Source: Hygrocybe punicea (taxonomy: Eukaryota > Basidiomycota > Agaricomycetes > Agaricales > Hygrophoraceae). From it: a stretch of 64,000 nucleotides of DNA. The notes under the pieces are model-generated. The model had not been told where the DNA came from and did no database searches. It saw only the letters and a list, made by a program, of their open reading frames with translations. The stretch lies in assembly GCA_963556145.1 (NCBI GenBank), contig OY744467.1, positions 2,046,001-2,110,000 on the forward strand. The letters are read 5' to 3'. This document shows positions 1 to 64,000 of the stretch, one piece after another (within the stretch, counting starts at the first letter, position 1; each line of letters opens with the position of its first letter). The translations under genes and the position numbers were made by a program.

Positions 1-22
1 CTAAATTCAAGTGATGACCTGA

Positions 23-1105
23 TATTTCATTGTGGCAGACCCGACACCTGACACCTCGCCTTTGGTCCCAGCAGGCGAAACCAGGGACTCGACCTTCGAA
101 AGACTCGACCTGTCCTTGCTTATACCCAGTTCTCCGCCATTCTCTCAGTTAACGCCAAACGCCATAAGCTGCGAATACCTACTGGAATGGCATAAAGTTC
201 TCAGCTCTGCTCGAAGCCACTACAATATCGGAGTACCACTGAGGCCGTTGTGGTGCGGCAACAAACGTCTTTTCGGAAGACAAGAAATTTGGGCCATTGC
301 AATTTTCATGCATAACATCTATGGACAATTTTGGCAACTGGAACTCTGTACATTCCATAGTAATTGTTGTGCCATTGCTCATCGACCACAACAGCAGGCA
401 TTTTGGCTTCAACAGGCGAATATTTTGCATTCGGGACATTGGAAGACCCCCACCCCTCCTTTCTGGACTTTGTAAGTGTGCTATTATTACTTTTGCCATA
501 CATTCTCATTATCTTTCTAGGTTATCCAAGACCATGAACTTATGGTAGAACAACTCAAACAAAACGTCCTCGTGACGATTATCCCTCAAGTTCACAGCGG
601 GCGGTATGGACCAGTCAGGAAATTGTTGGAATACGTGAAGTCCAATCAGATCTGGAACCTCCCAGCTTGGGAGGTAAGTTTTTTTAATTACTCATGGAAC
701 AAATTTTTCTTAACTGTGTACGGTGCAGCATGGCGTCGATATCCTCTTCGGGGGATTGATTATGGCTGATTTAATGAGGGATGTATTTCTTGGCTCACAC
801 TTCTCCATTGCACGCCACTGGGAATACGGTTTCCTTGAGCGGCGACCCTATATTTCCAAGGATACTTTGGAAACGGCAGCGCAACTTGTAAGGAAATGTT
901 ATTTTGCCCCACCTTCACTGAAATGTATTGTAAATTACAGTGCGTATATGTCGTTTGTCATGTAGTCTACCAGCAAGAATTCACATCCTCCAATTATCAA
1001 AGTGTTGCGAAGGATGTCTGCTATATCATTAACGAGATGTACAATGATCCCACGCAGTTCGAGAGGTACCTGTTGTTGGAGGCTGCCTGGGATCAGCGCC
1101 TTTGA
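23..1105 (+). CDS. 3' part of a spliced gene of unknown function
   Basis: I do not recognise the product. Five exons join in phase: 23-347, 395-471, 521-673, 729-887 and 974-1105 (TGA stop), separated by introns of 47, 49, 55 and 86 nt with GT..AG ends. The joined product is about 280 residues. The frame is open from base 23 but has no ATG before the conserved-looking part, so the true start lies left of the window or behind an upstream intron. The exon junctions restore sensible protein (for example ...PSFLDF|VIQDHEL... and ...LPAWE|HGVDILF...), which supports coding. No signal peptide or membrane segment is visible. It lies directly upstream of a Plavaka transposase copy and could be an ordinary lineage-specific gene. 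Confidence 0.55.
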
Positions 1106-1275
1106 TTAGTTTCTCATTTACTGGGTTTAAATTTTCACCACGTGGTTTTTTGATTACCACATCGTAATTGCAATCCAACCCATCTTTAAACATCTCCACA
1201 AAATTTCCTGTCGTCCATATGTTGATTTAATCCATCAATTATCGTAGAGCCTGCTGACTGTACTCTTCGATACCC

Positions 1276-2160
1276 ATGGATTGTGGCTCTGCATTCGGTC
1301 AAACCTGCTCTTGCAGCAGAACTTTTTCCCACTTGGGAGCTTTTAGGAATCACCAGAACAACTGCAGGCACAGTAAAAGACGCCTGTCTAATGTGCTGGT
1401 GAAAGCGAAGGAGGCCTTAGCTACTAGAAAACAGGACAGCATCGTATCTAACCCGAACCTGGAGCCTCGTCCGAGTGTTGACGGCGACCAGGGGGATCAC
1501 TTTATTCCCCATGTCCCTCCGCAGTCTTGGGATGCCGCCCCTTCTACGGAATCTGATATCGGTTTCAATGAAGCGAGACCTAAGACACGTGTCAGAAAAC
1601 TTTCTCTTCACTTTCGGGTGGCCAGTCTGCAGATGCATGACAAGAAACTCGCTGATATTCTTCCTCAACCAGCCCCCACACTACCCCCTCCTGGCGTAGA
1701 AGCTACGGGTTCAGGTTCTCGAGCATCACCACCATTGACTATGCTTGACACCACTAATTCTGTTGAATATGGCGATTCTGGCGTGCGCAGTTGTATTCGC
1801 CGAATTCTTGATTCTGAAAAGAATTCATTTGGCATATTCCGTCGCTACCATGCAGAGAAATTCCCATCCCATGATCCTGAAGGCGAGGCGAACTTATGGT
1901 CCATGTCAAATATAGTGGGGGCCAACATGTCCAGGTCCAATACCGTCGAGTCAGGCATCGGACACACCGATTCTTCACAGGTCAAAAACTTCGGCCCATA
2001 TCCCAATAAGAGTTCCTTCAGACTGGGTGAATGGTACTGGAACGGAGACAAGCAGAAGTCACAGCACGATTTCAAGCAGCTTTTGGACATTGTTGGAGAC
2101 GAGGAATTTCAGCCAGAAGACGTTCGAATGACTCATTGGCAGAAGATCAATAACCAGTTG
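1276..2160 (+). pseudogene. Plavaka transposase, N-terminal part
   Basis: Starts at an ATG and encodes a C2H2-type finger close to the N-terminus (C-x3/4-C...H-x4-C within residues 3-32), a proline-rich stretch (residues 125-150) and the family block FGIFRRYHAEKFPSHDPEGE, then the block with YPNKSSFRLGEWYWNGDKQK and ending in EDVRMTHWQKINNQL. These blocks in this order are what I know from the 5' third of Plavaka (CACTA-related, EnSpm/CMC) transposases of Agaricomycetes. The similarity stops at about 2160, where the opposite strand begins to encode the C-terminal part of the same protein. The frame continues to 2244 only by chance. No stop codon is seen within the fragment. Confidence 0.8.
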
Positions 2161-2162
2161 GC

Positions 2163-4821
2163 ACTCAACAACTGCAGGTCCAGTATAGATAATGTTGGCA
2201 TGATAAATGCCGAGAATGCAAGCATACAGATATTGGTGGCGTAATGTGCCTTCTGCAGAGAGGAGCAAAATGTCGCGATGATCTGTGTTTGGGTTGATCA
2301 TATCCTGAGCGCGTCGTATGTTGTATGTGGTGTAGTTAAGCCGCATAATGTTGTGTTGGTAAATACGGTCGCCTTTGAAATGGATGCCATCAAGTTCAGC
2401 AGTGCCATCATTCCGAGAGCCCATGGATGCAATGATATTGTTGTTGATTGGCATCTCACTATTCAACACAACTTTTATACGAGGCAAGATATGCCTTTTC
2501 AGTTTCGACCAGAAGTCCTGTCAGAAGATTAGCTGTGCGGAACCTTCCTTGGTGTTGAAGCCTACCTTTACAGCTGGATCTCCAGTGTGTAGCCGTAAAA
2601 AAGAACCAATGTGCTCTGGATTATTCTCAGCAGCACCAATATGGTGGTGAGCTTCAGGACTGTCTGCTACAAATTCCTTTTGCTTAGCTCCGGAGAGTTC
2701 GGACATCTTTCGTTGACGAATAAGTCTGATGTGTGTCCGCCGACGCTCAATTTGAGTTAATTGTCGGACAAATTTCTTCTTACTTGTCCTGCAGTACCAA
2801 GATTTAGGTTTTCGATGCTCCAGTTCTCCCTGTGAACAGAATATATTCATCAATAAATAGCAATAGTAGCTTGAAACCCACAATTTGTGAAGTATAAAAA
2901 TCTGTAGTGCCAACTGTTTGGATAGTAGTGACATAAGCTCTGGAAGAGTGAGCTTTGTAAGTCTGCAAGCTGAAGACTTTCCGTTTTTGTTGGTTTGTAT
3001 TCTTTTGGTCACCACCCGCTGGCGTCAATGAGCTAACTTTTGGCTCCTTCTTTGCTTGACGACGCTTTCTGGCATCCATCTCGCGTTTCAATTCATACGT
3101 GCTGTAAGCAGAACAGGTCTCCGATTGGAAAGCGCAAAGCTGTTTCCCTAGGGCTGTGGTTTCCTTGTCCAGGATATCCAGCGTATCATCAGTATGCATC
3201 CGCAATTTGGCTAGCCCATGCCAGTGAGCGAAAGTGAACAAGAGTTTGAGGATTCTCCTGTTATGTGGTTCTGGCAATAAGCCATCGAAAACCGGAATAA
3301 TGCACTAACAATCTTCAGCCTTTAATGTTGTTGATACTGGAAGAAACAATACCTACTTGCAAAAAATCTTTGTAATTCCTTGCAGCCATTTTCTTCAGTT
3401 CGGACGTATTAGAGGTAAATCGTCTGATTGTGTCTCTCCCAAAAGTGGGAATAAGTCGGAACCTGAAAATTTTACAAGATATCCAGTGTACAAAGACAAC
3501 AACACACCGGCGATCCAATTCATGCAATAAGTTTTCATCGACACACTCCAGGATTCGAAGCAAGTGAATGAAGAGGCATTTCCACACTCTGAGTTCAATT
3601 TCATGCATTAGATCGATCACGAATAGTAAGAAATAATTAAAACCGAAATGGGCAAGCCGCTTGGAAAAGGTGTTCTGTGAAACGCACAGTCAATGTTGAG
3701 TCATCTCATCCGATCTCCAACGAATGATGTACAGAGGCGGGAACAAATGAATTAGGTTTGAGCATTCGCTCTACAGGTGCGCTGTCAACGGCAAAATTAT
3801 GCTGATAAATGGCCCGTTGGGCCTGAGATACCAAGTTCCTATGGCGGAGATCGTCGACATGAGCTAGCTTCACCCTATTGTTCCTGTCCCTTTTAGTGCC
3901 TACTAGATGAACATTTGATAATGGAATTGTGCAACGTGGACATGGACATCCTCCCAAGTTGTGGATGCTAGCTAAAAGGATCCTGCAGGACAACGGTGTG
4001 AGCCAAGCTAGAAGCGACTTGCGAACAAACGACATTCACTTTTCAGGATAGTCCACCGAATAAGTAAAAATCCGAGGATAGAATCTGCGTACAACCCCAT
4101 CACAGCACTCGATCATGATGCCATGTTCATATGCATGTATAAAATCATCATCAAGGAGAATCTCCCATTGGGCATGAACACATTCATGGTGACAGTGTGC
4201 CATAAATTCCGGTTTGAGTTTCTTTTTGCCACTGTATTTGCTTGCAAAATCTTTGAATGCATCTGGTAGCTAAACTCAGTCGTTAGTGCGAGACCTGCGA
4301 GAATGAGATATGGAAGGCATACCCTCTCAAAGTAGGCGACATGTTTGCATAGATTAGACGATGGCTTACACCATCGATACTTCGATTCATTGCTGAAAAA
4401 CATGTATAATGGCCAGAGTTTCGTGTTTCCAAAATTCGTTACGTGAGTGGCGTCAGACCAGAACATTAAGGCAACAATAACTCGAGGGAGTTCACAGTTA
4501 GGTTCCGGGGGTGAATTCTGTAGAGCGTCATGGGCATTGACGAAGGCCGGTGATGTGTACAATTCTCCATGAAGGCAAATTTCCCTGTCACCAGAGGGCT
4601 GCCAGAGAAGTGTGTAAGGTTTGTAATGGAAGTGTAAATCGTCACATTGTCTCGACATCTTTTCCCGAATAACTGACACCAAGGGACAATAGTGAAATTT
4701 CTCCACCACATATTCCCGAACACCAGGGTTACTCGTGTTGCGGTCAAATGGAACTGATATTTCGATGGGTGAGCTCCTCCATCCAGCATCGTTGTCGATC
4801 CACTCATCTTTATCCTACCGC
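2163..4821 (-). pseudogene. Plavaka transposase, central and C-terminal part, inverted
   Basis: Read on the minus strand from 4821 the protein begins DKDEWIDNDAGWRSSPIEIS, the segment that normally follows directly on the N-terminal block ending at 2160. Continuing blocks include PRVIVALMFWSDATHVTNFG (about 4460), FMAHCHHECVHAQWEIL (about 4195), the zinc-binding-like NLGGCPCPRC (about 3945), VIDLMHEIELRVWKCL (about 3600), LLFTFAHWHGLAKLRMHTDD (about 3215), HNIMRLNYTTYNIRRAQD (about 2335) and IYHANIIYTGP (about 2185). At least three introns are needed (for example one ending CTGCAG near 3976 and one near 2830-2880). Few lesions are seen: an in-frame TGA near 2530 and possibly others. The catalytic part is therefore fairly well preserved, but is separated from its N-terminus by inversion. 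Confidence 0.82.
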
Positions 4822-5082
4822 GCTCAACACATCCAATTAAACGCCTGCACCCTGAATGACTTCAGAGGTGATCAGTTTAATATAAGTAAGTCCGAGTCCC
4901 ATTACCCCGGAATGAAACCATACTGACGGATTCATAGCGATCGGCCGGCTACCAGACGACCAGTCCAAGGCGGGGCAAGAGAAACAGTGGCGAAAGGTGG
5001 CGGAAAGGCACGAAGCACATTTGAAACGGGAAATTGACCGTTTGGAATGGGAAATCTACCTTTTGAAACGGGAAATTAAGTA
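4822..5082 (+). other. possible displaced Plavaka C-terminus plus coiled-coil open frame
   Basis: Right of the inverted segment the plus strand reads AQHIQLNACTLNDFRGDQF, weakly like the C-terminal Plavaka segment that should follow the block ending at 2163. A GT-AG intron (about 4887-4937) can join it to a charged, helix-prone frame (4938-5082) with the direct repeat KREIDRLEWEIYLLKREI. I cannot assign a function to this frame. Confidence 0.3.
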
Positions 5083-5458
5083 CGTTCTCATGTCCATTTC
5101 TCTAAACAGATAGTTGACCCTCCCTGACAGTGTCTTATTTTTTTTATATCCTCTCTTCATCTTGCTTTTTTTTCTTCTTATTTCAAGGTTGTGGAAGATG
5201 TTGTGAGGAGCAATAAATGATTAATTTTGGCATGTCAACTCACTTCAGCCAATGCTGAAGTTACTGTGAGTACAATGTATTTTAATTCACCAGCAGAGAA
5301 GTAACTGATCCAAAGGGATGGGCCAACATTTAAATTGACGAGGTGTCATTGGCCTAAACACTGCCGCATTTAGATGGCAAAACTACGAATGTACAAGTGC
5401 CCAAGAAAAAAAGGTCAAGTGGCCGAACATTGATATGTAAAATTTAACTGATCACTCT
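5083..5458. other. intergenic, no gene seen
   Basis: AT-rich sequence without convincing coding potential. It ends at the 8-bp target site of the hAT insertion. Confidence 0.5.
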
Positions 5459-5466
5459 CCTAGGGC

Positions 5467-5630
5467 TAGTGATGTGCCTGGCCTGGCCTGAGGCCAGGAG
5501 CCGGGCCAAGCCTGGCCAAAATAGGCTGGGCCCAGCCGGCCCAAGGTGCCGGCCCAATGACGGCTTTGGCCTGGCCCAAAACTTCGGAAAGCCGGAGCCG
5601 GGGGCTCAGGCCACGCTTTGGTACTCATAT
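5467..5630 (+). repeat. left terminal inverted repeat and GC-rich subterminal region of the hAT
   Basis: Starts TAGTGATGTGCCTGGCC and continues with tandem GGCCTGG, AAGCC and CCGGGCC motifs. The mirror copy is at 22735-22882 on the other strand (TAGTGATGTTCTGGCCCGG). Such subterminal motif clusters are usual transposase-binding regions in hAT elements. Confidence 0.8.
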
Positions 5631-5976
5631 AAGGCTAAATTTCTTGCCATATTATTTAATATAACAATCACACCATAACAGTCACTGACTTTTTTTCCTA
5701 CCTCTTCGCACGTCCATGCATTCAGCTTCTCCTTCGACATATAGTTTCTCTGTCTCCCCTAAATGCATACGATATGCCCCGTTACGGCTCCTCTTTCTCT
5801 TATTTACTCTCTGGACCACTCATTTACCCCCGAGATCGTCTCCGTCCAATTTTCTTCTCCCAACTATGTCCACCGTTGCCGGAATCAAAGTCCTTGTCAA
5901 GGTTATCACTATGCTCTCACAATTTCTACCCACCTCAATACCGAATGGAACTACCAACGACAAAATATAGGCTGCC

Positions 5977-6135
5977 ATGAACCTCGAGGAAGGCGAATCC
6001 ACGTTTCAAACATTCAACAAGCGCTTCAATGCTATGTTCGGGGAAGACTGTCATGATTCAGATGGTCGCCTGCACCACATCCATCAGGGAAAGTATGGGA
6101 TGGGCCTCGTTTGCTCTTACCTGTCTAAAATCGAT
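5977..6135 (+). pseudogene. weak Gag-like fragment in the hAT 5' region
   Basis: A frame reading FQTFNKRFNAMFGED, then HQGKYGMGLVCSYLSKI, resembles the core of LTR-retrotransposon Gag (F-x2-F-x3-F...L..I.QGK..V..Y...). It ends at a TAA and continues in frame with PLDLVEIKLLR. It lies between the hAT left end and the transposase start. The match is short and judged by eye only; it may instead be part of the hAT leader. Confidence 0.3.
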
Positions 6136-6266
6136 TAAACCGCTGGTTTTCCTTTGGATCTAGTCGAAATCAAGCTGCTCCGTCTTACCACAGAATTAAA
6201 ACACCTCACTTACGTTTGCAAAATGCCTCCTTCATTCTGTACTGATAAAGCATCAGGTCATCCGAT

Positions 6267-7065
6267 GTGGTACGAACACGCCCGTCCCGCCACACAAACC
6301 TTACCTCCAAGCTCAGAGATACCAACAACGTCAAGAAGGAGCAACTGTCTTTCCAATGGAAAGCGGTTCAAGAGTTTTTGACCCATCAGCAAGATTTTTG
6401 TCCTACCTCTCCCCGTCCTAGCTCTCCTTCGTCGACTCCTGCCTCCTCTGCCTCGCCCAAAGTGCCCCCTCGCTCACAATTGAAACAGAATATCTCAGCT
6501 GTCATTGACATGGATACTGATGGCGGGGATGGAGACAACGCTGAAGACATGGATGAGCAGCCTAAACGACGTGCGGATTGTCCACTGCCCCTCCCCTTGA
6601 TTGACGATGAGCATCCTTGTTACAGCCAAACACAACTCCCCCCCTGCTGCAAGTTCTGCTTCAACACTCCGGCGAGGAGTTTCTATCGTTGACGAAGACA
6701 AGGATGGCAATAAAACCAAGGATGAGCCCATGCCACGTACGTTTACAATTTTGATTTCCAGCTTGATGCTCAAAATCTTTAAAGCCCAGAAGAAACAACC
6801 TATGCTAGGTAATCCAACTGCCGTTGATGATGAGGGCTTCCTGTTAGATGTCGATGTCCAGTCGATCCAGGAGGATGCGCTGACACACCAAGAGAAACGA
6901 CATGATATCGAGGAGTTTTTCCACCCTGCTGTGGTAAAGGAAGTCAACGGCAAAAAAAAGAAATACTGTACCTGTAAACATTGCCCGTGAATTTGTTTCT
7001 CTTCTACTTCAATGCTCAGTCAAGCACTGTTCAAGGTCTGCAAACAAGTGGGCATTCAGCATAAA
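6267..7065 (+). pseudogene. hAT transposase, 5' part with BED finger
   Basis: A codon run from 6267 gives MVRTRPSRHTNLTSKLRD and NNVKKEQLSFQWKAVQEFL, the N-terminal signature of a common mushroom hAT family, then an acidic linker and, after a frame change, DIEEFFHPAVV...KKYCTCKHCP, the start of a BED zinc finger ending near 6987. It then passes directly into ALFKVCKQVGIQHK at 7024-7065, a segment that normally lies several hundred residues further on, so a large internal deletion (rest of the BED finger and the start of the catalytic domain) is present. The exon ends at a GT (7066) which opens the intron containing the 8.9-kb insertion. Confidence 0.75.
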
Positions 7066-7189
7066 GTCAGTAGTCTTATCTATCCTTGTGGAATCTTCTT
7101 TCATCTCTCAGGGCATTCAGCAAGATATTACCAACTGAGTTGGGATGCCTGAAAATGAGATTGCCCAACTGGCTTGAGGATAGCTGAAT

Positions 7190-7510
7190 CAGGCTGAGAT
7201 ATATCCTGGCCCAACTCACATGGTCCAGGCTGATGTTCCCAGGATATATCCTGGCCCAACTCACATGGTCCAGGCTGGTGTTCCCAGGATATATCCTGGC
7301 CCAACTCACATGGTCCAGGCTGATGTTCTCAGGATATCTCATGGCCCAACTGACATAGTCCAGGCTGGTGTTCCCAGGATATATCCTGGCCCAACTCACA
7401 TGGTCCAGGCTAATATTTTCCCCAGCCAACTGGGACTGGTCTAGGCTGGTGCTTCTAGGATATATCTTGGGCCAGCTGAAATGGTCTAGGCTGATGTTTT
7501 CAGGATATGT
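7190..7510 (+). repeat. left subterminal 45-bp tandem array
   Basis: About seven imperfect copies of a 45-bp unit, each containing the perfect 10-bp palindrome GGATATATCC or a variant, followed by a CCCAACTSACATGGTCCAGG-type segment. The same unit in opposite orientation forms the right array at 15115-15958. Confidence 0.9.
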
Positions 7511-7791
7511 ATACCCTCCTAATTCTCCTCCTAATTATAACAATGTTGGTAACATCAGTGTTCAATTTATGCTGTCAATTCAATACTTTTTTTTCTTTTA
7601 TTCATATATATATATATTCATACCTCAATGTCCTCTTCAGCATCTTCTACCTCCAAGTATGGCTTGCTTGTCTTCTTCTTGATGGCAGTTCACCTCTGCT
7701 TATCTAAAGCATGCAACTCCTATCTGACCTGTGATGGTTGTTTTCCTTCCTCTTGCAATGTGAACCAGTAATGATAAAGCCCATTAGCACA

Positions 7792-8331
7792 TCAGTTTGT
7801 AAAGTGTGGTGGCTTCTTGATAAGGATGTCCATGTTCTGAGGAATAGATCTTGCCTCAAAAAACTTGTGAGGATCTTCTTCAATATCCCTCCAGTGTGCA
7901 GTGGCAGTTTCACTATAAAAGGCTGCAAACAAGATTATTATTCTGACAGTATTTTCAGAACCCATCCCAAGTGTAAATTCACGCCACTCATCATAAAAGT
8001 CACTATCCTTCCATTTAGAAAAATGCCTTGAGAATTTAGCCATTAAATCACCATTATCCTTCTCAACATGACTTTCTGACTCCTGGAAATCTCCTACTTT
8101 CTTCTTATTTTATTGGGATTGTTGCCCATTCTTAAACCAATTGGCAATTTTCTACTGAAGATTAATACATCAGCATGAAAAGAAGCATTATCCAAATGGC
8201 ACAAACCTTGTCAAGAATGTCATTGTCATCAGCTGAAAGTGATTTTGTTGGCTCTCTTCCTCTTCTTTTGAAGCTGGTGCAACTCTTTGATGTTCAAAGT
8301 TTTTCTTTTTCATTGTTTGTGGTAGTGACAT
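7792..8331 (-). pseudogene. spliced gene fragment of unknown function
   Basis: Reading leftward from an ATG at 8331 (MSLPQTMKKKNFEHQRVAPA), an intron leads to KIANWFKNGQQSQ, an in-frame TAA, then VGDFQESESHVEKDNG and a long open stretch with WREFTLGMGSENTVRIIIL and AAFYSETATAHWRDIEEDP. The segment resembles a multicopy mushroom protein family with a KIANWF-like motif, but I cannot name it. It is probably a captured and decayed gene inside the composite element. Confidence 0.4.
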
Positions 8332-8389
8332 ATTTGTTATAGTGAGCTTTGAGTGAGCTTTGAGTATTGCTGAATTTCCCAAGCTATTG

Positions 8390-9030
8390 TTTGTGTGGTA
8401 TGTAGTAGATTAGAGAGTGAGAGTGAGGTAAGAGAGCTCAGAGAGACCAGAGAGGCTAAAGTGAACTTCAGAAAGCTGGAACAAATATTCTGCAAGATTG
8501 CTAGTCAGACCAAACCCGTGACCTGGCAATTCCTGAGTGATGTGACTAATTCCCACGTCAAAAATCACATGTTTACGATCATGTGATGGTTCAATTTTAT
8601 TTAAAAACCCCAAAACCTTTGTGTTTTGCCTTCAGTGCTCTTCCACTTCCACTTCACTCACCCCGGCAGAGAGAGCCAAATTTCTCTGCTAGATGCCAGG
8701 GCACCGAAGCCCTGGTGAGGGTGCAGCTTGTGGATAGTTGCAGGCATTCATTTCTTGACATGTCACCAGTGGGGGGGATGGCCTCTCCACTATTCCTTGG
8801 GCATGGGTCCAGGGTGGGTGACTTCAAGGGTTCTATAGTAATGTAGTTGTAGTTTTTTTCTTGAAGCATGTATTAGATATTATATATATATAGCCCCATG
8901 ATTTCCAGCACTGCATGGACCCACGACGGCATACTCCACGAGAAGTCAGCCATCTCCATTGGATGTTGGGGCCGTCGTCATTGCGGTCACGGTTGGATGT
9001 CAGCGGGCCCCTACTCAGACAGCCTACATA
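8390..9030. other. no gene seen
   Basis: Contains simple AT stretches around 8880 and no reading frame I can support. The 51-53-bp palindrome module begins at 9031. Confidence 0.4.
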
Positions 9031-9082
9031 CCTCGCGAAGCCGGCACACACATCAATTGATGTAGCGGCGTGTTTCGCGAGG
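9031..9082. repeat. CAATTG-centred 52-bp palindrome, copy A
   Basis: Arms CCTCGCGA/TCGCGAGG flank a centre ACATCAATTGATGT. The same architecture occurs at 42801-42852, 47245-47295, 47832-47884 and 55239-55289, with a decayed copy near 47692-47745. Confidence 0.85.
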
Positions 9083-10165
9083 TGTTAGTGGCCCTGCAGG
9101 GGGTCATTGTGTTGGTGGGGCCATCGTCATCGTCATTGGGCGTTGGCGGCCCTGTTGGGCGTTGCTGGGGCTGTCGTCGTCGTCGTTGGGCGTTGGGGGC
9201 CCTGGTGGGCGTTGCTGGGGCCGTCGTCGTCGTCGTTGGGCGTTGGCGGCCCTGGTGGGCGTTGCTGGGGCCGTCATCGTCGTCGTTGGGCGTTGGCAGC
9301 CCTGGTGGGCGTTGCTGGGGCCGTCGTCGTCGTCATTGGGCGTTGGCGGCCCTGTTGGGCGTTGCTGGGGCCGTCGTCGTCACCGTTTGGTGTTGGCAGC
9401 CCTGTTGGATGCGGCGTTGGGCGTTGATGGGGTGGCCGTCATTGTTGGCAGCCCTGTTGGGCATGGTGGGGCCGTCGTTGTTGTTGTTCATCGTTGGTGG
9501 CCCTGTTGGTGTGGGGTTGGGCATTAGTGGGGTGGCCGTCGTCATTGGCGGCCCTGTTGGGCGTGGTGGGGCCGTCGTCGTCATCATCGTTGGGCGTTGG
9601 CGGCCCTGTTGGATGCGACATTGGGCATTGTGGGGTGGCCGTTGTCATTGGCGGCCCTGTTGGTGTGGGGTTGGGCGTTAGTGGGGCTGCCGTCGTCGTT
9701 TGCAGCCCTGTTGGGCGTGGTGGGGCCGTTGTCATCGTTGTTGGGGGCTCCGTTGGGCATAGTGGGGCCGTCTTTGTCGTTGTTGAGCGTTGGCGGCCCT
9801 GTTGGGCGTTGCTGGGGCCATTGTTGCGTTGGCGGCCCTGTTGGATACGGCGTTGGGCGTTGGTGAAATGGCTGTCGTCGTTGGGGCCCTGTTGGTGTGG
9901 TTTGGGCTTAGAGGGTCGTCATCATCATCGTCGGGCGTTGGCGGCCCTGTTGCATGTTGGTGGGGCCGTCCTCGTCACCATCGGGCGTTGGTGGCCCTGT
10001 TGGATGCGGTGTTGGGCGTTGGTGGGGTGGTCGTTGTTGTTGACAGCCCTGTTGGGTGTGGTGGGGCCATGGTTGTTGTTGCTGGGCGTTGGTGTGCTTC
10101 GGGGCATTGGTTGGGTCATTGTGGTTTTGGGTGTGGGTGAGGCCATTGGTGACATTGTCGCGTGA
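9083..10165. repeat. G/T-rich minisatellite of about 52-bp units
   Basis: Tandem imperfect units built from GGGCGTTGGCGGCCCTG and a run of GTCGTC triplets, strongly strand-asymmetric. The period is not a multiple of three and the array is open in all forward frames, giving long Gly/Val/Ala/Arg frames that are artefacts. It directly follows the palindrome module, as similar triplet-rich tracts do in the other copies. Confidence 0.85.
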
Positions 10166-10336
10166 GAACCTAGGTGAGAGTAGTCAGTAACATAGACTCG
10201 GAAAAAACCCAACTGGTACCTTTGTGCAAGTATTACTGTAAGTTGGAGGACATTCCGGAACCCGAAAGTCCGCCAGTCTGCCAGTCTGCCATGAGTCCGC
10301 CGAATTATAGTTAGTTTGACTACACACTAAATAACT

Positions 10337-10854
10337 ATGCTACCCATCGTTGAACTCATTACTCGCCATGCCAATGTGCTCAACAATGACCCACTTCGTC
10401 AAATAATTCAATTTACGAGTGTGGCTGCACGGCTCAGGGACAACATATTACTTGCTCAAGCTGCAGACCACCCACTCGACAAACCACCACTTATTCTTCC
10501 ACCATCGATAACCACCCTCCTTGGTCGTATTTGTGATCTCCCCCATCCCCTTGTTGTCGACTTTTGGAATGCACTCAAAGACACCATTTGGCAAGATCCA
10601 GGGTCTCAGGCTGCGATGGAGGATGTATTTCAGCTTCATGGACTGGATCTTGGCTTTTGTATGTATCCCGTTGCATTTACCTTTTGATAAAACACTACAG
10701 CTGACAAAACTGTAATGCTAGCGTCTCCGTGCACATTGTACCCACCACAGCACCAGTGCATGAACACTGATTGCAACCGATTGAGGCGGGGCCTGAGCCT
10801 GAAGAAAACGGAACCTCATCAGGCAGTGCTATATACACTAGGGAATGGTGCTCT
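10337..10854 (+). pseudogene. KDZ transposase-associated CxC5 domain fragment
   Basis: From the ATG, about 100 residues match the N-terminus of KDZ (Kyakuja-Dileera-Zisupton) transposase proteins: LRQIIQFTSVAARLRDNILL, then LPPSITTLLGRICDLP and FWNALKDTIW. After an intron or frame change at about 10645-10715 follows CMNTDCNRLRRGLSLKK and QAVLYTLGNGAL, the cysteine-bearing CxC5 segment. Similarity ends at about 10854, where the other strand begins a different gene. The CxC6 cluster and the catalytic domain are absent. Confidence 0.72.
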
Positions 10855-11751
10855 GGCCATCTTGATATTCAACAATCGTTGGCTCAGCGTTATTATGAGG
10901 CCAAGCATAAATGATGACAGTGTGTTTCGACTTGTTAATGTTCTCAAGTCGGGTGGCATCTGTCTTGCGCTGATGTTCACGAAGCTCCTGCTCCTTCTCC
11001 CACTGCTCTGTGAAAATCAGCGGCATGTGGGAAACATAACAAGAGTTGGCGCGAGCATCAATATTGAGCGACGTAGAGGGGACAAGGAGTCCGAGCCCTA
11101 TAGCGGGGTCAATGGGCTGAACTGCCATTAAAAGTTGCAGATCAATAGGCATGTTTCCTTCAGATAAGGGTGTGGATGGTTCTGCTGCTGATAGCTGTGG
11201 ATCAAGTGGTACTTCAGATGACATGGGATGCGAAGTGGGTGGTGGCAGTGGAATAAAACTTGTCGGTGGCAAGACCTGGCTTGCAGAAGTCTTATGTGCC
11301 TTGCTCCCGCATCCTCCAGCTGCAAGGCAATGCATTTTGCAAAAGCGGCGCCCACAATCTACCCGAATGCGAGTTGATCGGCAGGAACCAACAGGGCAGC
11401 GTGTCTGTGTTAATCCAGGGTATATTCGTGGAGTAATAATGATAGAAGTGGGGACCGTTGGGGCCTCAACCGTCCCTGGGCCCAGTGGGGTTGCCCCAAG
11501 CTGACTAAGAGTTGGTGAAAGCGAGGGACTCGAAGACCCACTCTTCCACCTGAAGTAGCAACAAGGTTCATGCGTATCTGGGTTGGTAGCCCCACACTAT
11601 GATACAATGAGCAGTTACAAAGCGCATATAACATGCCGTTACTTACCTGAACATACATTCTACCCTGATTTCCACGAGCATTGGATTTACAACATTGATA
11701 CGGCAGAAAACGGTGGCAAGACTGGCAATTTTGACCTTCTATGTTGGACAT
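10853..11751 (-). pseudogene. GRF zinc-finger/cysteine-cluster protein, 3'-truncated
   Basis: Starts at the ATG at 11751. Exon 1 (to about 11648) and exon 2 (from about 11597) join across a 51-nt GTAAGT..CATAG intron to make a GRF-type zinc finger: CQSCHRFLPYQC, then NQGRMYVQ|C and EPCCYFRW. A second cluster follows, RVDCGRRFCKMHCLAAGGC, then a Pro/Ser-rich linker and a charged helix (FTEQWEKEQELREHQRK) leading to VIIYAWPHNNAEPTIVEYQD. This order is typical of a multicopy mushroom family of unknown function. The gene is cut at 10853, exactly where the CxC5 fragment on the other strand stops, so the two halves were fused. Confidence 0.68.
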
Positions 11752-12142
11752 GATATAGGCTAGAAGCAGGAAGTGTTCGGCTTGAAAAGGGAGTGTCGGG
11801 ACTAGATACATTGTGAGGGTTTTCAGTAATGACACCTATGCGTCACAGTTAGCATGTTGGAGACGAAAAACAATGGGAAATGACATACAAGTGGGTTGGC
11901 ATTGCAAGACATACCAGTATCCTGGCCAGCAAGCAGGTATTTTGAGGGATCGCGCGTGCGTTTGTCGTGGGGTGGGTGTTTGGCGTATTTGATTTGTTTG
12001 TACATGTGTTCTGGCAGACTGCTGCAACCGGCGGACTGGCAGACTTTCGGGGTCCAGAACTTCCTGGTAAGTCGGATTCATTTCCAAACTCAGGCCTGTT
12101 TTGCTCACGTTAAACGTTACTGTAAAGAACAAAAAAGGATGT

Positions 12143-12888
12143 AATAAAATATTATTGCCGTTTTCAAAAGTCTTTCGAAAAATAAATCTTTTACAGTAAA
12201 GAGGAGAAAGCTAATCAAACATAAGAACTCATGAAATAATGCACCAATTGACATGGTTTTGGAGAGAAAGTTTTTCTACTCCCTGAAAGCTATCTTGCTG
12301 TTTATTTACATTTTTAAAATCTTTGATGTGTAGAGAGTCACAGGTGAATTGTCATTTTCAGTGACTCCAACTTGTACAACGAATATCTCCCCAACCAATG
12401 CTTGGATTGACATGGTTGTGGAGAGAAACTTGTTTTATTTTGCAAGGGCTACAAGGTCCCATACTGTGTCTTTCTGTATTTTGAAAATTTGAAGGAGCAG
12501 TACACAAAAATGCCCTCTGCATAAATAACATTACAGTGATCTGCTAAAGTCCAAAATACAGAAAGACATGGTATGGGCCCTTGTAGCCCTTGCAAAATAA
12601 AACAAGTTTCTCTCCACAACCATGTCAATCCAAGCATTGGTTGGGGAGATATTCGTTGTACAAGTTGGAGTCACTGAAAATGACAATTCACCTGTGACTC
12701 TCTACACATCAAAGATTTTAAAAATGTAAATAAACAGCAAGATAGCTTTCAGGGAGTAGAAAAACTTTCTCTCCAAAACCATGTCAATTGGTGCATTATT
12801 TCATGAGTTCTTATGTTTGATTGGCTTTCTCCTCTTTAAAAGATTTATTTTTCAAAAGGTTGTGACTTCTGAAAACAGCATATTAAAA
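12143..12888. repeat. 745-bp foldback element
   Basis: Two arms of about 300 bp, 12160-12483 and 12545-12870, are nearly perfect inverted copies around a 60-bp loop. Both arms contain ATGGTTGTGGAGAGAAACTTG or its complement. It could fold into one long hairpin. No coding sequence is supported. Confidence 0.9.
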
Positions 12889-13041
12889 CTTACAACTAGG
12901 AAGGTGGAGGTAAATGAGAATGAATGAGTGGAGTTGTTGAAATTTGGGTGGTCCATTGGAGGCCACCTCATTGCAAACCTGTCATTGTTCTGCAACTCCA
13001 AATTCACTTCTCTCACTCACTTTTTGACTCTGTCTACTACA

Positions 13042-13830
13042 ATGCCTATCACCACAGCTACTACTGCAAGCAAGAAAGCCATTGCACTGCCTCAATTTCA
13101 ACTCACAAAGGACCTCAGCAATAATAAGACTTGAGTTCCCTTTCAACGAATCAGATGATGACCAAGCTGTTCCCCAAATAGCCAGTCTGCCAGTGCAGCC
13201 CTTCCCACTGTAACCTAGGGGGGATAAGGAGCCATCAAATATTATAGGCAGTAATTCCTGTACTGATTGCCTTTTCCAGTGGTGTTGCTCTTGTGGCAAT
13301 GGTGAAGTATTTTGCTGTGCCTATTGCCCAAGGGTCCTTGGCAGGGACAATTGTATCACACTTTCTGTAAGCTCTGGATTTATTTTGAAGAAGGATACCT
13401 TTTTTATTTGCCCTAAATGCCATGTAAAATATGACCAGCAAATGAAGAACAAAATACCAACACCATACACAGTAAGTAAAAAATGTAAAGCATGTATCCT
13501 TCAACTGGCTTCTTTTGAGGGGATTGTTATGGGGGAAGAGATTTGGAATGGAACTCAAGCAGAGCTGGGGAATCTTGTCATTCAGGGGGCATGGTGTTCT
13601 GTTCATACTTTATCAATTGCTATTCTCAATTTCCGCTTGGCTGATATTCCAAAAGGGGGAGATCCAGCATTTATGGTATACCATTATCTTCATGCTTATT
13701 TTCCAGAGCAGAAGGACCAGCTTCTGAAATATTTTGACATTGACTTCTCTTTTGATCCATCCAGCTCTGCTTCTATTGGAGCTCAAGAGAGAAAAGTTCA
13801 GAAATTATTATTGGCCTTGCTCAAGTAAGT
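13042..13830 (+). pseudogene. gene fragment with a PHD-like cysteine cluster
   Basis: Starts MPITTATTASKKAIALPQF, continues after stops with EFPFNESDDDQAVPQIASLP, and after an acceptor near 13280 gives CSCGNGEVFCCAYC then FICPKCHVKYDQ and KKCKACILQLAS, a C-x-C...CC-x2-C...C-x2-C spacing like PHD/RING-type zinc fingers. The final part (GEEIWNGTQAELGNLVIQGA, HYLHAYFPEQKDQLLKYFDI) is open to 13828. Several stops show it is broken. I cannot name the family. Confidence 0.42.
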
Positions 13831-14029
13831 TTTAAAAATCAATCCTGTCAGCTTTCCTGCTGATATGAATAAAGGCATGATTTCAAATGGATTATTGTGT
13901 TTCTTCACACTCAATCTGATCCAGACACTGGACTGCCACACTACCAAGTGGACCATGGAGCATCACTGACAATTCCTGTTTGTGTGTTTGAATCTTAACT
14001 AACTTGCATCATCATCATCACTCTTTTCC

Positions 14030-15110
14030 ATGCCAAAAAACAAGTTCAGAAGACACAAAGGAACAATGGTTGAGACAGTATATGTCAAAAAGACCACTTC
14101 TAGAGGTGAAGTCAGAATATTAGCCAAAAAGAAACTGAAATTCTCCTCTCTACAAGAGAATACACAACCAATGATTACAGAACAGATATATATACCAGAA
14201 GAAGAGCCAGAAGAACCTCAAGCTTTACAAACTTCAAAAGGAAAGGTATATTCAATTTCTGTTACATGTTCAAATTAAAGTCTATTGAATCAAAATAACA
14301 GTCAGAATGATTATCTTCAAGAATGGAAGAACAGATGTACTTGGCCAAACTGATAGAGTTAAGCTCCACCAGTAAAGAGCTCATGCATCAAGTATCAGAA
14401 GTGTCTTGATTGTTAGCTTGGTAAATGACTGCTTCAAAGATTGTTGTCTTCAGGTATACCAAGACAATCCCTGTCATAAAATTCAATATTGGACTGGCCA
14501 ATTTTTTGATCTTGCTGATCTGGGAGAGTTGGGACTCGTGATAAATCTTGGGCATGATGGAAATCTGTACCCCCAACACTGAACATCACAATCCTAGGAG
14601 GATGTGGAAGCCAAGGATGTGCAGGCTGACGAAGCTGACTATGTAATGGCAGAAGAAGATGTGGATAATGTTTCTCCAACTAGGAGAACATCTATGGCTT
14701 TTGTGGAGACCTCTGGAATTTATCAATGGAATGTTGATTGGTGCCAATGCTCAACTACAGCTCCTCATGACATACAGCTTTGAACATCCAACTCTTTCCA
14801 GCAACATCATAACCCTAACCACTACTGCATATACATTTCTGGTTCTTGATCAATTCTACATTGATGTGATGGAGTGCAAGACTTCTGCTTTCAACTTGTA
14901 CTCAAAGCTTAGAAGGTCGACAAACAACAATTATGCACATTTGATACCATTAATTTCAAATTAAAATTCAAACATAAAGGAAATCTTGTCATAGGATCAT
15001 TATTGTGAATTGATATGTGTGTCAAAGCAATGGAGAAACTTGCTTTGATCTGAAATGTGCTGGCTTGGCACATGACCCCACAATTGACTACAAAGATGGT
15101 GGTATTGCAG
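14030..15110 (+). pseudogene. KDZ transposase N-terminus with CxC2-type region, truncated
   Basis: MPKNKFRRHKGTMVETVYVK starts at 14030; after an intron SQNDYLQEWKNR, then QYWTGQFFDLADLGELGLVI, VETSGIYQWNVDWCQCSTTA and LDQFYIDVMECKTSAFNLYS, followed by KLRRSTNNNYAHLIP. This order (SQNDYL, WTG..F...L..LGL, V...G...W.V.WC.C, F.VLD.F..D..ECKTS.FN.Y.KLRR) is the N-terminal half of CxC2-type KDZ transposases known from Agaricomycetes. Several stops interrupt it and it ends at the right tandem array; the catalytic domain is missing. Confidence 0.75.
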
Positions 15111-15114
15111 TTGT

Positions 15115-15958
15115 TTGTGGCCCAGGATATATCCTGACAATATTGGCCTGGACCATCCCAGCTGGGCAAGGATATATCCTGATAGCACCAGCCTAGACCA
15201 TGTCAATTGGTGCAGGATATATCCTGATAACACCAGCCTAGACCATCTTAGTTGGCCCAGGATATATCTTGACAATATCAGCCTGGACCATCCCAGCTGG
15301 GCCAGGATATAACTTGATAGCACCAGCCTAGACCATCTCAATTGGTGCAGGATATATCCTGAGAACATCAGCCTGGACCATCTCAGTTGGGCCAGGATAT
15401 ATCCTGGGAATATTAGCCTGGACCATGTCAGTTGGGCCAGGATATATCCTGAGAACATCAGCCTGGACCATGTTAGTTGGGCCAGGATATATCCTGAGAA
15501 CATCAGCCTGGACCATCTCAGTTGGGCCAGGATATATCCTGGGAATATCAGCCTGGACCATCCCAGCTGGGCCAGGATATAACTTGATAGCACCAGTCTA
15601 GACCATCTCAATTGGTGCAGGATATATCCTGAGAACATCAGCCTGGACCATCTCAGTTGGGCCAGGATATATCCTAGGAACATCAGCCTGGACCATGTTA
15701 GTTGGGCCAGGATATATCCTGGGAACACCAGCCTGGACCATCTCAGTTGGGCCAGGATATATCCCAGGAACATCAGCTTGGACCATGTTAGTTGGGCCAG
15801 GATATATCCTGGGAACACCAGCCTGGACCATCTCAGTTGGGCCAGGATATATCCTGGGAACATCAGCCTGGACCATCTCAGTTGGGCCAGGATATATCCT
15901 GGGAACACCAGCCTGGACCATCTCAGTTGGGCCAGGATATATCTCAGCCTGATTCAGC
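15115..15958 (-). repeat. right subterminal 45-bp tandem array
   Basis: About 18-19 copies of the 45-bp unit found at 7190-7510, in opposite orientation, each with GGATATATCC or a near variant. Since 45 is a multiple of three the array stays open as 15-residue protein repeats in several frames; those are not genes. Confidence 0.92.
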
Positions 15959-16048
15959 TATCTCCAAGCCAGTTGGGTGATCTCATTTTCAGGCATCCCA
16001 AGTGAGTTGGTAATATCTTACTGAATCTGGTGCATCTCTGCCACGTAG

Positions 16049-17801
16049 GTTGGTCATATCACCTGTGATAACACCTCAAACAACTCAACGATGTTGAAGG
16101 AGATGGCCAAACGTTTGAAGGCTGCAACCAGCAAGAAATACAACTGGTGCAAGAGAAAAATCAAGTATGTCTCCACTCGTCGTCTGATTCAGTCATTCAC
16201 ATAAGTATATAGCTGTCTCACACACATCATCAATTTGGCTACCCAAGCACTTATCTCAACCTACAGCAAGTCTCCGCATTTCGATCCGAAGAATCCAGAA
16301 GGACACATCCCAATGTGTCGTGATGAGGTGGGATTAGTAAGGGCTATCGTAGTGAAGGTAGGTTTTCAGGTTTTCGTCTTCATGATTATGTATTGACTCA
16401 GGAGTCGAATTGTGGTTCAGGAATGTTCGTCTTCAAAGCGCAAGGAGATGTGGACAAAGATCCAGACAAAGGCACTTATCAAGCCAGTTCAACTCATTCT
16501 TGACATGAAGGTGCGCTGGTTGTCGACATATTTTATGCTTGACTAGGCAGAACGAAAGAAAGAGGTAGCTAGCAAGTGAATCTTCGGCCACCCAGGCTGA
16601 TGATGTTTCTGGCAGTGTGTTGATGACTTCGTTGATGAACTGTGATGGGAAGAAACTAACTCTGCTAAACGCAACAAAATCCGTGAGCTCAAGCTTAACG
16701 GTGAGGAATGGGCGCGAGTAAACATCTTCCTAGGTTTACTCAGTGTACGTTTTGTTAGTTCATATTTTGTCTTATGCTCTGACATTGTTTCAGCATGCCG
16801 ACAACGCTCAACAGTCGTTTTCGTCTGACCAAACACCAACTCTTCACTGCGCGATCCCTGCACTGGAAGCTCTTCATCAGGCTTGGTCCTCCCATGCCGA
16901 ACGAGCCAAATATGAACGCTTTGTCCCCACACTTGATGCTGCATGTACCAAGATTGATGAATACTACGAAAAGACAACAGATTCGCCAGCATACATCATG
17001 GCAATGGGTATGTAGTAAGGTAGCTCTTTGGTGTTTGCTAACAAAATCAGTAGTCCTCAATCCCAAGGAGAAGATGAGTTTTTTCAAGAAGCATTGGTCA
17101 CTGGAGCTGCAAGAAGACGTTGTCAGGTGTGTTGAGGAAGTGGTATGTCAAGCCATGAATCATGCCTGTGTAGCGCTGATTTGTATTGCTTAGTTCAAGG
17201 AATGATATTTGCAAATGAAAGCCGATTTAAATACAGAGCAATTGACACGGTCCAAGAAAAATAAGGGGCTGCATGCCCTACTTCGCAAACTCAGTGATGA
17301 CGAAAATGATCCAGGTCCTAATGAGCCCGAAGATCCCAACTGACCATGGTTTCAAGACTTTCGTGGTTACCTGGATGTGACTGAGCAAGTCCTCGCTGAC
17401 TGGTCTGCAGTTACTTGGTGGGGGGTAAGTTTTCTTTACTCAATATCTCGAAAACTTTACTAATATAATTCTGCAGTTCAATGCTCAGCGTTACCACCCT
17501 GTCTGGGGTTCCCTGGCTCACGACTATCTCTCAATTATGGCTGCCTCAGTATCGAGCGAGCAAGCTTTCTCTCAAGGCGGAATAACGATCAGCAAACGCC
17601 AAAATCGTCTTAAGGGAGATATTGTAGAGGCCTTGCAGTGTGTTAAATGCGCGATACGACATGACTTACTCTTTCGTGATCTAGGTCCATCATCAGTTAT
17701 TGAAGCTGAGGAGTGTGAAGAAGGCTTGACGAGGATAAGGAAGAGGAGTCGGAAACAGATGAGAAAGGGTGGGACGAGTTGTTCCTTGAAGATGAGGACG
17801 A
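16049..17801 (+). pseudogene. hAT transposase, catalytic and C-terminal part
   Basis: Begins at the acceptor CACGTAG with VGHITCDNTSNNSTMLKEMA, then after an intron THIINLATQALISTYSKSP. Later blocks are KEMWTKIQTKALIKPVQLI, HADNAQQSFSSDQTPTLH, PALEALHQAWSSHAE and the dimerisation block VWGSLAHDYLSIMAASVSSE followed by QAFSQGGITISKRQNRLKGD. Stops occur at sites where the family has sense codons (LD-stop-AERKKE near 16545, ASK-stop-IFGHP, DEL-stop-WEE, DPN-stop-PWF). The acidic tail DEKGWDELFLEDED is cut by the LTR element at 17801 and resumes at 22613 with ILATEADIESD and TAA (22647-22649). Confidence 0.85.
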
Positions 17802-18409
17802 TGTGATGGCGAGTTCGGGTGTAGATCCGGAATGGGAATCTACTGTAAGGGGTGATCTGCTAGAAAGAGATCAAAGGAGTAAAGTCTTTCTATGTAGTCT
17901 AATCAATCCAACCTGAATCCGGGGTTCCGGATCAGAGGGGAAGTGAAGAGAGTGAAGTACGAAGACTAATAACTGATACGAAGGATGGACTAAGGAGTAG
18001 AACTAAAGGGGAGTGATACGAGGTGCAATATGATAGAGAGTGATAATCTACTTGTTTGTAGTGTAAAAGTATATCTTTTATACTACTGTGAAGGATCCTG
18101 TGCCGTAGTAACTATGTACTACAACCAAAGGCTATAATTGATAGGGGGAGTGGAGCGGAGGATAGGAGGGATGGTGCTATGTACTAAGTAACAGGAGACA
18201 AAGATACATGATATACAACTATATACGTACTGGTTCCGGGTCATTACGAACATTGCCTCTTGAGTAGGAACGATTCCGGAGGGGGATCCGGAGCGGAATC
18301 GACAGAGTGGAGCGGAATCGGGTGAAATTGACGGTATATGAATGGGAATGGACAGGGACGATGTGGGATATGAAGAGGATTCGGGTCCAGATGGCCCGGA
18401 GCCTCTACA
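17802..18409 (-). repeat. 3' LTR (relative to element sense)
   Basis: 608 bp, TG...CA ends, matches 22001-22608 with only a few differences (for example GATGGCG against GACGGCG near the start). Confidence 0.93.
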
Positions 18410-18714
18410 TCCGGTCAGGACTCAGACAGAGACCATCCCTGGTCGATCCATACGAAGTAACGAAGATACCGGGGTCATGGGAATAAATGAGCGGAGGCGA
18501 TGTCGAAAACGGGCGGAAACGGTGGTACAACGTGAACGGGACCGAAGCCGGCGTGTATCGAAGCATCGGGGAGCAGTGTTCCGGAGCTACTAAAAGAGGG
18601 TGGGGCAAAATGGCTGGATAAAGGAACAACGGTCACATGATGGGGCAACAAATACAAACAAGAAAACTTTTCGACGTGACTTTCCAACAATCTCAATAAC
18701 ACCAACAAGTCACA

Positions 18715-20134
18715 ATGTCCACGGAATACAACAACTTCCTCGCAAAGCTCGATGCGGAGACGCAGAAAGACTTCGAGAACGTGGTAGCCGAGTTACTGGC
18801 AGTGGACGCAGCCGGAAACGAGATCGTACGCGACGGATTCAAGAATGAGGCACGGCAATGGGTGGCGAGGCGATGACGGGCCATAGTAAGTGGTTCCGAT
18901 ACTCATAAACGGCACAAACTAATCATACTTAACAGCGGAACTACAGAGGGCTCATGACAGAAATCTGGGATGGCGGAATCGACGTAACGGAACCGAGGGA
19001 TTTTTCGATGGGTGGAGAGATGGTAGCCGAGGTCGAGCAGTGGTTGCAGAACCGGGAGGACTTCATGGAGCAGGAGCGGGAAGCAGCAAAGCAAAAGGAG
19101 CTTGATGACGCTCTACGACTTCAAGATGAGATGCAGGAGGAAGCGAGGAGGAACCGGATCGCGGAGGCGGCAGAGAAAAGGTGGAAACGGGTGGAGGAAT
19201 TACGCGAGTATGAGGAGGAGATAAATAGGAGGGCGGCGGCGGAGGCGGAAGCAAAACGGATCGAGGAGGCGGAAATGGACGGGGAGGAGGTCGAAGAAAC
19301 CGGCGGATACATAAACGAGACCAGTGGCGCGGAATGGCATGAATGGGCCGACCAACAACATGCAAAGTTCGTGGGAATCAAGGCGAGCCAGAAGAAACAG
19401 GCTATCCGGGATGACAAGACAGTTCACGGGGAGTACAACAGCGGGGATGATTTCTCAAACGCGAGCGGGAACGAGGATGTGGAGCCAAAGGGAAAGATTC
19501 CGGGGGTAAGTAAACTCTTGCCAACTCATAATCGTCGCGCCTAACTAATCCATAGTATATGCAATCGTTCCGGATCCGACAGTGCGATGCGTGCATGACC
19601 GCGAACACGGTTTGTCACAGAATCGAGGGATACGCGTGCGATCAGTGCAAAAAGCTTAAACAACGTTGCGGACTGTCGATGAAGGGACCGGCCACCGGAA
19701 CCGGAAAAGCAGAAAGGAAAGGGAAGGCAAAGGCAGGTAGTCCAAAGAGGAAAATCGTCACGAAGAAAATACCGAAGCCCGTGAGGAAGCCTAGGCTGCG
19801 GACCGGAGAGGCGTCAACGAGTAAGCAGACGTTGACCGACATCGAACCGGACACGGAATCGGAGTGGGACAATGGAATACGAGGGAATCCGTTCAAGCAC
19901 CCGCGGATCGGAGCTGGAATCAACGACCACGTCTGGGCAATGCGCAAGATGGCGACGGAAACGCAGAGGGAGATATCGGTGATTGCGGACGGCCTCTCAG
20001 AATACGTCGCGGAGGTCCACACGAAGCTAACCCGTTGGACGAAGGAACTGAACCGACTACGCGCAAACCAAGCCCATATCTTTGGCCAACTCGACATGAT
20101 CGACACGAAACTTGACGAAAGGAGAGGGGAGTAG
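18715..20134 (+). CDS. antisense zinc-cluster coiled-coil protein of the LTR element
   Basis: Three exons join in phase: 18715-18885, 18936-19505 and 19556-20134, with 50-nt introns having GTAAGT donors. The product would be about 438 residues: an N-terminal helical region (MSTEYNNFLAKLDAETQKDF), a long Glu/Arg/Ala-rich coiled coil (exon 2, about residues 85-170), a cysteine cluster CDACMTANTVCHRIEG then YACDQCKKLKQRC (exon 3), a basic Pro/Lys-rich linker and a C-terminal helix. The cluster spacing C-x2-C-x6-C-x7-C-x2-C-x6-C is close to fungal Zn2Cys6 DNA-binding domains. Codon 54 is TGA in a CGA-like context (AGG CGA TGA CGG), so this copy is probably inactive. It runs opposite to gag and ends about 80 bp from the gag frame's end. 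A homologue sits in the same place in the second LTR element. Confidence 0.75.
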
Positions 20135-20210
20135 AAGGGAAATAGACGGAAAGGGGAAACAGGACACAGGACTCTAGTACATATGTGTAAAAATAGCGTA
20201 TACAATAAAA

Positions 20211-21783
20211 CTATATACGGAAAGGGAATAACGGAAAGATAAGTGAAGCGGAATCTGGTGGTCGAGGTGAGGGCAGGACTGGAATACAACGGAAACAGAT
20301 TGGGACTGGAACAAGTGGGAAACAACGAAAAGAAAACGCAAAAATAGGAGACGGAAATGGGTCTATATCCCCACAGGAGTTTCTGAAAGAAGGTCGAAGG
20401 CAGAATGACAAGAGGAGGTGGAGAGCTTCTTGCAAAAATTCGAGCAAGGTGTCGAGGGGGTGGAGGTCCAATATATGATGGCAAAATAGAACGAAGGCGG
20501 AAACAAGGAAAAATATAAAATCGAGAACCGGAGTGCCAACACCAACACAATCCCATATAACAGGTGCGCCGCGTGACGGGTCTATAGACGACGGGATGCC
20601 CCAAGTGGGCAAAGACAGAACCAGGAACAACACGGGAGCAGAAACGGCAAGGGGAACTGGGAACGAAGGGGACGACATAACGGAATCAGAACTGGAATCG
20701 AAATCAACTAAGGGAGATGGAATGGGGTCTGGAATGGGAACGGGCACGGAACACTCAACCAAAGTCGACGGAATCTCGATAGACGTAGACAGAAGACAAA
20801 AGGATGACAATATCGAGGACGAAATGTCTATATCTGGAGAATCCGAGGACAATGGGAGTGGGTCCGGTACGAGTTCGTGGTCGGAAAGCGGAGGGGTCAA
20901 ATCCAGAGACAACATGGACGAAATAGGAAATGAAATGGATAAATCGGTGACCGGCATCAATAAATCGGGAATAGGATCAGATGGGGACGACATGGGACTG
21001 GACGACAATACCTGTAAACAAATAACAGTTTCAACAGGCACCGGAATGGATGGGGACAGAATATGGGATGGAGTATACGTAGGACTGGAATGAATGTGGG
21101 CGACGGAATGAACGATGGTGGGCGGAATTGAGGTCGGAATCGGTACCGGAGATGACAAAGCTATGATGGGTGGGGGACTGGGACCGGAATCGGGACTGGA
21201 GATAGTAACGGCAAGGGAAGGGGATTTTGGAACGGAGCGACAACCGGAAAGTAGGAATAAGGCGGCATCGTGGAAAACGTTGAGTGGGTACAGATCGTCA
21301 TGGTAATGGTCAGGAAGAAGGTAATGGAAGCGTTCTTTAATACGTAGACAAAGGTCTGAGTCGAATCCGTTGGCAAAGTATGTGTTCCGTTGCCTTTCCG
21401 ATAAATGGCCATTGTCGTACAGTACTCCAGAGATGCATATGAAGTCCCGGAAATATTCTCCTAAGTCCGTCTTGTTCTCTATACCGTCAGCCAATTGTTG
21501 TCTAATCAACTGATCGAGATCCGAGATCGTATACCGAATGGAATCCATGGCACCGGGGTAGAAGTCGAAAACGGCACGTCGGAAAGCGATGAAGTCCTTT
21601 GCGGAAGCGGCGGGAAGAGTAGACCAAAGTTCGTAGTCGTCGTTATTGAGGTACCGGAGCGTGTAGCGAATCTTCAAAGTGTCCATGAGTCCACAGTCGG
21701 AACCGAGTATGTCAATTTTGTCAAAGAAGTGGGGAAGGTCGCATTTGTCACCATGGAATGTCGGGGCGGAGGGATCACCTCAG
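20211..21783 (-). pseudogene. Gag-like protein of the LTR element
   Basis: Read leftward it begins GDPSAPTFHGDKCDLPHFFD, then the capsid-like core with RYTLRYLNNDDYELWSTLP, FDFYPGAMDSIRYTISDLDQ, LGEYFRDFICISGVLYDNG and LSERQRNTYFANGFDSDL. The same blocks in the same order occur in the Gag of the second element (for example SLRYASLSDYELWVSLP). The rest is a long Ser/Pro-rich tail without a zinc knuckle or protease. A TGA just upstream (MPL-stop-GDPSAPTF) interrupts the N-terminus. Confidence 0.72.
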
Positions 21784-21979
21784 AGAGGCATAAATCCGTG
21801 CGTCATATTGGGAACTTCTAAATCGGGATGCAGGTCGGAAAGCGGGTCGGGTCGAGGAGGTTCGAGGTCGAGGTCGAAGTTGTAAGCGGAACTAAATGAC
21901 TAGAGTCGGGTAGAAGAGGGAAATGTCATGAAAGTCAAAGCCGACCGTGGGGAGGGTATGAAAAGACAGAAAAACTTCA

Positions 21980-21998
21980 CTCCTCACGGTGGGCTCCA
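21980..21998 (-). other. tRNA primer-binding site
   Basis: TGGAGCCCACCGTGAGGAG starts two bases after the 5' LTR; TGG is complementary to a tRNA 3' CCA. The same site with one change occurs after the LTR of the second element (from 56285). I could not assign the tRNA. Confidence 0.7.
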
Positions 21999-22000
21999 GT

Positions 22001-22608
22001 TGTGACGGCGAGTTCGGGTGTGGATCCGGAATGGGAATCTACTGTAAGGGGTGATCTGCTAGAAAGAGATCAAAGGAGTAAAGTCTTTCTATGTAGTCTA
22101 ATCAATCCAACCTGAATCCGGGGTTCTGGATCAGAGGGGAAGTGAAGAGAGTGAAGTACGAAGACTAATAACTGATACGAAGGATGGACTAAGGAGTAGA
22201 ACTAAAGGGGAGTGATACGAGGTGCAATATGATAGAGAGTGATAATCTACTTGTTTGTAGTGTAAAAGTATATCTTTTATACTACTGTGAAGGATCCTGT
22301 GCCGTAGTAACTATGTACTACAACCAAAGGCTATAATTGATAGGGGGAGTGGAGCGGAGGATAGGAGGGATGGTGCTATGTACTAAGTAACAGGAGACAA
22401 AGATACATGATATACAACTATATACGTACTGGTTCCGGGTCATTAGGAACATTGCCTCTTGAGTAGGAACAATTCCGGAGGGGGATCCGGAGCGGAATCG
22501 ACAGAGTGGAGCGGAATCGGGTGAAATTGACGGTATATGAATGGGAATGGACAGGGACGATGTGGGATATGAAGAGGATTCGGGTCCAGATGGCCCAGAG
22601 CCTCTACA
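22001..22608 (-). repeat. 5' LTR (relative to element sense)
   Basis: 608 bp, same termini as the other LTR. On the minus strand it is followed at 21998 by TGGAGCCCACCGTGAGGAG, the primer-binding site. Confidence 0.93.
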
Positions 22609-22734
22609 ACAAAATCTTGGCTACTGAGGCTGATATTGAGTCAGACTAATGCTACACCGTGACTGTGTCCAAATCTTAGCCAGCGTGAATATCACTGATG
22701 TGGTGTGAATTTATTTGAGATTTTGTGAATTTAC

Positions 22735-22882
22735 ATACAAAAGCCCTGGCCTGCGCCAAGCCAAGCCGGGGCCAAGCCGGTTTTGACGGCTCCAGCCTGG
22801 CCTGACCTTTACAAAAGCCGGAGCCCCCTCAGGCTGGGCCAAAGCCGGGGCTTTCAGGCCAAGCCGGGCCAGAACATCACTA
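22735..22882 (-). repeat. right terminal inverted repeat and GC-rich subterminal region of the hAT
   Basis: Mirror image of the left end; the final bases ATCACTA abut the 8-bp duplication CCTAGGGC at 22883-22890. Confidence 0.8.
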
Positions 22883-22890
22883 CCTAGGGC

Positions 22891-23360
22891 ATGGAACCGT
22901 AGCGTAATGTACATGATACTGGCATTCATATATGGTTACGAGTAATGTCACCCATTCCTCTGTAGTGGTAGTGACTTCAGAAATCCATGATTTGTCGTCT
23001 ACCAATGTAATAATAGATATTTATTTGCCAGAAATAAATTCACATTAAAATAATTCCAGGCCATGGTAACCCCATCCATGATGCTGGCACTATGATAAGG
23101 ACATACTAAGGCCATATCATTATGCGAGTAAATGATAAAATGTTGCCGTTCCACCACTGAAATGGTAATACCAGATATTTATTTACCAGCACGATATTAC
23201 ATGAGCTAAGCCTAAAATAATTCTGCGCCAAGGTAAGAAGAGGTAATATTAAATCAGTGGCTGGGCGGCTGATTAGCAATTGTCAACTCCGCCATGCCTT
23301 ACCGGGGTCTCCACGTTTTCCTGATGTGAGTGGACAAAGGCATGGGTACAGGCCAGAGAG
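22891..23360. repeat. AT-rich flank with a diverged direct repeat
   Basis: Two segments (about 23005-23070 and 23170-23235) share AGATATTTATTT followed by CCAG, and then AAAATAATTC; they look like an old duplication. No gene is seen. Confidence 0.45.
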
Positions 23361-23567
23361 TTGCCAACTTCTCAGAAAGGACAACACAACAAAGTCTTCA
23401 CGCTGTTTGATTACCCCTTGATCTGGGCAGCATATGTTCGGTCAAACAAGTGGGCAATGAATCCCGCAAAGCTGCAAAAATTTACAAAAGGGGAGTTACT
23501 ACCAAATGTCGCTGAGCCTTACCTTTGTGATATTGATGTGATCAACCTACACTTGAACCTACGCTAG
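23361..23567 (+). pseudogene. fragment of a fungal transposon-associated protein
   Basis: About 69 codons reading KVFTLFDYPLIWAAYVRSNK then WAMNPAKLQKFTKGELLPNV, ending in TAG. The block WAMNPAKLQKFT...LLP resembles a segment found before DDE-type transposase regions in mushroom genomes. Too short to name. Confidence 0.35.
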
Positions 23568-23784
23568 AGTGAAAGCCGCATTAATATTGCCTTGTTGATC
23601 ATCAGCCTTTGCGACGACCGTAGCGGTCAATATTGTCACCTCCAAAGTCCATAATCCCAATTGAGTGAGAAAAAAATTACAGTTGTGCAAACGGATGCCA
23701 GTAACCCCTTGAACCCTTCAGTGGTGGAAGACACACACCAAGGTACAATGATATAAAAATTCTATCCATCGCCAATACGGGTCA

Positions 23785-25456
23785 TCACATCCTCGAAAGC
23801 GTACTCGTAATCCCCATCATCCTCTCCCCCTCCTCATCCCACCAACTCTCCGCTACTTTATCGGCATCATAACCAAACTGAATGATGTTCTTCGCCTTGT
23901 CCGCCCACTGATTCGCATTCCCAAAGCCGATCGGCACGATTTCAGGTCCACCGAGCTCAACAACCATAGCCGCGCGCATCGAATCATCACGGGCACGCTG
24001 CTCCGGGCCGTCCGGGAGGTGGAAAATCTTCTGGTTTAGTCTAGCAGAGGCTTGGGTTTCCTTCGTGCGGGCGTAGCGCAGCCCTTGGTATGCATGTAGG
24101 AGAGGAGCAATCTGGGAGCGGTGGGAGAGGCGCGAGAAAAGGTTACCGAGTATGGCTGCGTCTTCGACCTGAATAAATTGAAAGATTGATCGTGTCAGTG
24201 ATGCCAGTAGAAGGCGCGGGAAATTTTCCCCACCGCCATAGCTGTGCCTTGTGCGCGATACGGCTGCATAAATGTGTGATGCAATTGTCGTGGATGAAAT
24301 TATGTAAACCACAAACGAGCATGGGATGGCACGCATCTCCTAAGAGCGCCACCCTTCCGTCTTTGTGAACCCAAGTGCTGAGCGGAGCACGGTCCATCAG
24401 AGTCCAGTTCAGTGTACTTGGAACCAACGCCAACAATTTCTGGATACTGGGATGTTGTTGGTATGGTCGAAGATTGACTTCGAAAAAACTTTCCACTAAC
24501 CGAGGTTCCCACCCAGCGAAATCGGCCCTCATTTTATCTGCGCTGCCCTCCGCATTCCACGACTCCACAGAGCTGTTGTCGGGATGACACATGACAATGT
24601 TATACTCCTTCTTACAGCGCTAGAGAAATGGGGAGAGATGATAGGAAACAACACAATAAGACTTTGGGGATCGAACAAACTATGCAGTAAGCCACGATAT
24701 GTTTGCTAGGCCCAATCCAACTAGTCATTTCTGGGAATTCTACGAGTTTTTTTAGATCAGGGTCTTTGAGCATTTCTGAGGTGGGAACGATGGCTCTGTA
24801 AGCCGCATCACCAGTAGGAACAGGCTTGTCGGGACCTCCAACGACGATTTCGCGGACTGTGCTCTTGATTCCGTCGGCTCCGATCACTACATCGGCTGTG
24901 ATAACTTCTCCAGACTCGATGGTCAGGGTTGGCACGGAAGGGTCAAGAGATACTACTTTGCTGTTAAGGCGGAGCGTCATGAATGGTGAAGCGAGATTGA
25001 ACAACATTCTGTGAAAATCGGCTCTCTGGAGTTCATGCTGTCAGCTTCGCAATTAGGAACGGAAGTATGGATACAAACGTGGATGTGATAGTACGGCGCA
25101 CCGTGCTGGTCTTCCATGCTTTTGCCCAACTTTGTCCATCCTACGCGTTCGCCAGTATCGTCTGGGCAAAGGTATTATCTCCGTGTCAAATTAAACCGGC
25201 GGTGTATGGAGTAGTTGCACCCACATCTCCGGAACGTGATTGCTTCTGGAACCACAGCGAACCCTTTAAGCTTTTCGCCAAGTCCCCAACGAAGCAGCAG
25301 ACGTGTCAAATTGGGACCAACCTGGATCCCCGCCCCAACGTCACCGATAGCAGATGCACTCTCCAGGACGGTGATCCTATGGCCTGCTTGCCCCAGGCAG
25401 AATGCGGCTGCTAGGCCACCGAGACCACACCCAACCACAACAATCTTGAGAGGCAA
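23785..25456 (-). CDS. FAD-dependent monooxygenase, salicylate hydroxylase-like
   Basis: Six exons join in phase (25456-25225, 25161-25079, 25025-24681, 24619-24317, 24263-24234, 24168-23785) to a 458-residue protein, the usual length for this family. Group A flavin monooxygenases use FAD and NAD(P)H to hydroxylate aromatic rings. Visible signatures: the dinucleotide-binding GxGxxG in VVVGCGLGGLAAAF (residues 6-19), ESASAIGDVGAGIQVGPN, the DG motif VIGADGIKST (about residues 155-165), and the second FAD motif GDACHPMLPYRAQGTAMA, which is built across three exons. APYYHIHRADFHRMLF spans the exon 2/3 junction. No stop or frameshift; no signal peptide, so likely cytosolic. It is a host gene 0.9 kb from the hAT insertion. 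Exact substrate cannot be read from sequence. Confidence 0.9.
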
Positions 25457-25499
25457 GGTAGCTCTGCGGCCATGATATGAGGTTATATTCTGAGGTCAT

Positions 25500-27030
25500 G
25501 GATGTGAAAATTCTATCATTGAATCGCGAATAAGACTCACTTCCGATTGGTCATGGAACTGTTGTTCCTGGGGAAACATTGTCAGAAAACGGCAACGATG
25601 TAATGGTGGGACTGACGGTCATTGTGGATATTGCTTCGGAGAATGGGGTGAAAGGGACCACCGTTGCACCAAAGATATAAACCTGTGGTTCAAATGAACT
25701 TGCGCATCCACTGCCATCCAGCCGTTGGTTGAATCATTTTGCAGATGGGTGTGGTAACAATCGGAGATCCCTAGCCAAAGTAAAGTCCGTGTAAATAGCC
25801 AGAATATTTAGCAGGAAAGGAACATAACGTACACAAACGACCTTCCGAATCCCTGTTCGGTGCTTGTATCGCAGGGATATCACTTTCTTCGATCCCCGTG
25901 GCCAGCATTTATCTTTTTCCCGTCTCCGACACGTTGTCGGTGGCAGGACTGCAAAATTTTACCTTGGGTCTCCTTGTGTGCTTCTGATCTTCTGGCTCCC
26001 GGCTTTTCCAGCTCCCTAATCTGGGCTCTCCGCGGACCGGGTCACGTTACATGAAGGACTAAGTACGACAACGCCCACCCAGCATTGTGTATTGTTCACA
26101 TTTACAGGACTCGACGTTGAATTGCATGTATTGGCTGAGATGGGCTGTGAATCAAGCTCTCTTCATAAACAGAAAGCTGCTAATGAAGTATAGTCACTTT
26201 CAACAATCCATTATACAACGAGCACGCAGCCTACTGATTGTGGACTATATAGTTGAGAAGCATTTATCAAGAACGTTAATTTTGGATAGACTCGAGTAAA
26301 CGCACGTATCAACCCACGACAGCCTGAGGACAATGCGCCAGCCTGCTCAGAGGACAATACTGTGGTTCCAACTTCCCAGATTATATTGTCAAAGATCTTG
26401 CCAAAGCCAAAGTTTAGGCCGCCTGAGTAGGCTTTGCCAGAATTCGGGTCACCGGAGCTCAGCTTGTCTGTATGATGAGTGAGAAACATTACCCCGGACA
26501 TGTCAATGGCCCATTAGGTTTGAAAAAACCGATCGGTGGAATAATAACGCAGCTGTTGAAACCGGTGAGTAACTATTTGAGGTGAGTAATTATTTGAGGT
26601 TCGCGAACCGCCGTCAGGGAAAGTATTGATGGACCTGCGGAATGACTATAAGCACCAATTTTTAAATCATGTCTAACAGCCAATAGCAACGGATATGTAC
26701 ACACTGGTGCGGTTGGACGACTTCATTGAAGAGGTGAAAAACCCACGACAAACACCTGTCTAAACAAAGAAAGAAATCGTGAAACTAATTATTATAGGCT
26801 CACGCTAAGCCTTTTGTTCTGGTAGTCATGCATAGTCATGGCTGAACTTGTAACGGTTTGTGTGAATTCCTGGCGGCGATCTTGTCTATTTCAAACAATG
26901 GCAGGCACAGGTTCGTCGCCCGCTGGTTTTTTGTTCGATGGTCCTTATTTAACAGCAGGACCTTCAGCTGTGGTTTCGAATTGTACCACCATTCACAGAC
27001 TTCACCCCGTACTCAGTTGTTCAACTTGAA
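25500..27030. other. intergenic, no gene supported
   Basis: 1.5 kb without a reading frame or exon chain I can support; it contains the upstream regions of the monooxygenase (minus) and the small acidic protein (plus), which are divergent. Confidence 0.5.
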
Positions 27031-27032
27031 TC

Positions 27033-27544
27033 ATGTCCTGCGACACAGACCATGTTAATCACGATTCTTCTGCGCAATCCTCTGAATTTGATGCCCGAGG
27101 GTATGAAGACCTGAAGGCTGCAATACGAGAGCACAATGCCAAAGGCGAAAACATTATTGATGAAGAGGAAGAGAAAACACTTTATGCGGCCTACAAGATG
27201 TCAGTCTTTGACCCCTTTACTTCAAAACACGTTCAGGCCACTGATCACGGCAAGGTCACCATGAAGAACCACCGACGAAGAAAAAGAGGCCTGCCTGGAT
27301 TTGCCTCTAGAAGATTTCCTGGAATTCGTCGAACTTGTGCGAGATAGTGTGAAGTTTGCCGAAGAAGCTGCAGAGCTCCTGCGCTTAACACAGGTATATA
27401 TAAAAAAGTCCAGCATCTTGCCAACACGTCTCACGTTGGAATTTGAAGGAGGCCGCCCGTCGAGCCTACCGAGCAAAAGGGATGTCCGAGAGCGAGATTG
27501 CCAAAAAACTGGATCCCAAGAATCTACGTAGGTTAATCTCGTAG
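27033..27544 (+). CDS. small acidic protein of unknown function
   Basis: Three exons (27033-27199, 27267-27393, 27449-27544) join in phase to a 129-residue protein. Splicing joins EEEEKTLYAAYK to TTDEEKEACLDLPLEDFLEF across a 67-nt intron (phase 2), and LLRLTQ to EAARRAYRAKGMSESEIAKK across a 55-nt GTATAT intron. The middle is acidic and helical; the end is basic. I do not recognise the family. It converges with the mitochondrial carrier gene, the stops being about 240 bp apart. Confidence 0.6.
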
Positions 27545-27783
27545 ATATCTTCTTGGTTCTAAAAGTAACAAATTATCGTCAGATATTTCCAACGAGGAAA
27601 CAGCGATATCCTCTGAATAATCCTGGTATTTCTAATAATCCTGGTATTTCTATTCTGCCTTGATAAGCTTTACCGTACCCAATCCATGTATTAGAGAAAG
27701 CTGTTCACGTATCTGTCCAACAACTTCGCAATTACCCAGAGACAGTACTCAGACATTATAGAAACTCTTTTAAAATATCCAGG

Positions 27784-29023
27784 TCACCAGGAGCTGAGGA
27801 ATCTATTTGCCATCTCGAACCCAAGGAATGTAGCGCCATTGGCAAATGGCGATCTACATGGCAATTCAGCTGGGATGGGAACGGAATTTGCTGTCGATCG
27901 CCTACCTAATGAGTGTTGGACCAAGGCCTCTTGTGAACGCACCAATTCCCTCTGTTCTCCACACCTTGCGGATGCAATCCAAGGTTGATAGATATTTCTG
28001 TCCCGTAGCAGGCGTGAAGGCATCTGCCTGCATCCTGGACTTTATCACATCTATAGGATATATGACGCCCCAAAGCTGGTATCGGAGAGTAGATCAGCAT
28101 CCTGATACTCGACCTTATAGATAAAGGCTCTTGACGTACCGCATAACCGGCGGCGGCACCATACAGCACCGCGCTTACTGGGCTGATCTGATGTCGCGCG
28201 ATGCCTTTCTGCTTCATTTCTCGTTGCATCAATGTCTCATAGGCTAGAAAGTAGACACCGTATCCGGAGGCTTCTCGAGCCAGTGTTACCCCTTGGCCTT
28301 TGTAAATGCCGGAAATCCCGTGTGCTGTGAATATTCGCTTGACTGCGTCGAATGGACCCGTGTAATATACAGGACTCTTTGGACTTTGAGTTTGAAGGCC
28401 TGCATTCGACTTCATTAGTCCGGATTCAACCCTCGAGAGAGTACTCACGTATCCGAATATGCTCAACGGGACCTGATACGACGCTATTGGCAAGTCCCGC
28501 TAAGACGCCGGCCACGAACACTTGCCCGCCAGTAAGGACAAGCCCTCCTTCGCCTCCTTTGCCTCTGAGAACATTTTGATGTGCGAAGTACCGTTTGGTA
28601 TATTCAAGAGCACCAAATTGGATGGAGACACACAAGCCTATTCCGAGGAGAGGTGGTACTGTTCCCTGACAAAGAGTAGTTGAATGTAACGCAAATGTAA
28701 TGCGTTAACAATATACCTTGTAGAAGGCTAACGGTCCTTCATGTCTTAAAATACCTCCCGCACAATGAATCATGCCAGAGTATGTCCCTTTTGGAGCAGT
28801 TTGCATCCGCTTTAGAAAAGCTTCCGATAAAAATTCGCACATATGGATGTAGACGAAAATACAGGAATGAACGCACCACTTTGACAATATCGAATGGCTG
28901 GCCCACCAGCACCTATCCAGAAGGGCAACTGTTAAGACATGGTTTCTAAAATGGTTTGGTTAAAGATACCTGGGCAATGCCCCCTACAGTGCCCGCAGCC
29001 AGGTCCTTGACCGTCTTCGACAT
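27784..29023 (-). CDS. mitochondrial carrier, YMC1/organic-acid carrier type
   Basis: Seven exons (29023-28970, 28912-28877, 28809-28717, 28665-28449, 28399-28140, 28075-27906, 27853-27784) give exactly 900 nt, 299 residues, the usual length. Three carrier repeats are visible with P-x-[DE]-x2-[KR]-x-[RK] signatures: GQPFDIVKVRMQTA (repeat 1), SGPVEHIRIRLQTQ (repeat 2, degenerate) and IYPIDVIKSRMQ (repeat 3). The start LAAGTVGGIAQVLVGQPFD and the end FANGATFLGFEMANRFL match the YMC1/YMC2 branch (yeast inner-membrane carriers linked to glycine/amino-acid metabolism) better than the carnitine carriers. It would exchange metabolites across the mitochondrial inner membrane. The gene is intact. It shares a 119-bp intergenic region with the divergent transcription factor. 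Confidence 0.9.
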
Positions 29024-29142
29024 TTTTTTAGTCGGAATGCGGACTGGTCACGCTTAAAATTTGTGCGCACATTATAAGATAAGATAATATTTTTTCTAGC
29101 TTGGCCAATCATCGGCGCGCTTGTCACGGTGAACACGCTAGC
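29024..29142. promoter_or_regulatory. 119-bp divergent intergenic promoter region
   Basis: Separates the ATG of the carrier (minus, 29023) from the ATG of the C2H2 factor (plus, 29143). It contains an A/T run (ATAAGATAAGATAATATTTTTT) with GATAAG-like motifs. The promoters must overlap unless one gene has an unseen upstream exon. Confidence 0.5.
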
Positions 29143-31062
29143 ATGGAGGTTTCTAGTCAGCTTGAAAATGGCATCGAGGAAGCAAACCAAACAGAAGAAT
29201 GGGGCGAGGACGAGGAAGGATACGATGAAGACGGCGACGAAGACTTGGACGGTGCTGACGCAGAAGCGGAGGAGATTGCTCGGCGGCTAGGAGATCAACT
29301 GTGGGCTGACATCAATAAAGCTCAAGCGGACCGCGCTGGTACTGCGTTCACGTCCATCAATCCTCCACCGCATTCAACCACTCGTTCGGTTGGCGTGAAT
29401 GTAATAAACCCTGGGCCTGCCGTTGGCCCCCCCTCCTCGAAACGGGAAGAGGCAGCCATCACTACCATGAAGGCCATTCTATCTCATGCAGCAAAGGATA
29501 CTCTGGCTTTCTCTACGTTATCTTCAGCTCTGGTCCCCGATTCCAACGGTGAAAGTGTCCTGGATGTTTTGAACCGACTCGTTACCAGTGGAACCATACC
29601 CAAGGAGATTGCCAAACGACTCAGTCATCTCGTTTTGTCTTTGGCTCGGTCTGACACTCTTTTCGCTATGCTTCGTCGTTCCAACCCTTCGCCTGTGCAA
29701 CAGGACGAAGGGAAACGGAAGCATGATGAAGCCGATGAACCTTCGCAATACAGCGAGGCCCGCCCCTTCAAGAGAATATTTCCCCCCCATTCTGACCTTC
29801 AGACACAGATGCAAGAGGCTGTCCGTCTTGTCACACAAGCGTTGAGTGGCAAGCAATCGACGGGCCCTTCCCTCGTTGCCTCAATACAACTTCAACTTCA
29901 TCAAATCTTTCTTTTTGCGGTAACATCTTCCGCAAGAGGAGGTTCTGAGATGAACGCGTTACAAGAAATTAGTGGTCTCATTCAAGTTGTAGGCGTGCTA
30001 AGCGGTATTCGGATTGGGCCAACACCAGGCGCCGAGTCCCGTGGACCCCAACCCGCTCCCAACGGGTTTCCATCCAACAGTGCCCCCTGGTTGCCTCCAT
30101 CCATACAATTTACTGATATCGGCACTGCTGTTTACCCTTGCCTCGTTCCAGCTTGCCACAAAGTTTTCTCCCGTTTGTATAGTCTCCGTGCACATCAACG
30201 CATACATGCCATTCATCGTCCCTTCCGCTGTAGCACATGTCCGGCGTCTTTCGCGAGGAACCACGATCTCAAGCGACATGCAAAGCTGCATGATAAGGCA
30301 TGGAAGTGCTGTGGGTGCGACAAGATGTTCTCGCGTAGAGACGCCATCAAAAGGCACAAGAAAAGTAATAGAACGCGAGGGGGCAAGGGAGATGCATGTA
30401 TCAACGCAGAAGTGGTAGAGGTCGACTTGGACAAGCAGGAAGGAGATGAGATTGTCAAAGAAGGACGACGAGCGAAGATGTGGAATGGGATTGTTGGTGG
30501 AATGTCAGGGTCAACCGGGTATGGCGGGTATAGTGAAGATAGAAATTTCGAGGAAGGGGAGGTCGAAAGCGAAGTGATTGCACGGGCACAGTCGGCGGTC
30601 ATGAATATACATGGGCTTCTACAGTCGTACGTCGCCACCGTTCTGGGAATCCCTTCGGGAGAATCCTCGTCACCAGATGTCGACCCCGCGGCCGGTCAAG
30701 CAACGTTGGCTAGCGTGATTGCTCGTGCGCAATTACAAAATCTACCGTTGAGATTGCCACAAGGCCTACAGCCAGAGCTCATGACTCGTCCTGCAGCGCC
30801 CTCAGCGACTGCAACCTCCGATGATACCTGCCAAGGGCCGGCGGGATCCTCCACGGTGCCATCTCTGTCGCGCTATGGGCTTTCTGAAGAACAGACAAAA
30901 ATGCTGGAACAGGCAATAGCGAACGCGGCTTCCGCGGCACAGGCACAAGCGGAGGCGGAGGCGGCACAGGAGGAGGAAGAGGAGGCATGCGAAGATGAAG
31001 AAGGGTGTGATATGATAAACGAGGAAGACGTCGGAATTGATCCCGCTCTACGAAACTCGTGA
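29143..31062 (+). CDS. C2H2 zinc-finger transcription factor
   Basis: An uninterrupted 639-residue frame; the ATG at 29143 is the first one in frame. The N-terminus is strongly acidic (residues 10-55), followed by a Ser/Pro region and helices. A finger block lies at about residues 330-425: CLVPACHKVFSRLYSLRAHQ (finger 1, with H-x3/4-H), CSTCPASFARNHDLKRHAKLH (finger 2) and CCGCDKMFSRRDAIKRHKKS (finger 3, whose last zinc ligand is a distant cysteine in GDACINAE). This three-finger arrangement is typical of fungal nuclear DNA-binding regulators. The C-terminus has an Ala/Gln/Glu-rich coiled region. Target genes are unknown; the divergent neighbour suggests possible co-regulation but that is inference. 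Confidence 0.88.
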   Translation: MEVSSQLENGIEEANQTEEWGEDEEGYDEDGDEDLDGADAEAEEIARRLGDQLWADINKAQADRAGTAFTSINPPPHSTTRSVGVNVINPGPAVGPPSSKREEAAITTMKAILSHAAKDTLAFSTLSSALVPDSNGESVLDVLNRLVTSGTIPKEIAKRLSHLVLSLARSDTLFAMLRRSNPSPVQQDEGKRKHDEADEPSQYSEARPFKRIFPPHSDLQTQMQEAVRLVTQALSGKQSTGPSLVASIQLQLHQIFLFAVTSSARGGSEMNALQEISGLIQVVGVLSGIRIGPTPGAESRGPQPAPNGFPSNSAPWLPPSIQFTDIGTAVYPCLVPACHKVFSRLYSLRAHQRIHAIHRPFRCSTCPASFARNHDLKRHAKLHDKAWKCCGCDKMFSRRDAIKRHKKSNRTRGGKGDACINAEVVEVDLDKQEGDEIVKEGRRAKMWNGIVGGMSGSTGYGGYSEDRNFEEGEVESEVIARAQSAVMNIHGLLQSYVATVLGIPSGESSSPDVDPAAGQATLASVIARAQLQNLPLRLPQGLQPELMTRPAAPSATATSDDTCQGPAGSSTVPSLSRYGLSEEQTKMLEQAIANAASAAQAQAEAEAAQEEEEEACEDEEGCDMINEEDVGIDPALRNS

Positions 31063-32560
31063 TTTCGAAAAGCTCTGTGGCCAAGCTTCTTGGTGCTCTT
31101 TGCGCTATCCATTCCTTACAATAGTACGTGTTTTTCGGCTGTTTGGCAAGATAAGATAAGATCGCGAGTCTAGTAAGATATTGGACCTTGTTATTATCAT
31201 CGAACTGCTAGGGCCGTTCACAGTCTTGGACCATTATCTTTCGCTGGTCGTCGCACTGAGTACAGCTGTTTGACGCTCGCGTCTACCTTCTTCCACCTTT
31301 CTTTGCTATCAGCGGTTTCCCGTTTCCAGGCTTCAGCGATGGCTTGAGTGGGCGACAAACTCGGCTGCGCGCAACGCGTCAGGGGATGGTCCTTCCGAAC
31401 GTTTCCAGGCTGGAAGTTGTAGGTCATCTGTATAGTGATTGGGGTACGGGATTCAGAAAGAGTAAAGTGGTAACAAAGCTGAGGCAAATTCGGCGTACGA
31501 CGGTCATGGAACGTCGGTTACTGAGATTGAGCCTGTGTCGATTTCTGGCTTTTATACGTGGGATCGGGTCCATTGCAAGATTGGATCCGGACCCTCGTTG
31601 AGGGTTTCTGACACAGCTCGGCGCTTGACGGCTCGACTCGCAAGGGTTAATATATTCAGATCACATTGAGGGATACAACAATGGATGTCCCAAATCGGGA
31701 AGGTTGAAAGGGAGGAGCAGGATGGGCTTCCATCTACCTCAGTAACGCAATGAGGCGAAGCGAGTGCAAATTGCAGGCAGTGGGAGAAATTGTTTGCCGT
31801 GAAAGGGAAGTTCAAAAAATCTTGAATTCGAGACGTGGAACCCACGGAAGAAAGAGATAAACTTGGCTGTTGATGAAACGTGAAAACCACTGGGAGACCT
31901 CCAAAAGGTTAACACGAGGGGGTCCAGCAGATCAATACCGACTTCACACGACGCAAACGCTACGTTGAAAAACGAGCTAGTATGACACGCGCAAACCGCA
32001 ATGGTTGATGATATCAAATGCAACCGTGACGGTGTTGTTAAGCCAGATATGTCTTGAAAATATCCTCGGCAAATTAGGATTGACATGTGTGATTGACATG
32101 TATGGCAGTTTTTTTTGCGCCCTGACCGGCCAAACCTTGGGGATCTTGAGGTCGTTGCAGTTGTTGCAGATATCCGTCGAAAAACACGTCTGCGCAAGTC
32201 CACGCCAAAATTGAAACCAACAAATGAGCAATTAATAATAATAATAGTTCGCCTTGAGCGAACAAGAATTGGACGGGTGGGCGATAAATTGAAAAAAGTC
32301 TCACCATGGCATCCGGACGCGATGTCAGGTCGCGTCGAATACACGCCGATACATAGATATTTGTGTTGAGCAAGACCAGAAAGCCCAGAGATGGTTTGAA
32401 AGACGACGCTAACGTGAAGGGAGACGCTAGAGCGACTTGCGAGTTATGTATTCCACCACAGTGGGAACCTTGCCGGCATACACTTCAGTTTGAGCCTCAT
32501 TTCCACCGTTGCCTGATTTACGTTGTCGCTCCCTGCGACGAGGTGTCCACAGGCAAGCTG
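31063..32560. other. mostly non-coding; one weak minus-strand frame
   Basis: A minus frame at 31487-31218 reads PTQAIAEAWKRETADSKERW and KKVDASVKQLY, faintly like the C-terminal half of an HMG box (helix of the form A..W......K..W...A). No upstream exon was found that completes it. The rest (31490-32560) shows no supported gene. Confidence 0.3.
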
Positions 32561-32565
32561 ACAAG

Positions 32566-33229
32566 CTAACAACCTGTGATATTGATGAACTTACCAATGT
32601 TGTGGTTCTGTTCAACGGACAGGAGATTTCTCCATGGATGAATCTTATTAGTGAAGCGAAGTAACCATAAACCTCGATCGGCCGCAAGTTGAACTCTAGA
32701 TGTTCGACACAGAACCTGGCCGTCAAACGTTTGCCAGCCCAAGCTGAAAATTCGTCCTGAAAACTTGACTGCGTCGAGGATTCCCGGGATTCCCCCTGGC
32801 CCATGGGAGACGTAACTGAGCCTATTAGTGTCATTACATAATGTGTGCAGATACGTGTGGGTGCGTTCAAGCTGTCCAGCTAACTCATTTTGTGACAGTC
32901 GTATCCCCGTTCGAGCTTGTTCAGTACCTCTGGCGGAGCGGCCATTTAATATGGGTGGTGAGTCTCTTAAGCTTGGTATGAAACCGTGGTCGAAAATATA
33001 AAATTCACTCTGCTTCTCTGGATTAGGGCAAATCGGCCCACCTGTACACACCCACTGAGTGACTGGGAAATCGCGCATTTTCTCCTGAAATAACTTCTAC
33101 TGCAATGAAAACACATTGCCCGGAGCGATGGTCCGTGGAATGAGCGTCAGCCTGCCACCACTGACCCGAAATCGTTAGCAGCGGTAGGTAAGCTTCCATC
33201 GGATGTCCTATCCGTAGCCTATCAACCAA
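32566..33229 (-). CDS. hypothetical protein
   Basis: An ATG at 33229 opens RIGHPMEAYLPLLTISGQWW; after a short intron or frame change near 33080 the frame MRDFPVTQWVCTGGPICPNP runs open through SEFYIFDHGFIPSLRDSPPI and LRFTNKIHPWRNLLSVEQNH to a TAA/TAG at 32566. About 220 residues in all, with Trp- and aromatic-rich segments. Family not recognised; splice sites uncertain. Confidence 0.35.
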
Positions 33230-33299
33230 TATTGGTTAGCGTGACCTATCTTGGCCCGCCAGGTTTCTTCAAAGTACAGAAGCGGTTGCAAAAATATTC

Positions 33300-33820
33300 A
33301 CCGTTGTCGATCCCATTACATCACTCTTTCACGTCGGAGCCTGAGGCCACCATATGATGATTTCAGTCTTACACCCAGATGTTAAGGACTCTGTTACAGC
33401 GTCATCCCCCTCGTCTCCCAATGGTGGGAAATTCACCGGTATTATGACAACAGGACACTGCGGCGTGGACGACAGACCTTATTCCATCTGTTTGCAGTTT
33501 GCGACCGGGTGGACATTTTGTCCTCCGGTGGGTGTAGTTCTCGACGCGCGAAAGCGACGGCATCGGGGTTTCGGGTCGGCTGTTGTGCCTAGGTTTAGTA
33601 GGCACTTATCGCCGCACTGTTTTCCACTGTAGCCAGGCCCACGCCACCAACCACGCACCACCTGGCTGACAGGTCCAGGCAATCCGACGTTTCCACCCAC
33701 AAGACACATTATACCTGCAGATATGCCCGAGTTGCACATGTCCCCTTCAAGGCATCCGGCAAATGACAATTTAACCAGACAATATTGTAATTCAGTTGCA
33801 AGTTGTCCTATTGAACTCAC
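33300..33820 (-). other. open minus-strand frame, coding status unclear
   Basis: The frame 33820-33479 has several cysteines (GCLEGDMCNSGISAGIMC, GKQCGDKC) and no stops, but neither a start context nor neighbouring exons could be fixed. It may be an exon or chance. Confidence 0.2.
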
Positions 33821-33960
33821 ATCATAACCGAAGGATCATTTTCATTTAGGTTGAATGAATGATTTGGGCCAATGATATTGTTCTCTATCATGAAGGGTTT
33901 AATGGTAGATACTGTTTACGCTGCGATATTATAGAAATTAAGAGGCAGCCGATATCCTCC

Positions 33961-34894
33961 TTAGCATTCCAAACAATTCCCCCCAACAAAAGCAGACTTG
34001 AAACCCTTGGGTGTCTCAACTTCCCAGCAGTTAATAAATGAAGCGGCATCGAGCGTAGTCGGGAAATGAACCGTGATTACTCCAGGACGGCTAGTCCTCC
34101 GTGCTGTGAAAGCTCTAGACACTGACTGAGCAGATGGCATCAGCTCAAGTAACCCGCGAAATTCTCCTTCAATATCCTCTCCCCAACGAATTGGTCCGAC
34201 ATCGACATCGGAAAGTGTGGAAATCTCCGCCAAAGTGTTCGGGATTTGAGAGGAGCTTTGACCAGATGTCATTTTACAAGATAGACAAGGATCAAGGGGT
34301 ACGGCAGCTGGGGGCAGCGGCATGGTCTGATACATCAAACACCATGTTAGGTAGTTATCAGTCGGTCACACCACATCGCTGCTTACTAGTATAGATTCAT
34401 GAACAGTGATCTTGGCAAGGTCATCTACCTCCTTGGTGAAGTTTGCGAGCTGGGCCATGGCGGCCATTTTCTTTCATGATTATCGATTAGGTCATTGGTG
34501 TTGCTTATATAGAAGTGTTCCTTTACCTTGGCGTCTTGCAATAACTTTTCAGCTTCCCCTGAGAATTTGTGTGCTTGCCGTAAGGCCACGGGCGCTTGCA
34601 GAATACCTCGTTTCTTCCTGAAGCGTGCGCTTCCGATAGTCAGGCTACAAGATAGTTAGCCTCATCAAAAGAGATATCGTCCCGGAGCGCATACTTGTCA
34701 TATCTTTCTACCAGTAGGGCTAGGTCGTTCTGATCCATGATGCGTTCATTTTCGTTAAGGAAGGACAAAAAGTCGTAGAGACGGGCTTCCCCTAAGTTCG
34801 CCTTGGAGCGCGTAGTATGCCTCGAGAAAAAAGTCTCAATTAAGACGACGGCCCCTGAAAAAGGTGCACTACCAGCGGCAAAGAGTTCGGGCAT
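33961..34894 (-). CDS. hypothetical protein, paralogue A of a tandem pair
   Basis: Four exons join in phase (34894-34695, 34644-34527, 34470-34387, 34326-33961) to 255 residues. The N-terminus is hydrophobic-helical with FFSRHTTRSKANLGEARLYD, matched in paralogue B by FFSKHTTRKQMKLGDARLSL. Exon 2 contains RGILQAPVALRQAHKFSGEA against RGILQAPKVCKQAHEFAKET in B, and is 118 nt in both genes with identical phases. This proves a duplicated gene pair. The C-terminal exons have diverged (here PIRWGEDIEGEFRGLLELMP). Function unknown; an N-terminal helical domain of the sort seen before fungal NTPase or signalling domains is possible but not shown. Confidence 0.65.
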
Positions 34895-35092
34895 TTATCA
34901 ACAGAGGATGGGGGAATATTTACAGATCACGCAACAACAAGGCCGATATTTATGCCAACTAAAACAAGGAAGGTAGCGTCAGTTGCCAGCACTACCGATC
35001 CGCAACCTTGAATGATAACATTACCGTGACCGCGATACACAAAGGCGAAGCCTGTAGAAACAGGGGAATCTGCAGTTCCGTAGTTCCATCCT

Positions 35093-35553
35093 TCACACCA
35101 TTATCCTGCTGGTTGAAAGCGCCGTTTCAGGTAATCCGCGACCTGCAAAACCACAATAACTTATTGACATGTTGTTCTTGTTGGCGAGCAGCATGAGTTC
35201 GCGGTTGTCGAGGTCGCGGGAAATGTCGGAGTGCGTTAGTAATCCTGACCAACCAGAATCCATTCGTAATTTACTTGGGTCATAGTTTATTTCGACTATT
35301 GATTCATCTCCTAAAAACAACAAATGTGCTTGTCGGCGTAACCTAGCGAATACTAATGCCATCGAAAGGTGCAACTTGAAGCTTGAAGGTGTACTTTGAA
35401 CTTGAACTCGAACGAGCTGAGTCGGAGTTTCAGAAATTTCAGATCCGCGGCTTCGGCAAATTTCTTACTTCCTGGAACGCGACGCCTGCCAACCCGTGCA
35501 ACATTTTCCTGGTACTTGGCTAGGGTGGTTCCGATGAACGAATAACTGGCCAT
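35093..35553 (-). CDS. hypothetical gene between the paralogues
   Basis: Starts MASYSFIGTTLAKYQENVAR; a GTACAC..TTAG intron (about 35391-35350) may lead to a second exon with FARLRRQAHLLFLGDESIVE and LLTHSDISRDLDNRELMLLA. About 120-140 residues. Not recognised; exon borders are tentative. Confidence 0.3.
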
Positions 35554-35814
35554 TGTTTTCTCTTCTTTTGTTCGTGCCTTTTCTAGCTGAACAACTGGAT
35601 GTCCTGGGTATCTAGGAAGCAGGCTCTCCGCGTGAGTTCCATTGTTGTTTCCACGGCAAGGTCATCGTTTCATCAAGCCTTTGTTCAATGCCAGATGAAC
35701 ATAATCAAATAGAGGAAGCAACAGCCATATCATTGGCTGTGTTTGGGGTTGTGGGTGAGGTGTCGAAAGGCGGTTGAACTGCCCAGAATGCGCTAGCATC
35801 AGGAATTCTTTTTG

Positions 35815-36816
35815 TCAAATACCACTATCTACATTGGTGTGTTTCTCCCAAAAAATTTGACTAGAATTAGTGTCTATGCTCGGACTTCTGCAAAGGTCCG
35901 TCAACGTTGATCGTGATAATATATCCTGCTCAGCCCTCGTCAAAAATGGATCGGGATGCTCTGTCGATGGACCTGCGACATCTGAATCAACCGTATTGTT
36001 AATATCCATAGCAATCTGAACAGCGTATGCTTCACACCGACCTTGATAGCCAGTGGGAATCAACTTCGCTAAAGAGGAACGAGAGATTTTTCGTCCAGGA
36101 ATAAGTTTTCGTTTGACTGGAAGGCCTGGTAGAATCGTAGGATCCGTTTTGCCTACTTCGTTGTCCTCGCTCCCCTTCCGGGAAGCGACAGTTCCGAATA
36201 TATCTTCAAGTTCATGGTTGGTGACCGGTGGAGAAAGCGGTCCGCTCCCTAGAAGAAATTGGATAAGTCGGATCAGACATAGGAAGAGGGGATTTACTGT
36301 TTGGCAAAACAATTTCCGGACGTTCAGCAGGGGTAAAGGAGAATTCTCGTGCCCTTTTGGCGATGTCGGAAGTTTTCTGGGAGACATGGATGGCGTCAAT
36401 ATACTTATGTAAATCACATAGTACTTCTTTACCCTCGCTTCTCGCAATAATTGGTCAGTTTCTTTTGCGAACTCGTGAGCTTGTTTGCAAACTTTTGGCG
36501 CTTGCAGAATTCCTCGGTTCAGTTGGAAGCCTTTGCTTGTCCGAAACAGCCTGCAGGACGGTTAGCCTCATCAAACAGCGTCGCCAGGAAGAGCATACCT
36601 GTCATATCGCCCCAGCAATCGATGTAACTCTTTCTTGTCCACGATGTCCTTATTTTCGATCAGGACACCAATGCAGAGGGAGAGGCGGGCATCTCCTAAT
36701 TTCATTTGCTTGCGTGTTGTGTGCTTCGAGAAAAAGGATCCAACCTTGATGGCGGCGCCTGAAACGGATACACCACCAGCAGCACCGGAAAGGAGCTCTA
36801 AGAAAATTTCAGCCAT
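35815..36816 (-). CDS. hypothetical protein, paralogue B of a tandem pair
   Basis: Exon 1 36816-36599 (MAEIFLELLSGAAGGVSVSG), exon 2 36550-36433 (118 nt, as in paralogue A), a short exon 3 (KTSDIAKRAREFSF) ending near 36300, and exon 4 from about 36250 to the stop at 35815 (PPVTNHELEDIFGTVASRK, then KLIPGRKISRSSLAKLIPTG). Gene order, strand and first two introns match paralogue A at 33961-34894. The C-terminal part is unrelated in sequence, so either it evolved fast or exons were swapped. Confidence 0.6.
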
Positions 36817-36999
36817 GTTTCAACAGTGGAAGAGAGAATATTTACTGTGCAAGTACAACAGGGCGATATATATACAAGTGGTGTCGGTTGCCAACACTAC
36901 CAACTTCTTCAAGGTCAACAATAAGATCTCAAAGCCCGGGGACCTGAACTTCGGCCTTTTAGCGGGAGTCAACCCGACCCCGTGGAGTGGGAGTTCCCA

Positions 37000-37410
37000 A
37001 CCCCGGTAAATCCAGGCAGAGGTTATCGCCAAACCACCAATCCGACCTTTATTGGCCGAGGACATCTAGGAAATGAGAAATCTGGCGTCAAAGTCCGGAG
37101 ATCAGTACTAGTCCGGCTCATTACATATTACAAACATAAAGGGATTGTAAAATTTACTGGTGCTAAGGTAATCTATAAACATATTTGGAATATTAATGTC
37201 ATGGCATCAGTGAATTGAAAAATGTCCAAAACTGCCCGGCGCATCAGGAAAGTGGTCAGCTACATCCCCCAATGTAAACACTTGTTGGGTGCTATCCAGC
37301 ACTTGCTGGCAGTGTGCTGCCATCAGTAAAACACGGGTTGTCTTACCTCATCTTACTATTTTCTTAATTTATCTTCACGGCAAGTTAAGACAAATTAAGA
37401 CGGACTAAGA
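37000..37410. other. intergenic and element flank
   Basis: No gene supported. TAAGAC/TTAAGAC motifs increase towards the left TIR of the Tc1/mariner-like element. Confidence 0.4.
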
Positions 37411-37540
37411 TGGATTACAGCTGATTTCAGAATGATGCGGAAAGTGAGAAAAAAAATCGCAGTGGTGCAACTCCGCTGCCGTCAAGCTGGACACCTAGTG
37501 AGTTCTAATTTCCTTCGACAAACTTTCACAGTCAACCACT

Positions 37541-39062
37541 ATGGTAGACAGTGATTCTTCTTCCGACGAGGAAGAATTATGCACCAAGTTTTCAATACAA
37601 CTCATACGTCACATCCCCACTGTCCCAAAGATTGGCAAGCAGGCAGCAATCAAATCCAAACGAGACATTCACAGCAAGGAGATTACTTGCCGGACAACTA
37701 TGTACCTTTCATGCAAGCCATTCTTGTGCGGTTTGGTGAAAGAAAGTGGATGGTATCTCCTCAGCATTTTTACAAGTTCAAATACTACCATACTGGATGA
37801 GGGTAAGTGTCCTCCATTGTGCGTCAGACTCAGAATTCGATGCTAAATGTTTCTTTAGGAAAGCGGATGCATTAGATGTAGAAAAGGAGGCCGAGTACAA
37901 AGAACTTGTGTCAAAAATCAATGAGCATCATTACATGAAGGTCAACATTATTGTGGACATTGAAGATGTGAAGAAGAAGTGCCCTGCCAATGTACGTGGA
38001 AGATTCTGTTGCCGTACAATCTAACACTATTATCATGCAGCCTAATGCTGCAGTTGAAAATGTCAGTCTCAATGCACAGGTCCTTGATCCTGCAGCTATG
38101 CCACCGGGAGCTATGTCCTTGGAGGTTGCCTTGGCCCAGTTCCGTCACATGTTAGAAAAGAAGTATGGGGACAACAACAATCCTGGGCACTACATTTATA
38201 TCTGTGAAGATAACTACAGGCTTACCCTTACACCCTTTATGATGCACCAGTGGGCACTTGCACTGGTATGTCCAAGCTCTCCATCTCTTTTGAGACCTAC
38301 AAGCTAAACTTTCTACAGCATGAGGCCCAGACTACCATCAATGTCCCTCCAAATACATCAGCATTTGACCCTGTAAATCACAGAAAGTCACTTTTACCGG
38401 CTCGACAAATCAAAGCTCAGATGCCAGCTAATGTAACACCAGCTATCGCGACAGATCAAAACAACCAACTTGCGTTGTTCACACAGCTGATGGGCACCAT
38501 TGTAGGTGCACTGGCACCAAAAACTGGTGGACAAACTACTCCTAACCGCAAGCAATCTCGCGATCCCTCCCCATTCTCTTCACCCATTGAGCCTGCAGCC
38601 AGTGACCTTTGCAATTTCCTGGCCTTTGCCAGAGATCACCTCGGAGTGACAACGGCATGTCAATACAAAGCTGCCCTGTCTGTGGAGGATTATGGGCCAG
38701 ATGTGATTGGATCACTCACTGTCTCTGATCTCACAGAATTTGGCTTCTCGAAAGGAGACTCGATGCGCTTGATAAGTGGTTGTGCCAGGTGGAGACAACA
38801 GCAGAAGAAGAGCAAGCATGACAGACAAACGGCCCGAAATCATACAGCACCTGGGCATGAAGAGGAGGATATCGTGTGCTATGAAATAGTTTGGGAAGAA
38901 GGTGGTGCTGCTACATGGTTTGGGCTGAGGATGATGAGGGGTGAGCAAAGTGCGGATGACTGTCACACATCTTACTACAGCAAAGATCTCAAGGAGATGC
39001 TCCCCATCCCGCGAGGGTTCCATGCTCCACTGAGGAATGCTGATGAAGACCCATTCAATTAG
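37541..39062 (+). CDS. SAM-like domain protein carried by the DNA transposon
   Basis: The 5' end is uncertain (ATG at 37541, MVDSDSSSDEEEL, or an internal frame). Firm exon blocks: FMQAILVRFGERKWMVSPQH (to about 37800), KADALDVEKEAEYKELVSKI (37862-37990), PNAAVENVSLNAQVLDPAAM to MMHQWALAL (38040-38264) and a last exon from about 38303 to 39062, with 48- and 38-nt introns. The last exon holds a region reading YKAALSVEDYGPDVIGSLTV then SDLTEFGFSKGDSMRLISGC, which has the length and LG/L..LT..DL.E.G...G...RL pattern of a sterile alpha motif, a protein-protein interaction module. It ends about 165 bp before the stop of the convergent transposase. It could help form the transposition complex or control its own transposase; that is inference. 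Confidence 0.6.
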
Positions 39063-39227
39063 TTACCTGTGCTCGTACATTTGTGTAGTTACTTTTGGAA
39101 TCAGTATTTGAATGCTCAGCGCACTGATCATATTGGAACATGTATAGAACAGCAACAACAAAAAAAGATACAGATATACAGCTACAAGTAACCAACAAGT
39201 AACCAACAAGTAACCTGACGACCGAAA

Positions 39228-40251
39228 TCACCCTGCAGCCTTGTCGGGAGTAATGTTATCCATCATGTGAACAATTGTAAATAGATTGCACTCATTTGTG
39301 TGTCGCAGGTATGACTTGATTGATGAGAAGGCAAATTCAATGGGATTGTAGTCCAGCGAGTATGGTGGCAAGTAGATGATTTGGCAACCTGAAAAACATA
39401 TATTAGCGTGAGTTAGATGCAACAATGATGTACATATGTGCTTGGTCCTCAATCAGGTCTCTGACTTTGTCTGAATGATGGATGTTGCAGTTGTCGAGAA
39501 TGAGAACGCTTTACGGGCTGGGATAAGGATTGGTAAGAGGAATCTACATAAAAATATCAGTAGATAAACTAAAGAATCAGAGAGAGACACTTACAACCAT
39601 ATCTTGAAGGAATTGAACAAACCATTGTGCTGTAATTGAGCCCTCAATAATATCATATGCAATGATACCATCAAGGGTCAGCACTGGCAGAATGGAATAC
39701 CTCTTTCCCTTAATGAATGCCTGTCTTTGCACACAACGAGCCCCCACTAATGACCAACCAAATCGCCGACTCTGAGTCTGATGTTCACTGCACTCTCATC
39801 CGTGAACATCAGCATTGAGGGGTCGGGGGCCTCAGCACCAATGTGGTTCATAAAGATTGCACACTGTAGGTCATTTCGTTTGAGAGCTTGAACTGATATG
39901 CATTTGTTGGAGAAGTGAATACGGTGGAGGGTACGCATGAGAGTGGATAGTGAGACATGGATGTTGCACTGGACCTGAAGCTCTTGCTGGAGTTCATCAA
40001 GGTAGAATGTGTGATGGTGGGCCAGTAGTAAGCAGATGAAGCTTACATTGAAGGGGGGTAAGAGAGCGATGGCATCCTGTTGGTTGAGCTAACAGATTGT
40101 AGGTAACGCCATAGAGGTGGTAATTCTGTAATGTCTTGTAGGCAAGAGACTTGCGGACACCAAGAATGTCACAGATCTCCTTGATTTTGTAGCCGGAACA
40201 ATATAAGTTGGGGATGCAAGCTTTGAGATCCTCAGAGATAGTGGGAGGCAT
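39228..40251 (-). pseudogene. DDE (Tc1/mariner-like) transposase
   Basis: Begins MPPTISEDLKACIPNLYCSG with a helix-turn-helix-like IKEICDILGVRKSLAYKTLQ. The three catalytic acid regions are FTDESAVNI (first D, about 39795), VLILDNCNIHHSD (second D, about 39500) and YLPPYSLDYNPIEFAFSSIK (E, about 39340), in the order of the DDE_3 family. At least two introns are needed. Lesions: a 1-nt shift after FTDESAVNI and a TAA just before VLILDN. It should have cut and joined DNA at the 83-bp TIRs; this copy is dead. Confidence 0.78.
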
Positions 40252-40379
40252 GAAGTTGTTTAGCTGATGTTGAAACTGTGTCCAGCTTGATGGCAGTGGA
40301 GTTGCGCCACTGTGATTTTTTTTCTCACTTTCCGCATCATTCTGAAATCAGCTGTAAGACAATATTTAGGTAAGACAAA

Positions 40380-40850
40380 ATAAGAAGGTCCTTCCACTTA
40401 TTTTTTCTTACTTTGTCTTATTTTTTCTTATACATTCTTAGTGTCTTCTTATATGTTCTTAGTGTTCTCTTAGTGTTCTCTTATATATATCTTATTTTAG
40501 ACAGAATAAAAACAAATAAATCAATTTAATACTACTACAACTTGCATAGTGAGAATACTGGCTAGTATGAGATATGTGAATGGATCACTATATTGTTGGT
40601 GGGGGCATAGGGAGGGCTCAGACAGGGGTGCAGTAATCAGTTTGTCCCAAATTGAGGCACTACTAACGCAGCCTGGGGATAATGAGAAAAAAAAAATAGT
40701 GGCAAAAAAAAAGCAATGGCATGGCATGAATAAAGGGGGCATGAACAAGGCAAGGGGATGATGGGGGACATTGGGGTGTTGGCCAGGTATAATTCAACAG
40801 ATGTGGCATGGCAGGCAGTGGAGAAAGGGGTAGGCGGTGTGGGGATTGAT
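40380..40850. other. AT-rich, no gene
   Basis: Repeats of TTCTTAGTGT and TTATTTTTTCTTA between 40380 and 40500, then unremarkable sequence. Confidence 0.4.
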
Positions 40851-42606
40851 CAATCTATGAGAAAATGAGATGTGTCTCGATTTCAGAATGTAAATGATGT
40901 ATACCATCATCATCCAAAATGCCTTGAAGAGCCGCATGCTCACCCCCCCCCACTGCCCCAACCCAGGACACCTGAGAACCACCATGCTGGCTGAATTTTG
41001 CATATGTCTGTGCCTTCTTAATGATCTTCGTGAAAGAACCTTTGTGGAGGTTCTTAATTGAGGTGAGATAGTTCCATGACACTGCACCCCAGTTCAGTTC
41101 ATTGAAGGCATGATCCTTGGTGGATTCCTTGCCTGTGGTGGTGTTGATATATTTGATGATCGCCTTTGAAATATATTTTCCTTTCTTTGTATCCCCACCC
41201 AGGGACTCAATGGGGATAGCACTGTTGTGCCAAAGTACATATGTATGCTCAACCAAATCAAATGGTGAGTTTAAGTATGTAAGAAGGAGAAAAAATGTAT
41301 GGCAGCGAGTGAGAGGGCCAGAGCATTATATGGACCCATTTCATCCATATTGGGCACCCTCACAGCACCCAGAATAGCCAAATAATGAGTTGTGAATGTT
41401 TGAAGAACCATGGGACTGTGGAATAGGCCATGGTATTTCTACAATGTGAACAAAGTTGTTAGTGTGTTGCATGTCATAAGGTTAGATGTACCAATTGGTC
41501 ATTCCCATCAGCTTTCTGGTAAAGAAAGACCAAATTCTCACATTGTTGTGCCACAAAAGATGCGTGGGCCTCATCAGTATCAAACATTTTATTGTTGTCA
41601 AAAAATGCATTGATGATAGCAAGTGCTGCAGAGCCGAAGGATGCATGCCATTCATAAACACATTGGTTAGCCTGTAAATAGTTAGTAGTATAAAATTATG
41701 TAAATGGCTTGAACTTACAATACTAAAGACAGCCTCATTGATTGTGACAGTGAGTGGGATGCTGTTGCCATAGACCTCATTCCACACCTGTTGCTGAGCT
41801 GTGACAGCATCATGGTCTTTGATGTACCAGGGATCCTTGTATGTGGCAACATAGTTGAGGTAGGTTGGAATGTAGACACAGCGCAAGCTATTGCCCCTTT
41901 TGCAACCTGCTGGGAGCTGGCTGTTGATGAATTTCCTGTGGCTGGTGTGAGTTTTGCTGTCTTGTGATGCGTCCAGATCACCATCTTCAACTTTGAGGGG
42001 GACCTGCAATGGTAGAATATACAACTACCACTAATGAATCAACGATGGCACTCACTGAATGTGCCATTTGACAAATGGAAAAAGCTGGCATCTTGGCCAC
42101 AAGCCATTCATCATCACTCACGTCAAGGAGCTATAAGGGTTCAGAGAGGGGTTTGAGCTTGGTTAGCACCGGCTCTGATTTATGGATGACGGTAGCAGTC
42201 TTCGCCTTGCTTTTGGTTAAGGCCATTGAAACAAGAGTTGACGATTGGACAGTTGAACCCAATTGAAGACTGGCACTTGCAACGCTGTTTTTCGATTTTC
42301 CTCTTCCCAAAGAAATTTTGGCCACCCAGTTGTTGATGAGGCCAGACGCAGACTTTTCGAATGGTCTAAACAAGTTATAGTAAAAAAGTGTCATCTCTTT
42401 GAGCTGGAACATGGTGATGGGAGTCACCTGACTGATTGGGTAAGGTTGCCTTGAGTCAGTGATAATCAGCTGGAGTTTGATCTTCAGAAACTGCTCGACT
42501 CAGCTCACCTTCAGCATTGCTGACTGGAGCTTCATGGAACGCCTTGACAGCCTCACAAACCCCTGGTTTTCCGACTTGCCTCCTTTTCTTGGGCACCTCT
42601 TCCATC

Positions 42607-43909
42607 TAGTGTTGGGGAAGTTCGGTTTGGTCCGGTTTGGGGCCTTTTTGCCCAAACCGGAAACCGAATGGTCCGGTTTTCCACCCAAAGTCCCCAAACC
42701 AGACCGAAACCAATGCAAACGGTTTGCATTGGTTCGGTTTCGGTCCAAACGCGGTCTGAACCGCGGACCGCTAGTGCTCAGTGCCCCTGCACCATTCTGA
42801 CCTCGCAACAGTGCTGCGCACGTCAATTGACGTGGCCAGCCTGTTTGCGAGGTGAGATTGGGGTGCTGGGGTGCTGGCACACCCTGCGCCGGCATTGAGC
42901 CGCACGCGGGCTTCTCCATGGGTGTCCCGACGCGTCACGCGCGTTGTACATGCGATGTGGGTTGACCGCGTTGGCCGTTTTCGGTGGACGCGTGATGGTG
43001 GTGGTGGTGGTGGTGGTGGTGGTGCCCCACGCGTCATACGCGTTGTGCACGTGACGACGGCTGGGCCGCTTTGGTTGTTTTCGGCGGACGCGTGGTGGTG
43101 GTGGCATAGGAGCCTCTTCGCGAGGGTGTCCGGACGCGTCATACGCGTTGTACACACGACGACGGCCGGGTTGACCCCACGTTGGCCTTCCTCGGTGGTG
43201 TTAGTGTTGCGTGGTGGTGGTGGTACGGTGCCGCGTTCTATAATGGACGAATAAATCAGTGAAAAAATGAATAAAGGTACATACCACAAAGGAGCAGGGT
43301 GGATGCACCACCCCTGCTGCTCTTCCACCTTGTTGACTCCACCCCATTCACGTACGTTTGGCGCGCGTTTTGAACGCGTTTGGCGTGGCGCTGGGGGTGG
43401 GCCGTGGGCGTTGCTGTGGGCGCGTCCGGCGTGGCGTTGACGGTGGTTGTAACCGTTGCCGTTGTCGTTGCCGTTGTCGTGGTCGTTGTCGTGGTGGTGG
43501 TGGTGGTGGTGGTGGTGGCCGTGGTGCATCAACCTGTAATTTGTAAATGCGTTAGTTAAGTTCGAATAAATAAAAATAAAAAACATATGCGGGCGGCAGG
43601 GAGTACCCCGCCGCCCGTTTTGTCGACCTCGGGTGCTCCATCGTCTTCGTTTGGCGTATATCGGGGGTGTTGTTGGTGGGGTTGGTGACTTTGGGTGACT
43701 TTCGAAGTCAGCCATGTAGCCGACTTTGGACTGTCGGTTTGCGGTTCAAACTGAGTTTGAAACCGTTTCGGCCCGCGGCCAAATCTCCAAACCGGAGACT
43801 GAACGGTTCGGTCTCAGCCGAAATTTCCCAAACCGAAACCGAAACCGGCGGTTTCGGTTCGGTCTAAACCGGGTTTGGGTCGGTCTGAGACTGAACTTCC
43901 CCAACACTA
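42607..43909. mobile_element. 1,303-bp non-autonomous hAT-type TIR element
   Basis: Ends are perfect 17-bp inverted repeats TAGTGTTGGGGAAGTTC, flanked by an 8-bp duplication CTTCCATC (42599-42606, 43910-43917). Subterminal CCGGTTTGG/AAACCGAAAC motifs fill about 190 bp on each side. Inside lie the CAATTG-centred palindrome (42801-42852) and GGT triplet runs (around 43000-43030, 43090, 43490-43515). No transposase. TIR start and 8-bp duplication point to hAT transposase mobilisation. Confidence 0.9.
42801..42852. repeat. CAATTG-centred 52-bp palindrome, copy B
   Basis: Arms CCTCGCAA/TTGCGAGG, centre CACGTCAATTGACGTG. Sits 194 bp inside the TIR element's left tip. Confidence 0.88.
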
Positions 43910-44555
43910 CTTCCATCTCTTCCGTGACACTTTCATCACCCCCATCTTCATCAGGCAGGTAGAGGTCATCATCACCATCAATTAACTCACCATTGCCTAC
44001 CTTATCGAAGCCTAATGCTTCACCACTTGTGACATCATCGTTCTCTGCATCCTCGGTGAGGAAGTTGGCTGTACCCTGAAGATGACATTAATACTGATGG
44101 CTATTCATAACTCAAGACAGTATACCTTCAGTAGTAAGCTAGGAACATGTTGTGAAGGTGCTTGATGATGGGCCTTGGCATGAGTTATTATGCTGGCACT
44201 TGCCTTTGCATCACTCTGGCTGATTGTAGTTTCTAGGGAAACAAGATTGCAAAGCTTTTTTCATGTAGCTGTTCAAGGGCCTCCTTTTTGAGTCATTCAC
44301 ATTCATGGTCCTTGTTCATCTGCACTTGAGTACATCATTTCTGCTTGGGTATTGCAAGACCCAGATTTCTAGTACTGTTTTTAGCTCAAGTTTGCACGTG
44401 GTTGTTTGGTACAGGTATCATTGTTGTGGGGTATGAGGAGTTCAAGAGTTGAAAACTTGTTGTTTGCATCTTGTTTTTCAGCTTGTGAAATAGTGTTGAG
44501 GTATCACCACACCCAGTGCAAGCCGATATGCTTCCACAAAACCTAGTTGCTTGTA

Positions 44556-45010
44556 ATCTCAATGCTCGATGTATCCTCTGCACATTTGCAGGATGCAAAT
44601 GGTTCTTTCATAATTGATCTGGTCTTCTCAAGCACAACCAGACCAAACATGCACACCCAGGTCCATCAGAATGTCAAGTGGTGCTGCCCCAGAGCAGCCC
44701 ACCATCTGATGTGTCATTTGATGACCCCAATACGTCAGACGTGGATGACCCCAATACGTTGGACATGGATGACCCCAATACGTTGGACATGGATGACCCC
44801 AATACATCAGACATGGATGACCCCAATATATCAAATGCAGCTGAATCTCAACCACCATCTCCTCAACCACATTTGGATGTGGCTGATGTTGGAGAACCCA
44901 TGTGCAGAGAGGAGGAGGAGGAGGAGGAGGAGGAGGAGGAGGAATGTCACACAGGTACCAACCAGGAACAACATCCCTGCCACATTTTTCACCCACATAT
45001 AAATGGTGAG
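44556..45010 (+). pseudogene. second Plavaka-type transposase, N-terminal fragment
   Basis: One frame reads CILCTFAGCKWFFHN, a stop, then SGLLKHNQTKHAHPGP, a C2H2 finger, followed by five repeats of the type DDPNTSDMD, an 11-residue Glu run encoded by GAG triplets (44911-44942) and CHIFHPHING at 44985-45003, the conserved start of another Plavaka clade (HP.INGRPCD). The protein stops there; the main body is missing. The 33-bp units (44720-44840) are tandem. Confidence 0.6.
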
Positions 45011-45150
45011 TTACATCGTTGTGCTGAATATTGTCATCTAATGGATCTTATTGACAGGAAAACCATGCCATTGAAACAGCAACTATTTACCTCTGGACAC
45101 ACCCCCACCCACTTGAGATCATGAGCTACCCCCTGACAGTTGGTTCCCAT

Positions 45151-45360
45151 TGTGATGGCAAGTGGTGGTGTAGATCTGAATGGGAATCTACTGTGATGGA
45201 TGATCAGCAAGTAGAAGTGATCAGAGAAGTGGCAAGTAGTAAGTCTGAGGTCACGTCAGTGGAAACCAGAGAGGATCTGGTCTGTCCAGTCAGTTGGGTT
45301 GGTTTCTGGAGTAAATTGAGAGTCAGATCTGGTCAGGTCATGGATTGGACAGAGAGTTTT
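45151..45360 (-). repeat. decayed LTR remnant
   Basis: Starts TGTGATGGCAAGTGGTGGTG and continues with TAGATCTGAATGGGAATCTA, which aligns with the plus-strand start of the 608-bp LTR (TGTGATGGCGAGTTCGGGTG then TAGATCCGGAATGGGAATCT). Divergence is high and only about 80-100 bp align by eye; the far end is not defined. Confidence 0.5.
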
Positions 45361-46660
45361 TAGATAAAGTAGATGTTACATTTTTCAACTCCACAACTCT
45401 GATTCCAACTCTGTTATCCACCATGATGATTCCGCATTACCACACCTTCCTTTTTTCATTTCCTTTTGCCTTTTGCCTTCTTTTGGACATTGTTGTTTAT
45501 TCTTGTTCTTGTTCTTGTTTTTTTTATATCTATTCTTCTAGAACAATCCAGACCGACTATGGACATATCCTCACATCACCTCGCTGTACCCAAATAGTCC
45601 CCTTGCCAATGGATGTCACTCTCATTGTCCTCATTGTATGACATACTGTCTTTCCAAACCGATACACAATGGATATCCTCATCAAACAGTTCATAACTGT
45701 GATGATCATTGGTGCCATAGCAATCACCTTCCTGATTGGTTTCTACATCATCATGATTTGCCTCTGGAAAAGGCAACCTTCCTTCATTGATGAAACCAAA
45801 ATCCACCTTGACAGTATACCAACATATAATTGACAATTTTCATTCCTAGATATACGGTTTCCACTTTCATATCCCATGCCTACAATTATCCTCCCTGACT
45901 ATTGATGACATTCCTCACCTGCATGCATACTCTGAACAATCCTCGATCACAAGACATTTCACTGTTCCCTCCAGTCCAACCATCGCCGAAGCACACACCA
46001 TCAGACTTTGACCACAGGCCATACAACTTCCTAATACAGTGAACCAACCCCTATTGTACATGTCATCGCTTCAATGCAGTACCCGACAACTTGTTCCCAC
46101 AGCTTGTCACCTGTGCCATGACTCGAAACCTGGACCCACATTCCTTTCTCCTTTTCCATCTGTGACCTTGATTACTCCTACATTCATTTATAACAATACT
46201 CTTTCTTGGACGAATACTAACATCCAGTGGACCTCATTGTTCTACACACAGGACAAGACATTGCCCCTTGATAAGTCATCAACACAGACATCATCATCCA
46301 GCACAGCATATGCTGTTCACATGTCTGACCTCAACTATCCCAGTCCTAGTTGGTTTTTCCCCAGCACATTCCTTTGTTTTCTTTCATACTGACTTCACTG
46401 CTACATCCACACTACCATAAGACACTCCCTTCACCAATCCCACACTGGAAAATGCCTCTCTCCAACCTGACCATGCGATGCTGTTGCCAGACTACCTACT
46501 TGCCCATTACAGCAAGTATAGACCCATGTACTCACGAGAACTTGGGTCATGTGACCTTAAACATTGACGCGAATCCGCGCAGATTCGACTCAACAACAAC
46601 ATCAATGAACGATAACAGCCCAACATCGGTAAGTAAATAGTTTATTTCATACTTTACTAA
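45361..46660. other. no gene supported
   Basis: 1.3 kb of T/C- and C/A-rich sequence. Short open frames on both strands lack family motifs. Confidence 0.4.
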
Positions 46661-46679
46661 CATTTTCTTACACAAAGAA

Positions 46680-46790
46680 GCCCCCCACGGCCCACGCCCA
46701 TGCCCATGCCCTCACCCACGCCTGCCCGCGCCCATGCCAAAACCACACCCATGCCAACACCATGCCCACGCCCACACCACGCCCACGATG
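46680..46790. repeat. CCCACGCCCATGCC-type short tandem repeat
   Basis: Imperfect tandem units of 6-12 bp; the long open frames on both strands across it are artefacts. Confidence 0.75.
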
Positions 46791-46904
46791 GAACCAGGGA
46801 ACGTAGCGAAAACGGGACACAGTGGGGAGTGGTGCGCCCACCCCTGCTGCTAAGATACGTCGCCTCATATTTTTTATTTTTCACTTATACTTACCCCCCA
46901 CAAC

Positions 46905-47483
46905 TCCATGATGCCCGTGAGCGTGGACGTGGCAGCAGCCCCATGGCAACCCCAGCAGCAGTGGCAGCAGCCATGGCTGCAATGAAAACGGCAGCGGCAA
47001 CAATGGCAGCAGCTACGGCAGCAGCAACAGCAGCATCAGCTATGGCGGCAGCAGCAGCAGCGCAGCTATGGCAGCAGCAACAGCAGCTATGGCAGCAGCA
47101 GCGTCGACAGCAGTGGCAGCAGCGACGGCGACAGCAGCAGCAGCAGTGATGCCGGCAAGGGCAGCAGTTGCAACAATGGCGCCGGCAGCGACGCAGCACC
47201 CACGGCAGCGGACAGTCCCCCCCTTCCTCCCCACCCCCCCAATTCCTCGCAACCCCAGGCCCATGTCAATTGACGTGGTGCTGCGGCTTGCGAGGAAATT
47301 TGAGGGTGGAGGAAGGTGGTTCGTGGTTCAAACTGCATCGGAACGCAGACTGGATCGCATGGAATGGTCCCATGCGGTTCCGGTTCCGGTTTAGCGGGGG
47401 GGCCAAACTGAACCAAGGGTCCGGTTTTTGGTTCAGCCAAAAAGGCCAGAAACCGGACCAAACCAGACTTCGGCAACACTACT
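46905..47483 (-). mobile_element. truncated TAGTGTTG-type TIR element
   Basis: The right end (minus strand) reads TAGTGTTGCCGAAGTCTGG from 47483, followed by about 188 bp of CCGGTTT-rich sequence, the CAATTG palindrome (47245-47295) and a CAGCAG-rich triplet tract. It matches 55053-55476 in inverted orientation. No opposite TIR was found to the left, so that end is lost. Confidence 0.8.
47245..47295. repeat. CAATTG-centred 51-bp palindrome, copy C
   Basis: Arms CCTCGCAA/TTGCGAGG around ATGTCAATTGACGT. Confidence 0.85.
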
Positions 47484-47831
47484 CTGCTGCCTCCCACACC
47501 TCACAAACATGTACGGATGCATTTCACAAGGTTTTCAGGTGTTGATCATTGGTATGTTCACCTTCCTTTTTTCTTTTTCTTTTTCTGTATCTCCACGTAG
47601 CCTACCTATGTACATGTATGTGAAAAAAATGAAATATACCTACTTATATATGCACCTTCCGAGGCTCCTGTGAAAGGGCAGGTGGCCTGAACACCCTGTG
47701 AATGCTGCACACACATCAATTGACATGGCCAGGGCAGCAGGGAGAGGGGCAGACTCGTCCTCAGTTGCTCCTGCCCTGTCTGTCATCATTGGCGTCACCA
47801 GCTGTCATTGTCATTATGGTCCTTGTGTTCA

Positions 47832-47884
47832 CCTCGTGAATGCTGTGCATGTGTCAATTGACATGGCTGTACCCATTCATGAGG
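47832..47884. repeat. CAATTG-centred 53-bp palindrome, copy E
   Basis: Arms CCTCGTGAAT/ATTCATGAGG around ATGTGTCAATTGACAT. A decayed sixth copy (CACATCAATTGACATG) lies at about 47692-47745. Neither has recognisable TIRs nearby. Confidence 0.75.
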
Positions 47885-48097
47885 TGGTGGTTGGCTTGGG
47901 GAGGCAGTGGGGCAGGGCTACAGGGAGAGGGGTGGGGACTTCTCGTCTTTTTTCCCCCTCACTGTTGCCCTTGCCCAACCAACCCTGGGTTGCTTTCCCA
48001 TTGATGTCGATGTCACCATCATTGTTGCCTGCCCAGTCATAGTCGTGGTTGCTGTTAGTACAAGTTGGATGGTGATGGACTGGGCACTCACCTGTCA

Positions 48098-48472
48098 TCA
48101 CACTGGATGCAAGCCATAGTATTTCTACTCAAAATATCTTGAACTTATCTTGAAATTAATCCATGTTACTTTAAAACATCATTGTAAGAAAACATTTTGA
48201 ATAATTTCTGTTCATTTTAAAAGAACTCATCATAAAAATATCTTGAGTGTTATCTTAAAAGAAATACCAATTCATAGTCTTTGAACGTCTTTTCTGTTCT
48301 CATAATTTTTATCACATCTGTATTGTACCTTTTTCAGAAATATACAAAAAATATGATCTGTATATCTTAATGTTTTCTGCAAATGACACATTAAAATAAT
48401 ATGGATTAATTTCAAAACAATTTCATAATATTTTTATTAGAAATATTATGGCTTGCATCCTGTGTCATGCTG
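48098..48472. mobile_element. 375-bp AT-rich foldback MITE
   Basis: Ends are inverted: GGATGCAAGCCATAGTATTT on the left, GGATGCAAGCCATAATATTT on the right minus strand, and the inverted similarity extends about 75 bp (to ...TTGAAATTAATCCAT). Interior is AT-rich without genes. The target duplication is not clear. Confidence 0.8.
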
Positions 48473-48715
48473 GAGGGTGCATGGGCAGCCTGGTGAGGCA
48501 CAGGTGCACCACCAACACACAAGAACGGCATGTAGAGTTTCAAAATGAGCCGTCATGGTCATTTTTATCATGATAGCAGTTGTTGGTGTTGGTGTCATTG
48601 TCCAAGGTGACATCATGTCTTCGCTGGCATTCTCCACTGTGTGCATGGTATACCTGAGCTTGTTCGCATGTGCACCATTTCACCCTTTGGACTAGTTGGG
48701 TGAGTCTATCCACAA

Positions 48716-48916
48716 TAGTGTTGCCTAAACTCAGCTGGTCAGAAAAAGCTGATCCCAGTCCTGATTTTTCAGTCCACAACCAGCTTTCTCACTGACTGAT
48801 ATTTGGTAGCTACAGACCATAGTTACCAAATATCAGTCAGTGAGAAAGCTGGTTGTGCACTGAAAAATCAGAACCGGGATCAGCTTTTTCTGACCAGCTG
48901 AGTTTAGGCAAAACTA
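48716..48916. mobile_element. 201-bp palindromic hAT-type MITE
   Basis: Almost a single hairpin: arms of about 95 bp starting TAGTGTTGCCTAAACTCAGC / TAGTTTTGCCTAAACTCAGC, flanked by a perfect 8-bp duplication ATCCACAA (48708-48715, 48917-48924). A half copy (TAGTGTTGCTTAAACTTGGC) is at 53113. Confidence 0.92.
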
Positions 48917-48924
48917 ATCCACAA

Positions 48925-50490
48925 AGGCGATATGCAAAAAAATCAACAAAGGAACAAAGGTGGAGAGGGGAATAGAAAACAACTCACCAGAGGAAACAAC
49001 ACTGTTCCAACACCGTTGTTCACCACTCCCACTCCTGCTCCCACTCCATCCCCACCACCACCCCCACCACTACTCCTCCCAAGTAACAAAACAACACCTA
49101 TGTGACCAGATAATCCAGATCCAACAGCGCACTGGCCTCATGGATGGACAACGCCTTTGCAAACAATGCATACAAATACACAGGTGACAACTCTTTCTTT
49201 ATCCAATGTCACTGCTGCTGTTGTGATGGTGGCTGTGACTGTGGTTGTGACTGATCAGCAACATAGGGCGAATGCAGCAGCCATAGCGGCAAAGAAGCTG
49301 ATGGTTGATGGTGGTGGTGCCTGAACTTGGGTTGCAGCTGTGTTGTCATTGTGCATAGCTAGACAGATCTTTGTTAGTAAAAGTAAAGAAAAAAAAACTT
49401 ACCAGTGCAGCAGAGATGGGTGCTCGACCCTCCACTACATCTGGGACTGGCACGCGTGGCTTGTTGTCGCTGCTGGCACTGCTGTTGCCATCGTTGCCAC
49501 TGCTGCTGTTCCGTAACCATGGTCATTGGTCATTGCTGCTGCTGTCTGGGCCACTATTGCCTCGAGATCATTTGTGCTGTAATCCGAAGTAAGTTGGTAG
49601 TAAAAAGAAAAGAAATTCAAGAAAATATATAATGGGAGTGGGTCCACTGCTTCCATTGCTGCTTCATTCCTCAACCCTCTGCTGGTTGCCATTGGGGTGC
49701 TGTGGCCTTTGTTTGGGGTCAGCCGGCGTTGTCACAAGCTGGTGTGTGGTGAGATTGGTGGTGAGATTGGACCTTGACAGTGGTCATTAGGCAGTCTGCT
49801 ATTTATTTCCTTTTTTGGATGGCTAGCTGCAGTTTAGCCATTGCCACAATGGTCCGGTCCAGCTAACAACCCATATATGGGTTAGCCGTTGTTAGCCATA
49901 GCCGAGCCGAGCCAGACTGAGCCATGGCAACACTAGGCTGAACATGGAACCAAGACCTGAGGTCCAGTTCATGCCTGGCCTCAAACCTGGACCCAAACCA
50001 TGGTTCAGTTCTCATTGGTTCAGGTTCAAACCACGGTTCCGAACCAGACCTGTCCATCACTAGCCACAATGATAGATTCTGGATGAAAAAAGTTGGCTGG
50101 GCTGGACCTGAAAGACCAAGCCTAAATAAATTTAGGACTCAGAACTTGATCTGTCTCTATTTTCTCAAGCTAGACTCCTGTCCTTATCAAGGACATCACT
50201 CTCAAGCTCTCCTCAAGTAAGTTCTTCATTTTCTTCCCTCCTCACTCTTTATAGTTTCCTTTCTTGTTCTCCAGCTCAGTTGTCTTTACCCTCAACCTCA
50301 TTTTCTGTACACAGTTCCACAGCCATTTGACTTTTATAATAATTTGTCCTGGGCCCATGCTTCTGATTTCAGAGCTGGCCTTATTCCACTCCAGAAAGAC
50401 GGCTGTAGAAGGATCAATATCCTGGAAGGCCGTGGGAAAGCTAGCCTTTCGGGATTTCAAATTTCGCTGTTCACTTCAAGTTCTTCGTAC
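48925..50490. other. low-complexity and repeat remnants, no gene
   Basis: Contains GCTGCTGTTG-type triplet tracts (49450-49560) and, at 49850-50065, hAT-like subterminal sequence with tips ending GGCAACACTA (about 49935) and GTCCATCACTA (about 50065), both resembling inverted TAGTGTTG/TAGTGATG ends. No complete element could be bounded. Confidence 0.5.
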
Positions 50491-50493
50491 TTG

Positions 50494-51861
50494 ATGAGCG
50501 CGGATGCAACAGCAGTTCCGTTAACTTCGGATTCGTTTTGGAATCGACCACTACAGGATCCTGGTATTCTCGATGGATTTGAACTGTTCTGGTCAGAACA
50601 TCAGAGGTGGCTTGAAGAATGCGGTTATATGCTTCGCCCGCGTTATTTACCTGGCTGGGTGCCATCATGGCAGGAAAACAAGAAGGATTGGTTGGAATGT
50701 GAGGATGGGCAATATGGGCGTGTACGTTTGCCATTTTCTTCACGACTGACTATCTTCATCTACATTGCAGCCTGGCCAAATAATGGACGCTACACGTATA
50801 GCAGATGGCAAATTTGTCGTCTTGAAATGCACACAGTTATCAAGGCATCCATTTGAGGCTGAAATTGGTTCCTTCTTTTCAACACCACCTATTGCAACTA
50901 GTCATACAAACCACTGTGTGCCAATATACGAAGTTCTTCGGGTCCCGGGCGATGATGATACAGTACTGCTTGTCATGCCGCTACTACGCCCATATGACGA
51001 TCCCCGATTTGACACCTTTGGCGAAGTTGTGGAATTTTTCCGACAAATTTTTGAGGTACGACGGCTTAGTGGCTATTCCTGCAAACAGGACGATTATCTG
51101 AATACTCGCAAGGGATTGCAATTCATGCACAGACATCGCATTGCACATCGGTATGTCAATGTGTCTGGGTGAGACTAATATCTCTGAATGACTTGCGCTA
51201 GTGATTGCATGGATTTGAACATTATGATGGATGCAACTCCAATTTATCCAATACCATACCACCCCATCAAGCCCGATATGAGGCGCGACTTCAAGGGCAG
51301 GGCAAAATCTAAAACTCGCACTCAGCGGCCAGTAAAATACTATTTCACTGATTTTGGCATCTCCCGCCGATATGATCCAGATACCGTCCCTCTCGAGGAT
51401 CCTATCTGGGGTGGAGATAAGACTGTGCCCGAATTTCACAAATCAGACGATCCCTGTAACCCATTCCCCACCGACGTATACTACTTGGGAAATCTGATTA
51501 GGGAAGACTTTATCAAGGTGAGCAGGATGAACATGACTCACCAAATCAACTGCGTCAATCATTATATCTCTAGGGCTCAGAATTCTCCGCAGGAAAATAC
51601 GGCTTCGAATTTATGGAGCCTCTTGTAGCCGATATGGTTCAAGACGATCCCGCAAGTCGGCCTAATATGGACGAGGTTGTCGCTCGATTCGAGGTTATTC
51701 GTAAGGGCCTGAGCAGCTGGAAACTTCGATCTCGCGTCGTCAAGAGAGACGACGAAGCTGTGTTCGGGTTCTTTCGTACCATAGCTCACTGGACCAGACG
51801 AATTGGGTTTATTTTGAGACGCGTTCCTTTAATACCAACCCTTAACCATGTTCGTTTGTAG
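50494..51861 (+). CDS. protein kinase-like protein of a mushroom-specific family
   Basis: Five exons join in phase (50494-50721, 50771-51055, 51113-51150, 51202-51517, 51574-51861) to 384 residues. Kinase features: DATRIADGKFVVLK with the candidate ATP lysine (about residue 90), the catalytic loop HRIAHRDCMDLNIMMD (HRD-x4-N, built across the 51150/51202 junction), DFGIS (about residue 245), PEFHKSDDPCNPFPTDVYYL in place of the APE region, and DMVQDDPASRPNMDEVVARF late in the C-lobe. The N-terminus has CGYMLRPRYLPGWVPSW, characteristic of a short kinase family expanded in Agaricomycetes. The key residues are present, so it may be active; substrate unknown. Intact, so a host gene, or a recently functional multicopy one. 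Confidence 0.85.
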
Positions 51862-52420
51862 CATTTATTCGCTCTTGTGCTGACATGGCAATTTCTTACC
51901 TCTGGTTGTAATCAGGTGTAGATGTGTCTTGCTGTCTTGCGGTCTTGCATTTCCTGCTATGTATACCATAACCATAACATTTGGATGAACAATTTTATGA
52001 TACTATCATCACACATCGGACAGGCCCAGCTTTCGGGCACTTCGAATTTCTCGCTCGATTTTAACTCTAACTCAATCCACAGTAAACTTGATACAAGACA
52101 TATCATATTGTTTTTTTAGTAGTGGAGCCTGACATGCTTAGTCAGCAGGTCACATGAGGTTCAGGATGACTTAGTAGATCCAGAGTAGAGATAGGATAGG
52201 ATGGTCGAGACCAGACATATCCATAGTCATACCCACTCCACCTGGTGATGAGAGTTTGATTTGAACCCAATCCAAGCTTGCTTTCTCTAGTCCTCTTTCA
52301 CCTGATATTAAAGAGTTGTCATCTGCCATCAAATGCAAGTCTACAGCCAAAGTCCCATGAAACACAAGCCACAGCGAAAGTTCCCCCACACACGAGTTCT
52401 ACCCTACAAGAGTTTTCCCA
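51862..52420. other. intergenic, no gene supported
   Basis: Plain 3' flank of the kinase gene. Confidence 0.4.
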
Positions 52421-52960
52421 ATGCAACCCTACATGCGAGTTTCCCCCCCCACAAGCTGTCACCAAACACAAGTCACCAAGTCCCTACATGATAATTTTCC
52501 ACACATTACCCCAAGTTTTCTATGGACAAAATCATGTGAAAGCCCCAGAAATAGAGAGATGGCCCGCAAACAAGCAAAAACAGCCCCATGCACCAAATCT
52601 ATCGTGTCAACCACGACAAAATACACAACCGAATATAATCATGGCATGTGCATGGCTGCAATCAATGAATTTTATGCCATTGACGACAAATACACAGCGC
52701 TCAAAGGATTTTTCAATATTGCAATTGAACTAGGATGATGAGTGGCATATGAACAGCTATCTAAGAACAATACAGAAGCCAGAGCTCAACAAGGTGCCTA
52801 CAAAGCCAGCAAAAGAGAAGGATGCTTGATAGGGTACAAAAAAGGCTTCAAAGACAGTCAGATCTCAGGCTATGATGAAGGGTATTTCACTGGATATGAT
52901 GCCAGCTACATTGCTGACCAACAGCAGCCCAAACAACACCGCCTGCCAGTGTTGTTGTGT
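52421..52960 (+). pseudogene. broken open frame with Gly/Tyr repeats
   Basis: One frame is open from 52421 to 52738 (KYTTEYNHGMCMAAINEFYA), has two consecutive TGA codons, and continues with EARAQQGAYKASKREGCLIG, then SQISGYDEGYFTGYDASY. The continuity in frame suggests a decayed gene with YDEGY-type repeats. Family not recognised. Confidence 0.3.
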
Positions 52961-53112
52961 CAACACAGACAGATTCAATGCCAGAGATGGCACCCATCAC
53001 AACCCAGATGGAACCATGTACTGGCATCCCCATATCCATGCAAACAATGCTGCAAATATACACATCAACGGCCATACAAGCATTATTGGCCCTCACCTAT
53101 GCATTCCCAACT

Positions 53113-53150
53113 AGTGTTGCTTAAACTTGGCTGGTAAGAAAAAGCTGATC
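53113..53150 (+). mobile_element. half copy of the 201-bp MITE
   Basis: TAGTGTTGCTTAAACTTGGC followed by AAGAAAAAGCTGATCCCAGT matches the left arm of 48716-48916; the other arm is missing. Confidence 0.65.
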
Positions 53151-53399
53151 CCAGTGGAGTGGTTGTGCCTGACAGATCACGTGACCAGTCCCTTAGTCAG
53201 TAGCAGTTCCTGATGTAGTAGATAGCCATCCACCTTTCCCTTCGAGTCCCATGTGAGCCTCTGAGAGGTCCCTCGGGACTCTCCAACATGGTTATGAGAG
53301 TGTCTTTGACTCACTGATGCTTTCTTTTTTGCCTTTTTGTCTTTCTTGGCTGGTTTTTTTCATGAGACAACCTTTTTTCAGCCTCACCACCCACTGCTG

Positions 53400-54720
53400 T
53401 GCAACCGTGCATTTTCTCTTCACTCACAGCCGTACAACACTCAAATTACCCCCTGGTGCACATGTTCAACCAAATAGGGCCCCGTTGACCCAAAAAACAT
53501 GCCTGTGACCCTTCTCAGCACCCAAGCAGCAGGCCACATCACTTTTTTTGACCCCCCAAATTTCCACTTTCCTTAGACCCAGCCATGTCCAGACGACCCC
53601 CCGCAACTTCATTCGACATTCCGGAGCCCCGCGTTCCCCATCAGGATCACACATAGCCCGCTACTGCAACTTTTGGACAACCCAATGAAAATCACAGCGC
53701 CGCCATGTGGACCCTGTTTTTTTCATGCACCCTGGACCCAAAATGCATGCATTCAACTCCCCACACCCTCGGCTCATCTGCCAGAACCCCCCGTCACACC
53801 TCGTCATCTCAAATGAACCGCCCTGCACCCTTTGGTCACCCCATGGATCTGCCACGTCTCAATGGTTAGACCCCCCATTTCTTGTCACCCCCACCCCTAC
53901 ACGGACCCATTTGACTCCCCACACACTTGTTCCACTGACCAGGACCCCCTGTTCCCCTCCATTGTGCCAAATGAACCCCCACTGTTGTTTTCGGACACCC
54001 AAGCCACGTGCCACGTCACCATCGCGCAGCACCATTCTGCCAGCACAACTGGCCCCAGACCAACTCACCAAACTCGCAGCCCACCCCCAAGAGCACTCTG
54101 CATCTCGTTAACGCCCTGAACGATCCCCCACCACCATTTTTGGTCACACCACGGATCCTCCACGTCTTCCCCATTGGACCCCTGTTCTTTCGTGTACCCC
54201 AGCCCAAGAGGCATTCGTTTGAGCCCTGGACCCTCATCTGACTCCCTAGAGGCCCTCTGTTCACCGTCGTCACCCTGAACGAGCCATCCCTGGCATTTCA
54301 TACCCACCCAATGCCCAACACGTGCCATGCCATGTCAGCATTCTGCGACCCTGTTTCCCGTGGATCTCCACCCCAACCCATACCCATCTAACCCCCGGCA
54401 CACACATTCCACCAGCCAGAGGCCCCCTTTATGCTCTGTTGCCCAAAATGAGCCCACCCCGCCCTTCTTCAACCCAACAACCGTGCTACGTCACCACTGC
54501 ATGGCCCTGTCCTGCCAACGCATCTGGCCCCATGAGCCCTCATTCAGCTCCCTGCGGCCTTGTTCTCAACTGTGGCAACTGTCCTAGACCCTGTAGGAAC
54601 CCAAACAAGTCGCTCCAGCCCCCCACACGCCCGCGTTCAGTCACATACCACCCTGCCAGGGAACCCAACAACACCATGTACCCCATGCTGACTCAAACAA
54701 ACTGCCATGATCCCTTTGCA
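53400..54720. repeat. degenerate C-rich tandem repeat, strongly strand-asymmetric
   Basis: Diverged units of roughly 130-160 bp carry recurring motifs: GACCCCC, TTTGACTCCCCACAC, CAAATGAACCCCC, TTTTGGTCACACC and GCCACGTC. The plus strand is C-rich and G-poor throughout. Long frames on both strands here reflect composition, not genes. Confidence 0.6.
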
Positions 54721-55052
54721 TGATATGCCAACCCCTCTCATGTTGAGATACTGTGCCCTCATTAAGTACAATCCTATGCCCCACCAGTTATTATAGCTTT
54801 TATTATAGACTTGTTCCCCTGTTCCCCCATCTACTGGATATCACCTACACTCTACCTACAAGCTGTCACCACACTCTGTCCACACCTGTTCACCCAGTTT
54901 CCACCAACACCACTATGTTTTTGATCACCAACTTTTGCACTACACTGAGCACTTGCTGGACGATTCGAGCATTTTTGGATCTTGCGTTGTGAGCCCTAAC
55001 CCTTGTGAGGGAGGCATTTGGAGAGTTTGAGTTTGAGAGGAGTTCTATAGAG

Positions 55053-55476
55053 TAGTGTTGCCGAAGTCCGGTTTGGTCCGGTTTTCGGCCTTTTTGGCTG
55101 AACCAAAAACCGGACCCTTGGTTCGGTTCAACCCCCCCGCTGAACCAGAACCGGAACCGCATGGGACCGTTCCATGCGATCCAGTCTGCGTTCCGATGCG
55201 GTTTGAACCGCGAACCACCTTCCTCCACCCTCAAATTTCCTCGCAAGCTGCAGCACCACGTCAATTGACGTGGGCCTGGGGTTGCGAGGAGTTGGGGGGG
55301 TGGGGAGGAAGGGGGGGACCGTCCGCTGCCGTGGGTGCTGCGTCGGTGCTGGCGCTGTTGTTGCAACTGCTGCCGTAGCTGCTGTTGCCGTAGCTGCTGC
55401 CATTGCTGCTGCCATTGTTGCCGCTGCCATTTTCGTTGCAGCCGTTGCTGCTGCCACTGCTGCTGGGGTTGCCGTT
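55053..55476 (+). mobile_element. TAGTGTTG-type TIR element cut by the LTR element
   Basis: Starts TAGTGTTGCCGAAGTCCGG after CTATAGAG (55045-55052, the presumed 8-bp target copy), has the CCGGTTT-rich subterminal region, the CAATTG palindrome at 55239-55289 and a GTTGCTGCC-type tract, then ends abruptly at the LTR tip at 55477. The other half should lie beyond the right edge of the window. Confidence 0.8.
55239..55289. repeat. CAATTG-centred 51-bp palindrome, copy D
   Basis: Arms CCTCGCAA/TTGCGAGG, centre CACGTCAATTGACGTG; 186 bp from the TIR tip. Confidence 0.88.
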
Positions 55477-56282
55477 GTAGAGGGTCCTCGACCCTCTGAG
55501 GCCGTAACATTGATATCTAGCAAATCCACTCGAACCTGACGTCTCTAGCAATCTACGCTCGAACCCGATGCAACCCGATGCAACCTGATGCAACCCGATG
55601 CATACCGACTAGCACGGCTGCTCACGTACCTGGTCGGTCCATCTCCCAAACTCATGGAACTTCAAATATCAAAGATAGATCTCATCGGACTGGGATCCCG
55701 ACATCGGACTTGCCTTATTCGCGCCTAGCGTCTCCCTTATGGAGATACAGTAAAGTATATTACATCTTTTACGGTTTTTTATATCTTCCACCCATTTTCC
55801 CTGTCATGGTCGCCTCGCAACCCTCTTCCTACTTGTCCATTTTTATTCTCCTTTGTTTTCTCTCATCGGCCGAGGACTCTCGTCCGAAGCTAGGTACAGA
55901 AATTTGTAGTATAAAAATGGTGCCCAAGCGCCGTCTTATAATAAGAAAAACCAGTTCCCCCGTTTCCTCTCTCTGAGAATCAGCCTCTCAGTAAAATCCA
56001 TCGCACACACTACTTGTCGGATTCCTCGACGCTCTCCCCGTCGTTCTACCACCTTTATCTCTACGTCCCTCGTCACCCGACACCCGACCCGCCGTACCCG
56101 ACATCGTCGGCTTCATTGGCTTCGACTGGTCTCGATAGATTTCAGTAGTTTACTCGGTGGCTTCTTACCATTTATATCCTATCATCTTACTGAAGCTTGT
56201 TAGACTATTCCTAGTCACTTCTACGCTGACCCCCACAGGCTTAGGATTACTATTCCGCAGCCACCCCGACCTCGCCTTTACA
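55477..56282 (+). repeat. 5' LTR
   Basis: Starts TGTAGAGGGTCC (with a small hairpin AGAGGGTCCTCGACCCTCT) and ends CCTTTACA just before the primer site. Includes short CGATGCAACC repeats near 55570-55610. The 3' copy is not in the window, so the length (806 bp) rests on the tips and primer site only. Confidence 0.75.
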
Positions 56283-56284
56283 TC

Positions 56285-56301
56285 TGGAGCCCACCGCGAG
56301 G
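56285..56301 (+). other. tRNA primer-binding site
   Basis: TGGAGCCCACCGCGAGG, two bases after the LTR; it matches the site of the other LTR element except at one base (GCGAG/GTGAG). tRNA not assigned. Confidence 0.75.
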
Positions 56302-56642
56302 GATAGTCTAGCACCACCATAGCTTCCTCTTCCCGTATCCCTCCCTCTGACTGTTGTCTTCGAGATCTTCCTCGAAGAACTCTTCAACAAGAACTCTCTT
56401 TAGCTGCCTTCAACCCGACAATCGATGACGACTTCTTCCAGCTAGTACCCGACCACCTCGCTCGACATAACAATCTCCCGCTCGTCTCAGGGTCAAACAC
56501 CCCCCTATATCTTTCATCTTCATCTGACCGTCTCGAATCGGTCGATATACCGATAATTACCATAACAGCCGACTCATCCGATCTCAGTTCGACACCTGCA
56601 TCGCCTACGTCCCCGACTTCAACCTCGTTAGAACCCCCGTCC

Positions 56643-59081
56643 ATGTCTTCGCTCTTGACATCGATAACTCCGTCATCGTCATCGTCTCTGTCTTCGCTCT
56701 CGACATCGAAAACTCCGTCATCGTCATCGTCCCCGTCTTCGTCTTCGTCCACGCCGTCATCGTCCACGTTACCTGACCCGCTCATCGTACACCCAAGAAC
56801 CGCTTCATCGACATCTCAGCGCCTTTCACCCACAATGACTTCGACCGCTGGATCCTCGACTGCTACCGTTCCCCATGTTACTCCTCGACAGATGCCCGCT
56901 CGCGGTCACTCCACGGCCCCGACCTTCGATGGGAACCTGCTCAATTTAAACCGCTTCTTCGAAGAAGTCGAGATACTTGCTGCCGATGCTGCTCTCGACG
57001 ACGCAGGACGCATTAAGCATAGTCTGCGCTACGCATCGCTTAGCGACTACGAGCTTTGGGTGAGTTTACCTAGCGCGACCGGCATTGATTATACCGTGTT
57101 CAAAAGGAGCATACTCGTGCTATACCCGGGCACAGAAGACGATCACCGGTACACTATGGCGGATCTCGACCGTCTTACGCACACCCAAACCGCTTACGGT
57201 ATCCGTACCCGCGCTGAACTTGGCAAATATTACCGCGAGTTCATTTGGATCTCAGGATTCCTCTTAGACAAGGGTCGAATCTCTCCTCGAGAACGCAACA
57301 TCGCGTACGAGAACGGCTTCCATCTCGAGCTTAAAAAGGACATCAAAACCCGTCTGCAGTACCAAAAACCGAACCATTTCCATAGTGACCCTTACGACTT
57401 CCAGGACTTCCACAATTGCGCCCACTTCCTGCTGGCCAGAACCGCGGCCGAACCGTCCACCGTCTCTCGTCTATCGTCAACGTCGCCTGCCGCCATCCGG
57501 TACTCGACTCCAATAGAACCCGCCACCCGCTACCCGCCACCCGCTCGCTATGACCTGGTCATTCCTAAAGCGGAACCGGTCGAACCTAACGTATCCGACC
57601 TATTTCGTCTCGTTTCGCAACAACTCGCCATCCTCACGCAAGCCCTCACCGAACGCAACAACCCCCCAAAGCTGTGTGCAAATAGGGCTGAGCCGACCAC
57701 CGTGGGACAGGGTTTCACCAATTTCAACTGCCTCTTTTGCGACGACCCGTTCCATCGTATACGCGATTGTCCTATTTGCGAGCAGTACACTCGAGACGGG
57801 ATATGCCGCAAGAACGAGCACGGCCGCATCGTATTGCCTAATGGAATGTATCTTCCAAAGGCTATTGTTGGCAAAAATATGAAGGATCGCTTCAATGCGT
57901 GGCACGCACAGAACCCCAGCAACCGCGCTCCCCCTGCCCGCAACCCCACAGAACCGTTCCAACGCGACCTGCCGCCTCATGTCAAAGCTAACTTTGTCTC
58001 CGCCGTCGAAGTACCCACCTACGAACCAGAGGTCACCACTGAGTACGCCGACATCTTTCAGTCCACGACGTCCGACATCGATGACGACAATGAACAAATT
58101 AAGGTTCTGGAAGCCGAAGTGCATCGGCTTCGCAAACGGGTTAGATTCGACGGTGTAGAGATCCCATCGAAGGCGAAAGGCAAGTCTAGAGAAACGTTTC
58201 CCAATCCGCCCGCCACTTCCACGTCCGTCCCCGCCGCGAAACCCGCCGAGAAAACGGCCAGACCTATCAACAAGCACCCAATCACCATAGTCCCCCCTTC
58301 GAACACACAGCCGACCGAGCCGACCACTCTTGTACCGTGCACTCCCCAGAACCTTCCCGCATTGCACCCCCAATACCGCTACCAGGCCCCCATCGAAGAT
58401 CCCGGTATCGCCAAATCCGTCATCGACCGCGCGCTCAATTCTCAAGTCTGCATTTCACAACGAGAACTTTTAGCCATGTCGTCCGACGCCCGCCGTCACA
58501 TGAAGGACCTCACTACTTCGAAAAAGGTCACCGCCGAGAGTAACAACGTCAAGGTCTTCCATTTTCACGCACCCGAAATCCCTACCCGCGCCTGCCAACA
58601 TTGTCAGGAAAATGTCCCGCTTGTCGTCGGCCGGGACTCAGTCCCTCTTTGTGCGGTCTACCCGCTCATCAATGGCAAGTTCATATTCGAGTGCATCCTC
58701 GACAACGGTTCCATGATCATCGGCATGTGGCGTGATATTTGGGAGAAACTCGGTTACGGCCTCCAAAACATGAAGATGCGGATGCAGTCGGCAAATAAAT
58801 GCGACAACGACACCCTCGGCCGGATCGCCAACCTAAAATTCACTTTTGGCGACGTCGATCTATTCCTACAAGTCCAAGTCGTCAACGACGCCCCCTACGA
58901 AATCCTCATCGGCCGCCCGTTCTTCACACTTTCTGAGGCCCTTACGAAGGATTATAAAAACGGAGAGCAACAAGTCACGATCATGGATCCAAACACCGGC
59001 GCCGTCATCACCTTGCCCACCATCAAGCACAACCAAAAGAACCGACGAGAGCGGTCCGACACTGGAAAGCCGGATTTTTAG
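56643..59081 (+). CDS. Gag with zinc knuckle and protease region
   Basis: 812 codons, open. After a Ser/Pro-rich start (a later ATG at 56835 is equally possible) the capsid region has FDGNLLNLNRFFEEVEILAA, then SDYELWVSLPSA and LGKYYREFIWISGFLLDKG. A CCHC knuckle CLFCDDPFHRIRDC (C-x2-C-x4-H-x4-C) lies at about residues 365-378. A retropepsin-like segment follows at about residues 680-760: PLINGKFIFECILDNGSMII and later EILIGRPFFTLSEA. The active-site triplet reads DNG in place of the usual D-S/T-G, so activity is doubtful. The frame ends GAT TTT TAG; pol is open in the -1 frame from the T-run, which would suit -1 slippage on TTT at the stop. Confidence 0.85.
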   Translation: MSSLLTSITPSSSSSLSSLSTSKTPSSSSSPSSSSSTPSSSTLPDPLIVHPRTASSTSQRLSPTMTSTAGSSTATVPHVTPRQMPARGHSTAPTFDGNLLNLNRFFEEVEILAADAALDDAGRIKHSLRYASLSDYELWVSLPSATGIDYTVFKRSILVLYPGTEDDHRYTMADLDRLTHTQTAYGIRTRAELGKYYREFIWISGFLLDKGRISPRERNIAYENGFHLELKKDIKTRLQYQKPNHFHSDPYDFQDFHNCAHFLLARTAAEPSTVSRLSSTSPAAIRYSTPIEPATRYPPPARYDLVIPKAEPVEPNVSDLFRLVSQQLAILTQALTERNNPPKLCANRAEPTTVGQGFTNFNCLFCDDPFHRIRDCPICEQYTRDGICRKNEHGRIVLPNGMYLPKAIVGKNMKDRFNAWHAQNPSNRAPPARNPTEPFQRDLPPHVKANFVSAVEVPTYEPEVTTEYADIFQSTTSDIDDDNEQIKVLEAEVHRLRKRVRFDGVEIPSKAKGKSRETFPNPPATSTSVPAAKPAEKTARPINKHPITIVPPSNTQPTEPTTLVPCTPQNLPALHPQYRYQAPIEDPGIAKSVIDRALNSQVCISQRELLAMSSDARRHMKDLTTSKKVTAESNNVKVFHFHAPEIPTRACQHCQENVPLVVGRDSVPLCAVYPLINGKFIFECILDNGSMIIGMWRDIWEKLGYGLQNMKMRMQSANKCDNDTLGRIANLKFTFGDVDLFLQVQVVNDAPYEILIGRPFFTLSEALTKDYKNGEQQVTIMDPNTGAVITLPTIKHNQKNRRERSDTGKPDF

Positions 59082-61123
59082 AAGTCGAGGACCCGGAGAT
59101 ACCTCTCGGGAAGGACGCACCGGGAGATGAGAAGCTGCCACTCGAAAGCGACCACACCTATACCACAAACTATGCTTCCCTTTTGCCGTTTCCCCTAGAA
59201 GAGGACTTATGTTTTTCTATCGATTTAGATTTCTCTTCGTCTCAGCCTCAGACTGCCGCCCAGTACATTTCATTGTTGACCGATGTACAAAATCAGCTAC
59301 GTACTACTGATACCCTTCCTTCGTCTTGTTCCGTCTCTGCTCCTGTGTCACCTATTTCTTCTTCGAATATTTGTAACAAAGCCTCTACTGAACACGCTAC
59401 TTATATCTCGTATACCACCCCCCCTACCAGGGACCTAAAAGGAGTCGTTACCAAGAAAAAGTATAAGAAGGTAGCTGATCATATCCGCCCAATTTCTACC
59501 ACTCTCCCCGATGAATACCGTATCATACGCGAGATCACCGGCGACCCGCTAGCCGATTTACCCACGCTCCCAACTCACCCGCCCGACTTTACACCCAGCA
59601 CCCGCTATACCCAGGAACGACACGACGCGATGCTGATGAACCTGGATGGATTCCTTTGGCCTGAGGAAGAAAAACTCGGCCACCATATCATCAAAACGCA
59701 AGAAGCCGCCTTCGCCTGGAACGAATCCGAGAAAGGCCAGTTCAATACGGACTACTTCCCGCCGATCCACATTCCCACCGTACCGCACGACCTGTGGGTC
59801 CATCGCAATATCCCAATCCCACCCGGCATCCTTAACGAAGTCATTGGCATCATCAAAGACAAAATTAACGCCGGTACCTATGAACCCTCGAATTCGTCAT
59901 ACCGCTCCCGCTGGTTCTGCGTTTTGAAAAAGGATGGGAAGTCTCTTCGAATCGTCCACGATCTACAGCCGCTTAACGCCATCACTATTCACGATCCTGC
60001 CATACCGCCCATGACCGAGCACTTGGCCGAGGCCTTTGGTGGCCACTCTTGCTACGCTTCCTTCGACCTCTTCGTCTCTTTCGACCAACCCCTCGTCCAC
60101 CCCTCGTCTCGGGACTATATGACCTTTCAGTCTCCACTCGGAACGCTTCGACTTACGCGGATCGCTATGGGATACACAAATTCCCCACAGATCCTACACG
60201 GTGACTCCACGTACATCCTCCATGACGAAATCCCTCATCTTGCCGTTCCGTATATGGACGATATTCCCGTCAAAGGGCCTCCAACCCGCTACAAGCAACC
60301 CGACGGTACCTACGAGACCATACCCAAGAACCCAGCAATCCGACGTTTCATTTGGGAGCACTTCCAAGGTGTCAACTGCGTCATCCAGCGTTTCCGCTAT
60401 GTCGGCGGTACCTTCAACGGCAAGAAACTCGAGTTGTGTCGACCCTCAGTCATCGTTGTCGGCCACCGATGCACATACGAAGGAAGAGTAGCCGACGACT
60501 CCAAAGTACAGAAGATTCGCGATTGGCCACTGCCAACCAACCTCACCGAAGTTCGCGCCTTTCTCAGTATCTGCGGCGTCTTGCGTATTTTTATCAAGGA
60601 CTTCTCGCTCCACTCCCGACCCCTCGTCCATCTTACCCGCAAAGGTATACCCTTCGAGTTTGGTGAAGAAGAAGAGACCACCGTCGACTACCGCAAAAAA
60701 GCCGTCATTTCATCACCAGCACTGCGCGCTATCGATTACATGCGTGAATGGGAGGTCATTCTCGCTGTCGATTCATCTGTCCTTGGAGTCGGCTTCGTTC
60801 TCATGCAAATCCGCGCTGACGGAAAACATTATCTGAATCGCTTTGGTTCAATATCGTGGAACGAACGCGAAGCCCGATACTCCCAGTCCAAGCTCGAACT
60901 TTACGGTCTCTTCAGGGCCCTCCGCGCCTATCAGATTTTCATTATCGGCGTCCACAACCTCACCGTTGAAGTCGACGCGAAGTACATAAAAGGGATGCTC
61001 AACAACCCCGACATTCAGCCCAATGCAACGATCAACCGATGGATAGCCGGCGTGCTCTTATTTGACTTTAGACTTGTTCACGTACCCGCTTCCGCACACG
61101 GTGCACCCGACGGACTCTCCTGA
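59081..61123 (+). pseudogene. Pol: reverse transcriptase and RNase H part
   Basis: Open in the -1 frame relative to gag from the gag stop; there is no need for an ATG. Order: acidic linker, TFP-like leader, RT with LKKDGKSLRIVHDLQPLN, YASFDLFVSFDQPLVHPSS, TRIAMGYTNSPQ and the catalytic YMDDIPVKGP (about 60255), the thumb (ICGVLRIFIKDFSLHSRPL), then an RNase H-like part with ILAVDSSVLGVGFVLMQI and YSQSKLELYGLFRALRAYQI and LTVEVDAKYIKGMLNN. It ends at a TGA (61121-61123) in a GLS-stop sequence where the family has arginine (CGA-like). Further stops follow at 61400 and 61412. Confidence 0.88.
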
Positions 61124-62729
61124 TGCCCCCACGCTGCAGAAGACCCCGAGGAGATCAACAACTCCGACGATTGGCTCGACCACTCCTACGGTTTCTTTAT
61201 GGAAGTCGTCAACTACCGACCCGTCCCCATACCATCTATACCGATTGCCGTATGCGGCCGCTGCCGTGCCACAGCCGACCGACTCCAAGAATTACCGGCC
61301 ATCCTCGTCTACACAAATCAGGAAGCCGTTTCTGACATACCACGATCCAATAAAGCCTGCGCGGCTGACGTTCGTCTTGCCCTCGTCGAGACTTGGTTAT
61401 GAGATCTAACCTGACCCGTGAACCTCATGGACGAAGAACACCGTCTGTTCTTACGATACGCCCTTGAATTCTTCGTCACTGATAACAAGCTTTGGCGTAA
61501 AGACCGTCACGGAAAACACAAACTCGTCATACCGCCCGACCGCCGGCTTCAATTACTCAAAGACGCTCATGACTCTCGGCCATAAAGGCATATTCTCCGT
61601 CCGCGCCCGGCTACTCGACCATTTCTGGTGGCCGCACCTCGACCACGACGTTAAGTGGTACGTCCAGTCTTGCCATCAGTGCCAAGTACGGCAAATGTGT
61701 TATCATCACATTCCGCCGACCGTCGCTACACCGGCCTCACTATTCCGCAAAGCATACATCGACATGATGTTTATGCCACGATCCAGTGGCTACTGGTACA
61801 TTGTCCAAGCCCGTTGCTCCCTCTCCACTTATCCCAAGTTCCGAATGCTACGCTGTGAGACTGGCTCGACCATCGGCACATTCCTGTTCGAAGACATCTT
61901 ATGCCGTTGGGGCACTCTCGAAGAAATCATTACTGACAACAGCAAGCCGTTCGTAGAAGCGCTCGACTATCTCGCCTCCCGCTATGGTATCCGGCACATC
62001 CGCATTTCGCCCTATAACTCACAAGCGAATGGACCCGTTGAGCGTCGCCACCTAGATGTCCAGGAGGCCATTATGAAAAGTTGTGACGGAGATGAAAAGA
62101 AATGGCACACCGTAACCCACTCCGTATTTTGGGCCGAACGGGTCACGACACACAAAAGCCTCGGATACTCGTCCTACTACATTGCACATGGAGTAGAACT
62201 GCTTTTGCCATTTGATTTTGCCGAAGCTACGTACATGGTTCCGACGCAAGATACGATGTCTACGACCGACCTCATAGTCATCCGCACCCGACAACTTCGT
62301 AAACGAGAAGCCGACCTGGATCGGGTCAAAGAAAAGCTTACCAAATCTCGGCTTGCGTCTGCCCGGCAATTTGAGCAGAAATACGCCAACACGATCAAAG
62401 TTTTCGACTTCGAACCCGGTAACCTTGTTCTCGTCCAAAATTCACGTATCGAAATGTCTCTTGATCGTAAAGCAAAACCGCGGTACTTTGGACCCATGGT
62501 TGTCGTCAGGAAAACAGAAGGCGGATCCTACATACTCACCGAACTCGACGGTGCGGTTTCTAAATCTCGATTTGCCGCTTTCCGAGTCGTACCCTACCAC
62601 GCCCGCTCAAAAATATTGATACCGTTGGATGACTTCTTACAATACCCCGATGCCAATGATACCGATTCAAATGATCTTGATGATCCGACGTACCCGCCCT
62701 CTATAGACTCCTCACCCGACGATGATTAA
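61124..62729 (+). pseudogene. Pol: integrase part
   Basis: The linker 61124-61575 is in the RT frame with TGA codons at 61400 and 61412; near 61575-61580 the frame shifts (HDS against LGHKG). The integrase then runs open to 62729: HHCC finger GHKGIFSVRARLLDHFWWPH then CHQCQVRQMC; catalytic acids in YIDMMFMPRSSGYW, EEIITDNSKPFVEAL and NGPVERRHLDVQEAI (D, D, E); and a C-terminal GPY/F-like module PRYFGPMVVVRKTEGGSYIL. No chromodomain is seen; the end is acidic. With the three stops and the shift this copy cannot make full Pol. Confidence 0.86.
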
Positions 62730-62937
62730 GCATTTCATTTATATTCTGTCCACGTTATACCCCCATTTTATTTAGTTCCTCTTAGTTTTCTAACGATATG
62801 ATGAATGATGCGAATAGTCCTATGTCTTCGGGAGCCGATCGGCTTTCCTTAGCTGGGTGAACAAGCTGACACGTCTTTTATGTACACGATATATATTTTT
62901 TTATATATACAACGGGCTCGTTATTTTTATATATATT
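62730..62937. terminator. shared 3' region of pol and the antisense gene
   Basis: 208 bp between convergent stops, with T/A-rich runs (TATATATTTTTTTATATATA near 62890). It probably holds the polyadenylation signals of both transcripts. Confidence 0.4.
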
Positions 62938-64000
62938 TTACAGGTGGCCGGTCTCGTAATCCCGCTTCAACATCGCCAACCTTGAGGTCGACCGTTTGAG
63001 ATCGACGCGGAGCCGCTGGAACTCTTGACCAAAGTGGACGAGGTGACGGTTGACGTTGGTGCCCAGGGCTCCCAGCTCCTCCATAAGGACCGCTAGCCGC
63101 ACCGACACTTGCTCATAATTCTCAATCGTCAAAACGAACGGGTTTGCTGCCAAGGCCGCCCTAAGCCTTTTCGTCGGCCGCTCTTCCTCCGACTCCTCCT
63201 CGTCTTTGTCATCATCCTCAACCGATTCCACATCCTCGACCTGCGGTTTGCTCGTTGAGGCCCGGGCAGGCCTACCGTGGATCGGCTTTGTCGTGAACGA
63301 CAACGGCTTCCTCGTGCCGACCACGACCTCTTTCCCCTTTCCGGTATCCACCTTGCGCCGACCCCCACCTGTCCGGTGTGTAGTGTTAGTACATCTTTTC
63401 TTCAGCCTCCGGCATCGTTCGCACACGTAGCCCGTGATGCCTCGACACGCCTCTTGAGCCTTGACGCAGTTGGTGCAGGGTTGTAGGGGAAATGGCCCGG
63501 TGAACTGTTACCAGGATCAGTGACTAAAGAACAAATGAACCGACACAGGAACTCACTGTCGTACCAGCCAGGTCTCCGGTCTCTATGCCCGGTGTATCTA
63601 CGTCTTCTACATCAGCCGGTGTCTCTGGTGCCGGGTCGATGGGGCCTTCCGCTTCTTGAGTCCAGTGCTGCCCGTGTTGTTCTATTCTAAGCCGCTCCCG
63701 CCTTTCCTCTGCCACCTTTCGCCTTTTCTCCGCCTCCGCTCGTGCATTTGCCTCTGCCAACCGTCTGGCCTCCTCTTCCCACGTAGCCGCTTCTTCATCC
63801 GCCTGCCGTCTAGCTTCTTCCTTTTCCTGCCTCTCTTGGTCCGCCGCTTCTTTCAGCCACTCTTCGACATCGTTAGCGTACGATTGGCAGTCGGCCCATA
63901 ATGGTGGTGTTACTGGCCTTGTACCACCAGCTCGGAGTTCCGCGACGATTCCATTATAAGCACACTAGTGGGACAACATGAGCTATCTTAAAGACACACG
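62938..64000 (-). CDS. antisense zinc-cluster coiled-coil protein, 5' end outside the window
   Basis: Read leftward: an exon from beyond the edge to 63557 with ADCQSYANDVEEWLKEAADQ and a long Glu/Arg/Ala coiled coil, a 52-nt intron, and a last exon 63504-62938 with CTNCVKAQEACRGITG and YVCERCRRLKKRC, giving C-x2-C-x6-C-x7-C-x2-C-x6-C, identical in spacing to the protein at 18715-20134. Then a basic linker, an acidic run (DDDKDEEESEEE) and a C-terminal helix. Intron position just before the cluster is the same in both genes. No stop codon is seen in the visible part. A DNA-binding, nuclear role is suggested by similarity to Zn2Cys6 domains; its job for the element is unknown. Confidence 0.75.

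Follow-up and report, generated by a model that had tools for sequence, protein, structure and literature searches.

The zinc-cluster gene described here, which runs antisense to gag and pol, is a selected, functional accessory gene of a fungal Ty3/gypsy retrotransposon lineage. It was found in two LTR elements of the window, the whole stretch of 64,000 nucleotides of Hygrocybe punicea DNA analysed, and in many related copies in the genome. Our best reading, to which sequence and structure predictions lead us with about even confidence, is that the product may be an antisense-expressed, dimeric, nuclear DNA-binding regulator of its own element.

The second of the two genes (copy 2) had been described from the window alone, as an antisense gene in a full Ty3/gypsy element. 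The sequence was therefore extended to the 3' LTR, as that description had proposed, by 1.5 kb more of the contig past the window end (L001; coordinates above 64000 are contig-extended). The gene starts at 64200 and the LTR at 64371. The whole element, LTR-bounded and assigned to what we call family B, spans 55476 to 65167 and contains the following features:

55476..56282, plus strand: 5' LTR (97% by blastn to the 3' LTR)
56285..56301, plus strand: putative primer-binding site TGGAGCCCACCGCGAGG, assigned from its position
56307..59081, plus strand: open frame for gag/protease; contains DUF4100 and, read by eye, a CX2CX4HX4C knuckle
58958..61123, plus strand: pol part 1, RT/RNase H frame, terminated by a stop in this copy
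61422..62729, plus strand: pol part 2, integrase, with H2C2 and a weak rve match
62938..63504, minus strand: exon 3 of the antisense gene, 188 aa, with the zinc cluster, a basic region, an acidic stretch and a long C-terminal helix
63505..63556, minus strand: intron 2, GTGAGT..CAG, 52 bp
63557..63964, minus strand: exon 2, 408 bp, with a conserved start followed by a charged region
64020-63965, minus strand: intron 1, 56 bp (window part 63965..64000)
64200-64021, minus strand: exon 1, 60 aa, outside the window
64335-64348, contig-extended: dyad GACCA-N4-TGGTC
64371-65167, contig-extended: 3' LTR, beyond the window end

The antisense placement inside an LTR-bounded element was thus borne out, the three exons lying on the minus strand from 64200 to 62938, between the integrase end (62729) and the 3' LTR (64371-65167). 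The description as a full element holds for the LTRs and for the gag and pol domains, and fails for the integrity of pol, which in copy 2 is broken by a stop at 61121-61123 and resumes in a different frame from 61422. Family B has the layout of a Ty3/gypsy element, with two LTRs, gag, protease, and RT-RNase H ahead of integrase; RNase H and integrase were recognized with Pfam, RT through relatives, and the aspartyl protease by a weak match (E 0.014 in the copy-2 frame). An uninterrupted pol, the mark of an autonomous element, is missing from the window copy, and a 1257-residue open frame for pol was found in other family-B copies. The best 120 of 1548 matches to pol included fungal relatives in Leucocoprinus, Pleurotus djamor, Rhodofomes and Candolleomyces. 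The two LTRs of copy 2 are identical at 783 of 797 compared positions, with another 10 gap columns, and the element is flanked by a possible 4-bp target duplication, CCGT.

The antisense gene of copy 2 is open throughout although the pol of the same copy is interrupted. Both of its introns have GT..AG ends and are placed between codons. Intron 2 adjoins the first codon of exon 3, nine residues ahead of the first cysteine, and the six cysteines are spaced C-X2-C-X6-C-X7-C-X2-C-X6-C. The preliminary description had placed an intron immediately before the cluster, at the same position in both copies; this intron is present as described, and the single-intron model gave way to one with two introns and three exons. 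Exon 2 of copy 2 is shorter than in the other 29 gene-ranked family-B copies (408 bp vs 520-543 bp), and the identity of its exon-3 protein to those of the 149 other listed family-B copies reaches only 87-93%.

Copy 1 belongs to a second element (family A) at 17802-22608, in the orientation opposite to copy 2:

17802..18409, minus strand: 3' LTR
18431..18444: dyad GACCA-N4-TGGTC upstream of the gene
18715..18885, plus strand: exon 1 of the antisense gene, with one in-frame stop in copy 1
18936..19505, plus strand: exon 2
19556..20134, plus strand: exon 3 with the zinc cluster
20211..21779, minus strand: gag frame, the sole frame found opposite the gene
22001..22608, minus strand: 5' LTR

The strand relation, place and cysteine spacing agree between the two copies, as had been proposed. 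The claim that two related but distinct elements keep the gene also stands (exon 3 is 26-31% identical), with the correction that the copy-1 element is without pol: apart from the gag part of one polyprotein, the pol of copy 2 and its 120 relatives gave no pol match in copy 1. The same queries gave no pol match inside the LTRs of L084, a family-A copy with LTRs 99.8% identical over 615 bp, which is a recent gag-plus-gene insertion; its pol matches occurred only in the flank. Positions 1-165 of L084, in this flank, match the integrase of a different Ty3/gypsy element, and L084 has thus inserted beside or into another such element. Two widely spaced family-A copies, taken as candidate autonomous copies, likewise contained no pol match in the stretch examined. 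At G000:C35:1851867-1871474, five family-A exon-3 places follow one another at intervals of exactly 4334 bp and gag places recur at the same interval; this is a tandem array of the pol-less element. Elsewhere in the window, at 7076-7534 and 15000-15953, the list of open reading frames contains long tandem repeats coding NISLDHVSWARIYPG-like units.

The exon-3 proteins of A and B can be aligned from end to end. The copy-1 exon-3 protein is 26% identical to that of copy 2, and those of 21 other family-A copies are 27-31% identical; in one BLASTP comparison of a family-A protein with copy 2, 58 of 189 residues were identical (E 3e-21). Exons 1 and 2 of one A copy could be aligned to those of one B copy, with E 1e-9 and 4e-6, and both intron positions and the CX2CX6CX7CX2CX6C motif are common to the families. 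The gag proteins of copies 1 and 2 share 40% identity over 220 residues, and their elements have nearly identical primer-site sequences, while the LTRs of A and B align over at most 14 bases.

The LTR differences within each window element, counted by eye, were mostly transitions: all 14 in copy 2, of which 11 were CpG-type, and 5 of the 6 in copy 1, where 4 of the 6 were CpG-type. Such a transition-rich pattern is as expected of methylated-DNA deamination or of a RIP-like process. If the elements are under attack of this kind, the protein might serve to counter host silencing, for instance through binding to element DNA that is methylated or silenced. We consider this explanation improbable; the CpG-type changes are circumstantial support, and nothing links the protein itself to silencing.

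We searched the genome (92 Mb in 42 contigs) for further copies. The best 150 candidates were scored per query and the copy counts are therefore lower bounds, with at least 150 exon-3 matches for family B and at least 150 for family A. Family-B copies (best 150) were collected by the last 132 residues of integrase. In 147 of the 150 listed copies, all or part of exon 3 was found antisense within 1.5 kb of integrase, which shows that the gene is not missing from the family; its absence from all intact members had been named as fatal to the proposal. For 133 of the 150, a listed exon 3 lies at most 1.5 kb downstream of integrase, never on the same strand; 2 more copies show exon 3, as do 12 of the other 15 by tblastn. 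One copy (L079) retains only the last 82 residues of the antisense exon 3. No exon 3 was found in the 1.4 kb examined past the integrase of L069, nor in the same distance in L071, where an exon-3 place lies about 1.9 kb further on; L080 has no exon 3 and a match to exon 1 only, in the other orientation. Family B thus has an antisense ORF between pol and the 3' LTR in most copies, as in the aORF-3R class of elements.

Family-A copies (best 150) were collected by gag. A listed exon 3 was found within 8 kb downstream of gag in at least 120 of the 150, antisense in 119 and on the same strand in 1. In 97 of these 120 copies gag and gene are separated by 1.0-1.5 kb, too little to accommodate pol, and at all 30 gene-ranked family-A loci gag was matched within 1.5 kb past the gene. 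As judged from the 150 best matches of each family, the occurrence in two families refutes the explanation that a host transcription-factor gene was recently captured and is hitch-hiking, which we regard as hardly tenable. The zinc cluster is of fungal type, and passages of PMC7264820 state that LTR elements do capture genes; against a recent capture, the gene is shared by two families that have LTRs aligning over no more than 14 bases and exon-3 proteins as diverged as described above, and all or part of exon 3 accompanies integrase in 147 of 150 listed family-B copies.

The gene is mostly intact. A fully open and correctly spliced model was obtained for 23 of 30 family-A and 22 of 30 family-B copies among the gene-ranked samples (L009-L068), copy 2 being among the open models and copy 1 not, and the length of exon 2 is a multiple of three in 27/30 A and 29/30 B copies. 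These samples are biased towards a conserved exon 3, and more weight is therefore given to a random sample of 20 family-B copies drawn from the integrase list with the window copy excluded, of which 17 were examined; the bias is thereby corrected for family B only. Of 15 whole genes in this sample (three of them clipped by about a base at the sequence edge), 12 were open with GT/AG ends and 3 had one in-frame stop in exon 2. The splice ends were preserved in all 15. In the partial sequences, the frame of exon 3 is broken in L076 and unbroken in L077, of which exon 2 aligns only in part.

Codon-level selection was measured as Nei-Gojobori dN/dS, pooled within each family, since dS between A and B is saturated. 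For the gene-ranked copies, dN/dS in exons 1-3 was 0.30, 0.31 and 0.18 in family A and 0.15, 0.46 and 0.22 in family B. In a null model, every observed change was re-placed at random on sites with the same base and CpG state, which gave means of 0.55-0.73 as compared to the observed 0.15-0.46 across the six exon sets. The weakest case was exon 2 of family B, with 0.458 against a null of 0.565 (sd 0.036). The integrase-drawn family-B copies (n=15) gave 0.154, 0.400 and 0.358 for exons 1-3, as compared to null means of 0.486, 0.609 and 0.666, and for each exon 0 of 100 nulls were as low as observed. The null treats pairs as independent and its spread is consequently too narrow, yet the gaps are still large. 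The comparison of dN/dS between copies that the preliminary description had asked for thus gave values below 1 and below the matched null in every exon of both families, and together with the linkage to integrase in 147 of 150 copies it supports the view of the gene as an accessory module of a gypsy lineage.

Changes shared among copies were compared with rarer ones in the gene-ranked family-B sample. In exon 2, the ratio of nonsynonymous to synonymous changes per site was 0.30 for changes common to at least three copies as compared to 1.21 for singletons. In exon 3, the corresponding ratios were low for shared changes (0.18) as well as singletons (0.24), with 0.39 for doubletons; integrase gave 0.38 for shared changes and 0.44 for singletons.

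In all six exon sets, dN/dS was lower in the gene frame than in any of the other five frames. We also counted differences that are silent in one frame only, comparing the gene frame with the wobble-aligned opposite frame. In exon 3, third-position differences that only the gene frame leaves silent are more frequent than those that only the opposite frame leaves silent, at 743:56 in A and 292:162 in B, and the test also favours the gene in exon 2 of A (530 to 88) and exon 1 of B (53 to 0). The result is reversed in exon 1 of A (0 to 26) and exon 2 of B (0 to 154), for which the frame evidence is therefore weaker. In exon 2 of B, codon position 1 varies slightly less than position 2. The wobble-aligned opposite frame is open in 0/29 copies of B exon 2 and in 28/29 copies of A exon 1, and thus stop codons do not exclude it in the latter. 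The gag frame is open antisense through exon 3 in 14/29 A copies, including L084, and in 0/29 B copies. We considered an overlapping gene in this minus-strand frame of family A and judged it, from the exon-3 frame test, to be a shadow of the codon pattern of the gene.

These tests bear on the explanation that the antisense RNA, through interference or double-stranded RNA, or a DNA signal in cis is what matters and that the reading frame is incidental. Retroelement antisense transcripts can regulate in this manner according to passages of PMC7264820, the DNA upstream of the gene contains a conserved block, and the frame test did not come out for the gene in exon 1 of A and exon 2 of B. We nevertheless disfavour this explanation as very unlikely, on account of the codon-specific selection beyond mutation-matched nulls in all three exons, the exon-2 indels that are mostly multiples of three and the splice ends, which were kept in each of the 15 complete genes of the random sample.

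The cysteine pattern was present in all 60 gene-ranked copies, and all six cysteines and some of their neighbours are invariant in 39 aligned A and B proteins. Zn2Cys6 clusters have the consensus spacing CX2CX6CX5-12CX2CX6-9C, with which all 60 copies agree. The Pfam profile Zn_clus (PF00172) scored below its cut-off (12.0-14.9 bits vs 21; E 0.03-0.24), the best E among 39 members being 0.0096. The profile matched in two pieces: positions 17-32, the second half, fall on the first three cysteines of B, and positions 1/2-14, the first half, fall on the last three cysteines, also in A. The swapped order of these weak pieces suggests that the Gal4-like basic half (CERCRRLKKRC) comes second, and from this we infer a Zn2Cys6 cluster with its halves swapped. 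In Gal4, the basic DNA-contact residues are in the first half and the loop contains a proline. The cluster thus departs from the Gal4 type, with its basic residues in the second half and a linking loop without proline, mostly RGITGYV or RGVTGYV in B and RGIEGYA in A.

Helices after the first and fourth cysteines and a coiled-coil-like helix downstream are features of Gal4. In AlphaFold2 models, helices begin one residue past the first and fourth cysteines, with low confidence over the cluster (block means of about 50-65), and a helix of more than 60 residues follows at about 122-185 in B and 116-191 in A, with pLDDT above 90 over most of its length; the basic and acidic stretch between is modelled as unstructured. 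Overall, the likeness to Gal4-type Zn2Cys6 proteins consists of six cysteines at Gal4-like spacing and of these predicted helices, whereas the sub-threshold Pfam score, the basic half in second place and the proline-free loop set the protein apart. Basic runs resembling nuclear localisation signals were read by eye only. No match to the TRP28 domain (PF04195) was obtained at E up to 1 in two full-length proteins, and a sequence search of the PDB gave nothing better than E 0.24, mostly to helical stretches. Judging from the sequence features, the product is probably a DNA-binding zinc protein.

The same features, i.e. the basic region, the zinc cluster and the long helix, would also suit a nuclear factor acting after transcription, either by tethering cDNA or the integration complex to chromatin or by moving RNA or DNA of the element through the nuclear envelope. 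The plant protein GENE23 of Grande is nuclear with a role described as unknown in passages of PMC7264820, which fits such a factor as well. A tether from an autonomous family could be expected to serve the pol-less family in trans, which makes the separate version of family A, 26-31% identical, less expected, and we consider a tethering or transport role unlikely, if worth keeping in mind.

A candidate site for a regulator was found between the 3' LTR and the gene. In B the start codon lies 168-173 bp from the 3' LTR, in A commonly 331-339 bp. In the 400 bp upstream, comparison of one A with one B copy gave a single strong match (E 7e-6), a block of 21 bp with 20 of 21 positions identical. The block contains the perfect dyad GACCA-N4-TGGTC. 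The LTR edge is 21 bp from the dyad in A and 22 bp in B, and in the extended window of 65.5 kb the dyad is found just twice, at one place in each element. The dyad is present in 27/29 A and 29/29 B copies, and TCACGTGA in 24/29 A and 28/29 B copies. Mismatches in the dyad arms amount to 0.36% in A (n = 28) and 0% in B (n = 29), vs 1.7% and 1.2% outside the block. The block may serve as an operator or be bound by a host factor, or it may be a signal in replication or in RNA; the dyad sits near the expected place of plus-strand priming, which makes a replication signal or an RNA hairpin possible. CGG sites enriched in the LTRs were considered as Zn2Cys6 targets and were set aside, given that CGGA is also enriched in internal parts of A and TCGG in a host stretch.

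On the reading of the protein as a regulator of its own element, the gene would have its promoter in the interval that separates the 3' LTR from the start codon. Introns of an antisense gene would be invisible to the splicing of the genomic RNA and would thus survive retrotransposition; since an antisense intron stays in the genomic RNA, the conservation of both introns is in keeping with an antisense transcript. The protein would be nuclear and would form dimers by way of the long helix at its C-terminus, and its zinc cluster, including the basic half, would bind DNA in or beside the LTR, the shared dyad being the candidate site. Binding would then tune transcription of the element. The pol-less element would borrow pol in trans while it keeps its own gag and its own antisense-gene protein, as suits a factor that must match its own element. 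The retention of the gene by relatives without copying enzymes hints that its product controls the element itself. A more specific version, which we put forward only tentatively, is that a half-swapped Zn2Cys6 dimer acts on the dyad as an HBZ-like self-regulator, and that pol could be borrowed between families and the regulator could not, so that the regulator would define the identity of the element. As A and B have identical dyad arms, the arms alone do not explain family specificity.

Antisense ORFs between pol and the 3' LTR are known in several plant families and in Boty, with functions given as unknown, and the products of some localise to the nucleus, according to passages of PMC7264820 (for the former also PMC11963269). 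The role of antisense genes in LTR retrotransposons in general is likewise described as unknown in parts of these two papers. Boty of Botrytis cinerea carries the antisense gene brtn (Zhao et al. 2011, via passages of PMC7264820 and PMC8365987). Compared by description only, Boty is similar in that it is an LTR element of a fungus and has an additional gene on the strand opposite to gag-pol, of the class between pol and 3' LTR (excerpts of PMC7264820); it differs in its ascomycete host, and these excerpts mention neither a pol-less family nor a zinc cluster for it. The plant genes gene23 of Grande and TRP28 of Retand, and those of RIRE2 and PvRetro13, share position, orientation and presence in most copies, and a nuclear or DNA-binding role has likewise been proposed for plant antisense ORFs. 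Some Retand elements with antisense ORFs are non-autonomous and without some coding domains, as stated in passages of PMC11963269, which provides a plant parallel for retention of the gene in defective elements. Unlike the plant cases, the fungal gene encodes a six-cysteine cluster in three spliced exons, has no TRP28 domain in the two full-length proteins, and is kept by family A without any pol in the copies checked.

The viral genes HBZ of HTLV-1 and APH-2 of HTLV-2 are similar in that an antisense gene at the 3' end encodes a nuclear protein acting on its own virus (passages of PMC7264820 and PMC11963269). HBZ is a different type of protein and is used here as an analogy only, with no claim of homology. 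The HTLV antisense promoter lies inside the 3' LTR, unlike the position between LTR and start codon suggested for the fungal gene. Searches of the open-licence literature brought up no description of an antisense gene with a zinc cluster in a fungal retrotransposon, and in the survey of fungal LTR elements PMC3248453 the word "antisense" is absent from the main text as far as accessible. Homologue searches with the full B protein and the exon-3 region of A gave no match among ORFs of at least about 236 and 252 aa, a range above that of exon-3-only ORFs of about 190 aa. In viral contigs, 36 stretches fit the exon-3 pattern; none was confirmed and none matched integrase.

New in the present case are the type of protein, the conservation of its splicing, selection at the codon level, the retention without pol and the shared dyad. 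Codon-level selection over many copies, a motif of DNA-binding type and a candidate site make the role of an antisense gene unusually readable here, and the pol-less family that keeps the gene amounts to a natural deletion experiment. Thus, the hypothesis that the gene encodes a regulator of its own element could be tested with one protein and one short DNA site.
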